Part shown: positions 1-50,074 of the stretch, piece by piece | Layout of the letters: each line of letters opens with the position of its first letter | Position numbering within the stretch: the stretch's first letter is position 1 | Assembly (NCBI GenBank): GCA_949297185.1 | Contig: CASFRM010000009.1 | Coordinates: 1 to 50,074 of the forward strand | Reading direction: 5' to 3' | Length of the DNA stretch: 50,074 nucleotides | From: an uncultured Pseudomonadota bacterium | Lineage (GTDB): Bacteria; Pseudomonadota; Alphaproteobacteria; RF32; CAG-239 | Position numbers and translations under genes: made by a program | Notes under the pieces: model-generated | What the model saw: only the letters and a program-made list of their open reading frames with translations | The model's database searches: none | Told to the model about the DNA's origin: nothing

Positions 1-66
1 ATACAACGCTACATTGAACACCAAGGGCGCGAAGATATGGGGCAAGCTTGGCTTGAACTAAAATGA
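1..66 (+). CDS. tnpA: IS200-type transposase TnpA, C-terminal fragment
   Basis: The open frame enters from the left edge and ends with TGA at 64-66. Its residues include IQRYIEHQ and EDMGQ. These match the C-terminal helix of IS200 TnpA, where I recall IQEYIRHQ followed by EDKMGEQ. That helix lies after the catalytic tyrosine of Y1 HUH transposases, so the HUH motif and tyrosine would be upstream of the window. Only 21 residues are visible, so whether the full copy is intact cannot be judged. An identical fragment lies at the other end on the minus strand. Confidence 0.7.
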   Translation: MQRYIEHQGREDMGQAWLELK

Positions 67-68
67 TA

Positions 69-88
69 CCACCGGCATTAGCCGGTGG
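69..88. terminator. IS right-end hairpin, possible rpsD terminator
   Basis: CCACCGGC and GCCGGTGG form a perfect 8-bp stem around an ATTA loop. In the element it is the subterminal hairpin expected to be recognised by TnpA. It also lies 26 bases past the rpsD stop on the minus strand, followed there by a TATCATTTTAG stretch. It could therefore act as a weak transcription terminator for rpsD. Confidence 0.5.
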
Positions 89-113
89 AGTTTCATAAAC
101 CGATATAATCTTA

Positions 114-725
114 TTATCTTGAGTAGAACTCGATAACCAAATTCGGTTCCATAAGAGAAGCATAAGGAATATCTTCAAACTTAGGAACGAAAGCATACTT
201 AGCAGTAGCTTTTTTAGCATCCAACTCAACATAAGCCGGAACATCACGAGAAGATGATTCCAAAGCAGCAACAACTATCGGCAACTGCTTAGATTTTTCT
301 CTAACTTCAACAACATCACCGGCTTTAAGCATATAAGACGGGATATTAACTTTTTTGCCGTTAACGGTAACATGACCGTGGTTAACGAACTGACGAGCGG
401 CAAAAATAGTCGGAACGAATTTAGCTTTGTAAACGATATTATCCAAGCGAGACTCCAAAATACCGATCAAGTTTTCTGCAGCATCGCCCGAACGACGAAT
501 AGCCTCAACATAGTACTTATGGAACTGTTTTTCAGAAACATTACCATAATATGTTTTTAATTTTTGCTTAGCAGAAAGTTGCTCACCGTAATCTGTCGTT
601 TTTTTTCTTCTTTGACCGTGTTGACCCGGAGCATATTCTCTCTTAGCAACGGAACTGTTGGGAGCACCCCAAATCACACCGTATTGTCTTTCTTTTTTCT
701 TTTTAGCAGGAACTATACTTTTCAT
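114..725 (-). CDS. rpsD: 30S ribosomal protein S4
   Basis: 203 residues, the usual length for bacterial S4. It binds 16S rRNA early in 30S assembly. Recognition comes from the N-terminal block [14 protein letters not shown], followed by [14 protein letters not shown]. Next is the S4 RNA-binding domain (about residues 93-155) with [14 protein letters not shown]. The C-terminus ends [11 protein letters not shown], close to the family's usual ending. The N-terminal cysteine zinc site of some S4 proteins is absent. An AAGGTG Shine-Dalgarno precedes the ATG. It stands alone rather than in the alpha operon, as is common in Alphaproteobacteria. An IS200 right end begins 17 bases past its stop. Confidence 0.98.
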
Positions 726-838
726 TATTATACACCTTACATTTATTAATTACGATTATTGTCCCGATAGTCCGCACTCATATTTCAAGCCGAACGAGAC
801 TGCATTTATGCAATCTACCTTCTCGGAAGTGATGGCAA

Positions 839-866
839 TGTATACCAATCTTTTATTAAAATCAAG
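839..866 (-). promoter_or_regulatory. candidate rpsD promoter
   Basis: On the minus strand CTTGAT (861-866) is followed after 16 bases by TATACA (839-844). This would give a leader of about 107 bases before rpsD. The leader contains the short palindrome TGCAT-AA-ATGCA, which could matter because S4 often controls its own mRNA. The -35 match is weak. Confidence 0.35.
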
Positions 867-943
867 CATTTTTTACAATTTTTCTGGATTTTTCGGATTA
901 ATCTGATATAAGGCTAAATATAGATGACAACACAGAGGAAAAT

Positions 944-2698
944 ATGTCATATAACGATTTATTTGTTGAGGCTTTAAGAAAATTTGATAACGGCGACTTC
1001 AGTGCGGCCGAAAACGATCTTAGACAAATACTGGAAGCTTCACCTGATAATCCCGATGTGCTTAATATGCTTGGGTTGATAGCTCAAAACAAAGGCTATC
1101 ACGCCGAAGCATGTTCTTATTTTTCGGCAGCCATTCGCAATGGAAAAGAAAATGCCGGCTATTATTACAATTTGGCTTTTTCGCAAAAATTACTGCAAAA
1201 ATATACCGAAGCACTACAAAATTATACAAAGGTACTGAAATTAGCTCCGGAAGTTAAAGAAACCTACGACGAAATAGCTCAGATACACGAAACCTTAGGT
1301 GACTTAAAATCGGCTCGCGATTACTGGGATCGAGCCCTCGCCTTAGCACCGGACTATATTGAGGCCGCAATCAACAAAGCCAATAGCTATCGTATTGATA
1401 ATCCGGAAGAAGCTATAAATCAATTAAATGTTTTAGCAACTCAACACCAAGACATTGCGCTGATTTGGTATGATTTGGCATGGCTTGCATACCTAAAGCA
1501 TGAATACGATCAAGCTCTTCAATATATTGAAAAAGCTTATAATATATCTTCTGATTATGACAGTATCCTCACCTTAAAAGGGCTTATTTTTGAAGCTTTG
1601 CAACAGACAGAACAAGCCAAATCTGCATTTATTAAAGCCGAGGCCCTCAACGATAGCAATATCCAAGCCAAATTTCACTTGGCCAACATACTAAGTCAAG
1701 AAGACAGTTTTAACGAAGCTGAAATTCGCTATAAAAAATTATCCGCGATAATACCGAATGAATTTGCTCTGCATAACAACTATGCCGAGATGATGTACAG
1801 GCAAAAAAGGCTGCCTGAAGCTCTTGAAGAATACCGTAAAGCCGTTATAATAAACCCCAAATCAGCCGAAGTATGTAATAACATTGGCCTGATATTAAAA
1901 GACATGGACGAATACGAAGAAGCATTAGGTCTTTTTTTTAATGCCCTACAACTTGACGACACCCAAACGGCAATTTCCCTAAATATTTCTGAGTGTATCA
2001 TTTTACTTTCGCGTCAAGATGAAGATAAAGCTCTGGAAATAGCAAATAATTGGGTAAAATCATATCCTGACAGTATTTATGCTCGACATTTGCAAGCTAT
2101 TATGAAAGGAGACAACTTTGTCGATAATAAAGTTTATACTGAAAAGCTTTTTGACAATTTTGCTGATAATTACGAACTGGTTATGCAAAATTTGGAGTAT
2201 TCAACTCCGCTGGCTGTTAGAAGAATTATCGGAGATTTTCAAGGTCGTATTGTGGATTTGGGGTGTGGTTCGGGGCTTGTTGGTAAAGCTGCTAAAACTC
2301 CTTCGAATTATATCATAGGTGTTGATATTTCTTCACAAATGTTAAAACAAGCAGCAACAAAAAATGTTTACAATGAACTGATAAAGTCAGATATTTGTGA
2401 TTTTTTGAAAACACGAAATGATTTTGATTTAATAATAGCAGCCGATGTTCTTGTTTATTTTGGCAATTTAGAAGAGTTTATCAAGCTTTGTAACGGCAAG
2501 AGAGTTATTTTTAGTATCGAATCAGATACTGATATTCCGCAATATCAGGTGCAAAAAAATGGACGATTTAAGCATAATCCCGATTATGTAAAAAAGCTGT
2601 TGCAATCAAATAATTACAACACGATAAATCAACATAAACAAATACTGCGTAATGAAAACAATATTCCGGTAAACGGCATCATATTTGAAGCTTTTTAA
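944..2698 (+). CDS. TPR-repeat protein with C-terminal SAM-dependent methyltransferase domain
   Basis: 584 residues. Residues 1 to about 385 are tandem tetratricopeptide repeats, visible as recurring A..Y..AL.L.P blocks such as EALQNYTKVLKLAPE and EALEEYRKAVIINPK. Residues about 415-584 form a class I methyltransferase: motif I is VDLGCGSGLVG near residue 436, followed by GVDISSQML, and later LIIAADVLVYF. Known: TPR-methyltransferase fusions occur widely and usually methylate a protein or small molecule presented by the TPR scaffold. The substrate here is unknown. No signal peptide is visible, so it is probably cytoplasmic. GAGGAAAAT precedes the ATG. It is a single-gene unit, divergent from rpsD and closed by a hairpin terminator. 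Confidence 0.85.
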   Translation: MSYNDLFVEALRKFDNGDFSAAENDLRQILEASPDNPDVLNMLGLIAQNKGYHAEACSYFSAAIRNGKENAGYYYNLAFSQKLLQKYTEALQNYTKVLKLAPEVKETYDEIAQIHETLGDLKSARDYWDRALALAPDYIEAAINKANSYRIDNPEEAINQLNVLATQHQDIALIWYDLAWLAYLKHEYDQALQYIEKAYNISSDYDSILTLKGLIFEALQQTEQAKSAFIKAEALNDSNIQAKFHLANILSQEDSFNEAEIRYKKLSAIIPNEFALHNNYAEMMYRQKRLPEALEEYRKAVIINPKSAEVCNNIGLILKDMDEYEEALGLFFNALQLDDTQTAISLNISECIILLSRQDEDKALEIANNWVKSYPDSIYARHLQAIMKGDNFVDNKVYTEKLFDNFADNYELVMQNLEYSTPLAVRRIIGDFQGRIVDLGCGSGLVGKAAKTPSNYIIGVDISSQMLKQAATKNVYNELIKSDICDFLKTRNDFDLIIAADVLVYFGNLEEFIKLCNGKRVIFSIESDTDIPQYQVQKNGRFKHNPDYVKKLLQSNNYNTINQHKQILRNENNIPVNGIIFEAF

Positions 2699-2703
2699 AA
2701 AAG

Positions 2704-2751
2704 CAAATTCCCGCTCAAAAGGAGAAAAAAAAGCGGGAATTTGTCTTTTTT
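2704..2751. terminator. bidirectional terminator
   Basis: An 11-bp stem, CAAATTCCCGC with GCGGGAATTTG, is followed by a run of six T on the plus strand and preceded by a run of A. It therefore serves both the TPR-methyltransferase and the convergent 121-residue gene. Confidence 0.85.
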
Positions 2752-3115
2752 AAGCATTAGCATACAAATCTTGTCTTGCAGCCAAATGCTGATATAAAAA
2801 CCAGAATTTTTCTTTATAGGTTTGCAAATCTTTATCAAAATCACGCATATCAAAGCCTGCTTTAATATATGTATTAAGAGCAACATCTACATAGTGACTT
2901 TCGGTTTCATACGGCAAATGATTAGCAATCACGGCAACAGCTTTCGAAGCATTAAATTTTATAATAACTTCTTGAAAAAACACATGCTTGGTATTTACAT
3001 CATCCCCTATACCGCAGGCCTCAAACAAAGCTTCAAATATCTGCTCTTTAGAAGTAATAGGCTTTTGCATCTCATCAAGAAACTTAAGCCCCTGCGACTT
3101 AATATTTTTCATCAT
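2750..3115 (-). CDS. uncharacterised 121-residue protein
   Basis: I do not recognise this family. The product is mostly helical by composition, has no cysteines except one (CGIG, near residue 34), no signal peptide and no membrane segment. Charged and aromatic stretches near the C-terminus (TYKEKFWFLYQHL) suggest a helical bundle. Support for it being real: it has a good GGGAGGG Shine-Dalgarno 6 bases before ATG-ATG, a near-consensus promoter just upstream, and a hairpin terminator right after its stop. It is transcribed alone. It is likely a small cytoplasmic protein of lineage-restricted distribution, but the function is unknown. Confidence 0.7.
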   Translation of the reverse strand: MMKNIKSQGLKFLDEMQKPITSKEQIFEALFEACGIGDDVNTKHVFFQEVIIKFNASKAVAVIANHLPYETESHYVDVALNTYIKAGFDMRDFDKDLQTYKEKFWFLYQHLAARQDLYANA

Positions 3116-3153
3116 AATACCCTCCCATAATGAAGGTTTTTCCTAATAACTGT

Positions 3154-3182
3154 ATTATAACACATCACTTGGCACAACACAA
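3154..3182 (-). promoter_or_regulatory. sigma-70-type promoter of the 121-residue gene
   Basis: TTGTGT (3177-3182), a 17-base spacer, then a perfect TATAAT (3154-3159) on the minus strand. Transcription would start about 30 bases before the ATG. Confidence 0.6.
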
Positions 3183-3304
3183 GGATTTTGTAACAAAAGT
3201 GTAACAAATTCATCAACAAATATAACTATTATAGATATTTATACTTTATTTTTGCAAAAAAAGCTGTTATTAAAGAAGCGACATTAACAACTAATAAGGA
3301 TAAT

Positions 3305-4336
3305 ATGTTTATTTTATTAACTTTTGCCATTGGGGCAATTGCGGTTTCGTTCTTGTGTTCGGTATTTGAAGCCGCCCTTCTCTCCATTGTTCCGAGTTAT
3401 ATTGCTCAGATGGAAGATAAAAATCCTACTTTATTCAAAAAAGTTTCTCACTTAAAAGAAAATATTGATGAGCCTTTAGCCGCCATTTTGTCATTAAACA
3501 CCATCGCTCATACCGTCGGTGCTACTGGGGTTGGTGCACAGGTAGCTGCCCTTTATGGACAAGCCTATGTCGGTTGGGCCAGCGGTATCATGACTTTTTT
3601 AATTCTTACCACCTCAGAAATTTTACCAAAGTCAATCGGAGCAAAGTATTGGAAGAATTTAGTTCCGATTATGGTGCCGACACTTATTGGAATGATTTGG
3701 AGCATGAAGCCGTTCATCTGGCTTTCGACATTAATCACTCGTTGGTTTACCTCCAATGATGATTGCTCCAATATCAAAGAAGAAATAAAAGCCCTCGCCA
3801 AGATGGGACAAGCCTCTAAAATTGTTGATGATATTGAATACAAAGTTATCATTAACACCCTAAATCTCAAACAGGTCGACTTAAGAGATGTTATGACACC
3901 ACGCACTGTTGTACATACCGTCACCCCCGGAACCAAAATTAAGGATTTTGATAAGTTTTTATCAACCACTCCTTTCTCAAGATTTCCGCTTGTTGACGAA
4001 AAGAAACAATTGTTCAAGGGATATATCCATAAATCAAGTTCATACAAAGCCAAAGATGATGACAAGGTTGATAAATATGCCAGAGAGATGCGTTCATTTC
4101 TTCCTGAGGCTCGTCTTCAGGATGTACTTTCGGCCATGATAGAAGACCATAATCATATGGCAATGGTTGTTGACCAGCTTGGCAACTGGATTGGTATTAT
4201 AACCCTTGAGGATATCATCGAGACCATCCTTGGCAAAGAAATTGTCGATGAAACTGATACCATCACCGATATGCAATTATATGCCAAACTAAAATGGAAC
4301 AATCGATGCAAACAAAAGGGTATCCACCTACAATAA
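3305..4336 (+). CDS. CNNM-domain (DUF21) transporter-like membrane protein with CBS pair
   Basis: 343 residues. Residues 1 to about 150 are the CNNM/DUF21 transmembrane domain, with hydrophobic segments at about 1-22, 55-75, 85-105 and 115-140 and the motifs SxxEAALLS and TTSEILPKSIG. A linker leads to a CBS pair at about 195-310, containing VMTPRTVV and VVDQLGNWIGIITLEDIIETILG. The C-terminal CorC_HlyC domain of longer family members is missing or vestigial. Known: this family includes CorB/MgpA, implicated in Mg2+ transport or efflux, and was once annotated as hemolysin-like. Location is the inner membrane. AAGGA precedes the ATG. It is monocistronic, closed by a strong bidirectional terminator. 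Confidence 0.85.
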   Translation: MFILLTFAIGAIAVSFLCSVFEAALLSIVPSYIAQMEDKNPTLFKKVSHLKENIDEPLAAILSLNTIAHTVGATGVGAQVAALYGQAYVGWASGIMTFLILTTSEILPKSIGAKYWKNLVPIMVPTLIGMIWSMKPFIWLSTLITRWFTSNDDCSNIKEEIKALAKMGQASKIVDDIEYKVIINTLNLKQVDLRDVMTPRTVVHTVTPGTKIKDFDKFLSTTPFSRFPLVDEKKQLFKGYIHKSSSYKAKDDDKVDKYAREMRSFLPEARLQDVLSAMIEDHNHMAMVVDQLGNWIGIITLEDIIETILGKEIVDETDTITDMQLYAKLKWNNRCKQKGIHLQ

Positions 4337-4370
4337 TTAAAAAGCCGTCTTAAATGACGGCTTTTTAATT
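4335..4370. terminator. bidirectional terminator
   Basis: AAAAAGCCGTC / GACGGCTTTTT stem with a 6-base loop, flanked by AATT on both sides so the whole element is symmetrical. It lies between the convergent CNNM gene and RNHCP gene and overlaps the latter's stop codon. Confidence 0.9.
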
Positions 4371-4682
4371 ATGTTTTAATCTCTGTGTTTTTTCTTTAGC
4401 TAACGCAATCACTCTATCGAAATTATCCTCAGGCGATATTTTATTTTTACGTTCAAATCCGCATTTCACACAGCGATGCAGCAATACATACTTTCCATCT
4501 TTAAGTTCTATGTCCACAGGTTCCATCAAGCCCCCGCACTCACACGCTCTATCACCCGGATTAACATCTACATGCTTTGAATATAAGCATTCAGGACAAT
4601 GATTGGTATATCCGTTACCTTTAACTATTGCCCCGCAATTTTCACAGACAAAATCCTCTTTTTTTCTTTGAAAGACTTTCAC
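4365..4682 (-). CDS. RNHCP-type zinc-ribbon protein
   Basis: 105 residues with three visible Cys pairs: CENC (about 13-16), CPEC (about 29-32), CECGG and CVKCG (about 48 and 71). The central block is TNHCPECLYSKHVD, close to the RNHCP family signature (RNHCPxCLxSxHVD). Known: RNHCP proteins are small, widespread and uncharacterised; the cysteine pattern points to one or two structural zinc sites and possible nucleic-acid binding. No signal or membrane segment. It is transcribed towards the terminator shared with the CNNM gene. Confidence is high for the family and low for any function. Confidence 0.8.
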   Translation of the reverse strand: MKVFQRKKEDFVCENCGAIVKGNGYTNHCPECLYSKHVDVNPGDRACECGGLMEPVDIELKDGKYVLLHRCVKCGFERKNKISPEDNFDRVIALAKEKTQRLKHN

Positions 4683-4735
4683 TAACTACCCCTCTTATAC
4701 AAAAATAAGAGTCTTACCAATACAGCAAAACTCTT

Positions 4736-4764
4736 CTTAAAACTTTGGTCGGGACTATTGGATT
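4736..4764. repeat. 29-bp direct repeat: stray copy of the tRNA-Pro 3' end
   Basis: Bases 4736-4764 are identical to 4903-4931. The shared segment covers the last 19 bases of tRNA-Pro including CCA (on the minus strand) plus 10 bases downstream. Upstream of this the stray copy diverges completely, so it is a tRNA fragment, not a second gene. Confidence 0.85.
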
Positions 4765-4786
4765 ACTAAAGTTGCCTCTGCGGAAT

Positions 4787-4815
4787 TTTTGTTTTTTTTT
4801 ATAAAAAAAACAAAA
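4787..4815. other. A/T-only hairpin between tRNA-Pro copies
   Basis: A 13-bp inverted repeat made almost only of T and A (TTTTG + T8 against A8 + CAAAA) with a 3-base loop. It sits in the middle of the tRNA-derived patchwork 4736-4931. On the minus strand it could end tRNA-Pro transcripts, but it also resembles the palindromic core of a small mobile element. Confidence 0.5.
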
Positions 4816-4863
4816 TCGGCGATACCCGCGTCTCGCCTATTCCTTGTAGTTGAACCAACGCCC

Positions 4864-4883
4864 GTTGGTTCTCATCCAATAGT
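4864..4883 (+). repeat. inverted fragment of the tRNA-Pro T-arm
   Basis: This 20-base stretch matches the tRNA-Pro sense strand (T-arm and start of the 3' acceptor strand) at 18 of 20 positions, but in the opposite orientation to the gene 30 bases away. Just before it, GAACCAACG forms a palindrome with CGTTGGTTC. Confidence 0.6.
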
Positions 4884-4912
4884 ACAAACAATTATTTCTT
4901 TACTTAAAACTT

Positions 4913-4989
4913 TGGTCGGGACTATTGGATTCGAACCAACGACATCTTGCTCCCAAAGCAAGCGCTCTACCAGACTGAGCTAAGTCCCG
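4913..4989 (-). tRNA. tRNA-Pro(TGG)
   Basis: 77 bases on the minus strand. Acceptor CGGGACT pairs with AGTCCCG, the discriminator is A, and CCA is encoded. The D-arm has AGCTCAG..TGGTAGAGC. The anticodon stem CTTGC/GCAAG holds the loop TTTGGGA, giving anticodon TGG. The T-arm has GGTTCGAATCC. UGG is the main proline decoder in AT-rich genomes. The gene sits among partial copies of itself. Confidence 0.95.
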
Positions 4990-5038
4990 TAAAAACATCT
5001 AACTTTCTAAACCATAATTTTTCTTAAAGCAAGCATTT

Positions 5039-6322
5039 TTATTCGTTGTTAGCAAATTTACCCTCAATTTTTGCCATAATCGCCGGTTCGGCCGCAATTT
5101 TTATAAACCAAGTTTCTCCTTTTAGCGTTTTTTCCAAAACTTCGGCATTATCATACAACCAAGCAGCTGTTTTTCCATCAGCTGCCGCAACTTTAATTGT
5201 TGCAGTCACAAAACCGGAAGTTAATTTCTTATCAATAGCAGACACCAAACTGTTAACTCCATCACCGGTAACTGCAGAAATCATAATTTGGCTTTCTTTT
5301 ATCTTCTTTGCAATTTCTGTTTTTTTATCATCTGTCAACAAATCAGCTTTATTTAGTACTTCAATGTATTTATGTGAGTTTTTTACATCCTCAAACCCCA
5401 AATTTTCCAATACTTTCAAGACATCACCACACTGTTCTTTGGTGTTTTCTGCAGCAATATCTCGCACATGGACAATTAAATCGGCAGCCACCACCTCTTC
5501 TAATGTTGCTCTAAAAGCCATTATTAATTCGTGTGGCAAATCAGATATAAAACCAACCGTATCAGACAAAATCACTTCTCGCCCCGAAGGTAAATCAACT
5601 TTTCTCATCGTCGGATCTAAGGTTGCAAAAAGCAAATCTTTAGCAAATACATCACTATCAGATAATCTGTTAAAGAGCGTTGATTTTCCGGCATTTGTAT
5701 ATCCCACTAAAGCCACTACCGGATAAGGCACTCTTTTTCTGGCATTACGATGCAATAGTCTGGTTTTCTTAACTTTTTCCAGATCTTGCTTAATTCTAAG
5801 TATCTTATCATCAATAATTCGGCGATCCAACTCAATCTGCGTTTCCCCCGGACCTCCCAAAAATCCTGCTCCTCCGCGCTGCCTTTCCAAGTGTGTCCAG
5901 CTTCTGACCAAACGACTGCGCTGATAGGTCAAATGAGCAAGCTCTACTTGCAGTTTTCCCTCTTTTGTTTGAGCGCGTTCACCGAAAATCTCAAGAATAA
6001 GGGCCGTTCTGTCAATAACCTTTATTTGTAATTTTTTTTCTAAATTTCGTTGTTGTATGGGCGAAAGCGCTGTATCAACAATCAACAGCCCTATTTCACA
6101 ATCTTTCACAAGGCCCAAGATTCGGTCTATCACGCCCTGCCCGATAAAAGTTGCCGGCTTTATCATTTTAAGCCTAACAATTTCCTGATATATGACATCG
6201 AGCCCAACTGCAGCCGCCAACCCCACTGCTTCTTGCAATCTGCTTTCAGGCGATAAAGACACTTTTACGCCGTCCACATCAGGGAAAACAACCGCAGCTT
6301 TTACATTTTCTTTACGAGGCAA
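5039..6322 (-). CDS. hflX: GTPase HflX
   Basis: 427 residues. HflX is a ribosome-splitting GTPase that rescues stalled 70S particles under stress. The N-terminal HflX domain (about 1-190) contains GLLIVDTALSPIQQRNLEKK and the glycine-rich linker RGGAGFLGGPGETQIELD. The Era-like G domain follows: G1 GYTNAGKST near residue 207, G3 DTVGFISDLP near 255, and NKAD for base recognition near 325. A short C-terminal domain ends the protein. The first in-frame start is TTG, 10 bases after the hfq stop with AGGTC before it; no nearby ATG exists. It is the second gene of the classic hfq-hflX operon. Confidence 0.96.
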   Translation of the reverse strand: MPRKENVKAAVVFPDVDGVKVSLSPESRLQEAVGLAAAVGLDVIYQEIVRLKMIKPATFIGQGVIDRILGLVKDCEIGLLIVDTALSPIQQRNLEKKLQIKVIDRTALILEIFGERAQTKEGKLQVELAHLTYQRSRLVRSWTHLERQRGGAGFLGGPGETQIELDRRIIDDKILRIKQDLEKVKKTRLLHRNARKRVPYPVVALVGYTNAGKSTLFNRLSDSDVFAKDLLFATLDPTMRKVDLPSGREVILSDTVGFISDLPHELIMAFRATLEEVVAADLIVHVRDIAAENTKEQCGDVLKVLENLGFEDVKNSHKYIEVLNKADLLTDDKKTEIAKKIKESQIMISAVTGDGVNSLVSAIDKKLTSGFVTATIKVAAADGKTAAWLYDNAEVLEKTLKGETWFIKIAAEPAIMAKIEGKFANNE

Positions 6323-6332
6323 ATTTCAAGAC

Positions 6333-6548
6333 CTAGAGATCTACCGGATCGCCCGGCATTATGGTCGAAACAGCATGCTTATACACCAACTGTGTATGTC
6401 CGTCACGACGTAACAATAATGAAGTGTCGTCAAACCAAGTAATTATACCTTGTAATTTAACACCATTTACCAAAAATACGGTTACAGATACTTCTTCTGA
6501 TTTAAGCTTATTGAGAAATTTTGTTTCGATTTCTTGATTTGTACCCAT
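6333..6548 (-). CDS. hfq: RNA chaperone Hfq
   Basis: 71 residues, the short form without a long C-terminal tail. Hfq forms a hexameric ring that pairs small RNAs with mRNAs. The Sm1 motif region reads [21 protein letters not shown], and Sm2 is intact as [10 protein letters not shown]. The proximal-face and lateral residues ([15 protein letters not shown]) are conserved, with RRDG where enterobacteria have NT.G. It begins the hfq-hflX transcription unit, with a promoter in the 79-base gap after trkA. Confidence 0.97.
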
Positions 6549-6592
6549 AGAATTAATCCTTTTTTATTTATTATTTATTTCAAATTTTCTTT

Positions 6593-6621
6593 ATTTAATA
6601 TTATTTTTCTCTCTCTGTCAA
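6593..6621 (-). promoter_or_regulatory. candidate hfq-hflX promoter
   Basis: A perfect TTGACA (6616-6621, minus strand), a 17-base spacer, then TTAAAT (6593-6598). The start would lie about 40 bases before the hfq ATG. Confidence 0.55.
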
Positions 6622-6627
6622 AGTTTT

Positions 6628-7983
6628 TTACGAAAAAATTTGCTCAGACTGCTTTACGGCTGTTGAATCGACATACACCAATATCAAATCATCAACCTCC
6701 AATTTTGTGGTTTGATCAGGATGAATCAAATCTTCACCGCGCAATATTGCAAAAATACGACAATTTTTAGCCATATTAAGTTCACCGATTTTTTTATTAC
6801 AGCAGATCATACTGTCATTCAGTTTTATTTCCCAAATTTCTCCTTGTTCTCTGGATACTGAATATGCCGTTTTAAGTTTAGCCGTTCTTATTTCTTTTAA
6901 TATCTTTGATATTGTAACTGCACTTCTGTCAACTAATATATTGTCCGTAATACTAAACATCAGATTATTATAAGAAGGAGTATTAATTACCGAAATTGTT
7001 GTCATAACTCCGTTTTTTGACGCCAGCAGTGATGCCAAGAGGTTATCTTTGTCATTATCTGTTAAAGCAATAGCCGCATCTGCTCGATTAATTTCGGCTT
7101 CTTTTAAGATTACATCGCTCATCATTTCGCCATGTATAACCACTACATGATTTAATTTTTTAGCTAATCTTTGTGCGTTATCAATGTTTTCTTCAATCAA
7201 TCGACAAGATGTAACTGTATCATCTTTCTCTATTTTATCACCTATATACTCAGCTATTTCGTTACCGCCAAAAATTACCACTCTCTCATTTGTTGGTTTT
7301 TCCAAACCAAAAGCACTTATAACGCCGTAAATATCCGCAGTTCTCAGCAATATATTAACTTCATCATTAAGTTGCAAAGTCTCATACATATCCGGCAAAA
7401 AGCTTTGGTTGTTTCTCACAATATTAACAAATCCGATATCAATACCATCATGACGAGAAACCTGCATAAGTTCAGCATTCAAGAACGGACAATTTTCTTT
7501 TACATTGAGTGTCAAAATGCAGTAACTGTCATTAAGCACAGAAATAATTCCCGAGCACCCTGGATATTTCAAAATTTTTAATATATTATCAGCTATATCA
7601 ATATCCGGAGATATTAACAAATCAACCGGCAAATGATGATCATTATAAAGCATTCCCCACAATGGGTCTAAGAAGGTTTTACTATTTATTGCCGCAATTT
7701 TTTTAGGTATTGCGAACAAAGTATACGCCAATTGGCAAACAATCATATTTACTTCATCGACATCGCTAACGGCCAAAATCATATCACAATCTTTAGCTCC
7801 GGCTCTTTCTAAAACATCCGGATGAGACGGTTTTCCGACTACTGGCAACACATCAAATTCTTTTGCTGTTTCATCTAAATTGCGCTGATTATCATCAATC
7901 ACGACAATATCATTGTTTCCTTTTACCAAGTAACTAACCACACTTTTGCCAAGATTTCCGGCCCCGCAAACAATTATTTTCAT
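6628..7983 (-). CDS. trkA: Trk potassium uptake regulatory subunit TrkA
   Basis: 451 residues, the full two-unit TrkA. Each half is an RCK-N Rossmann domain plus an RCK-C domain. The first NAD(H)-binding loop is GAGNLGKSVVSYL (residues 6-18) with the acidic VIDDN after the second strand; the second half has VVIFGGNEIAEYIG. Known: TrkA forms a ring below TrkH and gates K+ flux in response to nucleotides. Its partner trkH is in this window but 30 kb away at 37.6-39.1 kb. The start codon overlaps the dusB stop (ATGA), so the two are translationally coupled. Confidence 0.95.
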   Translation of the reverse strand: MKIIVCGAGNLGKSVVSYLVKGNNDIVVIDDNQRNLDETAKEFDVLPVVGKPSHPDVLERAGAKDCDMILAVSDVDEVNMIVCQLAYTLFAIPKKIAAINSKTFLDPLWGMLYNDHHLPVDLLISPDIDIADNILKILKYPGCSGIISVLNDSYCILTLNVKENCPFLNAELMQVSRHDGIDIGFVNIVRNNQSFLPDMYETLQLNDEVNILLRTADIYGVISAFGLEKPTNERVVIFGGNEIAEYIGDKIEKDDTVTSCRLIEENIDNAQRLAKKLNHVVVIHGEMMSDVILKEAEINRADAAIALTDNDKDNLLASLLASKNGVMTTISVINTPSYNNLMFSITDNILVDRSAVTISKILKEIRTAKLKTAYSVSREQGEIWEIKLNDSMICCNKKIGELNMAKNCRIFAILRGEDLIHPDQTTKLEVDDLILVYVDSTAVKQSEQIFS

Positions 7984-8963
7984 CTGTCGGTCTCCTCACC
8001 GTTACCAAAATTATCAGCCACAAAAAACTTATCAATTTCATGTAATGCATCTTCAAAATTAGCTAGTTTCATATATATTTCTCTAAATTTTTTAGCATCA
8101 CGCATGGTTTTAGAATACCAGCACACATATTTTCTAGATAACGCCAAAGCTAGTTTTTCGCCATAATAACTTGCCAATTCATTGATATGAGTAAGCAAAG
8201 TAGTTTTTATTAAATTGACATCAACAGTAAAATTATTCCCTTGATTATTCAAATAATTATGCACTTGAGCGATAAGCCATGGGCGCCCCAGTGCTGCTCT
8301 TCCGATCATAACCCCGTCAGCTTTTGTATATTCTAGCATTTCTTTTGCTTTTTCAGGAGTATCAACATCACCATTACCTATCACCGGAATTTTCACTGAC
8401 TGTTTTACTTTAGCAATAATATCCCAGTCAGCCGTACCGGAATAGAAATCTGAACGCGTCCGCCCATGAACCGTAATATAATCTGCTCCGCAATTTTCGC
8501 ACATTTTAGCAAACTCTACGGCATTAACGCTGTTGTGGTCCCACCCTTTTCTAAATTTAACACTAACCGGCAATTTTGTAGTTTTTCTTACTGTTTCGAT
8601 TATTTTTGCAGCTAAATCCATATCCTTCATCAAATATGAACCCGATTTATTAGCTACAATTTTCTTTACCGGACATCCCATATTTATATCGATGGAATAA
8701 GCTCCCAATTCTTCAATCAATTCCACTGCCGGAACAAAAATTTTAGGATCATTTCCAACCAACTGCACGATTACCGGATAATTTTCATCTCTGACATCTG
8801 CAATTCGGTATGTTTTAGGATTTTTTCTAGATAAAGCATTAACGGCCACCATTTCCGAAACAATGTTTCCTTTTCCGAACGAGCTGACCAATTTCCGCAT
8901 TGGTTTATCGGTAATACCTGCCATCGGAGCTAAAAAAACATTACTGTCCAAGCCATTAATCAT
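7980..8963 (-). CDS. dusB: tRNA-dihydrouridine synthase DusB
   Basis: About 327 residues. It reduces uridines in the tRNA D-loop using FMN and NADPH. An N-terminal TIM barrel carries LAPMAGITDKPMRKL, the FMN-binding MGCPVKKIVANKSGSYLM (catalytic Cys in GCP), ITVHGRTRSDFYSG, and GNGDVDTPEKAKEMLEYTKADGVMIGRAALGRPW. A longer frame begins with TTG at 8984 and overlaps the preceding gene. I prefer the ATG at 8963 because it lies 4 bases after that gene's stop and matches the family N-terminus. In E. coli dusB is paired with fis; here it is paired with trkA. Confidence 0.95.
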   Translation of the reverse strand: MINGLDSNVFLAPMAGITDKPMRKLVSSFGKGNIVSEMVAVNALSRKNPKTYRIADVRDENYPVIVQLVGNDPKIFVPAVELIEELGAYSIDINMGCPVKKIVANKSGSYLMKDMDLAAKIIETVRKTTKLPVSVKFRKGWDHNSVNAVEFAKMCENCGADYITVHGRTRSDFYSGTADWDIIAKVKQSVKIPVIGNGDVDTPEKAKEMLEYTKADGVMIGRAALGRPWLIAQVHNYLNNQGNNFTVDVNLIKTTLLTHINELASYYGEKLALALSRKYVCWYSKTMRDAKKFREIYMKLANFEDALHEIDKFFVADNFGNGEETDR

Positions 8964-8967
8964 ACTA

Positions 8968-9285
8968 TCACACTCTAAAATCAAATTTTCTGTTATTATT
9001 AAAAACCAAACCCTCGACTACCGGCGATTTATCTTTTGTTGCCGCCACTGTTTGGTATGATTCGGCCGCATACCCGCAATCAGCATTATCCATTTGTCCC
9101 AAAGTACCGGAAAACACCTCTGCTTTCACCGGACTGTAGGCTCTATTTTCTACCCCCAAAAAATAATTATATTCTTCAGCCGGCTCAAAATTTGCCGAAT
9201 TTTGCATTTTTTTGACTTTTCCTGCAATATCAGCAACTTGCCGTTGTAAAGAAGCAACATAATTATCTATTTTTGAATAAGCCAA
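8968..9285 (-). CDS. uncharacterised 105-residue protein
   Basis: Not recognised. The N-terminal third (DNYVASLQRQVADIAGKVKKMQ) is a likely coiled coil. The rest is polar and aromatic with no signal peptide or membrane segment. The start is uncertain: the frame opens with TTG at 9285 and only a weak AGAAAG precedes it, while the first ATG is near residue 27. It lies 18 bases after the 1388-residue coiled-coil gene and touches dusB, so it is probably co-transcribed with both and may work with the coiled-coil protein. Confidence 0.6.
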   Translation of the reverse strand: MAYSKIDNYVASLQRQVADIAGKVKKMQNSANFEPAEEYNYFLGVENRAYSPVKAEVFSGTLGQMDNADCGYAAESYQTVAATKDKSPVVEGLVFNNNRKFDFRV

Positions 9286-9303
9286 TTTTCAACAACTTTC
9301 TTT

Positions 9304-12300
9304 TTAGTTTAGTTTATTAAGAGCTTTAGCCAATACATAGTACAATCTACCAAGGTCTGCACCGGATATAACAGCCATTAAAGCCGCCGAATATTCATGG
9401 TTCTTTGATTTCTCGACCAATCCTTCAAACTCACTCAAGTACAGTCCTACCAAACGACGTAATTCGGCATTCTTTTCCAACTCCTTACGCAAAGACGCTA
9501 TTTGTGCATTAGTCATATTTTTAGCGATTGTTCTGACAAATATCTGAGTATCGCCGCTATAAAACTTCTTCCACAAATCTTCTTCATCTTTAGGATTAAG
9601 CAAACGATTAATATCAACCGATACGCTTTCCAAAGAAGATATTATTTTTCCGGCATCTTTTAAGAAAGTATCAACATCGATGTCTTTGTACGCATTTGTT
9701 AATGCTCTCATAGCTTTTTCAGCCTTTCCGGAACATTCAGTTAAGATTTGGGTTTGAGTATTGACTGTATCATTAAAGCGGATACTTCCCTTTACAATTT
9801 CATCTCCTTGCTTTTCAAAGAGTTTACCGGCATTTACCATATTTTCAATACTATCATTAACCTTAGCCGCCGTTTCATCAGCAATTGCGGTCAAAGCTCC
9901 GGATTGTTTAACAAACACCTCGCCAGAAGACAATATTGTATTCGAAATTCTTTCAGCATTAGCAGCTATTTCATTGATTGCTGCCCGCATTTTATCACCA
10001 GATTTTTCCAAGTGAGTAGCACTCAATTTAGCAGCATCATCCATTTCCATACTAAGTTTCTTAAGATCTTGTCCCAGTCCGCTAACTTTATCATAAGCAT
10101 CATTAGCCTTATTAGACAATTGATTTGCAATATCGCTCAAAACATTTCCAAAACAATCAACCAGTTTTTTGGCATCATTTGATATTTTGAGCATCTTATC
10201 GCTTTGAGCCGAAATCAAATTATTGACTTCTACCACCCCTGTAGATGTTTCGGCAGTAATTGTATTAAATCCGGCAACATATTTCTCATATTCGTTAAAC
10301 ACGCTACCGATATTTTCTACCGAATGATATATTGTTGTATCCAGCTCTTCGCTGCATTGGTTTAATCTTAAGCTTATCTGATCAACATTCTTAACCGAAT
10401 CTTTCGAAGCTTTATTAATAGCATCACAAGCCTTTAGCAACCTATCGCCCAATACTTCAAACTCATACGAGAGTTTATTTGTAGTTTCAAAAATCTCACC
10501 GGTATTACCATTAAATACGACATTGATTTCTTGCAATTTTGCAGTGGCTTCAACCGTTGCATCGGTAAGATATTTGTACTGCTGAGCCAAAGATGCCTCG
10601 CCCAATCTTGCTTGAGTAGCCAAAGTATTTACTACTTCTGTAATGCTGTTTTTCTGCATTTCCAACATATCAGCGATGCTTTTATTTTGTGAAGACAATT
10701 TAATTCCGGCATTTTCTGCATACTTAATCTGGCTTTCCAAATTATGTTGCAAGACCTCGCCTTCTTTAAGAACCGTTTCATGAATATCTTTAAGTTGAGA
10801 AGAATTTTCCCGAAGATCTTTAAGTGTATTGGTCGTAGTTTCTTTGATGCCATCGACCATATCTCCGAATTGTCCCAATCCGTTTCCAATGAGCTCATTT
10901 GCATTTTTCATTTTATCCAAAGCAAAATCAACCGTTTTTTCAATTAACTCATGTTTGTCGGTTATTGATTTTTCGATTTCAGACAGTCTATCAAAAGACT
11001 TTTGAGAATTTTCGGCTATTGCCTCAGCCCTTTTGCCGGTATCATCTTCTAAGATTACCAACTTAGCAAACAACTTATCTGCTCCATCTTCAACACTGGA
11101 TATCTGTTTGAGTAAAATATCTGCCATCTTATCGGTATTTTCTTGTACTTTGGCACAATATTCATAAAAATCACCCTCTTGTTGTTTCAAAAGCATGGTA
11201 AGAGAGGCGACTTTATTATCCAACCCCGATATGGTATTTTGAATTAATGATGCCGCACCTTGCGAGACAGTGTTAATATTATCACTCTTGGTCTCAAAAT
11301 CGGCTATTGAAGCAGACAACATAGATGCCGTTTCGTTTGATGCGTCAGATAGCTTTGCCGTATGACTATCTAATGTCTTTCCAATTTCTTCAGATTTTTC
11401 GGCAATAGTTTTAGCCAAAGTTTCCATATTTTGAGATTGTTTAAGCAAAGTAGTTTCAAATTGTGTAACTTTTGCCATGGTTCTGTTTGCCGAAGTATCA
11501 AACATATTTGCCTGTTCCGACAAATTATCGTTTATGGCCCTGCTCTTATTTATAGCATCATTACACTGCAAAAGCATTTTTGCGATATTAGATTTTACAT
11601 TTTCGAGCAACTTAGCGGCATCTTTTTCCAACTCACCTGAAGCCGAAGACAACTCATTAATTTGCCGTTTAAGCTCGTTTTTAATACCTTCGACGCGAGC
11701 AGCAGTATCGGTAATAAGCTTTTGTTGCTGGGACAACGATGCTTCGCTGACCTGACTTTGCATAACGACTACAGATGATGCTTCGTTAAGATTATTTGTG
11801 TTTTTCTGCATAATTTCCGATACTTTGTTAATATTCTCAACCGATTGAGCAGTTTGTACAATTAGATTTTCGGTTGCCGAATTAATTTCTTTATCGGCAT
11901 TTTGTAACTGCTTTAAGCCATCAGCCGTAACTTTTTGCAAGTACTCATACCGTTTATTCAATACCTCGGTCAAATCCAAAACTTTATCAGCACTATCCGC
12001 CGAAATTCTTTCAAAATCAGAGGTCTTTTCTTGCAAAGTAGCAGTATATGACAAAATATCGTTATTTGCTGCCAAAACTTTCTCATCCAAATTAGCTACA
12101 TTAGCAATTAAGGCGTCATCAACTTGTTTGATTGAAGTTATTGCCTTTTCGGAAATTCCACTCAAATTAGCCACTCTCATCGCAATAGCTTCTTCCAAGT
12201 TAGCACTTCTTACCATAAGTTTATCAAGTTCTTGAGCTACCAATTCACCATGAGCGGCAAATTTCTTATTGATATTTTCGGCTTTATCATCCAAAGACTT

Positions 12301-13470
12301 AATAAAAGCCGCGATATCACGGTTATTTTTGACCAAGGCTTCATCCATTCTGCCGATCTGAACACCGACGGCATCACCGATACCATCCATTCCGTTTTTA
12401 ATAGAATTATTGATAATTCCAATATTAGCCAAAGCGGCTTTTGCAAGATCATCTGTTTTTTCTTTAGCGGTTTTCTCAGCTTCAATAAGTATTTGATTAA
12501 GCTTTTGCCCGTGTTTTTGAATAATTTCATCAAATTCACTAAGTTCTCCGGCCAAAACAGATTTCATTTCATCACTGTTAGATTTTGTTTTATCAGCCAC
12601 TTGTTTCAAAGAACCGATTTGAGCCTCAAGCAAATTACGCATAGCTGCCATCGAAGCATTTGTTTTTTCAATAAACACCTGCAAATTTTCATTAGCTTTT
12701 ACAATATCTTCGGCCGAAGTATCCGTAACATTTTTCAAAGATTCGGAAGTTTCTTTAATTTCATTAAGGCAAGGAACAATCTTGGCAAACATCCGTCCCA
12801 AAACCTCTTCTATATCATTTCCGCCGTTAATGAATTCACGATTTATCTGGGCCAAATTTTGCGTTGATGTTTGAGCTCTACTCAATATATTTTCAAAGTT
12901 TGCGGTTAAGAACTTAACGCCATCACTAAGTTCTACGATTGTTTTTGAAGAATAATTATCTAATTTTGCAACCAATTTGGCAAAATCATCAACATTTTCC
13001 TTAATAGCATCCTTAATCTGGGAGGTCTGCTCATGAGCCAATTTTGAAACCTGTTGCAATTCAACGATTTGCGAGCGAATTGCATCAGCCATAGCCTTGG
13101 CGGTTTGGGGAGCACCGTCTTCAGGATAAACTAATTGGTTCATATAAGCACGCAAGAACTTAGCTTCTTTATTAAAGGCCGAACCTCGATCAATATAAGC
13201 CATCACCACCCATATTATGGCCAAAGGCAGTGTTACACCGGCTAAAAAGCCTCCGAATTCATCCGGCATCATCAAAAACAGATTTGACCACCCAAAAAAC
13301 TGGGTAACATAAATTAATACAACTGCGAACCAAATTGCGCTGATTGCAATCATTAACTTATGCAAATTGTGATTAAGCCAAGATTCTTTTTCTTCGATTT
13401 CAAAAGAAGTTGTATTTTCTTTCATAAACTGCGGCAAAGCTGCAGCCTTGTCAGTAGTCTTGTCCGACAT
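9304..13470 (-). CDS. giant membrane-anchored coiled-coil protein (1388 residues)
   Basis: An N-terminal cytoplasmic tail of about 36 residues is followed by two hydrophobic segments at about 37-59 and 72-94. The next 1150 or so residues are an Ala/Asn/Ser/Lys/Glu-rich heptad-like helix of the kind seen in chemoreceptor stalks, apolipoprotein-like proteins and polarity factors. Internal duplication is visible: SEASLSQQQKLITD near residue 570 and GEASLAQQYKYLTD near 953. The last 95 residues form a distinct non-coiled domain (WKKFYSGDTQIFVRTIAKNM onward). There is no MotA/ExbB, HAMP or methyl-accepting hairpin signature. By architecture it resembles a cell-pole or division scaffold such as TipN, but I cannot claim homology. 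It heads the run leading to the 105-residue gene and dusB-trkA. Confidence 0.8.
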   Translation of the reverse strand: MSDKTTDKAAALPQFMKENTTSFEIEEKESWLNHNLHKLMIAISAIWFAVVLIYVTQFFGWSNLFLMMPDEFGGFLAGVTLPLAIIWVVMAYIDRGSAFNKEAKFLRAYMNQLVYPEDGAPQTAKAMADAIRSQIVELQQVSKLAHEQTSQIKDAIKENVDDFAKLVAKLDNYSSKTIVELSDGVKFLTANFENILSRAQTSTQNLAQINREFINGGNDIEEVLGRMFAKIVPCLNEIKETSESLKNVTDTSAEDIVKANENLQVFIEKTNASMAAMRNLLEAQIGSLKQVADKTKSNSDEMKSVLAGELSEFDEIIQKHGQKLNQILIEAEKTAKEKTDDLAKAALANIGIINNSIKNGMDGIGDAVGVQIGRMDEALVKNNRDIAAFIKSLDDKAENINKKFAAHGELVAQELDKLMVRSANLEEAIAMRVANLSGISEKAITSIKQVDDALIANVANLDEKVLAANNDILSYTATLQEKTSDFERISADSADKVLDLTEVLNKRYEYLQKVTADGLKQLQNADKEINSATENLIVQTAQSVENINKVSEIMQKNTNNLNEASSVVVMQSQVSEASLSQQQKLITDTAARVEGIKNELKRQINELSSASGELEKDAAKLLENVKSNIAKMLLQCNDAINKSRAINDNLSEQANMFDTSANRTMAKVTQFETTLLKQSQNMETLAKTIAEKSEEIGKTLDSHTAKLSDASNETASMLSASIADFETKSDNINTVSQGAASLIQNTISGLDNKVASLTMLLKQQEGDFYEYCAKVQENTDKMADILLKQISSVEDGADKLFAKLVILEDDTGKRAEAIAENSQKSFDRLSEIEKSITDKHELIEKTVDFALDKMKNANELIGNGLGQFGDMVDGIKETTTNTLKDLRENSSQLKDIHETVLKEGEVLQHNLESQIKYAENAGIKLSSQNKSIADMLEMQKNSITEVVNTLATQARLGEASLAQQYKYLTDATVEATAKLQEINVVFNGNTGEIFETTNKLSYEFEVLGDRLLKACDAINKASKDSVKNVDQISLRLNQCSEELDTTIYHSVENIGSVFNEYEKYVAGFNTITAETSTGVVEVNNLISAQSDKMLKISNDAKKLVDCFGNVLSDIANQLSNKANDAYDKVSGLGQDLKKLSMEMDDAAKLSATHLEKSGDKMRAAINEIAANAERISNTILSSGEVFVKQSGALTAIADETAAKVNDSIENMVNAGKLFEKQGDEIVKGSIRFNDTVNTQTQILTECSGKAEKAMRALTNAYKDIDVDTFLKDAGKIISSLESVSVDINRLLNPKDEEDLWKKFYSGDTQIFVRTIAKNMTNAQIASLRKELEKNAELRRLVGLYLSEFEGLVEKSKNHEYSAALMAVISGADLGRLYYVLAKALNKLN

Positions 13471-13485
13471 TAGTTTTTCCCCATA

Positions 13486-13515
13486 AAAAATTCCCCGAGA
13501 AACAAGTTCTCGGGG
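13486..13515 (-). terminator. terminator of the kdsA-recO-parC unit
   Basis: On the minus strand CCCCGAGAA and TTCTCGGGG form a 9-bp stem with a 5-base loop, followed by AATTTTTTA. It lies 70 bases past the stop of the small gene below parC and only 15 bases before the start of the giant coiled-coil gene. A TATAAT element overlaps its upstream edge. Confidence 0.75.
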
Positions 13516-13517
13516 GC

Positions 13518-13523
13518 ATTATA
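13518..13523 (-). promoter_or_regulatory. -10 element for the giant coiled-coil gene
   Basis: A perfect TATAAT on the minus strand. The A/T tract upstream gives no convincing -35. Start of transcription would be near 13511, inside the stem of the terminator, so new transcripts escape it while read-through transcripts form it. Confidence 0.5.
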
Positions 13524-13584
13524 AAAAAAAATTTTAAAATTGGAAATACAATCCTTATGTTATGGTTTGTTATCCACAGAGATT

Positions 13585-13767
13585 TCACTCATCTGTTACT
13601 TTCTTGTTCAAAATATAGAGAAGTTTTTGCAAAGCTCTGGCCTGCATTTGCGCCTCAGGAATATCTGCCGGAACAATAACCACAGCCTCGATTTTGGTTT
13701 GCGGCTCAATTGCCGTAACCTTCACCGAAGTACCGTATCTCACATATTCAAATAAAACACCTTCCAT
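13585..13767 (-). CDS. small conserved alphaproteobacterial protein (DUF6898-like)
   Basis: 60 residues, beginning MEGVLFEYVRYGTSVKVTAIEP. The pattern (LFE..R.G..VKV.AIDP.T..E..IV.P) fits a small family I associate with Alphaproteobacteria and with the neighbourhood of parC or ubiquinone genes; the DUF6898 label is from memory. It probably folds as a small beta-rich domain with a C-terminal helix (QMQARALQKLLYIL). It starts 2 bases after the parC stop, so it is the last gene of the kdsA-recO-parC operon. Function unknown. Confidence 0.7.
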   Translation of the reverse strand: MEGVLFEYVRYGTSVKVTAIEPQTKIEAVVIVPADIPEAQMQARALQKLLYILNKKVTDE

Positions 13768-13769
13768 AG

Positions 13770-15992
13770 CTATTTCAAAAACTTATTATCCTTAGAAAAT
13801 CCAAACGGAGCCAGTTTTCCGACCTGAGCTCTGTGACCAAGCCATGTGAGCAAATCTTTTTCAACACTTACACCTCCGGCACGATTATAGCTAAAGCCAT
13901 CTTCTTGATTAAAGATTTGGATATCGCTTAGGCCTCCGTCTTTATATTTTTGTAAGCAAACGCCGCGTCCGCGAGCTATAGTCGGAATTTCTTCCATTTT
14001 AAATACCAATATTTTCCGATTATCGCCAATCATAGCCACCATATCGCCGACAACTTTTTTGCAGAACAATGTCTTTTCACCTTCGGCAACATTCATGATT
14101 TTTCGCCCTTGACGAGTTTGTGCAACAAGATGGTTTTCATCAACAATAAAACCATACCCTTTATCAGATGCAATAAGATACGAAGCTTTTGGTTCAAATA
14201 CAAACATCTCGGTAATGTTGTCATTGTTACCCAAATCTACCATTAATCTCAAAGGCTGGCCAAAGCCGCGTCCCGAAGGAACATCACAAGCATTGATATT
14301 AAAGAACTTACCCACTGTATCAAACAAAATTATTTTATCGGTCGTCTGCGCATGGATAGCTTTGAGCAAGCAATCATCATCTTTGAACTTAAATTCTTCA
14401 TTCAAGGGGATATGACCCTTCATGGCTCTGATCCACCCCTTTTCCGACAATATTATTGTGATGGGCTCTTTTTCAACCAAAGCTTCTATTGAAATATCAA
14501 TATTCTCGACATCAACTTCGGCAAATTCGGTTCTGCGACGCCCAAGAGCCGTCTTCTTACCAAATTTTTCTCTGATTGCCTTTATTTCCTCGGCAACCTT
14601 CTGCCAACGCAAATTTTCATCAGCCAACAAAGCATCAAGTTCTTGTTTTTCTGCCGTTAAGTCGTCAAACTCTTTTCTGATGTCGGCTTCTTCAAGCTTG
14701 CGCAAGTTTCTCAATTTCATATTAAGTATTGATTCAGCCTGCACATCGGAAAGCTTAAATTTTTCCATAAGTTTGGGCTTAGGCTCATCTTCGTTACGAA
14801 TGATATGAATAACCTCATCCAAATTAAGATAAGCAATCAAATATCCCGAAAGAATTTCCAATCGGTTGATAATCTTTTGCAAACGATGTTTGGTGCGTCT
14901 TTCCAAAACTATCAAGCGATGATTTAAGAATTCTCTTAATACTTCGGCAATACTCATTACTCTTGGAACACCATCGGAATCAAGCACATTCATATTCATA
15001 TTGAACTTAGCTTCCAATTCGGTCTGCTTAAACAATAGTTCCATCAACATATTGGCATCGACATTGCGATTTTTAGGTTCCAATACAATTCTGACATCTT
15101 GTGCCGATTCATCTCTGACATCATTAAGCAGCGGAAGTTTCTTTTCTTGCAACAAAATGGCTATTTTTTCAATAAGCTTTGATTTTATAACCTGATACGG
15201 AATTTCGGTAACCACGATTTGGTACTGTCCCATTCCCAAATCTTCTTTTTGCCACTTTGCTCTGATTCTAAAGTTTCCTTTTCCGGTGGTATAAGCATCA
15301 AGAATGGTTGCAAATTTATCAACGATGATTCCTCCGGTCGGAAAATCAGGTCCTTTTATTTTACGAACCAAACTTTCGATTGAGCAATCAGGCTTTTCAA
15401 TCATCAGCAACAAAGCATCACAAACTTCTGCCAGATTATGCGGTGGTATATTTGTAGCCATACCGACAGCAATACCACTAGAACCGTTACAAAGCAAATT
15501 AGGAACAGCACCGGGCATAACGACAGGTTCTTGCTCTTCGCCGTCATAAGTATCCATAAAATCAACGGCATCTTCATTAAGACCTTCCATCAAGGCAATG
15601 GCAAATTCCGTAAGTCTTGCTTCGGTATAACGCATCGCCGCCGGACTGTCCCCGTCGATATTACCAAAGTTACCCTGCCCGTCCACCAAAGGATATCTGA
15701 CTGAAAAATCTTGAGCCAAACGACACATGGCTCCATATACGGCACTATCACCGTGCGGGTGATATTTACCGATAACATCACCGACCACTCTGGCGCACTT
15801 TTTAAAGCCTGATTTTGGATCAAGGTGCAACTGACGCATAGCATACAAAAGACGACGATGCACCGGCTTCAAGCCGTCACGAACATCAGGCAGCGAACGT
15901 GCCACAATGGTAGACATCGCATAAGAAAGGTAGCGATTGCTAAGTTCTTCGGCCAAGGATACGGTTTTTATTTTTTCTTCAATTTCAGGCAT
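13770..15992 (-). CDS. parC: DNA topoisomerase IV subunit A
   Basis: 740 residues, the usual ParC length. ParC is the DNA-cleaving subunit that decatenates daughter chromosomes with ParE. The N-terminal domain has [20 protein letters not shown], the quinolone-region [12 protein letters not shown] and the active-site tyrosine in [10 protein letters not shown]. The C-terminal beta-pinwheel begins near residue 490 and lacks a GyrA box, which supports ParC over GyrA. Serine is kept at the E. coli Ser80 position, but glycine replaces Glu84. It follows recO by 8 bases. parE is not in the window. Confidence 0.93.
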
Positions 15993-16000
15993 TGCTAATC

Positions 16001-16720
16001 CTATAATTTCTCTACAATTTCTGCCAAATTATCACGGCATTCCGGAAATTTCAAGTTATGAATTGCAAAAAAGTTTTTATTGAGGAAAAACTCTGTCAAC
16101 TTTAGCAAATCAGCCATTTCCGACGGTACCGGACTAAAATTTTGTTCCACGATAAAATGCGGATATTTAAACAATCTATCTCTATAAGGAAGGCCTGCTT
16201 CATAACATACGGCTTTTCCGGTTTTCGGCGAAACAAACTCAAGATTTTCTGTTGTTCCTGTAGCGGCACATTCCGATAAATCGAGCCCCACCCCCAAAAA
16301 CTCCAAAAGTCCATATTCAAAGAAACAATAATGAGTTATCCAGTTTTCTTCAAGTATTAGATTAACAAAGCTCTCAACCCAATAATAAAACCTGTCCAGA
16401 GGTTGCAATTCGGGCAAACATATATCCGACAACGCACAAAAACAAGATAAGGCCTTGAGTTTATCGGCACTGGTTATAAAATTGACTGCACAAGGTTTAA
16501 TTAGCTCAACCTTAAGCAACAACATATTGTCATCAACTCTGGACCAAGCATCGATTTTTACCAGATTCCCCGGTTGAAACACCGCCATATTTTTTTTAGT
16601 CATGGCGTTTTTAACATAACCGCACACTTTACCGTAATTCTTACACAAAACGGTAATTATTAAAGATTTTTCACCGTGCTTGCGACACTTTATAATATAT
16701 CCTTCGTCGACAAACTGCAT
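16001..16720 (-). CDS. recO: DNA repair protein RecO
   Basis: 239 residues. RecO with RecR loads RecA onto SSB-coated DNA in the RecF pathway. The N-terminal OB fold starts with the typical [21 protein letters not shown] and [11 protein letters not shown]. The C-terminal helical part carries the family's [35 protein letters not shown], where other RecO proteins often have zinc-binding cysteines; only one Cys is kept here. It starts 3 bases after the kdsA stop and runs into parC, a common alphaproteobacterial pairing. Confidence 0.94.
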
Positions 16721-16723
16721 TTT

Positions 16724-17572
16724 TTAGTAAAAATCGCTTACCTTTGTTTTAGTCAAGGCATCATATTCTTTAAGATATGCCAGCATTGGTTTCATATCTT
16801 TCAATGCAATGGTGTTAGGACCGTCGGACAATGCTTTATCCGGATTTTCGTGAGTTTCGATAAACAATCCGCCTACTCCGACAGCAATTGCAGCTCTGGC
16901 CAGCACCGGAGCAAATTCTCTTTGTCCGCCGGTAGAAGATCCTTTACCTCCCGGTTGTTGTACCGAGTGTGTAGCATCAAATATAATCGGAAATCCGGTA
17001 TCTTTTGACATTTGCGGAAAACCTCTCATATCCACGACTAAAGTATTGTATCCGAATGATGTTCCGCGTTCGGTAATGCATACTCTGTTATTTCCGGAAT
17101 CGGTAACTTTTTGTACCAAATTTTTTACATCCCACGGAGCTAAAAACTGACCTTTTTTGATATTAACTACTTTTTGTGTTTTTGCTGCGGCCACCACCAA
17201 ATCGGTTTGGCGACACAAGAAAGCCGGTATCTGAAGCATATCTACATGTTCCGCCACTTTCTCACACTGCCAGGTTTCATGCACATCGGTAACAATCGGA
17301 ATATTGTTATAGATTTTTTTGATTTCATCAAAAGTTTCCATTCCTTTGTCCAAGCCTACTCCCCTTGCTCCGTTGATGGAGGTTCGGTTTGCTTTATCAA
17401 AAGAAGCCTTAAAAATGTAGTTTATACCTAATTCTTTAGTGATTTCGCACATAGCACCGCATATATCAATGGCGTGTTGCTTGCTTTCGATTTGGCATGG
17501 TCCGCACAACAAAGAAAACGGTAACCGATTTCCGATTTCAAATTTGCCGATTTTAACAGTTTTTTGCTCCAT
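16724..17572 (-). CDS. kdsA: 3-deoxy-D-manno-octulosonate 8-phosphate synthase
   Basis: 282 residues. KdsA condenses phosphoenolpyruvate with arabinose 5-phosphate, the first committed step to Kdo for the inner core of lipopolysaccharide. Family blocks: LLCGPCQIES near the N-terminus, FKASFDKANRTS, TDVHE, LQIPAFLCRQTDL, ERGTSFGYNTLVVDMR, FDATHSVQQPGGKGSSTGGQR and FIETHENPDKALSDGPN. The Cys in GPC suggests the metal-dependent class. AAGAGGT precedes the ATG. It is the first gene of kdsA-recO-parC and shows that this organism makes Kdo-containing LPS. Confidence 0.97.
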   Translation of the reverse strand: MEQKTVKIGKFEIGNRLPFSLLCGPCQIESKQHAIDICGAMCEITKELGINYIFKASFDKANRTSINGARGVGLDKGMETFDEIKKIYNNIPIVTDVHETWQCEKVAEHVDMLQIPAFLCRQTDLVVAAAKTQKVVNIKKGQFLAPWDVKNLVQKVTDSGNNRVCITERGTSFGYNTLVVDMRGFPQMSKDTGFPIIFDATHSVQQPGGKGSSTGGQREFAPVLARAAIAVGVGGLFIETHENPDKALSDGPNTIALKDMKPMLAYLKEYDALTKTKVSDFY

Positions 17573-17587
17573 TTTTACCTCTTTATA

Positions 17588-17632
17588 AAAAATATGTCCA
17601 TGAGACGGATTTTACCTCACGGACATATTTTT
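17588..17632 (-). terminator. terminator of the flavodiiron gene
   Basis: AAAAATATGTCC and GGACATATTTTT form a 12-bp stem, extended by an inner TGAG/CTCA pair, ending in TTTTTTATA on the minus strand. It lies 21 bases past the flavodiiron stop and separates it from kdsA. Confidence 0.8.
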
Positions 17633-17653
17633 GCAAGTATATTATTCAATTTA

Positions 17654-18835
17654 TCAAAGGTTGATAAACTCTTTTACTCTTTGAGCAAATTGGCTCAAGA
17701 CATCAGATTTCGGAGTATATTTTTCTTCGAATACATCTGCGGTTTTCCAGCCTAAATCGTCCATGACTTGTTTAATTTCTTTAACAACCCCCGGACGCCA
17801 TCCGTAAGAACCAAAAGCCAAACCTTTCTTACCTTTCGGAGCCAATCCTTTCATATAAGTAACAAAGGCGGCAACTCTCGGGAACAACTGGTTATTAAGA
17901 GTAGGATTACCGATTAATACATATTCTGCATCCAACACATCGGTAATGACATCTGAAATATGGCTGATACCCAAATTATGTTTTACCACATTGATACCGG
18001 CATCTTGGAATTCTGCCATAGCGGTTTCTGCCAATTTAGCGGTAGCGCCCCACATAGTATCATAAACAATAACAGCCTTATGAGTTGCCTCACCCTTAGC
18101 CCAAGAAGCATACGCCCCAAGTATCTGATTAACTTCTTCTTTTCCGGACCAAATCAAACCGTGAGACGGTGCAATCATATCAATATCGAGGTTCATCTCA
18201 CCGGCAGCCGATAAAGCTTTTTCGGCTTGCTGTCCGTAAGGAAGCAAGATATTTGCATAATAGCTTTTTGCCGCTTTCATAACCAAATCATTCGGATAAT
18301 CTTTGACCAATAAGGCTTCACAGCACAAGTGTTGACCAAATCCGTCGTTAGGCAACAACAATTTATCTTCTGCCACATAAGTCATCATTGAATCCGGCCA
18401 GTGCAACATCGGAGTTGTCAAAAAGCTCAAATTGCGTTTTCCGATATTTAAGCTGTCGCCGGTTTTAACAATGTGATATTGCCAACCCGTTGTATCAAAA
18501 TGAGCCTCCAAGGCCATTTTACCGGCCGAGTTGGTAACAATAACGGCTTGCGGAGCAAGTTTCATAATCTCAGGAATACTGCCTGAGTGATCTTGTTCAA
18601 CGTGGTTTACCACTACATAAGATATTTTTGAAAAATCGACCATAGACTTTACTCTGGCAATTTGCTCATGAGTTAAATAAGCCTTAACTCCGTCAACCAA
18701 AGTAATCTTTTCATCCATGATTAAATAGCTGTTATATGTTGAACCGTCCGGAGTGTTATAACCATGAAATTCTCTCAAATTCCAGTCTTTAACACCGACC
18801 CAATATACATCTTTTTTTATTTCGACAGCATTCAT
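17654..18835 (-). CDS. flavodiiron protein (O2/NO reductase)
   Basis: 393 residues. Flavodiiron proteins reduce O2 to water or NO to N2O, protecting anaerobes. The metallo-beta-lactamase-like domain (1 to about 250) carries the diiron ligands in HVEQDHSGS near residue 79, plus LHWPDSM and the HG of PSHGLIWS. The flavodoxin domain (about 255-393) has the FMN loop YDTMWGATAKLAE and SYGWRPG. There is no C-terminal rubredoxin, so a separate electron donor is needed. A longer frame starts with TTG at 18850; I chose ATG at 18835 because GAGGAGA sits 6 bases upstream. It is divergent from perR-rbr across a PerR-like box. Confidence 0.95.
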   Translation of the reverse strand: MNAVEIKKDVYWVGVKDWNLREFHGYNTPDGSTYNSYLIMDEKITLVDGVKAYLTHEQIARVKSMVDFSKISYVVVNHVEQDHSGSIPEIMKLAPQAVIVTNSAGKMALEAHFDTTGWQYHIVKTGDSLNIGKRNLSFLTTPMLHWPDSMMTYVAEDKLLLPNDGFGQHLCCEALLVKDYPNDLVMKAAKSYYANILLPYGQQAEKALSAAGEMNLDIDMIAPSHGLIWSGKEEVNQILGAYASWAKGEATHKAVIVYDTMWGATAKLAETAMAEFQDAGINVVKHNLGISHISDVITDVLDAEYVLIGNPTLNNQLFPRVAAFVTYMKGLAPKGKKGLAFGSYGWRPGVVKEIKQVMDDLGWKTADVFEEKYTPKSDVLSQFAQRVKEFINL

Positions 18836-18869
18836 CTGTGTTCTCCTCAAAAATTAAGTCATTGCTGAT

Positions 18870-18897
18870 AAGATAATCTTTTTATTTTGATTGACAA
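18870..18897 (-). promoter_or_regulatory. promoter of the flavodiiron gene
   Basis: TTGTCA (18892-18897, minus strand), a 16-base spacer, then TATCTT (18870-18875). Its -35 overlaps that of the perR promoter because TTGACAA reads as TTGTCAA on the other strand. Confidence 0.5.
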
Positions 18898-18919
18898 GAT
18901 AAAATATTTTTTCTAAAAC
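18891..18919 (+). promoter_or_regulatory. promoter of perR-rbr
   Basis: A perfect TTGACA (18891-18896), 17 bases, then TAAAAC (18914-18919). The start would fall inside the PerR-like box, as expected for autorepression. Confidence 0.5.
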
Positions 18920-18934
18920 TAATAATCATTATCA
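18920..18934. promoter_or_regulatory. PerR/Fur-type operator
   Basis: TAATAATCATTATCA matches the PerR consensus TTATAATNATTATAA at 12 of 14 defined positions and is nearly palindromic. It overlaps the expected perR start point and lies upstream of the flavodiiron -35, so one site could control both directions. Confidence 0.7.
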
Positions 18935-18956
18935 TTTTTATACACAGGAAATGAAT

Positions 18957-19343
18957 ATGAAATTTTCCAAACAACGTTCTTTAATACTGGAGGTCTTGCA
19001 AAACAATCCCTGCCATCCAACGGCAGAGCAAGTTTTTGCCATGGTAAAAGAGCAGCTGCCCGACATAAGCCTTGCGACCGTATATCGCAATCTTAATCAG
19101 CTGGCGGAAAATGGAATAATAAAAAAACTTGATTATATAGACAATGTGTCTCATTTTGATTATTGCACCGAGAAGCATTATCATTTTGTATGCTCAAAAT
19201 GCTCCAAAATTTTCGATATAAAAGCCAATATCATACCGGAAATAAAGCAAAGCATTCTAAAGCAACAAGGTTTGACGGTTGAGGATATGGAAATCTCATT
19301 TTCCGGACTTTGCCCCGACTGTCTAAAAAACTCAAACAACTAA
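18957..19343 (+). CDS. perR: PerR-like Fur-family regulator
   Basis: 128 residues from the ATG at 18957. The ATG at 18951 is too close to its AGGA, while 18957 has 7-base spacing. An N-terminal winged helix (SKQRSLILEVL, HPTAEQVF, ISLATVYRNLNQLAENGIIKKL) is followed by a dimerisation domain with the regulatory-metal block HFDYCTEKHYHFVC and structural-zinc pairs CSKC and CPDC. PerR uses iron plus His/Asp ligands to sense peroxide by metal-catalysed oxidation. The Asp in HFDYC fits PerR better than Fur, though only experiment settles this. It is followed after 18 bases by rubrerythrin and preceded by its probable operator. Confidence 0.88.
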   Translation: MKFSKQRSLILEVLQNNPCHPTAEQVFAMVKEQLPDISLATVYRNLNQLAENGIIKKLDYIDNVSHFDYCTEKHYHFVCSKCSKIFDIKANIIPEIKQSILKQQGLTVEDMEISFSGLCPDCLKNSNN

Positions 19344-19361
19344 CATTAAAGGAGAAAACTT

Positions 19362-19901
19362 ATGGAACTCAAAGGTTCAAAGACCGAAAAAAACTTGATG
19401 GAAGCATTTGCCGGCGAATCGCAAGCTCGCAACAAATACACCTACTACGCTTCTAAAGCCAAAAAAGAAGGCTACAACATTATTGCCGACAAATTTGAGC
19501 AAACAGCCAACAACGAAAAAGAACATGCCAAAATTTGGTTCAAATTGTTGCACGGCGGTGAAGTTCCCTCAACCTTGACCAACTTAAAAGATGCTGCTGC
19601 CGGTGAAAACTACGAATGGACAGACATGTACGCTCGCATGGCCAAAGAAGCTAAAGAAGAAGGTTTTGACAAAATCGCTGCCTTGTTCGAATTGGTAGGT
19701 AAAATCGAAAAAGGTCACGAAGAAAGATATCAAGCTTTGTTAACATCTCTTGAAGAAGGCAAAATTTTTGAACGTCCGACCAGAGTTATTTGGGAATGCG
19801 CTAACTGCGGTCACCGTGTAGAATCTCCGTCTGCACCGGCCAAATGCCCTGTTTGCGATCACCCGCAAGCTTACTTCTTTGAATTACAAGAACAATTCTA
19901 A
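19362..19901 (+). CDS. rbr: rubrerythrin
   Basis: 179 residues. Rubrerythrin reduces H2O2 to water in anaerobes. A four-helix diiron domain carries [27 protein letters not shown] and the later [15 protein letters not shown], supplying the Glu/His ligands. The C-terminal rubredoxin-like domain has CANCGHRV and [11 protein letters not shown]. The length and order are those of the classical NADH-peroxidase-type rubrerythrin. AAAGGAG precedes the ATG. Codon use is heavily biased to common codons (AAA, GAA, GCC), fitting high expression. It is the second gene after perR and ends in a strong terminator. Confidence 0.97.
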
Positions 19902-19925
19902 TTGTTTGAAATCAAAGCTTAAAAC

Positions 19926-19958
19926 AAACCCCCGTTCTTAATTTAGAACGGGGGTTTT
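19926..19958. terminator. bidirectional terminator between rbr and the cold-shock gene
   Basis: AAACCCCCGTTCT and AGAACGGGGGTTT form a 13-bp stem with a TAATTT loop, T-rich on both outer sides. Confidence 0.9.
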
Positions 19959-19976
19959 AATAAAGCATCAAAGCTG

Positions 19977-20192
19977 TTATTCGGCAGCCTCAAGCAATTT
20001 CAAATCGCCGGCAACAGTTTTTTCTCTTTCTGTTTTCAGCTCATAACTTACTTTTGCACCTTCATGCAAAGTAAACATTCCCGCGGCCTTAACAGCGGTA
20101 ATATGAACAAACACATCATTTCCGCCTTCATCGGGAGTAATAAAACCATAGCCTTTTTTCTTATTAAACCATTTAACAGTTCCTGTTGCCAT
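19977..20192 (-). CDS. cold-shock domain protein (CspA family)
   Basis: 71 residues forming a single cold-shock OB fold. Both RNA-binding motifs are present: RNP1 as KKGYGFITPD and RNP2 as DVFVHIT, preceded by GTVKWFNKKKG. Such proteins melt RNA structure during cold shock or serve as general RNA chaperones. It is monocistronic, with a leader of about 70 bases containing two competing stem-loops, and is convergent with rbr. CspA-family members are usually multicopy, so a number cannot be assigned. Confidence 0.95.
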   Translation of the reverse strand: MATGTVKWFNKKKGYGFITPDEGGNDVFVHITAVKAAGMFTLHEGAKVSYELKTEREKTVAGDLKLLEAAE

Positions 20193-20263
20193 ATCAAAAA
20201 TCCTTCATAAAACAGGTTAAAAACCGAGGCAAAAAGCCTCATGACTTATCCGTCATAGATAAG
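20193..20263 (-). promoter_or_regulatory. structured 5' leader of the cold-shock gene
   Basis: On the RNA, CTTATC (20258-20263) can pair with GATAAG (20245-20250). Alternatively ATGAC (20252-20256) can pair with GTCAT (20241-20245). The two pairings share bases and loops and exclude each other. A third stem, GAGGC/GCCTC (20226-20240), sits nearer the start codon. This resembles the temperature-responsive leaders of cspA mRNAs, though no sequence homology is claimed. Confidence 0.45.
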
Positions 20264-20268
20264 ACTCT

Positions 20269-20297
20269 AATACAGTATTTTGGGCTTGGCAAGACAA
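20269..20297 (-). promoter_or_regulatory. candidate promoter of the cold-shock gene
   Basis: TTGTCT (20292-20297, minus strand), 17 bases, TGTATT (20269-20274). Start near 20262, exactly where the structured leader begins. Confidence 0.5.
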
Positions 20298-20350
20298 TTT
20301 TATAAAAACATTCTTCTAAATTCACATATATTTTTTTATAAGGTTTTACA

Positions 20351-20443
20351 ATGAATAAAAAGACTTCACAAAATAAAAACTTATGTTATACTTCGCCGGC
20401 AAACTCGCGCCAATGGGGGCGTGAGTATTTCATTACGTTATGA
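20351..20443 (+). CDS. possible 30-residue leader ORF upstream of proS
   Basis: An ATG at 20351 with AAGG 9 bases before it opens a 30-codon frame ending TGA at 20441-20443, 15 bases before proS. The peptide ends in SPANSRQWGREYFITL. It spans the GC-rich hairpin at 20404-20425. Against it: a good promoter for proS (20365-20392) lies inside the frame, so transcripts from that promoter would not contain the start codon. Confidence 0.2.
   Translation: MNKKTSQNKNLCYTSPANSRQWGREYFITL
20365..20392 (+). promoter_or_regulatory. candidate proS promoter
   Basis: TTCACA (20365-20370), a 16-base spacer, then TATACT (20387-20392). The start would be near 20399. Confidence 0.5.
20404..20425 (+). other. 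GC-rich hairpin at the 5' end of proS mRNA
   Basis: CTCGCGCC pairs with GGCGTGAG (one G-U) around a short loop, in an otherwise A/T-rich leader, about 5 bases after the predicted start. It may protect the 5' end or regulate proS. Confidence 0.45.
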
Positions 20444-20458
20444 AAAGGAATAAACGCT

Positions 20459-21976
20459 ATGAGTTTAAAAAAATTAAGAAAAGACAACTATCCCGAATGG
20501 TATCAATGCGTAGTTTCCGAAGCCGACATGGCCGAAAACTCATCTTCTCCGGGGTGTATGGTAATCAAACCATGGGGATATGGCATTTGGGAAAGAATTC
20601 GCGATGTATTTGATGAAAAAATAAAATCTACCGACCACGAAAACTGCTATTTTCCGATGTTTATTCCGCTTTCATTTTTCCAAAAAGAAGCCGAACATGT
20701 CGACGGTTTTGCCAAAGAAATGGCTGTTGTAACGCACTCGCGTCTGGCCATGGAAGACGGTAAATTGGTTCCCTCTTCCAAATTAGAAGAACCTTTGATT
20801 GTTCGTCCTACTTCCGAAGCCATTATCGCCGATTCTTTTTCCAAATGGGTAAAATCCTATCGCGATTTGCCGGTTTTAATTAATCAGTGGGCCAATGTTG
20901 TGCGTTGGGAAATGAGACCTCGCCTATTTTTAAGAACCAGAGAATTTTTGTGGCAAGAAGGACATACCGCTCACTCTACAGCTAAAGAAGCCGAAGAAGA
21001 AACTTTAACCATGCTTGATGCTTACAAAGAGTTGTGCGAACAAACTTTGGCCATGCCCGTATTAACCGGCCGCAAACCCGAGCATGAAAAATTCCCCGGA
21101 GCCGTTGACACCTATTGTGTAGAAGCCATGATGCAAGACGGTAAAGCCCTGCAAGCCGGAACCTCACATTTCTTAGGTCAAAACTTTGCTAAATCTGCCA
21201 ATATTTCTTTTGTAAATAAAGAAAACAAGCAAGAATATGCCTACACAACATCTTGGGGTGTTTCTACTCGCTTAATCGGCGGTGTCATTATGACCCATGC
21301 CGATGATGAAGGTATGGTAACTCCTCCCAAAATAGCACCTTACCAGATTGTAATTGTTCCGGTAATCAAAAACCCCGATGACAGCGAATTGGTAATGAGC
21401 TACATCAAGGAATTGCAAGCTGATTTAGCCAAACAAACACCTTTTGGTGAAAAAATCAGAGTAAAATTAGACAAGAGAGATAAAACTTCAATTGACAAAT
21501 TCTGGGAATGGACCCGTAAAGGCGCTCCGATTATCTTGGAAATTGGCAAACGCGATGTTGAAGGCAATAATTTGATGTTGCGTCAAAGAATCTACATCAA
21601 CACCCCTGAAGGCAAACAAGTCGTATCTAAAGACGAATTTGTTGCCAAAGCTGCTCAATACTTAGAAAACATTCAACACGAAATGTTCACCAGAGCACAA
21701 AAAAGGTTGATGAGCAATATCCGCGAAGACATCACCACTAAAGAAGCCTTTGCCGAGTACTTTGCCAATGCCAACGAATGGATTGAAGACAACTCTCAAG
21801 GTAAGGTTGCTTTTGTTCGTGGTAAATGGTGCGGAGATCCCGAAACGGAAGAAATCTTAAAACAAATGAAGATTACCATCCGTTGTATTCCTTTTAACCA
21901 ATCCGGCTCTACCGGCACCTGTCTTTTGACCGGCAAACCGGCTACCATGGATGTTATCTACGCCAGAAGTTATTAA
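20459..21976 (+). CDS. proS: prolyl-tRNA synthetase, archaeal/eukaryal-type
   Basis: 505 residues. It charges tRNA-Pro with proline. Class II motifs are present: motif 2 as RWEMRPRLFLRTREFLWQEGHT and motif 3 as GVSTRLIGGVIMTHADDEG. The anticodon-binding domain follows (YQIVIVPVI). The protein then ends with the C-terminal zinc-binding-like extension (about 430-505), CGDPETEEIL to YARSY, that marks the archaeal/eukaryal ProRS and is absent from the usual bacterial and alphaproteobacterial forms. There is no editing INS domain between motifs 2 and 3. AAGGA precedes the ATG, and a terminator follows. It is likely an ancient transfer. tRNA-Pro(TGG) is 15 kb away. Confidence 0.95.
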   Translation: MSLKKLRKDNYPEWYQCVVSEADMAENSSSPGCMVIKPWGYGIWERIRDVFDEKIKSTDHENCYFPMFIPLSFFQKEAEHVDGFAKEMAVVTHSRLAMEDGKLVPSSKLEEPLIVRPTSEAIIADSFSKWVKSYRDLPVLINQWANVVRWEMRPRLFLRTREFLWQEGHTAHSTAKEAEEETLTMLDAYKELCEQTLAMPVLTGRKPEHEKFPGAVDTYCVEAMMQDGKALQAGTSHFLGQNFAKSANISFVNKENKQEYAYTTSWGVSTRLIGGVIMTHADDEGMVTPPKIAPYQIVIVPVIKNPDDSELVMSYIKELQADLAKQTPFGEKIRVKLDKRDKTSIDKFWEWTRKGAPIILEIGKRDVEGNNLMLRQRIYINTPEGKQVVSKDEFVAKAAQYLENIQHEMFTRAQKRLMSNIREDITTKEAFAEYFANANEWIEDNSQGKVAFVRGKWCGDPETEEILKQMKITIRCIPFNQSGSTGTCLLTGKPATMDVIYARSY

Positions 21977-21990
21977 TTTTAATAACGATT

Positions 21991-22026
21991 AAAAAAACTC
22001 CTCGTTTTCACGAGGAGTTTTTTTTT
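21991..22026. terminator. bidirectional terminator between proS and the hydrogenase operon
   Basis: ACTCCTCG/CGAGGAGT stem with a TTTTCA loop, A7 on the left and T9 on the right, serving both convergent units. Confidence 0.92.
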
Positions 22027-22038
22027 GGCTTTTAAGGA

Positions 22039-23490
22039 TTATTTCATATCCTTTTGATTGGTACCTTGAGCAACATAGGTCTCAACCTGACGAGCCGCTT
22101 TCTTAGCCAAAGCGATGCAACCTGGGCCTGCAATACATCCGCCCTCGCAGCACATTACTTCAATCATGTTGTTTTCCGAACCTTTAGTTGCATACTTTTT
22201 GAGCAATTTAATATTTTCTTTGCTCAAACCGTCAATCCTCTCCGGACGGAATTCAACTTCACCTTCGACCAAATTTCCGACAGCACCGGCTACACCGCCT
22301 GACAGCGGATAATTACGACCTTGAGCCGAAGAAACTTTAGCGAACTGAGCCGGTTCACAATCACCGATTTCAACACCGGCACCAACAAACATTGCACCGA
22401 TTTCTTCAAAAGTAAGAACATAATCCACATTCGGATCATATTCGGCCTCAGTTCTTTTTGCCAAGCAAGGACCGACAAATACCGATACACAATCCGGTTG
22501 TTCTTTTTTGAGCATCTCGGCAGTATAATACATCGGAGTCTTGGTATTAGAAACAAAAGGTTTCAATTCCGGAATATGAACTTCTGCAGCTCTAAAATAA
22601 GCCGGACAACAAGAAGTTGTCATGAAGTTAGCTCCCTCTTTCATTCTCTCAATAAACTCAGCAGCTTCGTTCTTAGATGTAATATCAGCTCCGGCGGCTA
22701 CTTCAACCACATCATCAAAACCGATTTTTTTCAAAGCACCTACCACTTGATTAATCTCAAACGGAAACTGTCCTACAACGGCCGGAGCCAACATAGCGAC
22801 AACCTTTTTATCGGTGTTATGAATTAAATTCAAAACATCTACCAATTGTGAACGCTCAACAATTGCCCCAAACGGACAAGATTGCAAACATTTACCGCAA
22901 GAAATACAAATTTCTTCGTTAATATGCTCAACACCATGTTCATCTTTGCGAATAGCCCCTACCGGACAAGCTTCTTCACAAGGTACCGGCAATTTAACCA
23001 CTGCATGATACGGACAAACTTCCAAACATTTACCGCAAGATACGCACAGATCCGGATTTATGTGCGAACGACCGTTAACAATTGAAATAGCTTGTTTGGG
23101 GCAGTTCATGACACACGGACGGGCAAAACAACCGCGACAAGCATCGGTAACCATATACTGAGATTTTACGCAAGCCGAACAAGCGATATCAATCACTGCC
23201 AAACAACTTTTGGCATGGTTTTGTCTTTTAAGAGCATCTTTACCATAATCTTTCAACTGTTTGGCTTCGTTGGTTTCCTCTTGCGGAGTATAGCCCATTG
23301 CCGCCATCATACGATATTTCAAAATTGCTCTGTCTTTATAGATACAGCAACGGCTAGAATCATAATCCTTAGGGCGCATTTCGATTGGAATCTCGTCGGC
23401 GCTTTCAAATCTGTCTTTATAAAAGCTTTCAACAACTTTAACCAAAATGCGGCTACGCATCTGGTTGGCATAATTCTTAGGTATTAACAC
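22039..23490 (-). CDS. monomeric [FeFe] hydrogenase, group B-like
   Basis: 483 residues. It likely catalyses reversible H2 formation with ferredoxin-type donors. The N-terminal part carries four-Cys cluster motifs, including CVSCGKCLEVCP and CISCGKCLQSCP (two [4Fe-4S]), plus extra cysteines CSACVKSQ and CRGCFARPCVMNCP. H-cluster ligands are all visible: L1 TTSCCPAYF near 291, L2 VGPCLAKRTEAE near 341, L3 MCCEGGCIAGPG near 445. L1 keeps both cysteines, including the proton-relay one. The motif set fits the B-type monomeric enzymes of anaerobes rather than group A. The GTG start overlaps the stop of the [2Fe-2S] gene, so translation is coupled. HydE, HydF and HydG must be encoded elsewhere. It is the last gene of the operon. 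Confidence 0.9.
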   Translation of the reverse strand: MLIPKNYANQMRSRILVKVVESFYKDRFESADEIPIEMRPKDYDSSRCCIYKDRAILKYRMMAAMGYTPQEETNEAKQLKDYGKDALKRQNHAKSCLAVIDIACSACVKSQYMVTDACRGCFARPCVMNCPKQAISIVNGRSHINPDLCVSCGKCLEVCPYHAVVKLPVPCEEACPVGAIRKDEHGVEHINEEICISCGKCLQSCPFGAIVERSQLVDVLNLIHNTDKKVVAMLAPAVVGQFPFEINQVVGALKKIGFDDVVEVAAGADITSKNEAAEFIERMKEGANFMTTSCCPAYFRAAEVHIPELKPFVSNTKTPMYYTAEMLKKEQPDCVSVFVGPCLAKRTEAEYDPNVDYVLTFEEIGAMFVGAGVEIGDCEPAQFAKVSSAQGRNYPLSGGVAGAVGNLVEGEVEFRPERIDGLSKENIKLLKKYATKGSENNMIEVMCCEGGCIAGPGCIALAKKAARQVETYVAQGTNQKDMK

Positions 23491-23759
23491 TTTTCTTCTT
23501 CCTCTTTAGCAATCAAATCTCTAATTTTTGCCACCACTTTTTCCATGGTTGCTTCTTCAATAACTTCTCCGTTAACTTCAACAAACGGACCTTTATTATA
23601 CCCCTTACCCTGAGAGCAGTGATTCATACATCTTACTTCGGTAACTTCAATTTTATCGGCCAAATCCTCGGGAGCCGAAAACTCCAAAGCTTGTATTTGC
23701 GGAGCCCCCATTACGAAGCAAGCAGTTCCGGCACAGATTTTTACCTGTATTTTTTCCAT
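23484..23759 (-). CDS. thioredoxin-like [2Fe-2S] ferredoxin, NuoE-type (second copy)
   Basis: 91 residues. Four cysteines are in the NuoE/thioredoxin-like ferredoxin pattern: CAGTAC near residue 9 and CMNHC near 44, in a compact alpha/beta fold. The C-terminus is a run of acidic residues ending in Cys. Known: such subunits pass electrons between flavin/NADH units or other clusters and hydrogenases. It ends in a 7-base overlap with the hydrogenase gene, so the two are probably made in equal amounts and act as partners. AGAAGGA precedes its ATG. Confidence 0.88.
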   Translation of the reverse strand: MEKIQVKICAGTACFVMGAPQIQALEFSAPEDLADKIEVTEVRCMNHCSQGKGYNKGPFVEVNGEVIEEATMEKVVAKIRDLIAKEEEEKC

Positions 23760-23782
23760 GGGACAAATCCTTCTGTTAAGGG

Positions 23783-24958
23783 TTAAACATATTTTACCGT
23801 AATTTCTTTTAAGAACTTACTCTGCAAAATTCTAAAAATCTTTTTAACAATATTTCGGCGAATGTCAAGCTCCATCGGTAAATTCGGATCCTGATGCGCC
23901 TCATTTATTTTAGTTCCGATAACAAAATCGATTTTATCGGAATCAAGCAACAACTTTGCCAATCTGGTTGCCGCATTATCTTTGTCTTCGTCGATTCCTT
24001 CTTTTAGCATACGATAAACTTCGGTCAAAGTAAGAATCCCCTCGGTAACCAAGTCAATTCCCGGCATTATTGAAGCCATCGGTATATTAGGATCAAAAGT
24101 CGTCTTGTCCATTTCGCATTTAAGACAAAGCTCTCTTTCGATTATATTGGCGGTTGTACCGCCGCAAATAGCGGTTTTTCCGTCATAATAGTCAATCATT
24201 TCGGCAATTTCGTGGTCTTTTTCTTCATCAAACGGAGGACCGCTCAAAAGAAGCAATTTACGGGGTCTTCTGTAATAAACCACCACACAACTTATATCAT
24301 CCCCTGCCTTACCGTCTTTTTCTTTGGTAAGGGCTTCTTTTACTATCGCTTCGGCCAAATCTTTTGCTGATATGTGCGGGTGACGACGCACTTGATTTTC
24401 AATAAGCTTCCATACACCGTCTCTTTGCCAACCGAGAGGATATTTAGGATTACCGAGTCCGGCTTGCGTAACTCCGTCCGACATAATAATGATTCTATCT
24501 TCTTCTTTGGCCACAAATTGATAAACATTAATAACTCTGTCTTTCCAATTTTCCGAAGAAATTTCATGATGAGCCGGATGATATTGTTGAAAATCACGCA
24601 CCACAAAGCACTGTGGGTTATCCATTTCATAGACGCGCGTTTTACCTTCCAATGTTGCATCTATAATCGAAAATGTAGCATAGCTTATTTTCCTTATCTG
24701 GCATACAGGTAATGCTTGCATCATAACCTCGGCCGAGCGAACCAAATCCAAATCACTCTCAACAAACTTCATTGCCATTCGTGTGGTCATGGATGAAAGA
24801 ATATTAGCCTTAACACCGCTGCCCAATCCATCAGATAATACGGATATAATTCTTTGTTCTTCAGGTAATTTTTTTGAAAGAATTGCATCACCGAAACAAC
24901 TTTCGGAGGCTTTATGTTCCTGACAAGAGCCTATTTCAATAAAAAGTGAATCACTCAA
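23783..24958 (-). CDS. SpoIIE/PP2C-type serine phosphatase
   Basis: 391 residues. Residues about 1-230 form a PP2C-like phosphatase domain with the metal-binding aspartates in LSDGLGSGVKAN, IMSDGVTQAG and AGDDISCVVV. Residues about 235-391 are an additional domain (RKLLLLSGPPFD to the C-terminus) with CGGTTANI and a LDSDKIDFVIGTKIN block, which I cannot assign. Known: such phosphatases sit beside group C sensory [FeFe] hydrogenases in Clostridia and Thermotogales and are thought to be the signal output. The start is TTG, 3 bases after the sensor stop with AAGGGATGA upstream. No kinase or anti-sigma partner is in the window. Confidence 0.85.
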   Translation of the reverse strand: MSDSLFIEIGSCQEHKASESCFGDAILSKKLPEEQRIISVLSDGLGSGVKANILSSMTTRMAMKFVESDLDLVRSAEVMMQALPVCQIRKISYATFSIIDATLEGKTRVYEMDNPQCFVVRDFQQYHPAHHEISSENWKDRVINVYQFVAKEEDRIIIMSDGVTQAGLGNPKYPLGWQRDGVWKLIENQVRRHPHISAKDLAEAIVKEALTKEKDGKAGDDISCVVVYYRRPRKLLLLSGPPFDEEKDHEIAEMIDYYDGKTAICGGTTANIIERELCLKCEMDKTTFDPNIPMASIMPGIDLVTEGILTLTEVYRMLKEGIDEDKDNAATRLAKLLLDSDKIDFVIGTKINEAHQDPNLPMELDIRRNIVKKIFRILQSKFLKEITVKYV

Positions 24959-24961
24959 TTT

Positions 24962-26719
24962 TTAATCATCCCTTTTATTGCGAATGGTTACATTTGGTTT
25001 ATCATAATCATCTGCGGCATAATCTTTGGCAATCGAACGCAACAACACTTCGGTTTCGGCCATATGTTCACCCAAAGTACAGGCGATTTGTTGCACGGTA
25101 GCCAAATTCTTTTCAATAACTTCCTTGGCTTTCTCGGCAATTTTTTCGCGTTTTATCTCAACTTTGGTAACATCTTCAATAACTCCGCCTACCACTTGTT
25201 TTTGTTCAATGTTAAACACCATAACGTCATAGAGTTTATTTTTGTTGCGAGCATTTTCTCTTTTAACATCTTCACCCAAATCAAGCGAAGCCGAGAATAA
25301 ATTGGTAAAACTTACAAAATCGCGTAAATTAGCACCGATTAGATTATTCCTGTCATATATATCACCATGCTCTTCATCATCCCAAAACTCATTAACAAAG
25401 TAATCATTATATTCGATAATCGAGAGTTTGGAATTTACAATAACAATCGGCGAAGGAATACATTTCAACAAGGCATTTGCCTTACGCTGAGCCTGTTGTT
25501 TAATATGAGAAACACACATATCAATCTCTGCCTTGCCATCTAAAATAGCCTTGGCAAAATTTCTACAATTATCATAACCGCAGGCATTACAGTTAATTTC
25601 GTCTTCAACCGTATATTTTCCGAGCATTGCCAAGACTCTTTTAATCTGATCTTCGCTATAATTATTATTTTCAACCGGCTTTTCTTGATAAATTTTTGTT
25701 ATGTCTTCTTCCGGTTTACGCTTTCCGGCCATATCTGTTTTAACGGCATCTTTAAGCACTCTGGCTCTTTTTTCAAAGCCGGATTTATGATTTCTGGTGC
25801 AAGGTCCGTTAACACATCCTCCTTCACAGGCCAAACATTCAATAAAAATCGGATAATCAGGTCTCGAACCTTTAATATCTGCCAATTCACGTTGAATATT
25901 TTCCAATCCGGTTAACTGCATCATATAAACATGATTGGTCTTACCATAAGGCTTAATTGTCTCTATCATACCGCCTTCAATCGGATAATACCTACCCTCT
26001 TCGGCTTTTTTATAAACAAAGTCGATTCCTTTTTCCGGCTCAATGGTATGATAATTTATTCCGGTTTCTCTAAACCAACGCCGCAGATCTCTAAACGAAA
26101 TACTGGAATTTAATAAATCTTTATTGCGATCGGCCTCAAACTTTTTGGCAATACAAGGTCCGACGAAAACAATTTTTATGTCTTGTCCCAATTTATCGCG
26201 CATCAACATACAATGAGCAAGCACCGGCGAAAGCACCGGAGTTAAATCCTCGGTTAAATCAGGCATATATTTATTTATATATTCAACAAAAGCCGGACAA
26301 GCTGTTGAGAAAAAAACACCTTCTTTCTTATCAGCCAAGAAGTCAGCCACATGAGCAGAAACTTCTTCGGCTCCCAAAGCAGTCTCGCTCACCCCGGCAA
26401 ATCCAAGTTTTTTTATTGCAGTAAGGAGTTGTTCTTTGGTGGTATTATCAAATTCTGCAATCCATGACGGCGCCAAAGAAATATAAACCTTTTCTCCGGC
26501 CGCAATCATATTTTTTACTCTCGGCACATCGTCACGATCTTGCTTAGCCCTTACCGGACAAACTTTATAACACTTTCCGCAAGCCACACAAAGTTCCGGT
26601 ACAATCTGCGCTGAGTTATCTTCGATTTTAATTGCCTTAACCGGACATTCTCTCACACACTTATAACAGTCCTGACAATCGTTTTTAATTGTAAAAAGAG
26701 GATGTTCGCGGCTCGACAT
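24962..26719 (-). CDS. [FeFe] hydrogenase-like H2/redox sensor with PAS domain (group C-like, HydS)
   Basis: 585 residues. Two [4Fe-4S] ferredoxin motifs come first (CQDCYKCVRECP, CVACGKCYKVCP). The H-cluster domain follows: L1 STACPAF near 135, L2 VGPCIAKKFEAD near 186, L3 CLACEGGCVNGP near 295. In L1 the first of the two usual cysteines, the proton-relay one, is alanine; the cluster-ligand cysteine is kept. Then comes a CNACGYDNC...C cluster domain near 376 and a PAS domain at about 410-515 (IPSPIVIVNSKLSIIEYND), ending in a helical tail. This is the layout of sensory group C proteins, not of a high-turnover hydrogenase. A strong AAGGAG precedes the ATG. Confidence 0.88.
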   Translation of the reverse strand: MSSREHPLFTIKNDCQDCYKCVRECPVKAIKIEDNSAQIVPELCVACGKCYKVCPVRAKQDRDDVPRVKNMIAAGEKVYISLAPSWIAEFDNTTKEQLLTAIKKLGFAGVSETALGAEEVSAHVADFLADKKEGVFFSTACPAFVEYINKYMPDLTEDLTPVLSPVLAHCMLMRDKLGQDIKIVFVGPCIAKKFEADRNKDLLNSSISFRDLRRWFRETGINYHTIEPEKGIDFVYKKAEEGRYYPIEGGMIETIKPYGKTNHVYMMQLTGLENIQRELADIKGSRPDYPIFIECLACEGGCVNGPCTRNHKSGFEKRARVLKDAVKTDMAGKRKPEEDITKIYQEKPVENNNYSEDQIKRVLAMLGKYTVEDEINCNACGYDNCRNFAKAILDGKAEIDMCVSHIKQQAQRKANALLKCIPSPIVIVNSKLSIIEYNDYFVNEFWDDEEHGDIYDRNNLIGANLRDFVSFTNLFSASLDLGEDVKRENARNKNKLYDVMVFNIEQKQVVGGVIEDVTKVEIKREKIAEKAKEVIEKNLATVQQIACTLGEHMAETEVLLRSIAKDYAADDYDKPNVTIRNKRDD

Positions 26720-26725
26720 ATGATA

Positions 26726-26968
26726 TTACTCCTTAAAAGTTTTATCTAAAATATCGACCAAAGTACCGGCATCAACATTATGATACTCAACCCCGTCAAT
26801 CGTCATATTAGGACCTTTTGCACACTGATTACAGCATCTCAAACCAGACAATTCGATTTTTACATCAAGGTTGTGATCTTTCAAATATTGCATAATCACC
26901 TGAAGGTTTTTGCTATTGCCTCTGGCAAAACAAGAACTTCCCATACAAATTTGAATTCTGCTGTTCAT
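26726..26968 (-). CDS. thioredoxin-like [2Fe-2S] ferredoxin, NuoE-type (first copy)
   Basis: 80 residues with CMGSSC near residue 8 and CCNQCAKGPNM near 45, the four-Cys NuoE-like [2Fe-2S] pattern with one extra cysteine. It is clearly related to the 91-residue copy two genes on, yet differs at most positions, so this is not a recent duplication. It starts 54 bases after the adhE stop with AAGGAGG and ends 6 bases before the sensor. By position it probably feeds electrons to the sensor rather than to the catalytic hydrogenase. Confidence 0.87.
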   Translation of the reverse strand: MNSRIQICMGSSCFARGNSKNLQVIMQYLKDHNLDVKIELSGLRCCNQCAKGPNMTIDGVEYHNVDAGTLVDILDKTFKE

Positions 26969-27022
26969 TGTCTCATCCTCCTTAAATGAAAATTGACGGG
27001 GTTTTATTGTTATAATATCAGC

Positions 27023-29617
27023 TTATATTTTGCCTTCAAAAGCGTCCATATAAATTTTTCTGATATCTTCCATTAACGGATATACAGGGTTTGCACCCGT
27101 GCATTGATCGTCAAAAGCATTCTCCACCAACCAATCAAGTTTGGCTTCAAAATCTTTTTTAGAAATGCCCCAATCTTTAATCGAAGCCGGAATTTCAATT
27201 TCCTTCTTCAATTCGACGATAGCATCAATCAATGCTGCAACTTTTTCATCATCGGTTTTGCCTTTGAGTTTCAAGTTGCTGGCGATTTGAGCATATCTCT
27301 TTTTAGCCTCTGGCATTTTATATTGCGGGAATATAGCCTGCTTGCGTGGACAATCTGTCGCATTATATTTAATAACCTGACAAATCAACAAAGCATTGGC
27401 AACACCGTGCGGAATATTAAATGCCGCACCGAGCTTATGAGCCATCGAGTGACACAATCCCAAGAAAGCATTAGCAAAAGCCATACCGGCAATAGTTGCG
27501 GCATGATGCATTTTCTCTCTAGCAATCGGATCATTAACGCCGTTTTTATAAGCTCTCGGCAAGTATCTCATAACCTGTTTGGCGGCTTCCAAAGCTGCAG
27601 AATTGGTAAAGTTTGTAGCCATTACCGAAACATAAGCCTCAATAGCATGAACCAAAGCATCAATACCGCCAGCAGAAGTTAAACCTTTGGGCATATTGTC
27701 AACAAAGTTAGCATCAACAATTGCCATATTAGGTGTTAAAGCATAGTCAGCGATAGCATATTTTACATGGCTCTCATCATCGGTAATAACCGCAAACGGA
27801 GTAACTTCAGAACCGGTACCCGATGTTGTCGGAATTGCAACCATGATTGCTTTTTGTCCCAAATCGCCGATTGTACAAATACGTTTTCTGATATCCATAA
27901 AGCGCATTGCAACATCTTCAAATTTGATATCCGGTCTTTCGTACTTAAGCCACATGATTTTAGCAGCATCCATCGGCGAACCGCCACCAAACGAAATAAA
28001 GACATCTGGCTTGAATACATTAATCATAACCAAAGCTTCTTCAATGGTAGAAATTGTCGGATCAGGTTTAACATCAAAGAAAATTTGATATTCGATGTTC
28101 ATTTCTTCCAATACATTGGTAATGGAATTAACCATACCGGAATCAAACAAATAACGGTCGGTAACAATAAATGCTCTCTTTTTACCTTCCAATTCACGCA
28201 AAGCTAAATCCGTTGCCCCGCGTTTGAAATAAATTTTTGGCGGTACTCTAAACCACAACATATTCTCTCTCCTTTCGGCAACGGTTTTATAATTCAACAA
28301 ATGTTTAACTCCGACATTTTCGCTCACGGAGTTTCCGCCCCAAGAGCCGCAACCCAAAGTCAACGAAGGTTCAAGTCTAAAGTTAAACAAATCACCGATT
28401 CCGCCTTGAGATGAAGGAGAATTAATCAACAATCTTCCGGTCGGAAGTTTTTTAGCAAAATAGTCTACTCTGTCTTGTTTTCTGGTATCGGTATACAAAA
28501 CTGAAGTATGTCCCATACCGCCCAATTCAACCAAGTGCAAAGCTTTTTCAACAGCTGTTTCAAAATCATCTGCCTGATACAAAGTCAAAATCGGAGACAA
28601 TTTTTCGTGAGCATACGGATTTGCAACATCAATAACTGTTTGTTCAGCCAAAAGTATTTTAGTATGTTCTGGGACATTAATTCCGGCCATTTTAGCGATT
28701 TTAACTGCCGGCTGCCCAACGATTTCCGGATTAACACCTTTAGGTGTCAAAATTATTTTGGATAATTTTTCGGCCTCTTTTGCATTAAGTAGATAAGCGC
28801 CTCTAAATACAAATTCTTTTTTAACTTTTTCATACACCGGTTTTAATGCCACAACCGACTGCTCCGAAGCACAGATCATACCGTTATCAAAAGTTTTAGA
28901 CATCAATATGTAAGATACGGCCATTTCCACATCAGCTGTCTCGTCAATAATTGCTGGCACATTACCTGCACCAACGCCCAAAGCCGGTTTTCCCGAAGAG
29001 TATGCGGCCTTAACCATTCCCGGTCCGCCGGTAGCCAAAATTCCGTTAATATCCGGATGTGTCATCAACAAATCAGTCAATTCAATTGAGGGCTCATCAA
29101 TCCATGCGATAATATTTTCCGGAGCCCCTGCTTTAACAGCAGCTTCATACACAACCTTTGCAGCCTCGATAGTCGATTTTTTAGCTCTCGGATGCGGAGA
29201 AAAGATGATTGCGTTTCTCGTTTTCAAGCAAATCAAAGACTTGAATATTGCAGTAGAAGTCGGGTTAGTTGTAGGAACCACACCGGCAATAACCCCCAAA
29301 GGCTCACCGACAATTTTTACGCCGTTTGTTTTATCAGATTTGATAATTCCGCAAGTTTTTTCATTTTTATATTTATTATAGATATATTCTGCGGCAAAAT
29401 GGTTTTTGATTATTTTATCTTCTACCACGCCCATGCCGGTATCCTCAACAGCCATTTTAGCCAATGGAATACGCGCCATATCGGCAGCGGTTGCAGCAGC
29501 CTTAAAGATTTTATTTACGGTTTCTTGATCAAAAGTCGCAAAAACCTTTTGAGCTTCTTTAACTTTTTTAATCAAGGCTTCCAAATCTTTAGCTGTCTTG
29601 ACTGTTTTATTTGTCAT
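27023..29617 (-). CDS. adhE: bifunctional aldehyde/alcohol dehydrogenase AdhE
   Basis: 864 residues, the full fusion. The N-terminal CoA-acylating acetaldehyde dehydrogenase (about 1-440) has TNPTSTAIFKSL and the catalytic cysteine in GMICASEQ near residue 247. The C-terminal iron alcohol dehydrogenase (about 455-864) has GGGSPMDAAK, the GTGSE loop, and iron ligands in HAIEAYVS and CHSMAHKLGAAFNIPHG. It turns acetyl-CoA into ethanol, regenerating two NAD+. E. coli AdhE polymerises into spirosomes, and this length fits. AAAGG precedes the ATG. No terminator separates it from the hydrogenase genes 54 bases downstream, so all six are probably one operon of reductant disposal. Confidence 0.97.
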   Translation of the reverse strand: MTNKTVKTAKDLEALIKKVKEAQKVFATFDQETVNKIFKAAATAADMARIPLAKMAVEDTGMGVVEDKIIKNHFAAEYIYNKYKNEKTCGIIKSDKTNGVKIVGEPLGVIAGVVPTTNPTSTAIFKSLICLKTRNAIIFSPHPRAKKSTIEAAKVVYEAAVKAGAPENIIAWIDEPSIELTDLLMTHPDINGILATGGPGMVKAAYSSGKPALGVGAGNVPAIIDETADVEMAVSYILMSKTFDNGMICASEQSVVALKPVYEKVKKEFVFRGAYLLNAKEAEKLSKIILTPKGVNPEIVGQPAVKIAKMAGINVPEHTKILLAEQTVIDVANPYAHEKLSPILTLYQADDFETAVEKALHLVELGGMGHTSVLYTDTRKQDRVDYFAKKLPTGRLLINSPSSQGGIGDLFNFRLEPSLTLGCGSWGGNSVSENVGVKHLLNYKTVAERRENMLWFRVPPKIYFKRGATDLALRELEGKKRAFIVTDRYLFDSGMVNSITNVLEEMNIEYQIFFDVKPDPTISTIEEALVMINVFKPDVFISFGGGSPMDAAKIMWLKYERPDIKFEDVAMRFMDIRKRICTIGDLGQKAIMVAIPTTSGTGSEVTPFAVITDDESHVKYAIADYALTPNMAIVDANFVDNMPKGLTSAGGIDALVHAIEAYVSVMATNFTNSAALEAAKQVMRYLPRAYKNGVNDPIAREKMHHAATIAGMAFANAFLGLCHSMAHKLGAAFNIPHGVANALLICQVIKYNATDCPRKQAIFPQYKMPEAKKRYAQIASNLKLKGKTDDEKVAALIDAIVELKKEIEIPASIKDWGISKKDFEAKLDWLVENAFDDQCTGANPVYPLMEDIRKIYMDAFEGKI

Positions 29618-29674
29618 CGTTACAGACCTTTCTTATAAAAATTACCACAATTTTGCATTTTACCGTCCAATTAT

Positions 29675-29712
29675 TAAAATAAGGTTTACCATCATTGGCA
29701 AACCTTATTTTA
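29675..29712 (-). terminator. terminator of the MsbA-like gene
   Basis: TAAAATAAGGTTT and AAACCTTATTTTA pair perfectly (13 bp) around a 12-base loop, abutting the stop codon of the ABC gene. It is also T-rich beyond the stem on the minus strand. Confidence 0.75.
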
Positions 29713-29713
29713 A

Positions 29714-31477
29714 TTACTTCAACTGAGAATGATACAATGAAGCGTAAATTGAATCTTCTTTTTCAATAAGCTCGTCATGTGTACCAATTTCTACCAACTC
29801 GCCATAGTTAATAACGGCTATTTTATCAGCGTTTCTAACAGTTGACAACCTGTGAGCTATAATGAATACCGTTCTGTCTTTCATTAAATTATCAACTGCT
29901 TGCTGAACCACTGCTTCAGACTTATTATCCAAAGCCGATGTCGCTTCATCCAAAATAACAATCGGAGCATTTTTTAAGAACGCTCTTGCTATAGCGATTC
30001 TTTGTTTTTGTCCGCCCGAAAGTAATACGCCTCTTTCACCTATATTGGTGTCAAGTCCTTTATCCAAACCGGCTATAAACTCATCCAAGCAAGCGTTTTT
30101 AACCGCTTCCATTACTTGCTTTTCCGAAGCATTTTCATTTCCGAGCATAATATTATCACGAATAGATCCCGAGAATAAGAAATTATCTTGGAACACAATT
30201 GCTATATTATTTCTCAAAGAGTCCAACTCTATATCTCTTACATCGACCCCGTCAAACAATATAGCACCAAACGAGACATCATAAAATCTTGGCAACAAGT
30301 TCACCATCGTTGTCTTTCCCCCGCCTGAATTACCGACGAAAGCAACGGTTTCACCTTTTTTGATTTTAAGATTTATATGTTTCAATACAGGTTTTCCTTG
30401 CTCATATTCAAAGCAAACATCTTTGTACTCGACACCTTTTTTAAGTCCGTTCATAATTACCGGATTTTCTCGATTAACAATATCAGGAGTTCCTTCCAAA
30501 AGCTCAAACACTCTATCCATTGCCAACAAAGCCATTTGTACGGCGTTATAGTTATTTCCGATGTTTTTAATCGGAGTATAAAGCATTATCAACGCGGCAA
30601 TAAACGAAACGAAGTTACCTGCAGTTATTTCGTGAGTAACGATCAAATAGCTTCCCAACCAAATAACGGCGGCCACGCCTAAAGACACAATAAAATGCAT
30701 CATTGGTGACATGATACCGGTGCGTTGTATTATTTTAATACCGAGTTTGAAACAAGCTTGTAGAGCATCCTTAAATCTTCTGGCTTGATAATCATACAAA
30801 TTATATGATGCGATTGTGCGATTGCCAATAAATGTCTCATTATAATGCGTAACCACATCAGCACCTGAGAATACTGATTTATCAACGATTGGCTTGATTT
30901 TTTTCTTTACCAACATCAAGGGATACAAAGCGGCACCCAACACGATTACAGCCACTATTGCCAACTGCCAAGAGTTATAAAACAGTACTGTTATTAAAGC
31001 CAATGACGAGAACAATCTTGTGGTAAACAATTTAAGATTAGCCAACAAACCACTACAACTTGTATCCACATCACTGTTAAATCTAAAAATGATTTCTCCC
31101 GAATTTCTTTTATCAAAAAAAGCGGCGTTATAGTGCAAAAGTTTTCTAAACAAATCCAACTTTAGCCCCATCGAAACTTTCTGCCCCACCCAAGTATTTA
31201 GATAAGTGGACACATAGTTAAAAATACTTTGAATCAAAGTAAATAAAATAATCACCAAAGGAATAAGAGCCGTATATTGCGTTCCTTTTTCCACCATGAC
31301 CACATCCATATACGGTTTCAAGGCCCAAGCAATAACAGCATCCATAGCACCTATTGGAATTGTTATTACCAAAGTCAAAAGTGCCCTACCCCAATATGGC
31401 TTCACATATTTCCACATTTTTGAATAATCGCGAACTATCTGCGATGTTTTTAGTTTATTTTTTATTTTTTTTATCAT
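29714..31477 (-). CDS. ABC exporter, MsbA-like half-transporter
   Basis: 587 residues, a fused membrane and ATPase half-transporter working as a homodimer. Six membrane helices lie in about residues 30-320. The ATPase domain carries Walker A GNSGGGKTT near 381, the signature LSGGQKQR near 487, Walker B IVILDEATSALD and the H-loop IIAHRLSTV. Length and layout fit MsbA, the lipid A flippase, which this LPS-making organism needs. However, related exporters for peptides, lipids or drugs look alike and lpxK or waaA are not next to it, so I leave the symbol open. It is followed by a terminator. Confidence 0.85.
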   Translation of the reverse strand: MIKKIKNKLKTSQIVRDYSKMWKYVKPYWGRALLTLVITIPIGAMDAVIAWALKPYMDVVMVEKGTQYTALIPLVIILFTLIQSIFNYVSTYLNTWVGQKVSMGLKLDLFRKLLHYNAAFFDKRNSGEIIFRFNSDVDTSCSGLLANLKLFTTRLFSSLALITVLFYNSWQLAIVAVIVLGAALYPLMLVKKKIKPIVDKSVFSGADVVTHYNETFIGNRTIASYNLYDYQARRFKDALQACFKLGIKIIQRTGIMSPMMHFIVSLGVAAVIWLGSYLIVTHEITAGNFVSFIAALIMLYTPIKNIGNNYNAVQMALLAMDRVFELLEGTPDIVNRENPVIMNGLKKGVEYKDVCFEYEQGKPVLKHINLKIKKGETVAFVGNSGGGKTTMVNLLPRFYDVSFGAILFDGVDVRDIELDSLRNNIAIVFQDNFLFSGSIRDNIMLGNENASEKQVMEAVKNACLDEFIAGLDKGLDTNIGERGVLLSGGQKQRIAIARAFLKNAPIVILDEATSALDNKSEAVVQQAVDNLMKDRTVFIIAHRLSTVRNADKIAVINYGELVEIGTHDELIEKEDSIYASLYHSQLK

Positions 31478-31565
31478 AAGTCACCACAAAATATTTAACC
31501 TATTATCGCCATTGATATTATTTTAATTTATTATGAATTGCAATTTTTTTTAACGAGATATTCTT

Positions 31566-32522
31566 TTATTCCAATCTAAAATCCCGCAATACATGAGCCT
31601 GACTGGGTGCTATCTCAAACATCCAACCTTCATAAAGAAAGCTGTTTCCAGCCACATACTCTTTTACCTGTGTCATTGGCAGAGATGTTGTTGTTAAATT
31701 TATGCTTGCCCAAAGCTTATCATTTATTTCATACAATTTTATAACATACTCCAAACCATAAAATGTTATAACATCAACAACACGCAAAGGCTCACCGTCA
31801 GGCTCTTGTTTAACCGCATCAACAATATTTAACGCATATAAAACTTTAAGCAACGGTTCTGCATATACTCTTTTTCCTTTTTCATTAAAAAAGTAAGAAT
31901 TCTTATTATCTCTTTGTATGTAGTTTTTAGCAATTGTAATACTTTCTATTGCATCCATCGGCACTGATAAAACCGGAGTAAGCAACCATGACTGAGGCTT
32001 AGTTGGTAAATTAAATTCTCCGTCCACTAGCCAAATTGTTTTATCGTTGTTTTTTCTAAGATAAAAATACCCTTTATTTTCGGCCTCTTTTCCGACAATT
32101 ACTTCATCTAATTTGCTATCATTGGCATAAGTTGCAATTAACATCCCTCCGTTTTCATTTTGTTTATTAGGTGTTTGCAAATCAAAATCATTAAAACTAT
32201 TTTTATCATACGGGATTTTCATCATATACATGCTATTGTTTACTGTTGATAAAAATGAATGTATCAATCTAAAATCAGCAAAATAATTTCCGCCGTTTTC
32301 TACCAACCAATAGCTATTTTTCTGCCTTAAGATAACATTTCCTTCCTTTGCAGAAATAATAATTTTATCAACTTTGCTCCCTTCATTATATGTTGCAGCA
32401 AAAACCAGCTTGCCTTGCACATCATTATTATTACTTTTTTGCCTAAACCAAATTGCAAATACGGCAATCACAAAAAATGCAAAAATAATTCCAAACAACA
32501 CTAACCAATTTTTCTTATTCAC
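31566..32522 (-). CDS. DUF4340 protein of a Gld-type ABC system
   Basis: About 318 residues. One N-terminal membrane segment (WLVLFGIIFAFFVIAVFAIWF) is followed by a long extracytoplasmic beta-rich region with repeats of the form KVDKIIISAKEGNVILRQKN and W.V..., typical of DUF4340. The longest frame starts at 32540, but I chose the GTG at 32522: GGAG sits 7 bases before it and it overlaps the GldG-like stop by 8 bases. It is the last gene of a four-gene unit, ATPase, permease, GldG-like, DUF4340, found in many bacteria beyond gliders. Its substrate is unknown. Confidence 0.8.
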   Translation of the reverse strand: MNKKNWLVLFGIIFAFFVIAVFAIWFRQKSNNNDVQGKLVFAATYNEGSKVDKIIISAKEGNVILRQKNSYWLVENGGNYFADFRLIHSFLSTVNNSMYMMKIPYDKNSFNDFDLQTPNKQNENGGMLIATYANDSKLDEVIVGKEAENKGYFYLRKNNDKTIWLVDGEFNLPTKPQSWLLTPVLSVPMDAIESITIAKNYIQRDNKNSYFFNEKGKRVYAEPLLKVLYALNIVDAVKQEPDGEPLRVVDVITFYGLEYVIKLYEINDKLWASINLTTTSLPMTQVKEYVAGNSFLYEGWMFEIAPSQAHVLRDFRLE

Positions 32523-34383
32523 TGTAACTCTCCATGGCATTTCTTACTGTTCTATTATTATAAAATCCATATATTGCGGCCAAAATTAAAGTAATTAATG
32601 CAGGGATCACTGCAATAAACAAAACAGAAAATAATACAAACAATTTATTATATTCTTTTTTGATATTGTAATTTATTTCTTCCAAATTGTTTTTATAGCG
32701 TTCAATCTCTCTCTGCAGCTGTTCCGCTTCTTTGATTGTTTTCACAGAGCTCAATTCCGCAATATCTATTTGTGAGTTCAATTCGATCAACTTTTTTTGT
32801 GCATCGACTAATTTCTTCCGTTCATTATTTTTCGCTTTTTCAAATTTTTGCTCAGCCTTTTCTTGTAAAATCCTTTGCCAAGACATTTGTTTTATAGTTC
32901 TTTTTCTGAGCGGAACTGACACATAATTAGCCTTGGTCATATAATCAAGAGCATTTAGTAAAAATTGTAAATTATCAGAAATAAACATCTCGCCAAAAAC
33001 ATCACTGTTTTTTGCAAAATTTGCATTCCATAAATTTTCTCCCATCATATCGCTATCTGCCACCACCAATAGCTTTCCGTCTTTCAATGGCACGCTCAAA
33101 AAAGGTAAACTTTTAGCAATTGCCTCGGGAGTATCAATAATCGGAGCATTAAATATAGATGCAAATTTACCTTCTGCCAAAACGGCTAAAGGATATTTTT
33201 GCTCAGTCAATTTATAACTATCGACCATTACCTCATAATTAAGATTATTCAATTTATCAACTGACATAACTCCGCTGTTTTCAGAAGTCGTAAACAAAGT
33301 AACTACATCAAGATTAGGCTTTTGCTCTGTCTTAAAAAATCCGCTATGATTAAGCTGTAATGATTTAATATTTTCATTTATCTTGTGATTAATAAAATTT
33401 TCTTCTGTTACAACTAGTCGCAATGGATATTTAATTTTTTCACCATTCAACACTAAATCACGATTATTTTCATTATCACCCACCAATAAATTAGCAGAAT
33501 ACTTAATACCTGCACTTTCCAAAAGCTTATCCATTCCGCTCACATAATTTGTGTATTTATCGGCACTTGCAAATCTGTTTTCTGAAAAAGCATCAAGAAA
33601 AGCAATAACTTTTCCACCCCTCATCAGATATTGATCAATAGCATAAATAGTCAAATTATATAATGACATCGGATAAAACACAATTACGGCATCATAATTG
33701 GGATTTATTCCTCTTGAAACATCATCAAGCGCAATCGGATTATAGCCATTCTTTCTAAGCGCTTCCACAAACGGCCATTCTCCTGATTTTCCAAAATATG
33801 TTTGTTTAACTGCAACATCAAATACCGGTGAAATTATACCAATATTTTTGCTTTCTTTCGCTGTTAGATATGACAAATTTCGAGTAATTAAATTTTCAAT
33901 ATACGCAAAATCTTCAAATCTAAACTTAGGTATTGTGATAAATTTACCTTTTTCGTTCGCCAGCACCATTCCGAAATAAGCATATTTTTCTCCGTTTGGG
34001 TACATAAACTCTTTAATTCCGGCCTTTTCTGCTTCGGCTTGAGTATTGGTAAATGGCTTTATTTTTTCAAAAGTAAATTTAATTTTACCATTACTTTCAT
34101 TTTCATAATTTTCTGCCAATTTTATAATTTGAGCCAAATAAATTTTCCATCTTGGATCTTTGGTTGTTAGATTTTCTGCAGCATATAATTTTATAAACAA
34201 ATGCTCATCATTTTTATCTAGAAAATTTTTTGATTGTTGAGACAATGAATAAACTTTCTCTTTTGTCACATCAATACTTCTATTATCAAACAACAGATTC
34301 CCAACCACTCCGGACGCCACTGAGACTAAGACTATGCCGATAATAAACACGGCCATAACTATTTTTATTGACCATTTCGGCAT
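32515..34383 (-). CDS. GldG-like ABC-associated auxiliary membrane protein
   Basis: 622 residues. A membrane segment at about 7-30 anchors a large extracytoplasmic part with the GldG/IFT52-like core (YAAENLTTKDPRWK, GVSRGI-like DDVSRGINPNYDAVIVFYP, KVIAFLDAFS). A coiled coil at about 525-590 (KAEQKFEKAKNNERKKLVDA) leads to a second membrane helix near the C-terminus. Known: GldG with GldA and GldF is needed for gliding in Bacteroidetes, but homologues in non-gliders imply a broader envelope role. The start codon overlaps the permease stop (TAATG). No gliding genes are seen here. Confidence 0.82.
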   Translation of the reverse strand: MPKWSIKIVMAVFIIGIVLVSVASGVVGNLLFDNRSIDVTKEKVYSLSQQSKNFLDKNDEHLFIKLYAAENLTTKDPRWKIYLAQIIKLAENYENESNGKIKFTFEKIKPFTNTQAEAEKAGIKEFMYPNGEKYAYFGMVLANEKGKFITIPKFRFEDFAYIENLITRNLSYLTAKESKNIGIISPVFDVAVKQTYFGKSGEWPFVEALRKNGYNPIALDDVSRGINPNYDAVIVFYPMSLYNLTIYAIDQYLMRGGKVIAFLDAFSENRFASADKYTNYVSGMDKLLESAGIKYSANLLVGDNENNRDLVLNGEKIKYPLRLVVTEENFINHKINENIKSLQLNHSGFFKTEQKPNLDVVTLFTTSENSGVMSVDKLNNLNYEVMVDSYKLTEQKYPLAVLAEGKFASIFNAPIIDTPEAIAKSLPFLSVPLKDGKLLVVADSDMMGENLWNANFAKNSDVFGEMFISDNLQFLLNALDYMTKANYVSVPLRKRTIKQMSWQRILQEKAEQKFEKAKNNERKKLVDAQKKLIELNSQIDIAELSSVKTIKEAEQLQREIERYKNNLEEINYNIKKEYNKLFVLFSVLFIAVIPALITLILAAIYGFYNNRTVRNAMESYSE

Positions 34384-35129
34384 TATTTTTCGCTCCTTTT
34401 ATAATCTATAGCAACCACATTAGCCCACAATGCCGTCGCAATAATAGCAAAAGCATAAAAGATAAAAGCCAATTTTATTTCTCCGCTGACAAGACTTGCC
34501 GTTATTTCCGCAAAATCAGAAAAAACTCTAGCGTTAAAATTATCGATAAACAACGCCATTATTTTATTTATTGTATTATCAAAATTAACCGCAAACAATA
34601 TTGCCAAAAAAGCCCAAGAGATCAAAAAAGCTCCTATATAGTTAAAACATAAAGCTCCGGCCCAAGCACTTACGGCGCACATAATACCTACAACCAAAAA
34701 TGTCATCAAATAATTAGCCAAGACAAACATATTATCACAACCGATAAACCAAGCCGTAACTCCCCACAACACTGTAGATGACAGTAACATAATTCCGGTT
34801 ACAGCCCATACGGCTAAAAACTTTCCGATTACCGCTGCTGCAATTGATATCGGCTGAGACAACAAAATCTCCCATGTATTATTTTTATATTCTTCCACCC
34901 AGAGTCTCATGGTCAAGGCAGGTATAAATATGACAAAGATCCTAGGCTGCAAAAGAAAAAATTGTTGCATTGACAAATTAGCAACACTCATAAAATCAGA
35001 AAAATAGATAACCGTTGCAAAACTTATGATTAAATATATCGGCAACAGCACATAAATCATTTTATTCTGAAAAAACGATTTAAACTCCTTAAAGAAAAAT
35101 GTCTTTATAATATCTGTTTCACCTACCAC
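34383..35129 (-). CDS. ABC transporter permease, GldF/ABC-2 type
   Basis: 248 residues with six hydrophobic segments (at about 24-45, 60-78, 98-125, 133-160, 165-190 and 222-242) as in ABC-2 permeases. The segment LRLWVEEYKNNTWEILLSQP, near residue 60, is the conserved cytoplasmic coupling motif of this type (E..NGT.E.LL..P). The start is GTG, 7 bases after GGAG, overlapping the end of the ATPase gene. It forms the membrane pore or lever of the Gld-type system with the ATPase. Confidence 0.86.
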   Translation of the reverse strand: MVGETDIIKTFFFKEFKSFFQNKMIYVLLPIYLIISFATVIYFSDFMSVANLSMQQFFLLQPRIFVIFIPALTMRLWVEEYKNNTWEILLSQPISIAAAVIGKFLAVWAVTGIMLLSSTVLWGVTAWFIGCDNMFVLANYLMTFLVVGIMCAVSAWAGALCFNYIGAFLISWAFLAILFAVNFDNTINKIMALFIDNFNARVFSDFAEITASLVSGEIKLAFIFYAFAIIATALWANVVAIDYKRSEK

Positions 35130-35836
35130 TTACGATCTCCGTCAAGACTAGAAAACAATGACTCAAAATTTCCATCAGGAACTACTTTTCGTATTTCACT
35201 TTCCGGTGCATCACAAATGATTTGCCCCTTATTTATCAATATGATATGAGATGCCAAAGCCGACACCTCCTCCATTATATGAGTTGAAATCAAAATTGTA
35301 TTATTTTCGGCATATTTTTTAAGCAATTTGCGCAAAGCAATTTTTTGTTTAGGATCCAACCCTTCCGTAGGTTCATCCAAGATCAAAAGTTTTGGTTGTT
35401 TAAGCAGTGCCGCAGCCAAAGCTGTTCTTTTTTTATATCCTTTTGAAAGTGCCGCACATTTTTTAGCAATAACCGATTCCAATTCTAAATTCTTAATGGT
35501 TTGAACAAACATTTTTTTATCGCAACCGCCATTGAGCATGGCAATAAATGTTAAATATTCAAACACCGTCATATCAAGGTATAATCCGCCTAATTCCGGC
35601 ACATAGGCAATATTTTGCAAATATTCTTTTCTATTATCTTTAACCGAAAAATTATCAAAGCGCACGCTTCCCTTATCTGGTTCGTAAACACCGGCCAAAC
35701 AACGCATAAGAGTTGTTTTTCCGGCACCGTTTACCCCCAACAATGCAGTTATTTGCTTATCTTTTAGCTCAAAGTTAATATTATCCAATATTTTGTTATT
35801 TTCCAGTGACTTGGATAATTTTTTTACTATCAACAT
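35123..35836 (-). CDS. ABC transporter ATPase, GldA-like
   Basis: 237 residues. Walker A is GVNGAGKTTLMR near residue 36, the signature is LSKGYKKRTALA (a variant with KGYK instead of SGGQ, usual for this family), Walker B is LLILDEPTEGLD, and the H-loop is STHIMEE. A longer frame opens with TTG at 35854; ATG at 35836 is preferred because AAGGG precedes it and the family begins MLIVKKLSK. It is the first gene of the four-gene unit, divergent from the MCE genes. Confidence 0.9.
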   Translation of the reverse strand: MLIVKKLSKSLENNKILDNINFELKDKQITALLGVNGAGKTTLMRCLAGVYEPDKGSVRFDNFSVKDNRKEYLQNIAYVPELGGLYLDMTVFEYLTFIAMLNGGCDKKMFVQTIKNLELESVIAKKCAALSKGYKKRTALAAALLKQPKLLILDEPTEGLDPKQKIALRKLLKKYAENNTILISTHIMEEVSALASHIILINKGQIICDAPESEIRKVVPDGNFESLFSSLDGDRKW

Positions 35837-35920
35837 CTTGTCAATCCCTTGCAAACCACGCCATATAATAACAGATAATTTTAAAATTTTAACAATTATT
35901 TTTATTTTTCAAAATCTTTG

Positions 35921-35949
35921 ATGACAAAGTAAATAAAATACTGTATAAG
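35921..35949 (+). promoter_or_regulatory. candidate promoter of the MCE/DUF2155 unit
   Basis: ATGACA (35921-35926), 17 bases, TATAAG (35944-35949), giving a start about 32 bases before the first MCE gene. Confidence 0.4.
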
Positions 35950-35988
35950 ATGTGGCGAGAATTATGTTAAATACGGAATATTAACAAA

Positions 35989-36504
35989 ATGAGAATTCTA
36001 GAGACATACAATAAAGAAGAAACCAAAAACTTAAAAGTCGGTTTATCCGTACTTTTAATTGTTTTGATTGCATTTTTTGCCGTCTTATTTTCGCGTGATG
36101 AAATTACACACAAAGGTGGCGGCAACTATTATCAAGTATATGCCAGATTTAATCGCACTGACGGTCTCATGGTCGGAGATGCGGTAAGACTGGCCGGAAT
36201 GGACATCGGAAGAGTCGTCGGAGCCAAACTTGATAACGACTTCAAGGCAATCATGACACTCGAAATTAATGAAAAAATACAACTTCCCGATGACAGCTCG
36301 GCAGCTATTGTAAGCTCTGCCGTTATGGGGGCCAAATATATCGAAATCGAACCTGGTGGTTCCGAAGACATGATTGCTCCCGGAGGGGAATTCTCATACA
36401 CCCAAGATGCTATGGTAATAGAAGAACTTATTGAAAGAATAATAGGCATAGGTAAAGCCAAAAGACAAAATAAAAAGGAGAGCTCAGAAAATGGCAAAAA
36501 CTGA
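35989..36504 (+). CDS. MCE-domain protein, MlaD-like (first of two)
   Basis: 171 residues. One N-terminal membrane helix (VGLSVLLIVLIAFFAVLF) precedes a single MCE domain at about 45-135, with YQVYARFNRTDGLMVGDAVRLAGMDIGRV and MGAKYIEIEPGG. A basic, Gln/Lys/Asn-rich tail follows. Known: MlaD proteins form periplasmic hexamer rings, bound to an ABC importer, that carry phospholipids between membranes. MlaE and MlaF genes are not in the window. Only a weak ribosome site precedes the ATG. It overlaps the second MCE gene by 14 bases. Confidence 0.85.
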   Translation: MRILETYNKEETKNLKVGLSVLLIVLIAFFAVLFSRDEITHKGGGNYYQVYARFNRTDGLMVGDAVRLAGMDIGRVVGAKLDNDFKAIMTLEINEKIQLPDDSSAAIVSSAVMGAKYIEIEPGGSEDMIAPGGEFSYTQDAMVIEELIERIIGIGKAKRQNKKESSENGKN

Positions 36505-36964
36505 TTTTTTTATGTATAAAAGACCTGTTGAAACAATTATGGGAATATTGGTCTTAACCGTAGCCGCCCTATTTTGTTATTTTGCATATAATGTGTCAGA
36601 CTTACAAGTCGTCAAAGGTTACAATATTACGGCAAAATTTTTAAAAGTCGGAGGTTTGAATGTTGGTTCCGATGTTCGCATTAACGGTATCAAAATCGGT
36701 ACTGTCGTAAGCCAAAATCTTGATGAAACCGATTACACTGCCAATGTTGTTATGAGTATTTCTCCGGAAATCAAACTTCCATCAGACAGTGTTGCTTCCA
36801 TTGTTGCTGACGGCTTAATTGGTAACAAATTCATCAAAATAGACCCCGGCCACGAAACCACCATATTAAAAGATGGCGATTCTATGGCCAACACCAAAGA
36901 TTTCAAAACAATTGAGGATTTGGTCGGAGAAGTAATTTTTATGGTTACAGGCGATGAACAATAA
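36491..36964 (+). CDS. mlaD: MCE-domain protein MlaD (second of two)
   Basis: 157 residues, closest to canonical MlaD. The N-terminus KRPVETIMGILVLTVAALF is the typical MlaD membrane segment. The MCE domain at about 40-128 reads ITAKFLKVGGLNVGSDVRINGIKIGTV, ending GLIGNKFIKIDPG. The C-terminus has TIEDLVGEVIFMV. AAGGAGAG precedes the ATG. It overlaps both neighbours, so all three genes are one operon. The two MCE proteins differ enough to suggest a mixed or paired ring rather than a recent duplicate. Confidence 0.88.
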   Translation: MAKTDFFMYKRPVETIMGILVLTVAALFCYFAYNVSDLQVVKGYNITAKFLKVGGLNVGSDVRINGIKIGTVVSQNLDETDYTANVVMSISPEIKLPSDSVASIVADGLIGNKFIKIDPGHETTILKDGDSMANTKDFKTIEDLVGEVIFMVTGDEQ

Positions 36965-37616
36965 GTTAAAGAGATTTCTTTATTCCTCACTCATACTATC
37001 TTCGGTTAGCAACATCTCATATGCCGAAGACATATCGGCTAACACGGCTCGCATGCAAGCCATGGACAAGATAACGGGCCGTGTAAGCGAAATAGATGTT
37101 CCTGTCAATGGCATTGCTAATTTTGGCAGTTTTTCCATTTTGGTTAGGAAATGTGTTACCAAGTCTCCGGAAGAAACTCCCGAAAACACTGCCTTTGTAG
37201 ATGTTGTTGACAACTATAAAACCGATGAACCGGTAAATATATTCAAAGGTTGGATGTTTTCATCAACTCCGGCTCTCAATGCAGTAGAACACCCAATTTA
37301 CGATGTATGGTTGCTCAAATGCTACAACACAACGCAAAATCTTGGGCAAACTCTATCAGAAGAACAACTTGCTTTGCGAGACACCATACCTATGAAACCT
37401 CGCAAAGAAGCTATTAAAGTAGAATCTCTTGAGGTAGAAGAAAACACAACAGCTCCAACTGAATATACACCTCAGCCAATAGCAGAACCTGCAGAATTTG
37501 AAGAAGAGGATTTTATCGCCGAAGATGAACTATTATCAGTTCCCGCAGAAGCTATTCAAGCTCCGGCTATATCTGATGCTTCTGCCAATACAGACGTCTC
37601 AATTCAATCAGAATAA
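36954..37616 (+). CDS. DUF2155 periplasmic protein
   Basis: 220 residues. A signal peptide of about 24 residues (cut after SYA) is followed by the DUF2155 core: ARMQAMDKITGRVSEIDVPV, GSFSILVRKC, ENTAFVDVV, IFKGWMFSSTPALNAVEHPIYDVWLLKC. Two cysteines (about 65 and 124) could form a disulfide. The last 90 residues are acidic, Pro/Ala/Glu-rich and probably disordered. Known: DUF2155 is common in Alphaproteobacteria next to mla genes; its role is unknown but periplasmic. It overlaps mlaD by 11 bases and meets trkH tail to tail with no clear terminator. Confidence 0.87.
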   Translation: MNNKLKRFLYSSLILSSVSNISYAEDISANTARMQAMDKITGRVSEIDVPVNGIANFGSFSILVRKCVTKSPEETPENTAFVDVVDNYKTDEPVNIFKGWMFSSTPALNAVEHPIYDVWLLKCYNTTQNLGQTLSEEQLALRDTIPMKPRKEAIKVESLEVEENTTAPTEYTPQPIAEPAEFEEEDFIAEDELLSVPAEAIQAPAISDASANTDVSIQSE

Positions 37617-37625
37617 ATAAAAAAA

Positions 37626-39059
37626 CTACCGCCAAAAGCTTTTTGTAAACAATACCCATATTGTCAACACTTCCAGCCTACCCAGTATCATTGTAAAAGC
37701 GAGCAATACTTTAACAAAATCGCTTAGTCCGGCATAACTCCCGGCTGGTCCGATATTTTCGGTAATTCCGGGACCTGAGTTAGTAATACAAGCAATTGTC
37801 GCACCGAAAGCCGTTGCAAAATCAACACCTGTTATAGCCACCAATGAACATATAATAGCTACCGAAAAAACATATGCTGCAAAAAACACAAATACCGAAC
37901 TAGCAACATCTGAACTTATAACCGCATTACCTATTTTCAACGGCATCAGTCTATTAGGTTCGGTTGTTGTAACAAATACCTTTTTAAGTTGAGCAGCCAC
38001 TACCTGCCAACGAAACATCTTTATGCCACCTGATGTTGAACCGGTACAACCTCCGGTCAAAGCAAATATTACAAACGCCGTTGCTGCAAAGGCTCCCCAA
38101 TTTAGCCAATCCGTAGAACTAAATCCAGTAGAAGTAACGATTGATACAACATTAAATGCAGCATATCTTACGGCATCACCAAAAACATATACATCATTCC
38201 ATACCAACCAAACAGTCATTACTGTTATATAAAAAGCCAAAATTTTAACAAACACCACCACCTGAGATGACCGCAACGAATGAATACTTTTGGTAAACAT
38301 CAAGCTGTGATACCAAGTCAAAGGCAAAGCTCCCAAAAACATAAATAGTGTTATAATCCATTCAATATCAGCACTTTTAAAAAATCCGATAGAGGTGTTT
38401 TTAGTTGACAATCCACCGGTCGATATGGTTGACAAAGAATGGCAAACAGCATCAAACCAGCCCATTCCTGCCAATCTAAGAGAAAGAATACAAGCAAGCA
38501 CCAATATCAAATAAACAGAGATAATTCTTTTGGCTATATAACTTATTTTGGGCAAAAATTTTTCATTTACATCAGAGTTCTCGCGTTGAAATATCTGCAT
38601 TCCGCCGATTCCCAAGAACGGCAACATGGCAATTGCAAAAATAACAATTCCCACACCGCCCAAACCATTAAGCAATGCACGCCACAACAAAATTGATTTT
38701 GGTAAACTTTCAACATCCGGATAAATGGATGCACCTGTTGTAGAAATTCCCGATGCTGCTTCAAACAATGCTTCTGTCCAATGAGTACCATAAAACATAA
38801 AAGGTACCGAAGCCAATATTGTAACTGTAATCCAACTTATTGCCGTTATCAAATAGGCTTGCTGAATTGATATATCTTTAATTTTTCCACGATTTGCCAA
38901 AAATAAAGAAACACCGATAAACAAGGAAACAATAGCCGAACTGACAAAGATTGACCATTTAGTATGATTATAATAAATATCAACGGCAGCCGGAAACAAC
39001 ATTGCGATTCCAAACAAACTGACAAAGTACCCGCAAATCATCCAAATTGGCTGCCACAT
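37626..39059 (-). CDS. trkH: potassium uptake channel TrkH
   Basis: 477 residues. TrkH is the K+-conducting membrane subunit, gated by TrkA. Four pore-loop filter segments are visible: SGISTTGASIY, LSTISTGGLS, VSIVTSTGFSS and CITNSGPGIT, each with its filter glycine, within about ten hydrophobic segments. The intramembrane loop of the third repeat shows GGCTGSTSGGIKMFR. AAAGGAG precedes the ATG. It is the third gene of metG-SNase-trkH. Its partner trkA is 30 kb away in the same orientation. Confidence 0.95.
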   Translation of the reverse strand: MWQPIWMICGYFVSLFGIAMLFPAAVDIYYNHTKWSIFVSSAIVSLFIGVSLFLANRGKIKDISIQQAYLITAISWITVTILASVPFMFYGTHWTEALFEAASGISTTGASIYPDVESLPKSILLWRALLNGLGGVGIVIFAIAMLPFLGIGGMQIFQRENSDVNEKFLPKISYIAKRIISVYLILVLACILSLRLAGMGWFDAVCHSLSTISTGGLSTKNTSIGFFKSADIEWIITLFMFLGALPLTWYHSLMFTKSIHSLRSSQVVVFVKILAFYITVMTVWLVWNDVYVFGDAVRYAAFNVVSIVTSTGFSSTDWLNWGAFAATAFVIFALTGGCTGSTSGGIKMFRWQVVAAQLKKVFVTTTEPNRLMPLKIGNAVISSDVASSVFVFFAAYVFSVAIICSLVAITGVDFATAFGATIACITNSGPGITENIGPAGSYAGLSDFVKVLLAFTMILGRLEVLTIWVLFTKSFWR

Positions 39060-39071
39060 TGGTTTTCTCCT

Positions 39072-39872
39072 TTAGAACAGACTTACATTTTGCGAAAGTC
39101 CCACATCGACCAATTTTCTGTTAATATTTACACCGTCAATAATACAAATAGCCGTACCCTCACCTGACTTTGCATACGCACCCACATAACAATCAACACT
39201 TTTACCGGCATAATTTTTTCTTAAAAATATCTCGGCATTAAGCCCTTTATCAGATGACGGTTGTACATATATTCCATACAAGAAAAATTTTCTTGCTCCA
39301 AGCTTAATCTCATTAGCATTCACAATTTCCAAGACGCCGCTTATTTTTCTTGGCTTTTCCAAATAGCTCAAATCCAAAGTGCTATTTTTCTTAAAATAAG
39401 GTTCGTCGCTTAAAGAAGTATTTTGTTTATTCTCTACAACGACCTCTTCATTATTTTGTTTATCATCAGTAGTTTGAAAAGCTTTTCGATTTAACTTATT
39501 TGGCACTTGATAATCTGACAAATTGTTTTTTGTAACCTTAAATATCTGCCGATTATCAGTTACCGTTTCGTAATTTGAAGTATTTTTATTAGGAAGTATT
39601 TTTTCCAAATAACTACCGACGATATAAGATTTTGCCATCTCATAATATTGAGTGTATTTTTCACCATACCAACTTTTTAAAGCTTCTGGCTTTACACCTT
39701 GAGACATTGGCCACGCAAATATGGCAACCAAAATCAACACCAACAATATGATGAAAGTCTTCGGATGGATAAACGGATATAAAATGAATCTAAAAAATCT
39801 ATTAATCCATTTCATCCATCCGGTACTAGGTCCAATAATATCGTTTTCTTTTTTTCTTTTACGAGAAAACAT
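39072..39872 (-). CDS. membrane-anchored SNase-like (thermonuclease-fold) protein, probably inactive
   Basis: 266 residues. A basic N-terminus (KRKKENDIIG) and one membrane helix (about 30-54, FIILLVLILVAIFAW) lead to a low-complexity linker and a C-terminal SNase-like OB domain (about 175-266). The end, GTAICIIDGVNINRKLVDVGLSQ, matches the SNase family's closing motif. The catalytic Arg, Asp-Thr-Pro-Glu stretch is replaced by LYGIYVQPSS, so nuclease activity is unlikely. It starts on the last base of the metG stop (TAATG) and precedes trkH by 12 bases. Function unknown; perhaps an envelope binding protein. Confidence 0.7.
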   Translation of the reverse strand: MFSRKRKKENDIIGPSTGWMKWINRFFRFILYPFIHPKTFIILLVLILVAIFAWPMSQGVKPEALKSWYGEKYTQYYEMAKSYIVGSYLEKILPNKNTSNYETVTDNRQIFKVTKNNLSDYQVPNKLNRKAFQTTDDKQNNEEVVVENKQNTSLSDEPYFKKNSTLDLSYLEKPRKISGVLEIVNANEIKLGARKFFLYGIYVQPSSDKGLNAEIFLRKNYAGKSVDCYVGAYAKSGEGTAICIIDGVNINRKLVDVGLSQNVSLF

Positions 39873-41560
39873 TATTTTGCCCCTGCATATTTAGCCTTTA
39901 ACTCTTCAATTCTTTCCGGAGTGATTCTTTCAAAGAGCATATCTCCCACTTCAAAGCTCTCTCCGCCCTTAAAGAAGTTCATTTCTTTTCTGACATCAAA
40001 ATCTTTTATAAGGATAGAACTTGCATGAAGTTTATCCAATATTTTTTGCGAAGTTTCAGGCATAATCGGAGCAGAAAGCAAAGCATATATACGAATTAAG
40101 TTTATACAATTTCTCAATATAACTTTTGCTCTTTGTTCATCTGTTTTAATAACTGCCCAAGGCTCTTCGGCAGAAATATAGTTATTTCCTTCAACCCAAA
40201 TAGCTCTCAGCTCAGCCAAAGCTTTGCGAAATTCCATTTCTTCCATATATTTGATATAGTCATTCACTCTTTTCTGCAAAACATCAATCAAATCATTTTC
40301 GGCTTTTGCATTTTCTCCGCCTTCGGGCACCTTATCGCCTAACTTAGAAGCAGTCATTTTTAGCACTCTGGATACAAAGTTACCCAACACACCGTTTAGG
40401 TCTTTGTTAACGGCACCGGCAAACAAATCCCAAGAAAACGAAGCATCGGATGATTCCGGAATATTAGACATCAACCAATATCTCCAGTAATCTGCCGGAA
40501 ATTCCTTAACGGCGTCTTCGGCAAATATTCCGCGATTTTCCGACTTTGAGAACTTTCCGCCTTCATAAGTCAAATAGCTCATACCTTTCAAGAAATCGAC
40601 CTGTGTCCAATTTTCACCGGTACCGAGCAAAGTAGCCGGAAAAGTAATTGAGTGATAAGGCACATTATCTTTGCCCATAAATTCAACATGTCTTACATTT
40701 TGCGGATTAAGCCACCAATCCTTCCAGTTTCTTTCTTCCGGCTTTTCTTCTTCCCACTGTTTGGTAATTCCGATATAGCCGATTGGTGCATCAAACCAAA
40801 CATAAAATACTTTATCCTCATAACCTTTTTTATTAACCGGAAATCCCCACTTCAAATCGCGGGTAATGCATCTTTCCTGCAAACCTTCTTTTACCCATTT
40901 TTTAGCAATTGTATAAGCAACATCCGGCCAGAACGGTTCTTTAGTTTTTAACCAAGCTTCCAGTTTATCTTCAATTTTCGGCAAATTAAGGAACAAATGT
41001 TTAGTTTCCCTAACCTCCAAATTTTTAGATCCTGAAATAGCACTTCTGGCATCAATCAACTCGGTCGGCTCCAAAACTTTGGTACAATTTTCGCATTGAT
41101 CACCGCGAGCCTTGTCATAACCGCAGTAAGGACAAGTACCAACTATATATCTGTCGGCCAAAAACATTTTATCATCAACCGAATACACCTGTTTAACTGT
41201 TTTTTCGACAATAAAGCCATTTTTATCCAATTGTTCAAAAATATGATAAGTCATCTCTTTGTTTTCTTCGGTTGAAGTACGACCAAAGAAGTCAAAAGAC
41301 AAATTAAAATCTTTATAAGTCTGAGCATGGCGATTATGATTCATATCACAGTATTCCTGAACATCCATACCGGCTTTCAAAGCCCCCACTTCGGATGTCG
41401 TACCATGTTCATCGGTACCGCAAATGTACAAAACCTCGTTTCCCATCATTCGCATAAAACGAGCATAAGTATCGGAAGGCAAAAGGCAGCCGACCATGTG
41501 ACCCAAATGAGGAACGCCGTTTATATACGGTAAAGCTGATGTAACCAAGATTTTAGACAT
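39872..41560 (-). CDS. metG: methionyl-tRNA synthetase
   Basis: 562 residues, the short form without the C-terminal dimer domain. It charges tRNA-Met and tRNA-fMet. The Rossmann domain has TSALPYINGVPHLGHMVG (HLGH as HIGH motif) and ICGTDEHGT. The zinc knuckle is CPYCGYDKARGDQCENC (four Cys). The KMSKS loop is KFSKSENRG near residue 345. A helical anticodon-binding domain follows, with the WAVIKTDE region. In many alphaproteobacteria metG lies between holB and tatD; here it is downstream of that cluster. It leads metG-SNase-trkH. Confidence 0.97.
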   Translation of the reverse strand: MSKILVTSALPYINGVPHLGHMVGCLLPSDTYARFMRMMGNEVLYICGTDEHGTTSEVGALKAGMDVQEYCDMNHNRHAQTYKDFNLSFDFFGRTSTEENKEMTYHIFEQLDKNGFIVEKTVKQVYSVDDKMFLADRYIVGTCPYCGYDKARGDQCENCTKVLEPTELIDARSAISGSKNLEVRETKHLFLNLPKIEDKLEAWLKTKEPFWPDVAYTIAKKWVKEGLQERCITRDLKWGFPVNKKGYEDKVFYVWFDAPIGYIGITKQWEEEKPEERNWKDWWLNPQNVRHVEFMGKDNVPYHSITFPATLLGTGENWTQVDFLKGMSYLTYEGGKFSKSENRGIFAEDAVKEFPADYWRYWLMSNIPESSDASFSWDLFAGAVNKDLNGVLGNFVSRVLKMTASKLGDKVPEGGENAKAENDLIDVLQKRVNDYIKYMEEMEFRKALAELRAIWVEGNNYISAEEPWAVIKTDEQRAKVILRNCINLIRIYALLSAPIMPETSQKILDKLHASSILIKDFDVRKEMNFFKGGESFEVGDMLFERITPERIEELKAKYAGAK

Positions 41561-41733
41561 TTTAATACTCCTGTTTTTATTGTTGTTTTTAACCTTTGTA
41601 ATTTACAACATCTAATATAATTCTCAAGCAAAAAAAACACTGTCGTCACTAATTTTTTAACTTACACTTGACAAAATTGACACAATAAGTTAACACCAAA
41701 CTACCTATTGTATAACTTAAAAATTATTTTATC

Positions 41734-42087
41734 ATGGCAAAAAAAACAAAAACGACAAGTGCCGAAACCTGTTTTACAGGAGTTGAGTTTTATGACAAGT
41801 CAAAAACCTGCATCGGCAACAACACCCAAATTGGTAAAGGGAGTGTAGTTTTTCCTAATGTAACCATCGGCAACAATGTTTCCATTGGTAAAAATTGTAA
41901 AATCTGCTCAGGCGTAATTATCGGACATAACACTAAAATCGGAGACAATACCGTAATTAGTGCTGAAACCATCATTGGTAATGATTGTTCCATTGAAGCA
42001 CTGTCCCATATCGGGCGCAACAACACCATCCGCTCGGGAAGTATTTTCAATACCCCAATCATCTTCAATGACATGGATGATGAGTAG
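41734..42087 (+). CDS. small left-handed beta-helix (hexapeptide repeat) protein
   Basis: 117 residues. From about residue 25 to 112 nearly the whole chain is hexapeptide repeats: IGNNTQ IGKGSV VFPNVT IGNNVS IGKNCK ICSGVI IGHNTK IGDNTV ISAETI IGNDCS and on. That is about five turns of left-handed beta-helix, as in LpxA, LpxD or GlmU. No acyltransferase domain or catalytic histidine motif of LpxA/LpxD is evident and the protein is far shorter. It may be a trimeric scaffold, a carbonic-anhydrase-like remnant, or an acyltransferase fragment. No clear ribosome-binding site precedes the ATG, although TTGACA elements are upstream. It ends in a terminator. Confidence 0.75.
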   Translation: MAKKTKTTSAETCFTGVEFYDKSKTCIGNNTQIGKGSVVFPNVTIGNNVSIGKNCKICSGVIIGHNTKIGDNTVISAETIIGNDCSIEALSHIGRNNTIRSGSIFNTPIIFNDMDDE

Positions 42088-42097
42088 TTAAAAATGC

Positions 42098-42134
42098 AAA
42101 AATAAAGCGTCATTTAAGATGACGCTTTATTTTT
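42098..42134. terminator. bidirectional terminator
   Basis: AAAAATAAAGCGTCAT and ATGACGCTTTATTTTT pair over 16 bp with a 5-base loop, with A and T runs on each side. It serves the beta-helix gene and the convergent mltB-DHH cluster. Confidence 0.92.
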
Positions 42135-43003
42135 TAATCCTTATGCGGAGTTCCGTTAAGCAAAAAGTCCGGTAATTTTTTCAGCCCCGAAGCCCCTGCC
42201 GCTTTTTTATGACCGCCGCCACCAAAAGTTTCGGCAATTTTTGAAACATCTACATCATCTTTTGCCGTATAAAAAGACAAATTCCAACTATTTTTGCCAT
42301 TCATAAAAAAGTTACACATAAAATCATAATTTTTGATATTTTTAACACCGTCATAAAACTCGGAATATCCTTGCGGCATATTGGCACAAATTCCTTTATA
42401 CCCCATATATTCCGAATCAAAAGACATTGCTTTGCACAAACGATGATTACGATTTTTGATATAAGACAAAATTGCCTCACCTTTTCTAACCATCTCATCA
42501 ACATCAAGTTTTCCGGCAAACAAATCTTTCCAAGTATTATCTTTAGGTTTATTAACCCCCAAAGACTGAAAAGCATACTCAAACGGACGCACTCTTTTAT
42601 CTCGCAAATCAAATATATCATTTAATGCCAAAAGCTTCACCCCTTCGGGGATTTCCTCATCAGGATAAAAATATTCCCAAGTCAGCATGATTGCTGCAGT
42701 CCCGTTGCGCCTTATACCTTTAATTTCTTTTTTATCACCGGATTTAATAGCTTCTTCGTATTTCTCAATCACCGAAACATGATGATCAATCCAAGTTAAA
42801 TCTTTTTCTTCATTAAGCTTAAACATTATTTCAAGCGGCAAAGAAATATCACATATAACAATCTTGTCATGTTTTAATATATCATCAAGCGGAACTTCCA
42901 TATCATGATTAAGTCCCAAAAATTCCACATTCTTAAATTTTCTGCCGACAATTGCAGCCGAACCTTTGCCGTCATGATCGGCCAAATGATATATACACAA
43001 CAT
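42134..43003 (-). CDS. DHH-superfamily phosphoesterase (NrnB-like)
   Basis: 289 residues. The DHH domain shows motif I HLADHDGKGSAA (residues 6-17), motif II CDISLP near 51, motif III WIDHHVS near 71 and a later aspartate in LALNDIFDL. The DHHA1 domain ends in the substrate-binding FGGGGHKKAAGAS near 260. Known: close relatives are oligoribonucleases or nanoRNases and cyclic-nucleotide phosphodiesterases using Mn2+; the DHD variant in motif I (usually DGD) is seen in several. It begins 1 base after the MBL gene, ending the envelope/replication cluster, and may degrade short RNA or cyclic dinucleotide products. Confidence 0.85.
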   Translation of the reverse strand: MLCIYHLADHDGKGSAAIVGRKFKNVEFLGLNHDMEVPLDDILKHDKIVICDISLPLEIMFKLNEEKDLTWIDHHVSVIEKYEEAIKSGDKKEIKGIRRNGTAAIMLTWEYFYPDEEIPEGVKLLALNDIFDLRDKRVRPFEYAFQSLGVNKPKDNTWKDLFAGKLDVDEMVRKGEAILSYIKNRNHRLCKAMSFDSEYMGYKGICANMPQGYSEFYDGVKNIKNYDFMCNFFMNGKNSWNLSFYTAKDDVDVSKIAETFGGGGHKKAAGASGLKKLPDFLLNGTPHKD

Positions 43004-43004
43004 C

Positions 43005-43793
43005 TTACCACTCTACTTTCAAATTATCATACGCCGGATACACATTTTTCGGCGTGTTTTCATTAACAAAATCATAATCGCATTCACTGGCCATATGGTT
43101 TAACACCACCATTTTAGGATTAATTTCTTTTATATAATCCAAAGCCTCTTTCAACCCAATATGATAGCGGTGGGTATCCACAATTGTCAACGGCAAAACC
43201 AACAATTTAGGTTTTATTGCCGCAATTTGCTTTATTGCCGAATTTGAGAATGTTTTAAAATCCGCAATATGCACCGCTTCATCATTCAAAATATAGCCAA
43301 AAGACGGCATATTATGCCCCAACAATTTCAGCGGCATAATTTTTACATCTTTGATATAAAACGCATGATTAGGCTTAATTATATGCGGCAACAACCCCGG
43401 CTTCGACAAATAAAAATCATCGCTTTTCTTATCAAGCAGTAAATACTCAAATCTTCTCTTTATCTCTCTCATCACCACTTCGGGAGCAAATATATCCAAC
43501 GGCTTACAGGTTATTCGGTTAATTTCTCTTAATTCATCAATTCCATACAAATGATCGGAATGCGCATGAGTATAGCAAATACCGTCCAAATAAGTTATAT
43601 GATTATCAATAAGCTGAATTCGCAAATCCGGCGAAGTATCAATTAATATTTTCACTCCGTTTATTTCATAAAGTGTAGAAGTCCTTCTTCGCAAATTTTT
43701 TGGATTGTTAGGATTGCAAGCACCCCATCCGCAACTAAGCGAAGGCACCCCCGGAGAAGCTCCTGCACCTAAAAACAATACGCTACCACTCAT
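43005..43793 (-). CDS. MBL-fold metallohydrolase, PhnP-like
   Basis: 262 residues. The metallo-beta-lactamase motif is HAHSDHLYGID near residue 76, with later metal ligands in HNMPSF, HIADFKTF and LNHMASECD. The N-terminus FLGAGASPGVPSLSCGWGACNP, with the paired cysteines, and the RRRTSTLYEI block match the PhnP/RNase Z-like group. Such proteins hydrolyse cyclic phosphates or phosphodiesters. In Alphaproteobacteria it regularly follows tatD, as here, with a 4-base overlap, so it is translated together with TatD. Confidence 0.9.
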   Translation of the reverse strand: MSGSVLFLGAGASPGVPSLSCGWGACNPNNPKNLRRRTSTLYEINGVKILIDTSPDLRIQLIDNHITYLDGICYTHAHSDHLYGIDELREINRITCKPLDIFAPEVVMREIKRRFEYLLLDKKSDDFYLSKPGLLPHIIKPNHAFYIKDVKIMPLKLLGHNMPSFGYILNDEAVHIADFKTFSNSAIKQIAAIKPKLLVLPLTIVDTHRYHIGLKEALDYIKEINPKMVVLNHMASECDYDFVNENTPKNVYPAYDNLKVEW

Positions 43794-44548
43794 AGTTCAA
43801 ACAACCTCTTAAAATTTTCTGTTGTAATTTTTGCAATTTCATCAAAGCTCACATTTTTAATTTCCGCTAATTTTTGAGCCGTAAACTTAACATTTGCCGG
43901 CTCATTTGTCTGTCCTCTTTTAGGCACCGGAGCCAAATAAGGAGAATCAGTTTCCACCAGCAATCTATCAAGCGGAATTTTTGCAAAGTTTTCTCTTATT
44001 TCCGCCGCCGAATTAAAAGTAATAATGCCGGAAGCCGAAATATAAAAACCCATATCAAGAGCCGCTTCGGCCAACCTCCAAGATGATGAATAACAATGAA
44101 TTATAGCCTTAAATTTATGTTGCTCATACATTTTTTGCAATATTTCTATCATATCATCATCGGAATCTCGATTATGAATAATCAGCGGCAAACCGCTTAT
44201 TTGTGCCGCCTTAATATTTTGTTCCAATACCTTTTTTTGCAAATCTTTTGGAGCAAAATCATAAAAATAATCCAACCCAGCCTCACCTATGGCAATTACT
44301 TTTGGATTTTTGGTATAATTTAAAATATCATCAGCCGTAACTTGAGCAAATTCTTTAGCATTGTGAGGATGCACTCCGGCTGCGGTATAAACATTTTCAT
44401 ATTTTTGAGTTATATCCAAATGCTCGTTAATATGGTCAATATTACTGCCGGCATCAAGAATTAATCCCACTCCGTTATCTGCGGCTCTTTGTATAATTTC
44501 CGGAAGTTTTTCGTTGTTTTCCAAATGACAATGACTATCTGCCAACAT
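43790..44548 (-). CDS. tatD: TatD-family metal-dependent hydrolase / DNase
   Basis: 252 residues, a TIM-barrel metalloenzyme. Ligand motifs are DSHCHLE at the N-terminus, AIGEAGLDYFYDF near 93, LIIHNRDSDDD near 127, IIHCYSS near 151 and the closing LLVETDSPYLAPVPKRG near 200. TatD proteins act as 3' exonucleases on single-stranded DNA or RNA and in DNA quality control. It is 11 bases after holB and overlaps the MBL gene. metG, usually between holB and tatD, is missing at this point. Confidence 0.95.
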   Translation of the reverse strand: MLADSHCHLENNEKLPEIIQRAADNGVGLILDAGSNIDHINEHLDITQKYENVYTAAGVHPHNAKEFAQVTADDILNYTKNPKVIAIGEAGLDYFYDFAPKDLQKKVLEQNIKAAQISGLPLIIHNRDSDDDMIEILQKMYEQHKFKAIIHCYSSSWRLAEAALDMGFYISASGIITFNSAAEIRENFAKIPLDRLLVETDSPYLAPVPKRGQTNEPANVKFTAQKLAEIKNVSFDEIAKITTENFKRLFEL

Positions 44549-44559
44549 TTATCTTCTCT

Positions 44560-45612
44560 CTAATATATCTTACAAATGTTAGTCATTATGTTCATCACCG
44601 CCACCCTTTTATCAAGGTTAAGACTTTCGGTTTCAACAAATATTTTTGTGGTTTTATCGAACATTTCTGCGGTTTCTTCAACCTTGTTCAAAGCCTTGGC
44701 TTGTTCGCTCAAAAACTTTAAAATAAGCTCTTTGAACAAATCATAATTTTCGTCCGATTTACTAACCTCATCACAAAACTCCAACATTTCGGAAACTTTA
44801 AAATTTCTTCCCTTTGTAGCCAAGGCATAAATTCCGTCATAAAATTGGGTTGCTTCGCCATCGGCATAAGATATTGCCTTTCCGATACTTCCTCCGGCCA
44901 TGGAGACTGTTTTTTTAATAACGGCTTCACTCAAATTCGGCCTATATCGTCGCAATAAACTTGCTACCTGATTATCTTGCAACGGCTTTAGCTCTACTTT
45001 TATGCAACGTGATTTTATCGTCGGCAACAACCTTGCCGGATTATGCGAAATCAAAAGCATCAATGTCTTTGCCGGCGGCTCTTCCAAAATTTTCAAAATA
45101 GCATTTGCCGAAGCTGTGTTCATCTCATCAACACTGTCAATAATCACTACTCGCCATTTGCCGTTAGCCGATTTTTTAGACAAGAAATCATTAACCGTAC
45201 GCACATCATCAACTGCAATAACCGAAGATTTTTTCAAATCTTTAAGCTCATCATCAGAAAGATAATTACCATCTTTTATAGCTTTCAGAATTTTTTGTTT
45301 TTCGGTTTTAATATAACTTCTTTCCAATAACTTAAAATCAGGACAAGCCCCTTGAGAAATTTGTCTGAATATTTCGTTATCACAAGGTACATCGATTGAA
45401 TTATAACTTTGACGGTTATTTTCATCGGCATTAATGACAAATCGGGCAATTTTATATGCAAAAGTAGCCTTTCCAACACCTTTTAACCCCGATATCAAAC
45501 AAGCCTGATGCAAAGAATTGTTTTTCCATGCTTCCAAAAACACCTTTTCTGCCGTCTCATGTCCCAACAAGAAAGCATTATCTTTCGGCGCAAAAGATGT
45601 ATTTTCTTCCAT
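44560..45612 (-). CDS. holB: DNA polymerase III delta' subunit
   Basis: About 350 residues. Delta' is part of the clamp loader. The AAA+ domain has a P-loop-like SGLKGVGKATFAYK near residue 42, but the sensor and Walker B are degenerate (VIIDSVDEMNTASANAILKILEEPPA near 150), as in delta', which does not hydrolyse ATP. LLISHNPARLLPTIKSRC contains the SRC motif for arginine-finger function. TTG at 45618 or ATG at 45612 could start it; I favour ATG. It follows tmk directly, as in most alphaproteobacteria. Confidence 0.92.
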   Translation of the reverse strand: MEENTSFAPKDNAFLLGHETAEKVFLEAWKNNSLHQACLISGLKGVGKATFAYKIARFVINADENNRQSYNSIDVPCDNEIFRQISQGACPDFKLLERSYIKTEKQKILKAIKDGNYLSDDELKDLKKSSVIAVDDVRTVNDFLSKKSANGKWRVVIIDSVDEMNTASANAILKILEEPPAKTLMLLISHNPARLLPTIKSRCIKVELKPLQDNQVASLLRRYRPNLSEAVIKKTVSMAGGSIGKAISYADGEATQFYDGIYALATKGRNFKVSEMLEFCDEVSKSDENYDLFKELILKFLSEQAKALNKVEETAEMFDKTTKIFVETESLNLDKRVAVMNIMTNICKIY

Positions 45613-45620
45613 CGGCAAAA

Positions 45621-46265
45621 CTATAATCCCAACCTTTCTTTTACGATGTTAATCACATCTTGGTGCAATTCCTCAATTGTTTTATCAGCATTTAGCACCA
45701 CGCATCTCTCCGGATTTTCCTTAGCAATTTCTAAGAAGCCATGTCTCAGGTTTTCATGAAATTCCAATTCTCTTCCCTCAAACCTGAGTTCTTTTACTTC
45801 CATGGTCTTGGCCTTAGCATAAGAACGAGCCAAACCTTTTTTGACATCGATATCCAAAATTATTGTCAAATCGGGTTTAAAATCACCGGCTACGATTTTA
45901 TACATATCATTGAGTCTGCTTTTTTGGATTTTTTTGTTATATCCATAATACTGATAAGCTACTGTTGAATCGGCATATCTATCACTCAATACGATACCGC
46001 CCTTTTCCATAGCCGGCCAAATTTTTTTGGTTAAGTGAATTCTTCTGTCGGCAAAATAGAGCAGCATTTCAGCCACATCATCAAACTTATCTTTATCACC
46101 ACACACCAAAAGCTTCCTGATTTCTTGTCCCACTTCGGTACCACCGGGTTCTTTTGTAGCTATAGCATCATAACCTTTTTGTTTAAGATATTCAGACAAC
46201 AGTTTGATTTGGGTTGATTTTCCACACCCCTCACCGCCTTCAAAAGTAATAAATTTACCCTTCAT
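45621..46265 (-). CDS. tmk: thymidylate kinase
   Basis: 214 residues. It phosphorylates dTMP to dTDP. P-loop FEGGEGCGKSTQIKLL (residues 8-23), TKEPGGTEVGQEIRKLL with the DRX-region partner, and SDRYADSTVAYQYYG near 97. The lid region, RSYAKAKTMEVKELRFEGRELEFHENLRHGF, lies near 150-180. The spacing and order (dacC-tmk-holB) is the standard alphaproteobacterial cluster, with 2-base gaps on both sides. Confidence 0.97.
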   Translation of the reverse strand: MKGKFITFEGGEGCGKSTQIKLLSEYLKQKGYDAIATKEPGGTEVGQEIRKLLVCGDKDKFDDVAEMLLYFADRRIHLTKKIWPAMEKGGIVLSDRYADSTVAYQYYGYNKKIQKSRLNDMYKIVAGDFKPDLTIILDIDVKKGLARSYAKAKTMEVKELRFEGRELEFHENLRHGFLEIAKENPERCVVLNADKTIEELHQDVINIVKERLGL

Positions 46266-46267
46266 TA

Positions 46268-47416
46268 CTACATATCTCCGGTCAAAAGATATTTTAAATT
46301 AGCCACCATTTTGCCCCAAAGTCCGACTTTATTAATGGTCTGTCCGGCCACCAAGGGAACTTCGGTTGTTTGCATATCTGGAGCTTCAATTTTTAACACA
46401 CCTAACTGTTGTCCCATTTGTATCGGAGCTTTTACCGGCTTATCATAAGATGCTATCATTTTCACCTGATTTCTGGCACTTTTCTTGATAGTTTTAACCA
46501 CATCTTGAGAAATCACCAACGGTACCGTTTCAGATGTACCATACCACACCGGAATATCGGCAACTTTTTTACCTTTTTCGGCCAAATTATAGTTATCATA
46601 TTCCCTAAAGCCCCAAGACATCATTTTTTCAGCTTCTTCAGAACGTTCTTTATTGGAGCTTAATCCGGTCATTACACCGATGATTCTTCTGTTTCCTTTT
46701 TTAGCCGAAGCCGTTAAGCAAAAACCGGCTTCTTCGGTATGTCCGGTTTTAAGCCCATCGGCATAAGGCATAGAATACAACAACGGATTGCGGTTTCCTT
46801 GACGAATGTTATTATAAACAAATTCCTTTTGCGAGAACAGATGATAGAATTGCGGAAATTCTTTGATTATAAGTCTGGCTAATTTTGCCAAATCTTCGAC
46901 CGACATTCTGTGATCAGGATGCGGCAATCCGGTAACATTAGCAAAATGCGAATTATTAAGGCCTATTTCTTTTGCTTTTGCATTCATGGCGTCGACAAAA
47001 CTATCTTCATCACCGGCAATATTTTCGGCAGCCACGATACAAGCGTCATTACCGGATTGAATGATTATACCTTTAAGCAATTCATCGACCTTAACCTCGT
47101 CACCTATAGCTAAAAACATTGTTGAACCGCCGCTCGGAGCACCTCCTTTACGCCAAGCATTTTCACTAACCTTAAATGTATCATCTAAAGAAAGGCTACC
47201 GTTTCTTAATTTATCAAAAATCATATAAATGGTCATAAGTTTACTCATAGATGCCGGAGGGATGGGCTCGCTGATATTTTTTTCATACATATATTCGCCG
47301 GTATCATAATCAACCAACACCATATTTCTTGCTTTTGTATCAATAGCCCATGCATTAGCCGCTGCCAACATAATAGCAGCGCTTACACAACCTAAATAAA
47401 ATCTATGCATTTTCAT
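46268..47416 (-). CDS. dacC: D-alanyl-D-alanine carboxypeptidase (PBP5/6-type)
   Basis: 382 residues. It trims the terminal D-Ala of peptidoglycan stems in the periplasm. An N-terminal signal (LGCVSAAIMLAAANAWA) precedes the peptidase domain. SxxK is SMSKLM near residue 58, SxN is SGNDA near 120 and KTG is KTGHTEEAG near 222. The C-terminal PBP5-type beta domain follows. The last 20 or so residues (INKVGLWGKMVANLKYLLTG) form the amphipathic helix that holds it to the inner membrane. It lies between rlpA and tmk. Confidence 0.93.
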   Translation of the reverse strand: MKMHRFYLGCVSAAIMLAAANAWAIDTKARNMVLVDYDTGEYMYEKNISEPIPPASMSKLMTIYMIFDKLRNGSLSLDDTFKVSENAWRKGGAPSGGSTMFLAIGDEVKVDELLKGIIIQSGNDACIVAAENIAGDEDSFVDAMNAKAKEIGLNNSHFANVTGLPHPDHRMSVEDLAKLARLIIKEFPQFYHLFSQKEFVYNNIRQGNRNPLLYSMPYADGLKTGHTEEAGFCLTASAKKGNRRIIGVMTGLSSNKERSEEAEKMMSWGFREYDNYNLAEKGKKVADIPVWYGTSETVPLVISQDVVKTIKKSARNQVKMIASYDKPVKAPIQMGQQLGVLKIEAPDMQTTEVPLVAGQTINKVGLWGKMVANLKYLLTGDM

Positions 47417-47428
47417 TTTATACCTCTC

Positions 47429-48247
47429 TTAATCAGATACAACTTTTGCATCAAAAATCCCGACATATTTTACCTTAGCCAAAGCGACTTCGGCCTCTTT
47501 TTGATTAGTAAAAGGCCCTACTCTGACTCTGTAATAGTTCTGTCCGTTTACATTAACATAATAGATATTGGTACTCCCGACATCTTGTAATCTTGCGGCC
47601 ACATCCTGAGCACCGGATTCATAGCTGTACGACCCAGCCTGCACAAAATAACTTCCTTTAGGATACACCTGCTTTTGCTGTGTATTAGGCAGTGGTGTCT
47701 GTTCAATTTCTTTCACATCAGGAGAATATTTCTCACCGAGCAACGCAGCCTTCAAAGCTTTACTTTCCTCCGGCATTATCTCTACTCTAACCTTTGTTGT
47801 TCCTTGAGTATGGAACCCCAAAAGCTGAGATGCCCTTTTCGAAACATCGATAATACGTCCTTTGGCATACGGCCCTCTGTCATTAACTCTCAACACCAAC
47901 GAACGACCGTTTTCCAAATTTGTAACTTTAACGATTGAAGGCAGTGGCAAAGTACGATGTGCAGCGGTTAAAGAATACATATCATATTTTTCACCGTTTG
48001 CCGTAGTCTTGGCATGAAAATCAGAGCCATACCACGAAGCCATTCCCACTTCGGAATAATGATAATCTTCTTTGGGATAATACCATTTTCCCATAATTTT
48101 ATATGGTTTCCCTACTTTATAAGTACCACCTTGCGCAGCAATAGCCGAAGCTTGAGTATATTTCCCGTCACCCAAATCGGTTCTGCCGTAAGTACAAGCT
48201 CCCAACAACAAAAACAGGAGCAAAGACGCATATTTAGTTCTATTCAT
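47429..48247 (-). CDS. rlpA: septal-ring lytic transglycosylase RlpA, lipoprotein with SPOR domain
   Basis: About 272 residues. A lipoprotein signal ends in the lipobox LLLGAC near residue 18. The double-psi beta-barrel has ASWYGSDFHAKTTANGEKYDMYSLTAAHRTLPLPSIVKVTN and NDRGPYAKGRIIDVSKRA, and keeps the catalytic Asp of NDRGP. The C-terminal SPOR domain (about 195-270, YFVQAGSYSYESGAQDVAARL) binds stripped peptidoglycan at the septum. The longest frame begins TTG-TTG at 48262; the ATG at 48247 gives a clean lipoprotein signal and is preferred. It leads the dacC-tmk-holB run. Confidence 0.93.
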   Translation of the reverse strand: MNRTKYASLLLFLLLGACTYGRTDLGDGKYTQASAIAAQGGTYKVGKPYKIMGKWYYPKEDYHYSEVGMASWYGSDFHAKTTANGEKYDMYSLTAAHRTLPLPSIVKVTNLENGRSLVLRVNDRGPYAKGRIIDVSKRASQLLGFHTQGTTKVRVEIMPEESKALKAALLGEKYSPDVKEIEQTPLPNTQQKQVYPKGSYFVQAGSYSYESGAQDVAARLQDVGSTNIYYVNVNGQNYYRVRVGPFTNQKEAEVALAKVKYVGIFDAKVVSD

Positions 48248-48320
48248 TAATCTGCTCAACAACTACCGTTTCAAAAAAATCGCCTATAATCTACAATTCT
48301 TTTTATCTCAGGTAAAGCAC

Positions 48321-49595
48321 TTATTTCATCTTGTGTAATTTTCTTTCCGGCACCGGCACGCTAAATCCTATATCGGAATTATAATTATTTATTTTGTGCA
48401 AAAGCAAATAATCAGGATAACCGTCTTGCTGCATCAACGCTTTTTTCTGAACTTTTTTGATAGCCTCGCGTGTTTTTGCCCCCAACATGCCGTCTTCTTT
48501 AAGTTTTGACAAGCCCAGTTTATTAATAAACGATTGAATTTTCATCACATCTTCCGTTTTCACCTTAGGAGATGAACTAGCATCTATTTTCTGCCATTTT
48601 TTGCCTGTTTTGATATAATCGGCCAAAATTCCCACAGCCAGAGCATAATTTTCCGAACGATTCCATTGCATAATTCTATAAAAATTATCACAAATCATAT
48701 AAGCCTTGCCCTTTTTACCTTCCGGTATAATTACCGAAGCCTGACAGCTATCCGGCATCTTCAATTTACTGCCATCTACTGACCTAACACCGATTTTTTG
48801 CCATTTTTTAGGTGATTGAGGTTTATTTCTGCCGGTTAGTGAATAATCAAAATTCCAAGGCAATGCAACTTCTTGCCCCCAAGGCATATTTTTCTTCCAA
48901 CCGATTTCCGTTAAATAATTTGCTGCCGAAGCTGCAGCGTCTTCATATGTAGACCAAATATCTATCTCTCCGTCATCATTAAAATCGACGGCATAAGCAT
49001 TAAATGTCGAAGGCATAAATTGAAAGTGTCCCATTGCACCTGCCCAAGAACCTTGCATTTTATTAAAATCGACATTCCACTTATCAATAATTTTTAAGGC
49101 TTGATATAATTCTTTCTTAAAAAAATGCGGTCGTCTTTTATCATAGCTCATCTCGGTTAGGGCATCAATGACATTATGTCCGCCAAAATTAGTCCCGAAA
49201 TTGGTTTCTATTCCCCAAAAAGCGATAATATACTCGCCTTGCACATTATATTCACTTTCCAATTTTTTCAAAAATGGCTGTAGTTTGATATAATATTCCT
49301 GCCCTTTTTCTACTCTGGTTTTATTAACAACTCTGTTAAGATAATCAGCCGAAGTTAACACAAACTCTAATTGTTTACGATCACTTTTAACTGCATCGGG
49401 AGTAGCATGATAAAAAGTATTACTTCCATAAACTTTCTCAATTGTTTCTTCAGAAATGCCTTTTTCAATCATTTCCTCTTTTAGATTATCCAACCAATCC
49501 AAGTATTCTTTTGGCGGGTTAACATCGGCCATAGCCAAATTTGAAAAGCCACATATACCTAGGCCACAGGCCGCTGCGAGGATACTTTTTTTCAC
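48321..49595 (-). CDS. lytic murein transglycosylase (MltB family)
   Basis: About 424 residues. A signal peptide (KKSILAAACGLGICGFSNLAMA) is followed by an SLT2 domain. It has the catalytic glutamate in AFWGIETNFGTNFG near 126 and MQGSWAGAMGHFQFMPSTF near 182. A C-terminal peptidoglycan-binding PGBD-1 domain (about 345-400, IQSFINKLGLSKLKEDGMLGAKTREAIKKVQ) follows. The frame opens at ATG 49607 but lacks a ribosome site there; GTG at 49595 has GGAG 6 bases upstream and gives a typical MKKS signal. It is 58 bases or more from rlpA, which may have its own promoter. Confidence 0.92.
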   Translation of the reverse strand: MKKSILAAACGLGICGFSNLAMADVNPPKEYLDWLDNLKEEMIEKGISEETIEKVYGSNTFYHATPDAVKSDRKQLEFVLTSADYLNRVVNKTRVEKGQEYYIKLQPFLKKLESEYNVQGEYIIAFWGIETNFGTNFGGHNVIDALTEMSYDKRRPHFFKKELYQALKIIDKWNVDFNKMQGSWAGAMGHFQFMPSTFNAYAVDFNDDGEIDIWSTYEDAAASAANYLTEIGWKKNMPWGQEVALPWNFDYSLTGRNKPQSPKKWQKIGVRSVDGSKLKMPDSCQASVIIPEGKKGKAYMICDNFYRIMQWNRSENYALAVGILADYIKTGKKWQKIDASSSPKVKTEDVMKIQSFINKLGLSKLKEDGMLGAKTREAIKKVQKKALMQQDGYPDYLLLHKINNYNSDIGFSVPVPERKLHKMK

Positions 49596-49698
49596 GACAT
49601 TCTCCATTAAAATTTAATTATTGTGATTATAAAGTTCCATAATTAAAAAAAGATTTAATCGATAAAAATATTTTTTCACATAATAATAAAAATAAATC

Positions 49699-49725
49699 TT
49701 GACCTTTATAAAAGTTTCATATAAA
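49699..49725 (+). promoter_or_regulatory. candidate promoter of the tRNA-Ser locus
   Basis: TTGACC (49699-49704) and TATAAA (49720-49725) with a short 15-base spacer, 33 bases before the tRNA-like fragment. It would drive fragment, hairpin and intact tRNA in one transcript. Confidence 0.4.
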
Positions 49726-49757
49726 AAGCAAAGCGAACTTATTTTGTAACACCTAAT

Positions 49758-49793
49758 GAAGAGGTGGCAGAGTGGTTTAATGCAGCGGTCTTG
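49758..49793 (+). pseudogene. truncated tRNA-Ser copy (5' part)
   Basis: Bases 49760-49793 are identical to 49889-49922 of the intact tRNA-Ser. They cover the acceptor, D-arm and 5' half of the anticodon arm up to CTTG. The second acceptor base is A instead of G. Just before it, CCTAATG is also repeated. After CTTG the sequence diverges and no variable arm, T-arm or CCA follows, so this is a tRNA remnant. Confidence 0.75.
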
Positions 49794-49816
49794 GAATCGC
49801 AGATGGCCAAAGGCCC

Positions 49817-49853
49817 AAACCGTCGGATAAGAAACGAAGTTTCTTGACGGTTT
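49817..49853 (+). other. long hairpin between tRNA-Ser remnant and intact tRNA-Ser
   Basis: AAACCGTC pairs with GACGGTTT and, inside it, AAGAAAC pairs with GTTTCTT around GAA, leaving a 4-base bulge: 15 bp in all. Only 4 T follow, so it is a weak terminator. AAACCGTCG also occurs in the intact tRNA's anticodon arm, so the hairpin may derive partly from tRNA sequence. Confidence 0.55.
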
Positions 49854-49886
49854 TCAAAAAAATATTATTTGTATTTCACGCCTAAT

Positions 49887-49976
49887 GGAGAGGTGGCAGA
49901 GTGGTTTAATGCAGCGGTCTTGAAAACCGTCGTGGGCGCGAGCCCACCCAGAGTTCGAATCTCTGCCTCTCCGCCA
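49887..49976 (+). tRNA. tRNA-Ser(TGA)
   Basis: 90 bases, class II. Acceptor GGAGAGG pairs with CCTCTCC, then G and an encoded CCA. The anticodon arm GCGGT-CTTGAAA-ACCGT gives anticodon TGA. The long variable arm has GTGGGC..GCCCAC. The T-arm has GAGTTCGAATCTC. The IS200 right end starts at the base right after CCA. Confidence 0.96.
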
Positions 49977-50074
49977 ATGAAACTCCACCGGCTAATGCCG
50001 GTGGTATCATTTTAGTTCAAGCCAAGCTTGCCCCATATCTTCGCGCCCTTGGTGTTCAATGTAGCGTTGTATCA
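49977..50074 (-). mobile_element. IS200/IS605-family element, right end (second copy, partial)
   Basis: Reverse complement of bases 1-96 with no difference over 96 bases, plus 2 further bases of the element. The same hairpin is at 49985-50004. The junction with host DNA is directly at the CCA end of tRNA-Ser. The two copies point their 3' ends towards each other across the window. Confidence 0.75.
50007..50074 (-). CDS. tnpA: IS200-type transposase TnpA, C-terminal fragment (second copy)
   Basis: The same 21 terminal codons as at the left edge, on the minus strand, with the stop codon at 50007-50009 and the frame running off the right edge. Identity to the left copy suggests recent transposition or an ongoing multi-copy family. 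Confidence 0.7.
   Translation of the reverse strand, partial: IQRYIEHQGREDMGQAWLELK

Follow-up and report, generated by a model that had tools for sequence, protein, structure and literature searches.

A probable H2-responsive gene row linking adhE to a group-C-type sensory [FeFe]-hydrogenase in a gut-type alphaproteobacterium

Ruminococcus albus 7 carries a gene cluster, reportedly described by Zheng in 2014 (J Bacteriol), in which fermentation genes lie beside a putative hydrogen sensor. On pRUMAL01 (locus L231), the order is rex-adhE-phosphotransferase-fdx-fdx-hydS-SpoIIE-hydrogenase. According to two reports, this eight-gene cluster is 111-fold down in an H2-removing co-culture (PMC6776011), and the HydA2 transcript is 90-fold down (PMC10838669). 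The HfsB protein of Thermoanaerobacterium is given as a homolog of R. albus HydS in PMC5707799, where the operon appears as hfsABCD with adhE apart, so that its likeness to our locus is one of description. In the same source, deletion of hfsB in T. saccharolyticum raises both the adhE transcript and ethanol. The direction of control is thus not necessarily the one seen in R. albus.

Gut Rhodospirillales such as Azospirillum CAG:239 have already been reported to carry [FeFe]-hydrogenase with Hyd maturases, and most of them PFO; in the main text of that report the whole words PAS, sensor, adhE, and phosphatase are absent (PMC4967309). A search of titles and abstract openings found no adhE–hydS linkage in Alphaproteobacteria or Gastranaerophilales, although it left subscription literature mostly uncovered and is no proof of absence. 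Here we describe a row of six genes that is probably an operon for H2-responsive control of fermentation, the regulation by H2 being the part that we infer. New elements are the apparent local capture of adhE, a putative output path without Rex, and a second type of cassette whose affinities lie with Gastranaerophilales.

Organization of the Locus

The window, by which we mean the whole 50,074-nucleotide stretch of DNA analyzed, belongs to a small gut-type alphaproteobacterium whose genome measures 1.5 Mb and is 94% complete, in keeping with the host proposed in the initial annotation. Six reading frames on the − strand run adhE-fdx1-hydS-pp2c-fdx2-hydB, with successive gaps of 54, 6, 3, 23, and −7 bases; reading frames and protein families alike thus uphold the co-directional row described earlier. 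The absence of an internal terminator also held, as a terminator scan found no terminator-like site in the five intergenic gaps and placed sites only outside them. One flanking site, a bidirectional terminator-like hairpin of 15 pairs (21991–22024, both strands), lies between hydB and proS. In the interval between an ABC transporter gene and adhE, folding revealed a terminator-like hairpin of 15 pairs with a U-rich tail (29677–29710, − strand; −17.7 kcal/mol, z −5.3), and similar hairpins were seen by eye 5′ of adhE in relatives. Weak promoter-like matches numbered 31 across the window vs. 21.5 expected; the adhE–fdx1 gap holds one of them, kept, as judged by eye, only in the closest relative. 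Nine other members of the genus have the same six-gene order (the L037 contig begins partway through adhE), so the arrangement is not due to chance. The ABC gene lies upstream in eight of these nine and proS downstream in seven.

As in R. albus 7, adhE, two small [2Fe-2S] proteins, HydS, a SpoIIE phosphatase, and a ferredoxin hydrogenase are encoded in one direction, and adhE, hydS, the phosphatase gene, and the hydrogenase gene form an adjacent, co-directional unit of the R. albus type. Unlike that cluster, the window has neither rex nor a linked phosphotransferase or kinase, and its fdx2 sits between pp2c and hydB; the two HydS proteins share 34% identity over their matched part, and no HydABC-type hydrogenase was found in the window's genome, a further difference from R. 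albus 7. Relatives of the R. albus phosphotransferase were absent from the compared loci except R. albus's own. The initial annotation had contrasted the row with adhE-free counterparts in Firmicutes. This holds for Monoglobus, with fdx-hydS-SpoIIE-hydrogenase and no adhE in the stretch examined, but the description is incomplete, because the R. albus 7 cluster includes adhE. In addition, among the 80 best named loci, taken from at least 558 confirmed matches, adhE is upstream of fdx1 in 13, all outside the Alphaproteobacteria. Loci of Gastranaerophilales type (e.g., L137 and L143) read adhE-rex-fdx1-hydS-pp2c-fdx2-hydB and so match the window's gene order except for rex between adhE and fdx1; however, their HydS, PP2C, HydB, and AdhE fall in clades other than those of the window.

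Two Predicted Fermentation Outlets

The adhE product (27023–29617, − strand; 864 aa) is a bifunctional acetaldehyde-CoA/alcohol dehydrogenase by both tree and profile (NF010378, 1376.8 bits vs. a cut-off of 951). At the other end of the row, hydB (22039–23490, − strand; 483 aa) encodes a monomeric group B [FeFe]-hydrogenase, with a TIGR04105 score of 540.8 bits vs. a cut-off of 450 and an intact TSCCP motif that keeps both catalytic cysteines. The two NuoE-like products belong to the 2Fe-2S_thioredx family: fdx1 (26726–26968, − strand; 80 aa, thioredoxin fold; PF01257, 39.3 bits) has Cys 8, 13, 45, and 49, and fdx2 (23484–23759, − strand; 91 aa; PF01257, 31 bits) has Cys 9, 14, 44, and 48. They are probably electron carriers or partners of HydS and HydB. 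The genome search proposed for the maturases located HydE, HydF, and HydG elsewhere in the genome, which also encodes PFOR outside the row. No third H-cluster protein besides HydS and HydB was found in this 94% complete genome, and therefore no HydABC.

Hydrogenases of the HydB type draw on ferredoxin, and AdhE draws on NADH. Pyruvate oxidation by PFOR would reduce ferredoxin, HydB would convert the electrons of reduced ferredoxin into H2, and AdhE would spend NADH in making ethanol. Between them, HydB and AdhE would empty both electron pools of glycolysis and would accordingly be produced together. The enzymes had been cast as alternative electron sinks. With no HydABC found and, on known biochemistry, ferredoxin as the expected electron source of HydB and NADH as that of AdhE, we infer that they are complementary instead.

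Linkage of adhE to the Cassette

Within the order, a long HydS match is present in 60 of 153 genomes (one match is split across two contigs). In 10 of these, adhE lies upstream, and another 35 show no adhE in the stretch around the cassette; 13 are of a second type (adhE is visible downstream in 11), 1 belongs to the sister family, and 1 is the split case. A σ70-like promoter pattern lies 5′ of fdx1 in 32 of the 35 adhE-free relatives but in 0 of 10 window-type genomes, where adhE occupies that place; the background is 19 of 7,000 random places. We defined the pattern once 16 of these 35 upstream regions had been inspected; it recurs in 17 of the remaining 19, although the sequences are related. 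It was likewise absent 5′ of adhE in all nine usable window-type genomes (L037, whose contig begins inside adhE, was excluded).

In the tree, the window AdhE clusters with AdhE proteins that its own bacterial family encodes away from the cassette. Approximately unbiased (AU) tests, for groups picked after larger trees had been inspected, rejected its union with AdhE of R. albus (p = 0.0006), of Gastranaerophilales (p = 2e-39), and of the second alphaproteobacterial type (p = 7e-9). For the window AdhE with respect to these three linked groups, the tests thereby reject the idea that every cassette with adhE goes back to one joining event. Judging from tree and gene order, adhE seems to have joined the cassette locally rather than to have been imported from a Firmicute.

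adhE could instead be a passenger that shares the transcript without being under HydS–PP2C control, its linkage being a random rearrangement that drift has preserved in a single sub-lineage. The 35 adhE-free cassettes among the 60 are in line with this idea, as is the presence of adhE elsewhere in many of those 35 genomes. We nevertheless consider it unlikely. adhE adjoins the cassette also in R. albus, in loci of Gastranaerophilales type, and in Planctomycetia, Lentisphaeria, and spirochaete records, and it lies at the opposite cassette end in a second alphaproteobacterial lineage. The AU tests set the window case apart from three of these other linked groups, and HfsB affects adhE in Thermoanaerobacterium (PMC5707799).

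HydS and the Adjacent Phosphatase

The hydS product (24962–26719, − strand; 585 aa) consists, in order, of N-terminal [4Fe-4S] motifs, an H-cluster domain (Fe_hyd_lg_C, PF02906, 163 bits), a C-terminal FeS domain (PF04060, 39.5 bits), a PAS-like domain, and a long helix. All 40 aligned HydS sequences have the H-cluster ligands C141, C189, C298, and C302 and the C-terminal [4Fe-4S] cysteines C377, C380, C385, and C402, and in all of them Ala140 occupies the proton-relay position instead of Cys, so slow turnover is expected. The four-Cys H-cluster motifs, the missing proton-relay Cys, and the C-terminal [4Fe-4S] site mark HydS as group-C-type; members of group C are described as bearing accessory clusters, a C-terminal [4Fe-4S] cluster, and PAS, the last with a tentative counterpart here. 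The PAS_9 match is weak (18 bits, below the cut-off of 27). In the structural model (pLDDT 79.8, low at residues 1–60), residues 425–516 show a PAS-like strand/helix order, which we tentatively interpret as PAS, followed by the long helix; all 50 matches listed in a fold search are hydrogenases.

Directly 3′ of hydS in all 58 loci of the order examined (L035–L092) lies pp2c. In the window, it encodes a 391-aa SpoIIE-type Ser/Thr phosphatase (23783–24958, − strand; PF07228, 46.4 bits) whose model matches SpoIIE 5mqh with a Foldseek E value of 2.3e-14. The PP2C fold and the metal-binding Asp residues (43, 161, 220, and 221, invariant in 41 of 41 sequences) mark it as a phosphatase of the SpoIIE/RsbU kind. 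The 50 matches listed for the whole-protein fold are PP2C-type phosphatases or complexes containing one. Its C-terminal domain has no Pfam match.

The H2-sensing role suggested for the PAS-bearing H-cluster protein stands as the likely reading, predicted from its sequence. HydS, as a slow H-cluster protein, would read the H2 level, and its state would travel through the C-terminal [4Fe-4S] cluster, the PAS-like part, and the long helix to the adjacent SpoIIE-type phosphatase, which would alter the phosphorylation of a regulator that sets operon expression. Two candidates for this step were rejected. Rex had no match in the window, in the host genome, or in any of the 10 window-type genomes, which argues against it as local regulator; a SpoIIE-type STAS relay was discarded, as no STAS protein (PF01740) was found at E 0.001 in the 94% complete host genome. 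That HydS is no sensor at all and instead serves as a slow catalytic subunit, or one on the ferredoxin side, together with the fdx1 and fdx2 products and HydB appears quite improbable: its H-cluster ligands are intact and two small redox proteins are co-encoded, but the uniform Ala substitution, the modeled PAS-like and long-helix tail, and the invariable position of pp2c speak for sensing.

Origin of the Cassette

The window HydS is 58–94% identical to that of window-type and adhE-free family members, 40–45% to the family's second cassette type, and 31–34% to three Firmicute copies. Window-type HydS is no closer to that of other genus members (58–61%) than to that of other genera (60–65%), and cassette exchange within the family is therefore likely from these identities. 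HydS, PP2C, and HydB each fall in an alphaproteobacteria-only clade in single trees, and their concatenation supports the alphaproteobacterial clade at 100/100. Joining HydS alone to Firmicutes was not formally rejected (AU test, p = 0.071), whereas joining all three proteins together was (p = 0.009); for these tests too, the groups had been picked with the larger trees in view. These comparisons include three Firmicute sequences for HydS and two each for PP2C, HydB, and AdhE, and with so few a Firmicute donor may have been missed.

The initial annotation had suggested transfer from a gut Firmicute and called for phylogenies of both hydrogenases and AdhE. With HydS and HydB in alphaproteobacteria-only clades and AdhE among same-family AdhE, these yield no Firmicute donor; percent identities, phylogenies, and AU tests point toward a cassette of older alphaproteobacterial descent, to which a same-family AdhE was added. 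Arrival of all six genes as one block from a gut Firmicute, for which one may cite the R. albus-like gene content and the result for HydS alone, is highly improbable given the HydS identities, the clades, the concatenated test, and the rejected union with R. albus AdhE, and the same identities, clades, and concatenated test weigh against a recent donor of this kind.

The trees and gene order suggest the following scheme. An alphaproteobacterial cassette rex-fdx1-hydS-pp2c-fdx2-hydB would have lost rex in this family, and, within a single branch of the genus, a kind of AdhE that the family already possessed would have come to sit immediately ahead of fdx1, where relatives keep a promoter. In the outgroup Alphaproteobacteria G152 and G201, rex lies directly upstream of fdx1. 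AdhE had no match in G152, and the 21 genomes that have a match do not include G201.

Possible Repeated Linkage and a Second Cassette

Local capture may be part of a wider pattern. We tentatively suggest that adhE was captured several times independently, at either end of the cassette; that in the window the capture replaced the cassette promoter after Rex was lost; and that an H2 sensor with neither Rex nor STAS came to control both fermentation outlets, perhaps through the C-terminal domain of the phosphatase. If so, AdhE would be the selected output of group C hydrogenases. Close relatives that differ in linked adhE, in Rex, and in the fdx1 promoter provide a natural experiment on what group C sensory hydrogenases regulate, and how.

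The family holds two unrelated versions of the cassette, the second of which is allied to Gastranaerophilales. The layout of this second version, fdx1..hydB-adhE-rex, can be derived from the Gastranaerophilales-type layout by circular permutation.

The six-gene row and its host

The row adhE-fdx1-hydS-pp2c-fdx2-hydB is real and conserved; we regard it as a version of a known H2-control unit that lacks Rex and has captured adhE. All six genes lie on the minus strand where the initial annotation had placed them, each name is backed by library matches, and the successive gaps are 54, 6, 3, 23, and −7 bases. Hairpins of 15 pairs stand 5′ of adhE (z −5.3) and 3′ of hydB. Given these bounding hairpins and the closeness of the genes, we infer that a single transcript is likely. 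HydB, a group B enzyme, has a complete TSCCP motif. In HydS the motif reads STACP, with alanine replacing the proton-relay cysteine, a substitution shared by all 40 aligned sequences. Beside the row, at 17654–19901, lie genes that we read as an oxygen-defence group: one for a flavorubredoxin-like protein, which scores below the family cut-off, and two identified by eye, for a regulator resembling Fur/PerR and a protein resembling rubrerythrin. Among 9 window-type relatives, synteny extends to the rubrerythrin-like gene in 6 and to the Fur-like one in 5.

The host genome (1.51 Mb, 94% complete; the window is contig 9) encodes HydG (C26), HydE (C3), and HydF (C10), the set that the initial annotation had proposed searching for, as well as PFOR (C25). 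Its two H-cluster proteins both lie within the window, and thus no HydABC was seen; neither Rex nor a STAS protein was found at this completeness. Record titles of near relatives read Alphaproteobacteria, proteobacterium, or, once, Rhodospirillales, and three name deer rumen or caecum (L100, L108, and L110).

Distribution and gene order

A long HydS match occurs in 60 of 153 genomes of the order (split over two contigs in G064), and some weaker match in 152. Ten genomes share the window's layout, and every one belongs to its genus, of which 35 members were sampled. Another 35 carry the cassette but show no adhE in the sequence retrieved around it, with <3 kb of upstream sequence visible in three and two ending before hydB. 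Thirteen carry a more distant HydS (40–45%); here adhE lies downstream of hydB in 11, with rex following in 5 of those 11, one contig stops within hydB, and rex comes after pp2c in one (L092). The remaining cases are G152, from the sister family, and the split G064. Rex is present in 11 of the 153 genomes, including 0 of 10 window-type and 1 of 35 adhE-free ones (G036). AdhE in these 35 is of a 63–67% type in 23 and matches at 75–89% in 8, with 4 lacking a match. Across 385 genomes of the class, HydS occurs in 5 (E 1e-60), two being of the window's genus, and AdhE in 21 (E 1e-150).

Beyond the class, a contig-scale genome scan confirmed at least 558 relatives. Among the best 80, non-alphaproteobacterial titles include Lentisphaerota/Victivallales, Planctomycetia, Gastranaerophilales/Melainabacteria, a spirochaete, and others; no title among the 80 names a Firmicute, though several read just "bacterium." A full-size adhE lies upstream of fdx1 in 17 of the 80, four being window-type alphaproteobacteria; rex stands between the two genes in 11 of the other 13. 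In L134 and L167 adhE directly adjoins fdx1, with rex upstream of adhE on the opposite strand in L167.

Proposed capture of adhE

The simplest course of events would begin with a rex-fdx1 cassette, pass through loss of rex that left a promoter before fdx1, and end with adhE coming to lie ahead of fdx1 in a single sub-lineage. In both G152 and the class-mate G201, the gene immediately upstream of fdx1 is rex, and the available stretch stops within about 150 bases of it. AdhE had no match in G152 (79% complete), and G201 is not among the 21 AdhE-positive genomes of the 385-genome class sample, which equals the HydS sample in size. A pattern TTG[CT]-N-TTTT ... TATA[ATC][TG] occurs 27–45 bases before fdx1 in 32 of 35 adhE-free relatives and at 19 of 7000 random places. 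It was written after viewing 16 of the 35 regions, of which 15 match; 17 of the 19 unseen regions also match. The pattern was found before fdx1 in 0 of 10 window-type genomes and before adhE in 0 of 9 usable ones. Alternatively, an older adhE may have been replaced in place.

In the AdhE tree (85 rows), window-type sequences group with an unlinked AdhE of G034 (support 97), with four other genus members (99), and with genus g8 (98). The G034 protein is a possible source type for the capture. Its gene (L253; 89%) occurs singly, among different neighbours, and G034 also has an adhE-free cassette. In AU tests, whose groups here and below were picked after the larger trees were viewed, joining the window AdhE to its counterpart in R. 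albus (p 0.0006), Gastranaerophilales (p 2e-39), or the distant-HydS layout (p 7e-9) was rejected (34 rows).

Origin of the cassette

The HydS tree (87 rows) places the window within an alphaproteobacteria-only clade of 36 (support 99) that takes in G152 and G201; the HydB (60 rows) and PP2C (69 rows) trees are concordant for the window. Several long branches occur among the trees and are flagged. The 13 distant HydS sequences form a separate clade (99), which is nested with Gastranaerophilales-type sequences and two class-mates (family f74) in a larger group (100); a single clade uniting them with the alphaproteobacterial one received p 0.0006 (HydS alone, 32 rows). Within the genus, window-type cassettes do not cluster with the remaining ones, a pattern suggestive of exchange within the family.

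The transfer of the whole set from a gut Firmicute, as initially proposed, was not borne out: the clades are alphaproteobacteria-only, and a concatenated tree (25 rows) unites 12 alphaproteobacteria (100/100) and rejects joining window-type sequences with Firmicutes (p 0.009), although HydS alone (32 rows, quick tree) does not (p 0.071). On present evidence, the unit is not a recent Firmicute import. Firmicute HydS, drawn from plasmid-collection records, matches that of the window at 31% (Monoglobus and Acetoanaerobium) and 34% (R. albus). The R. albus order is rex-adhE-phosphotransferase-fdx-fdx-hydS-SpoIIE-hydrogenase; Monoglobus has fdx-hydS-SpoIIE-hydrogenase with neither adhE nor rex within the stretch; in Acetoanaerobium, unannotated there, no SpoIIE-sized neighbour of HydS was identified in the ORF listing.

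The family's second cassette type (L080–L092) is allied to Gastranaerophilales (L137 and L143), its order fdx1..hydB-adhE-rex being a circular permutation of their adhE-rex-fdx1..hydB. The cassette in L160, a record titled uncultured Acinetobacter sp. RUG672, groups with Gastranaerophilales-type sequences, and the genome is probably misnamed.

Probable H2 sensing and the phosphatase

By analogy with precedents, we infer that HydS would sense H2 and pass its output through the phosphatase. An eight-gene R. albus cluster that includes a ferredoxin hydrogenase, an alcohol/aldehyde dehydrogenase, and a group C sensor is 111-fold down in co-culture (PMC6776011), hfsB deletion in T. saccharolyticum raises adhE expression and ethanol (PMC5707799), group C features include a C-terminal [4Fe-4S] and PAS (PMC13104023), and turnover is slowed without the cysteine (PMC8924675). 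The R. albus and T. saccharolyticum precedents differ in the sign of control. The phosphatase has a SpoIIE-like fold. Its C-terminal domain (23786–24274), of about 160 residues and with no Pfam match, is modeled with mostly good confidence (one block at 53). It is strongly conserved, with many residues unchanged, and its GPP, GGTT, TEG, and D-P stretches are invariant in 41 sequences.
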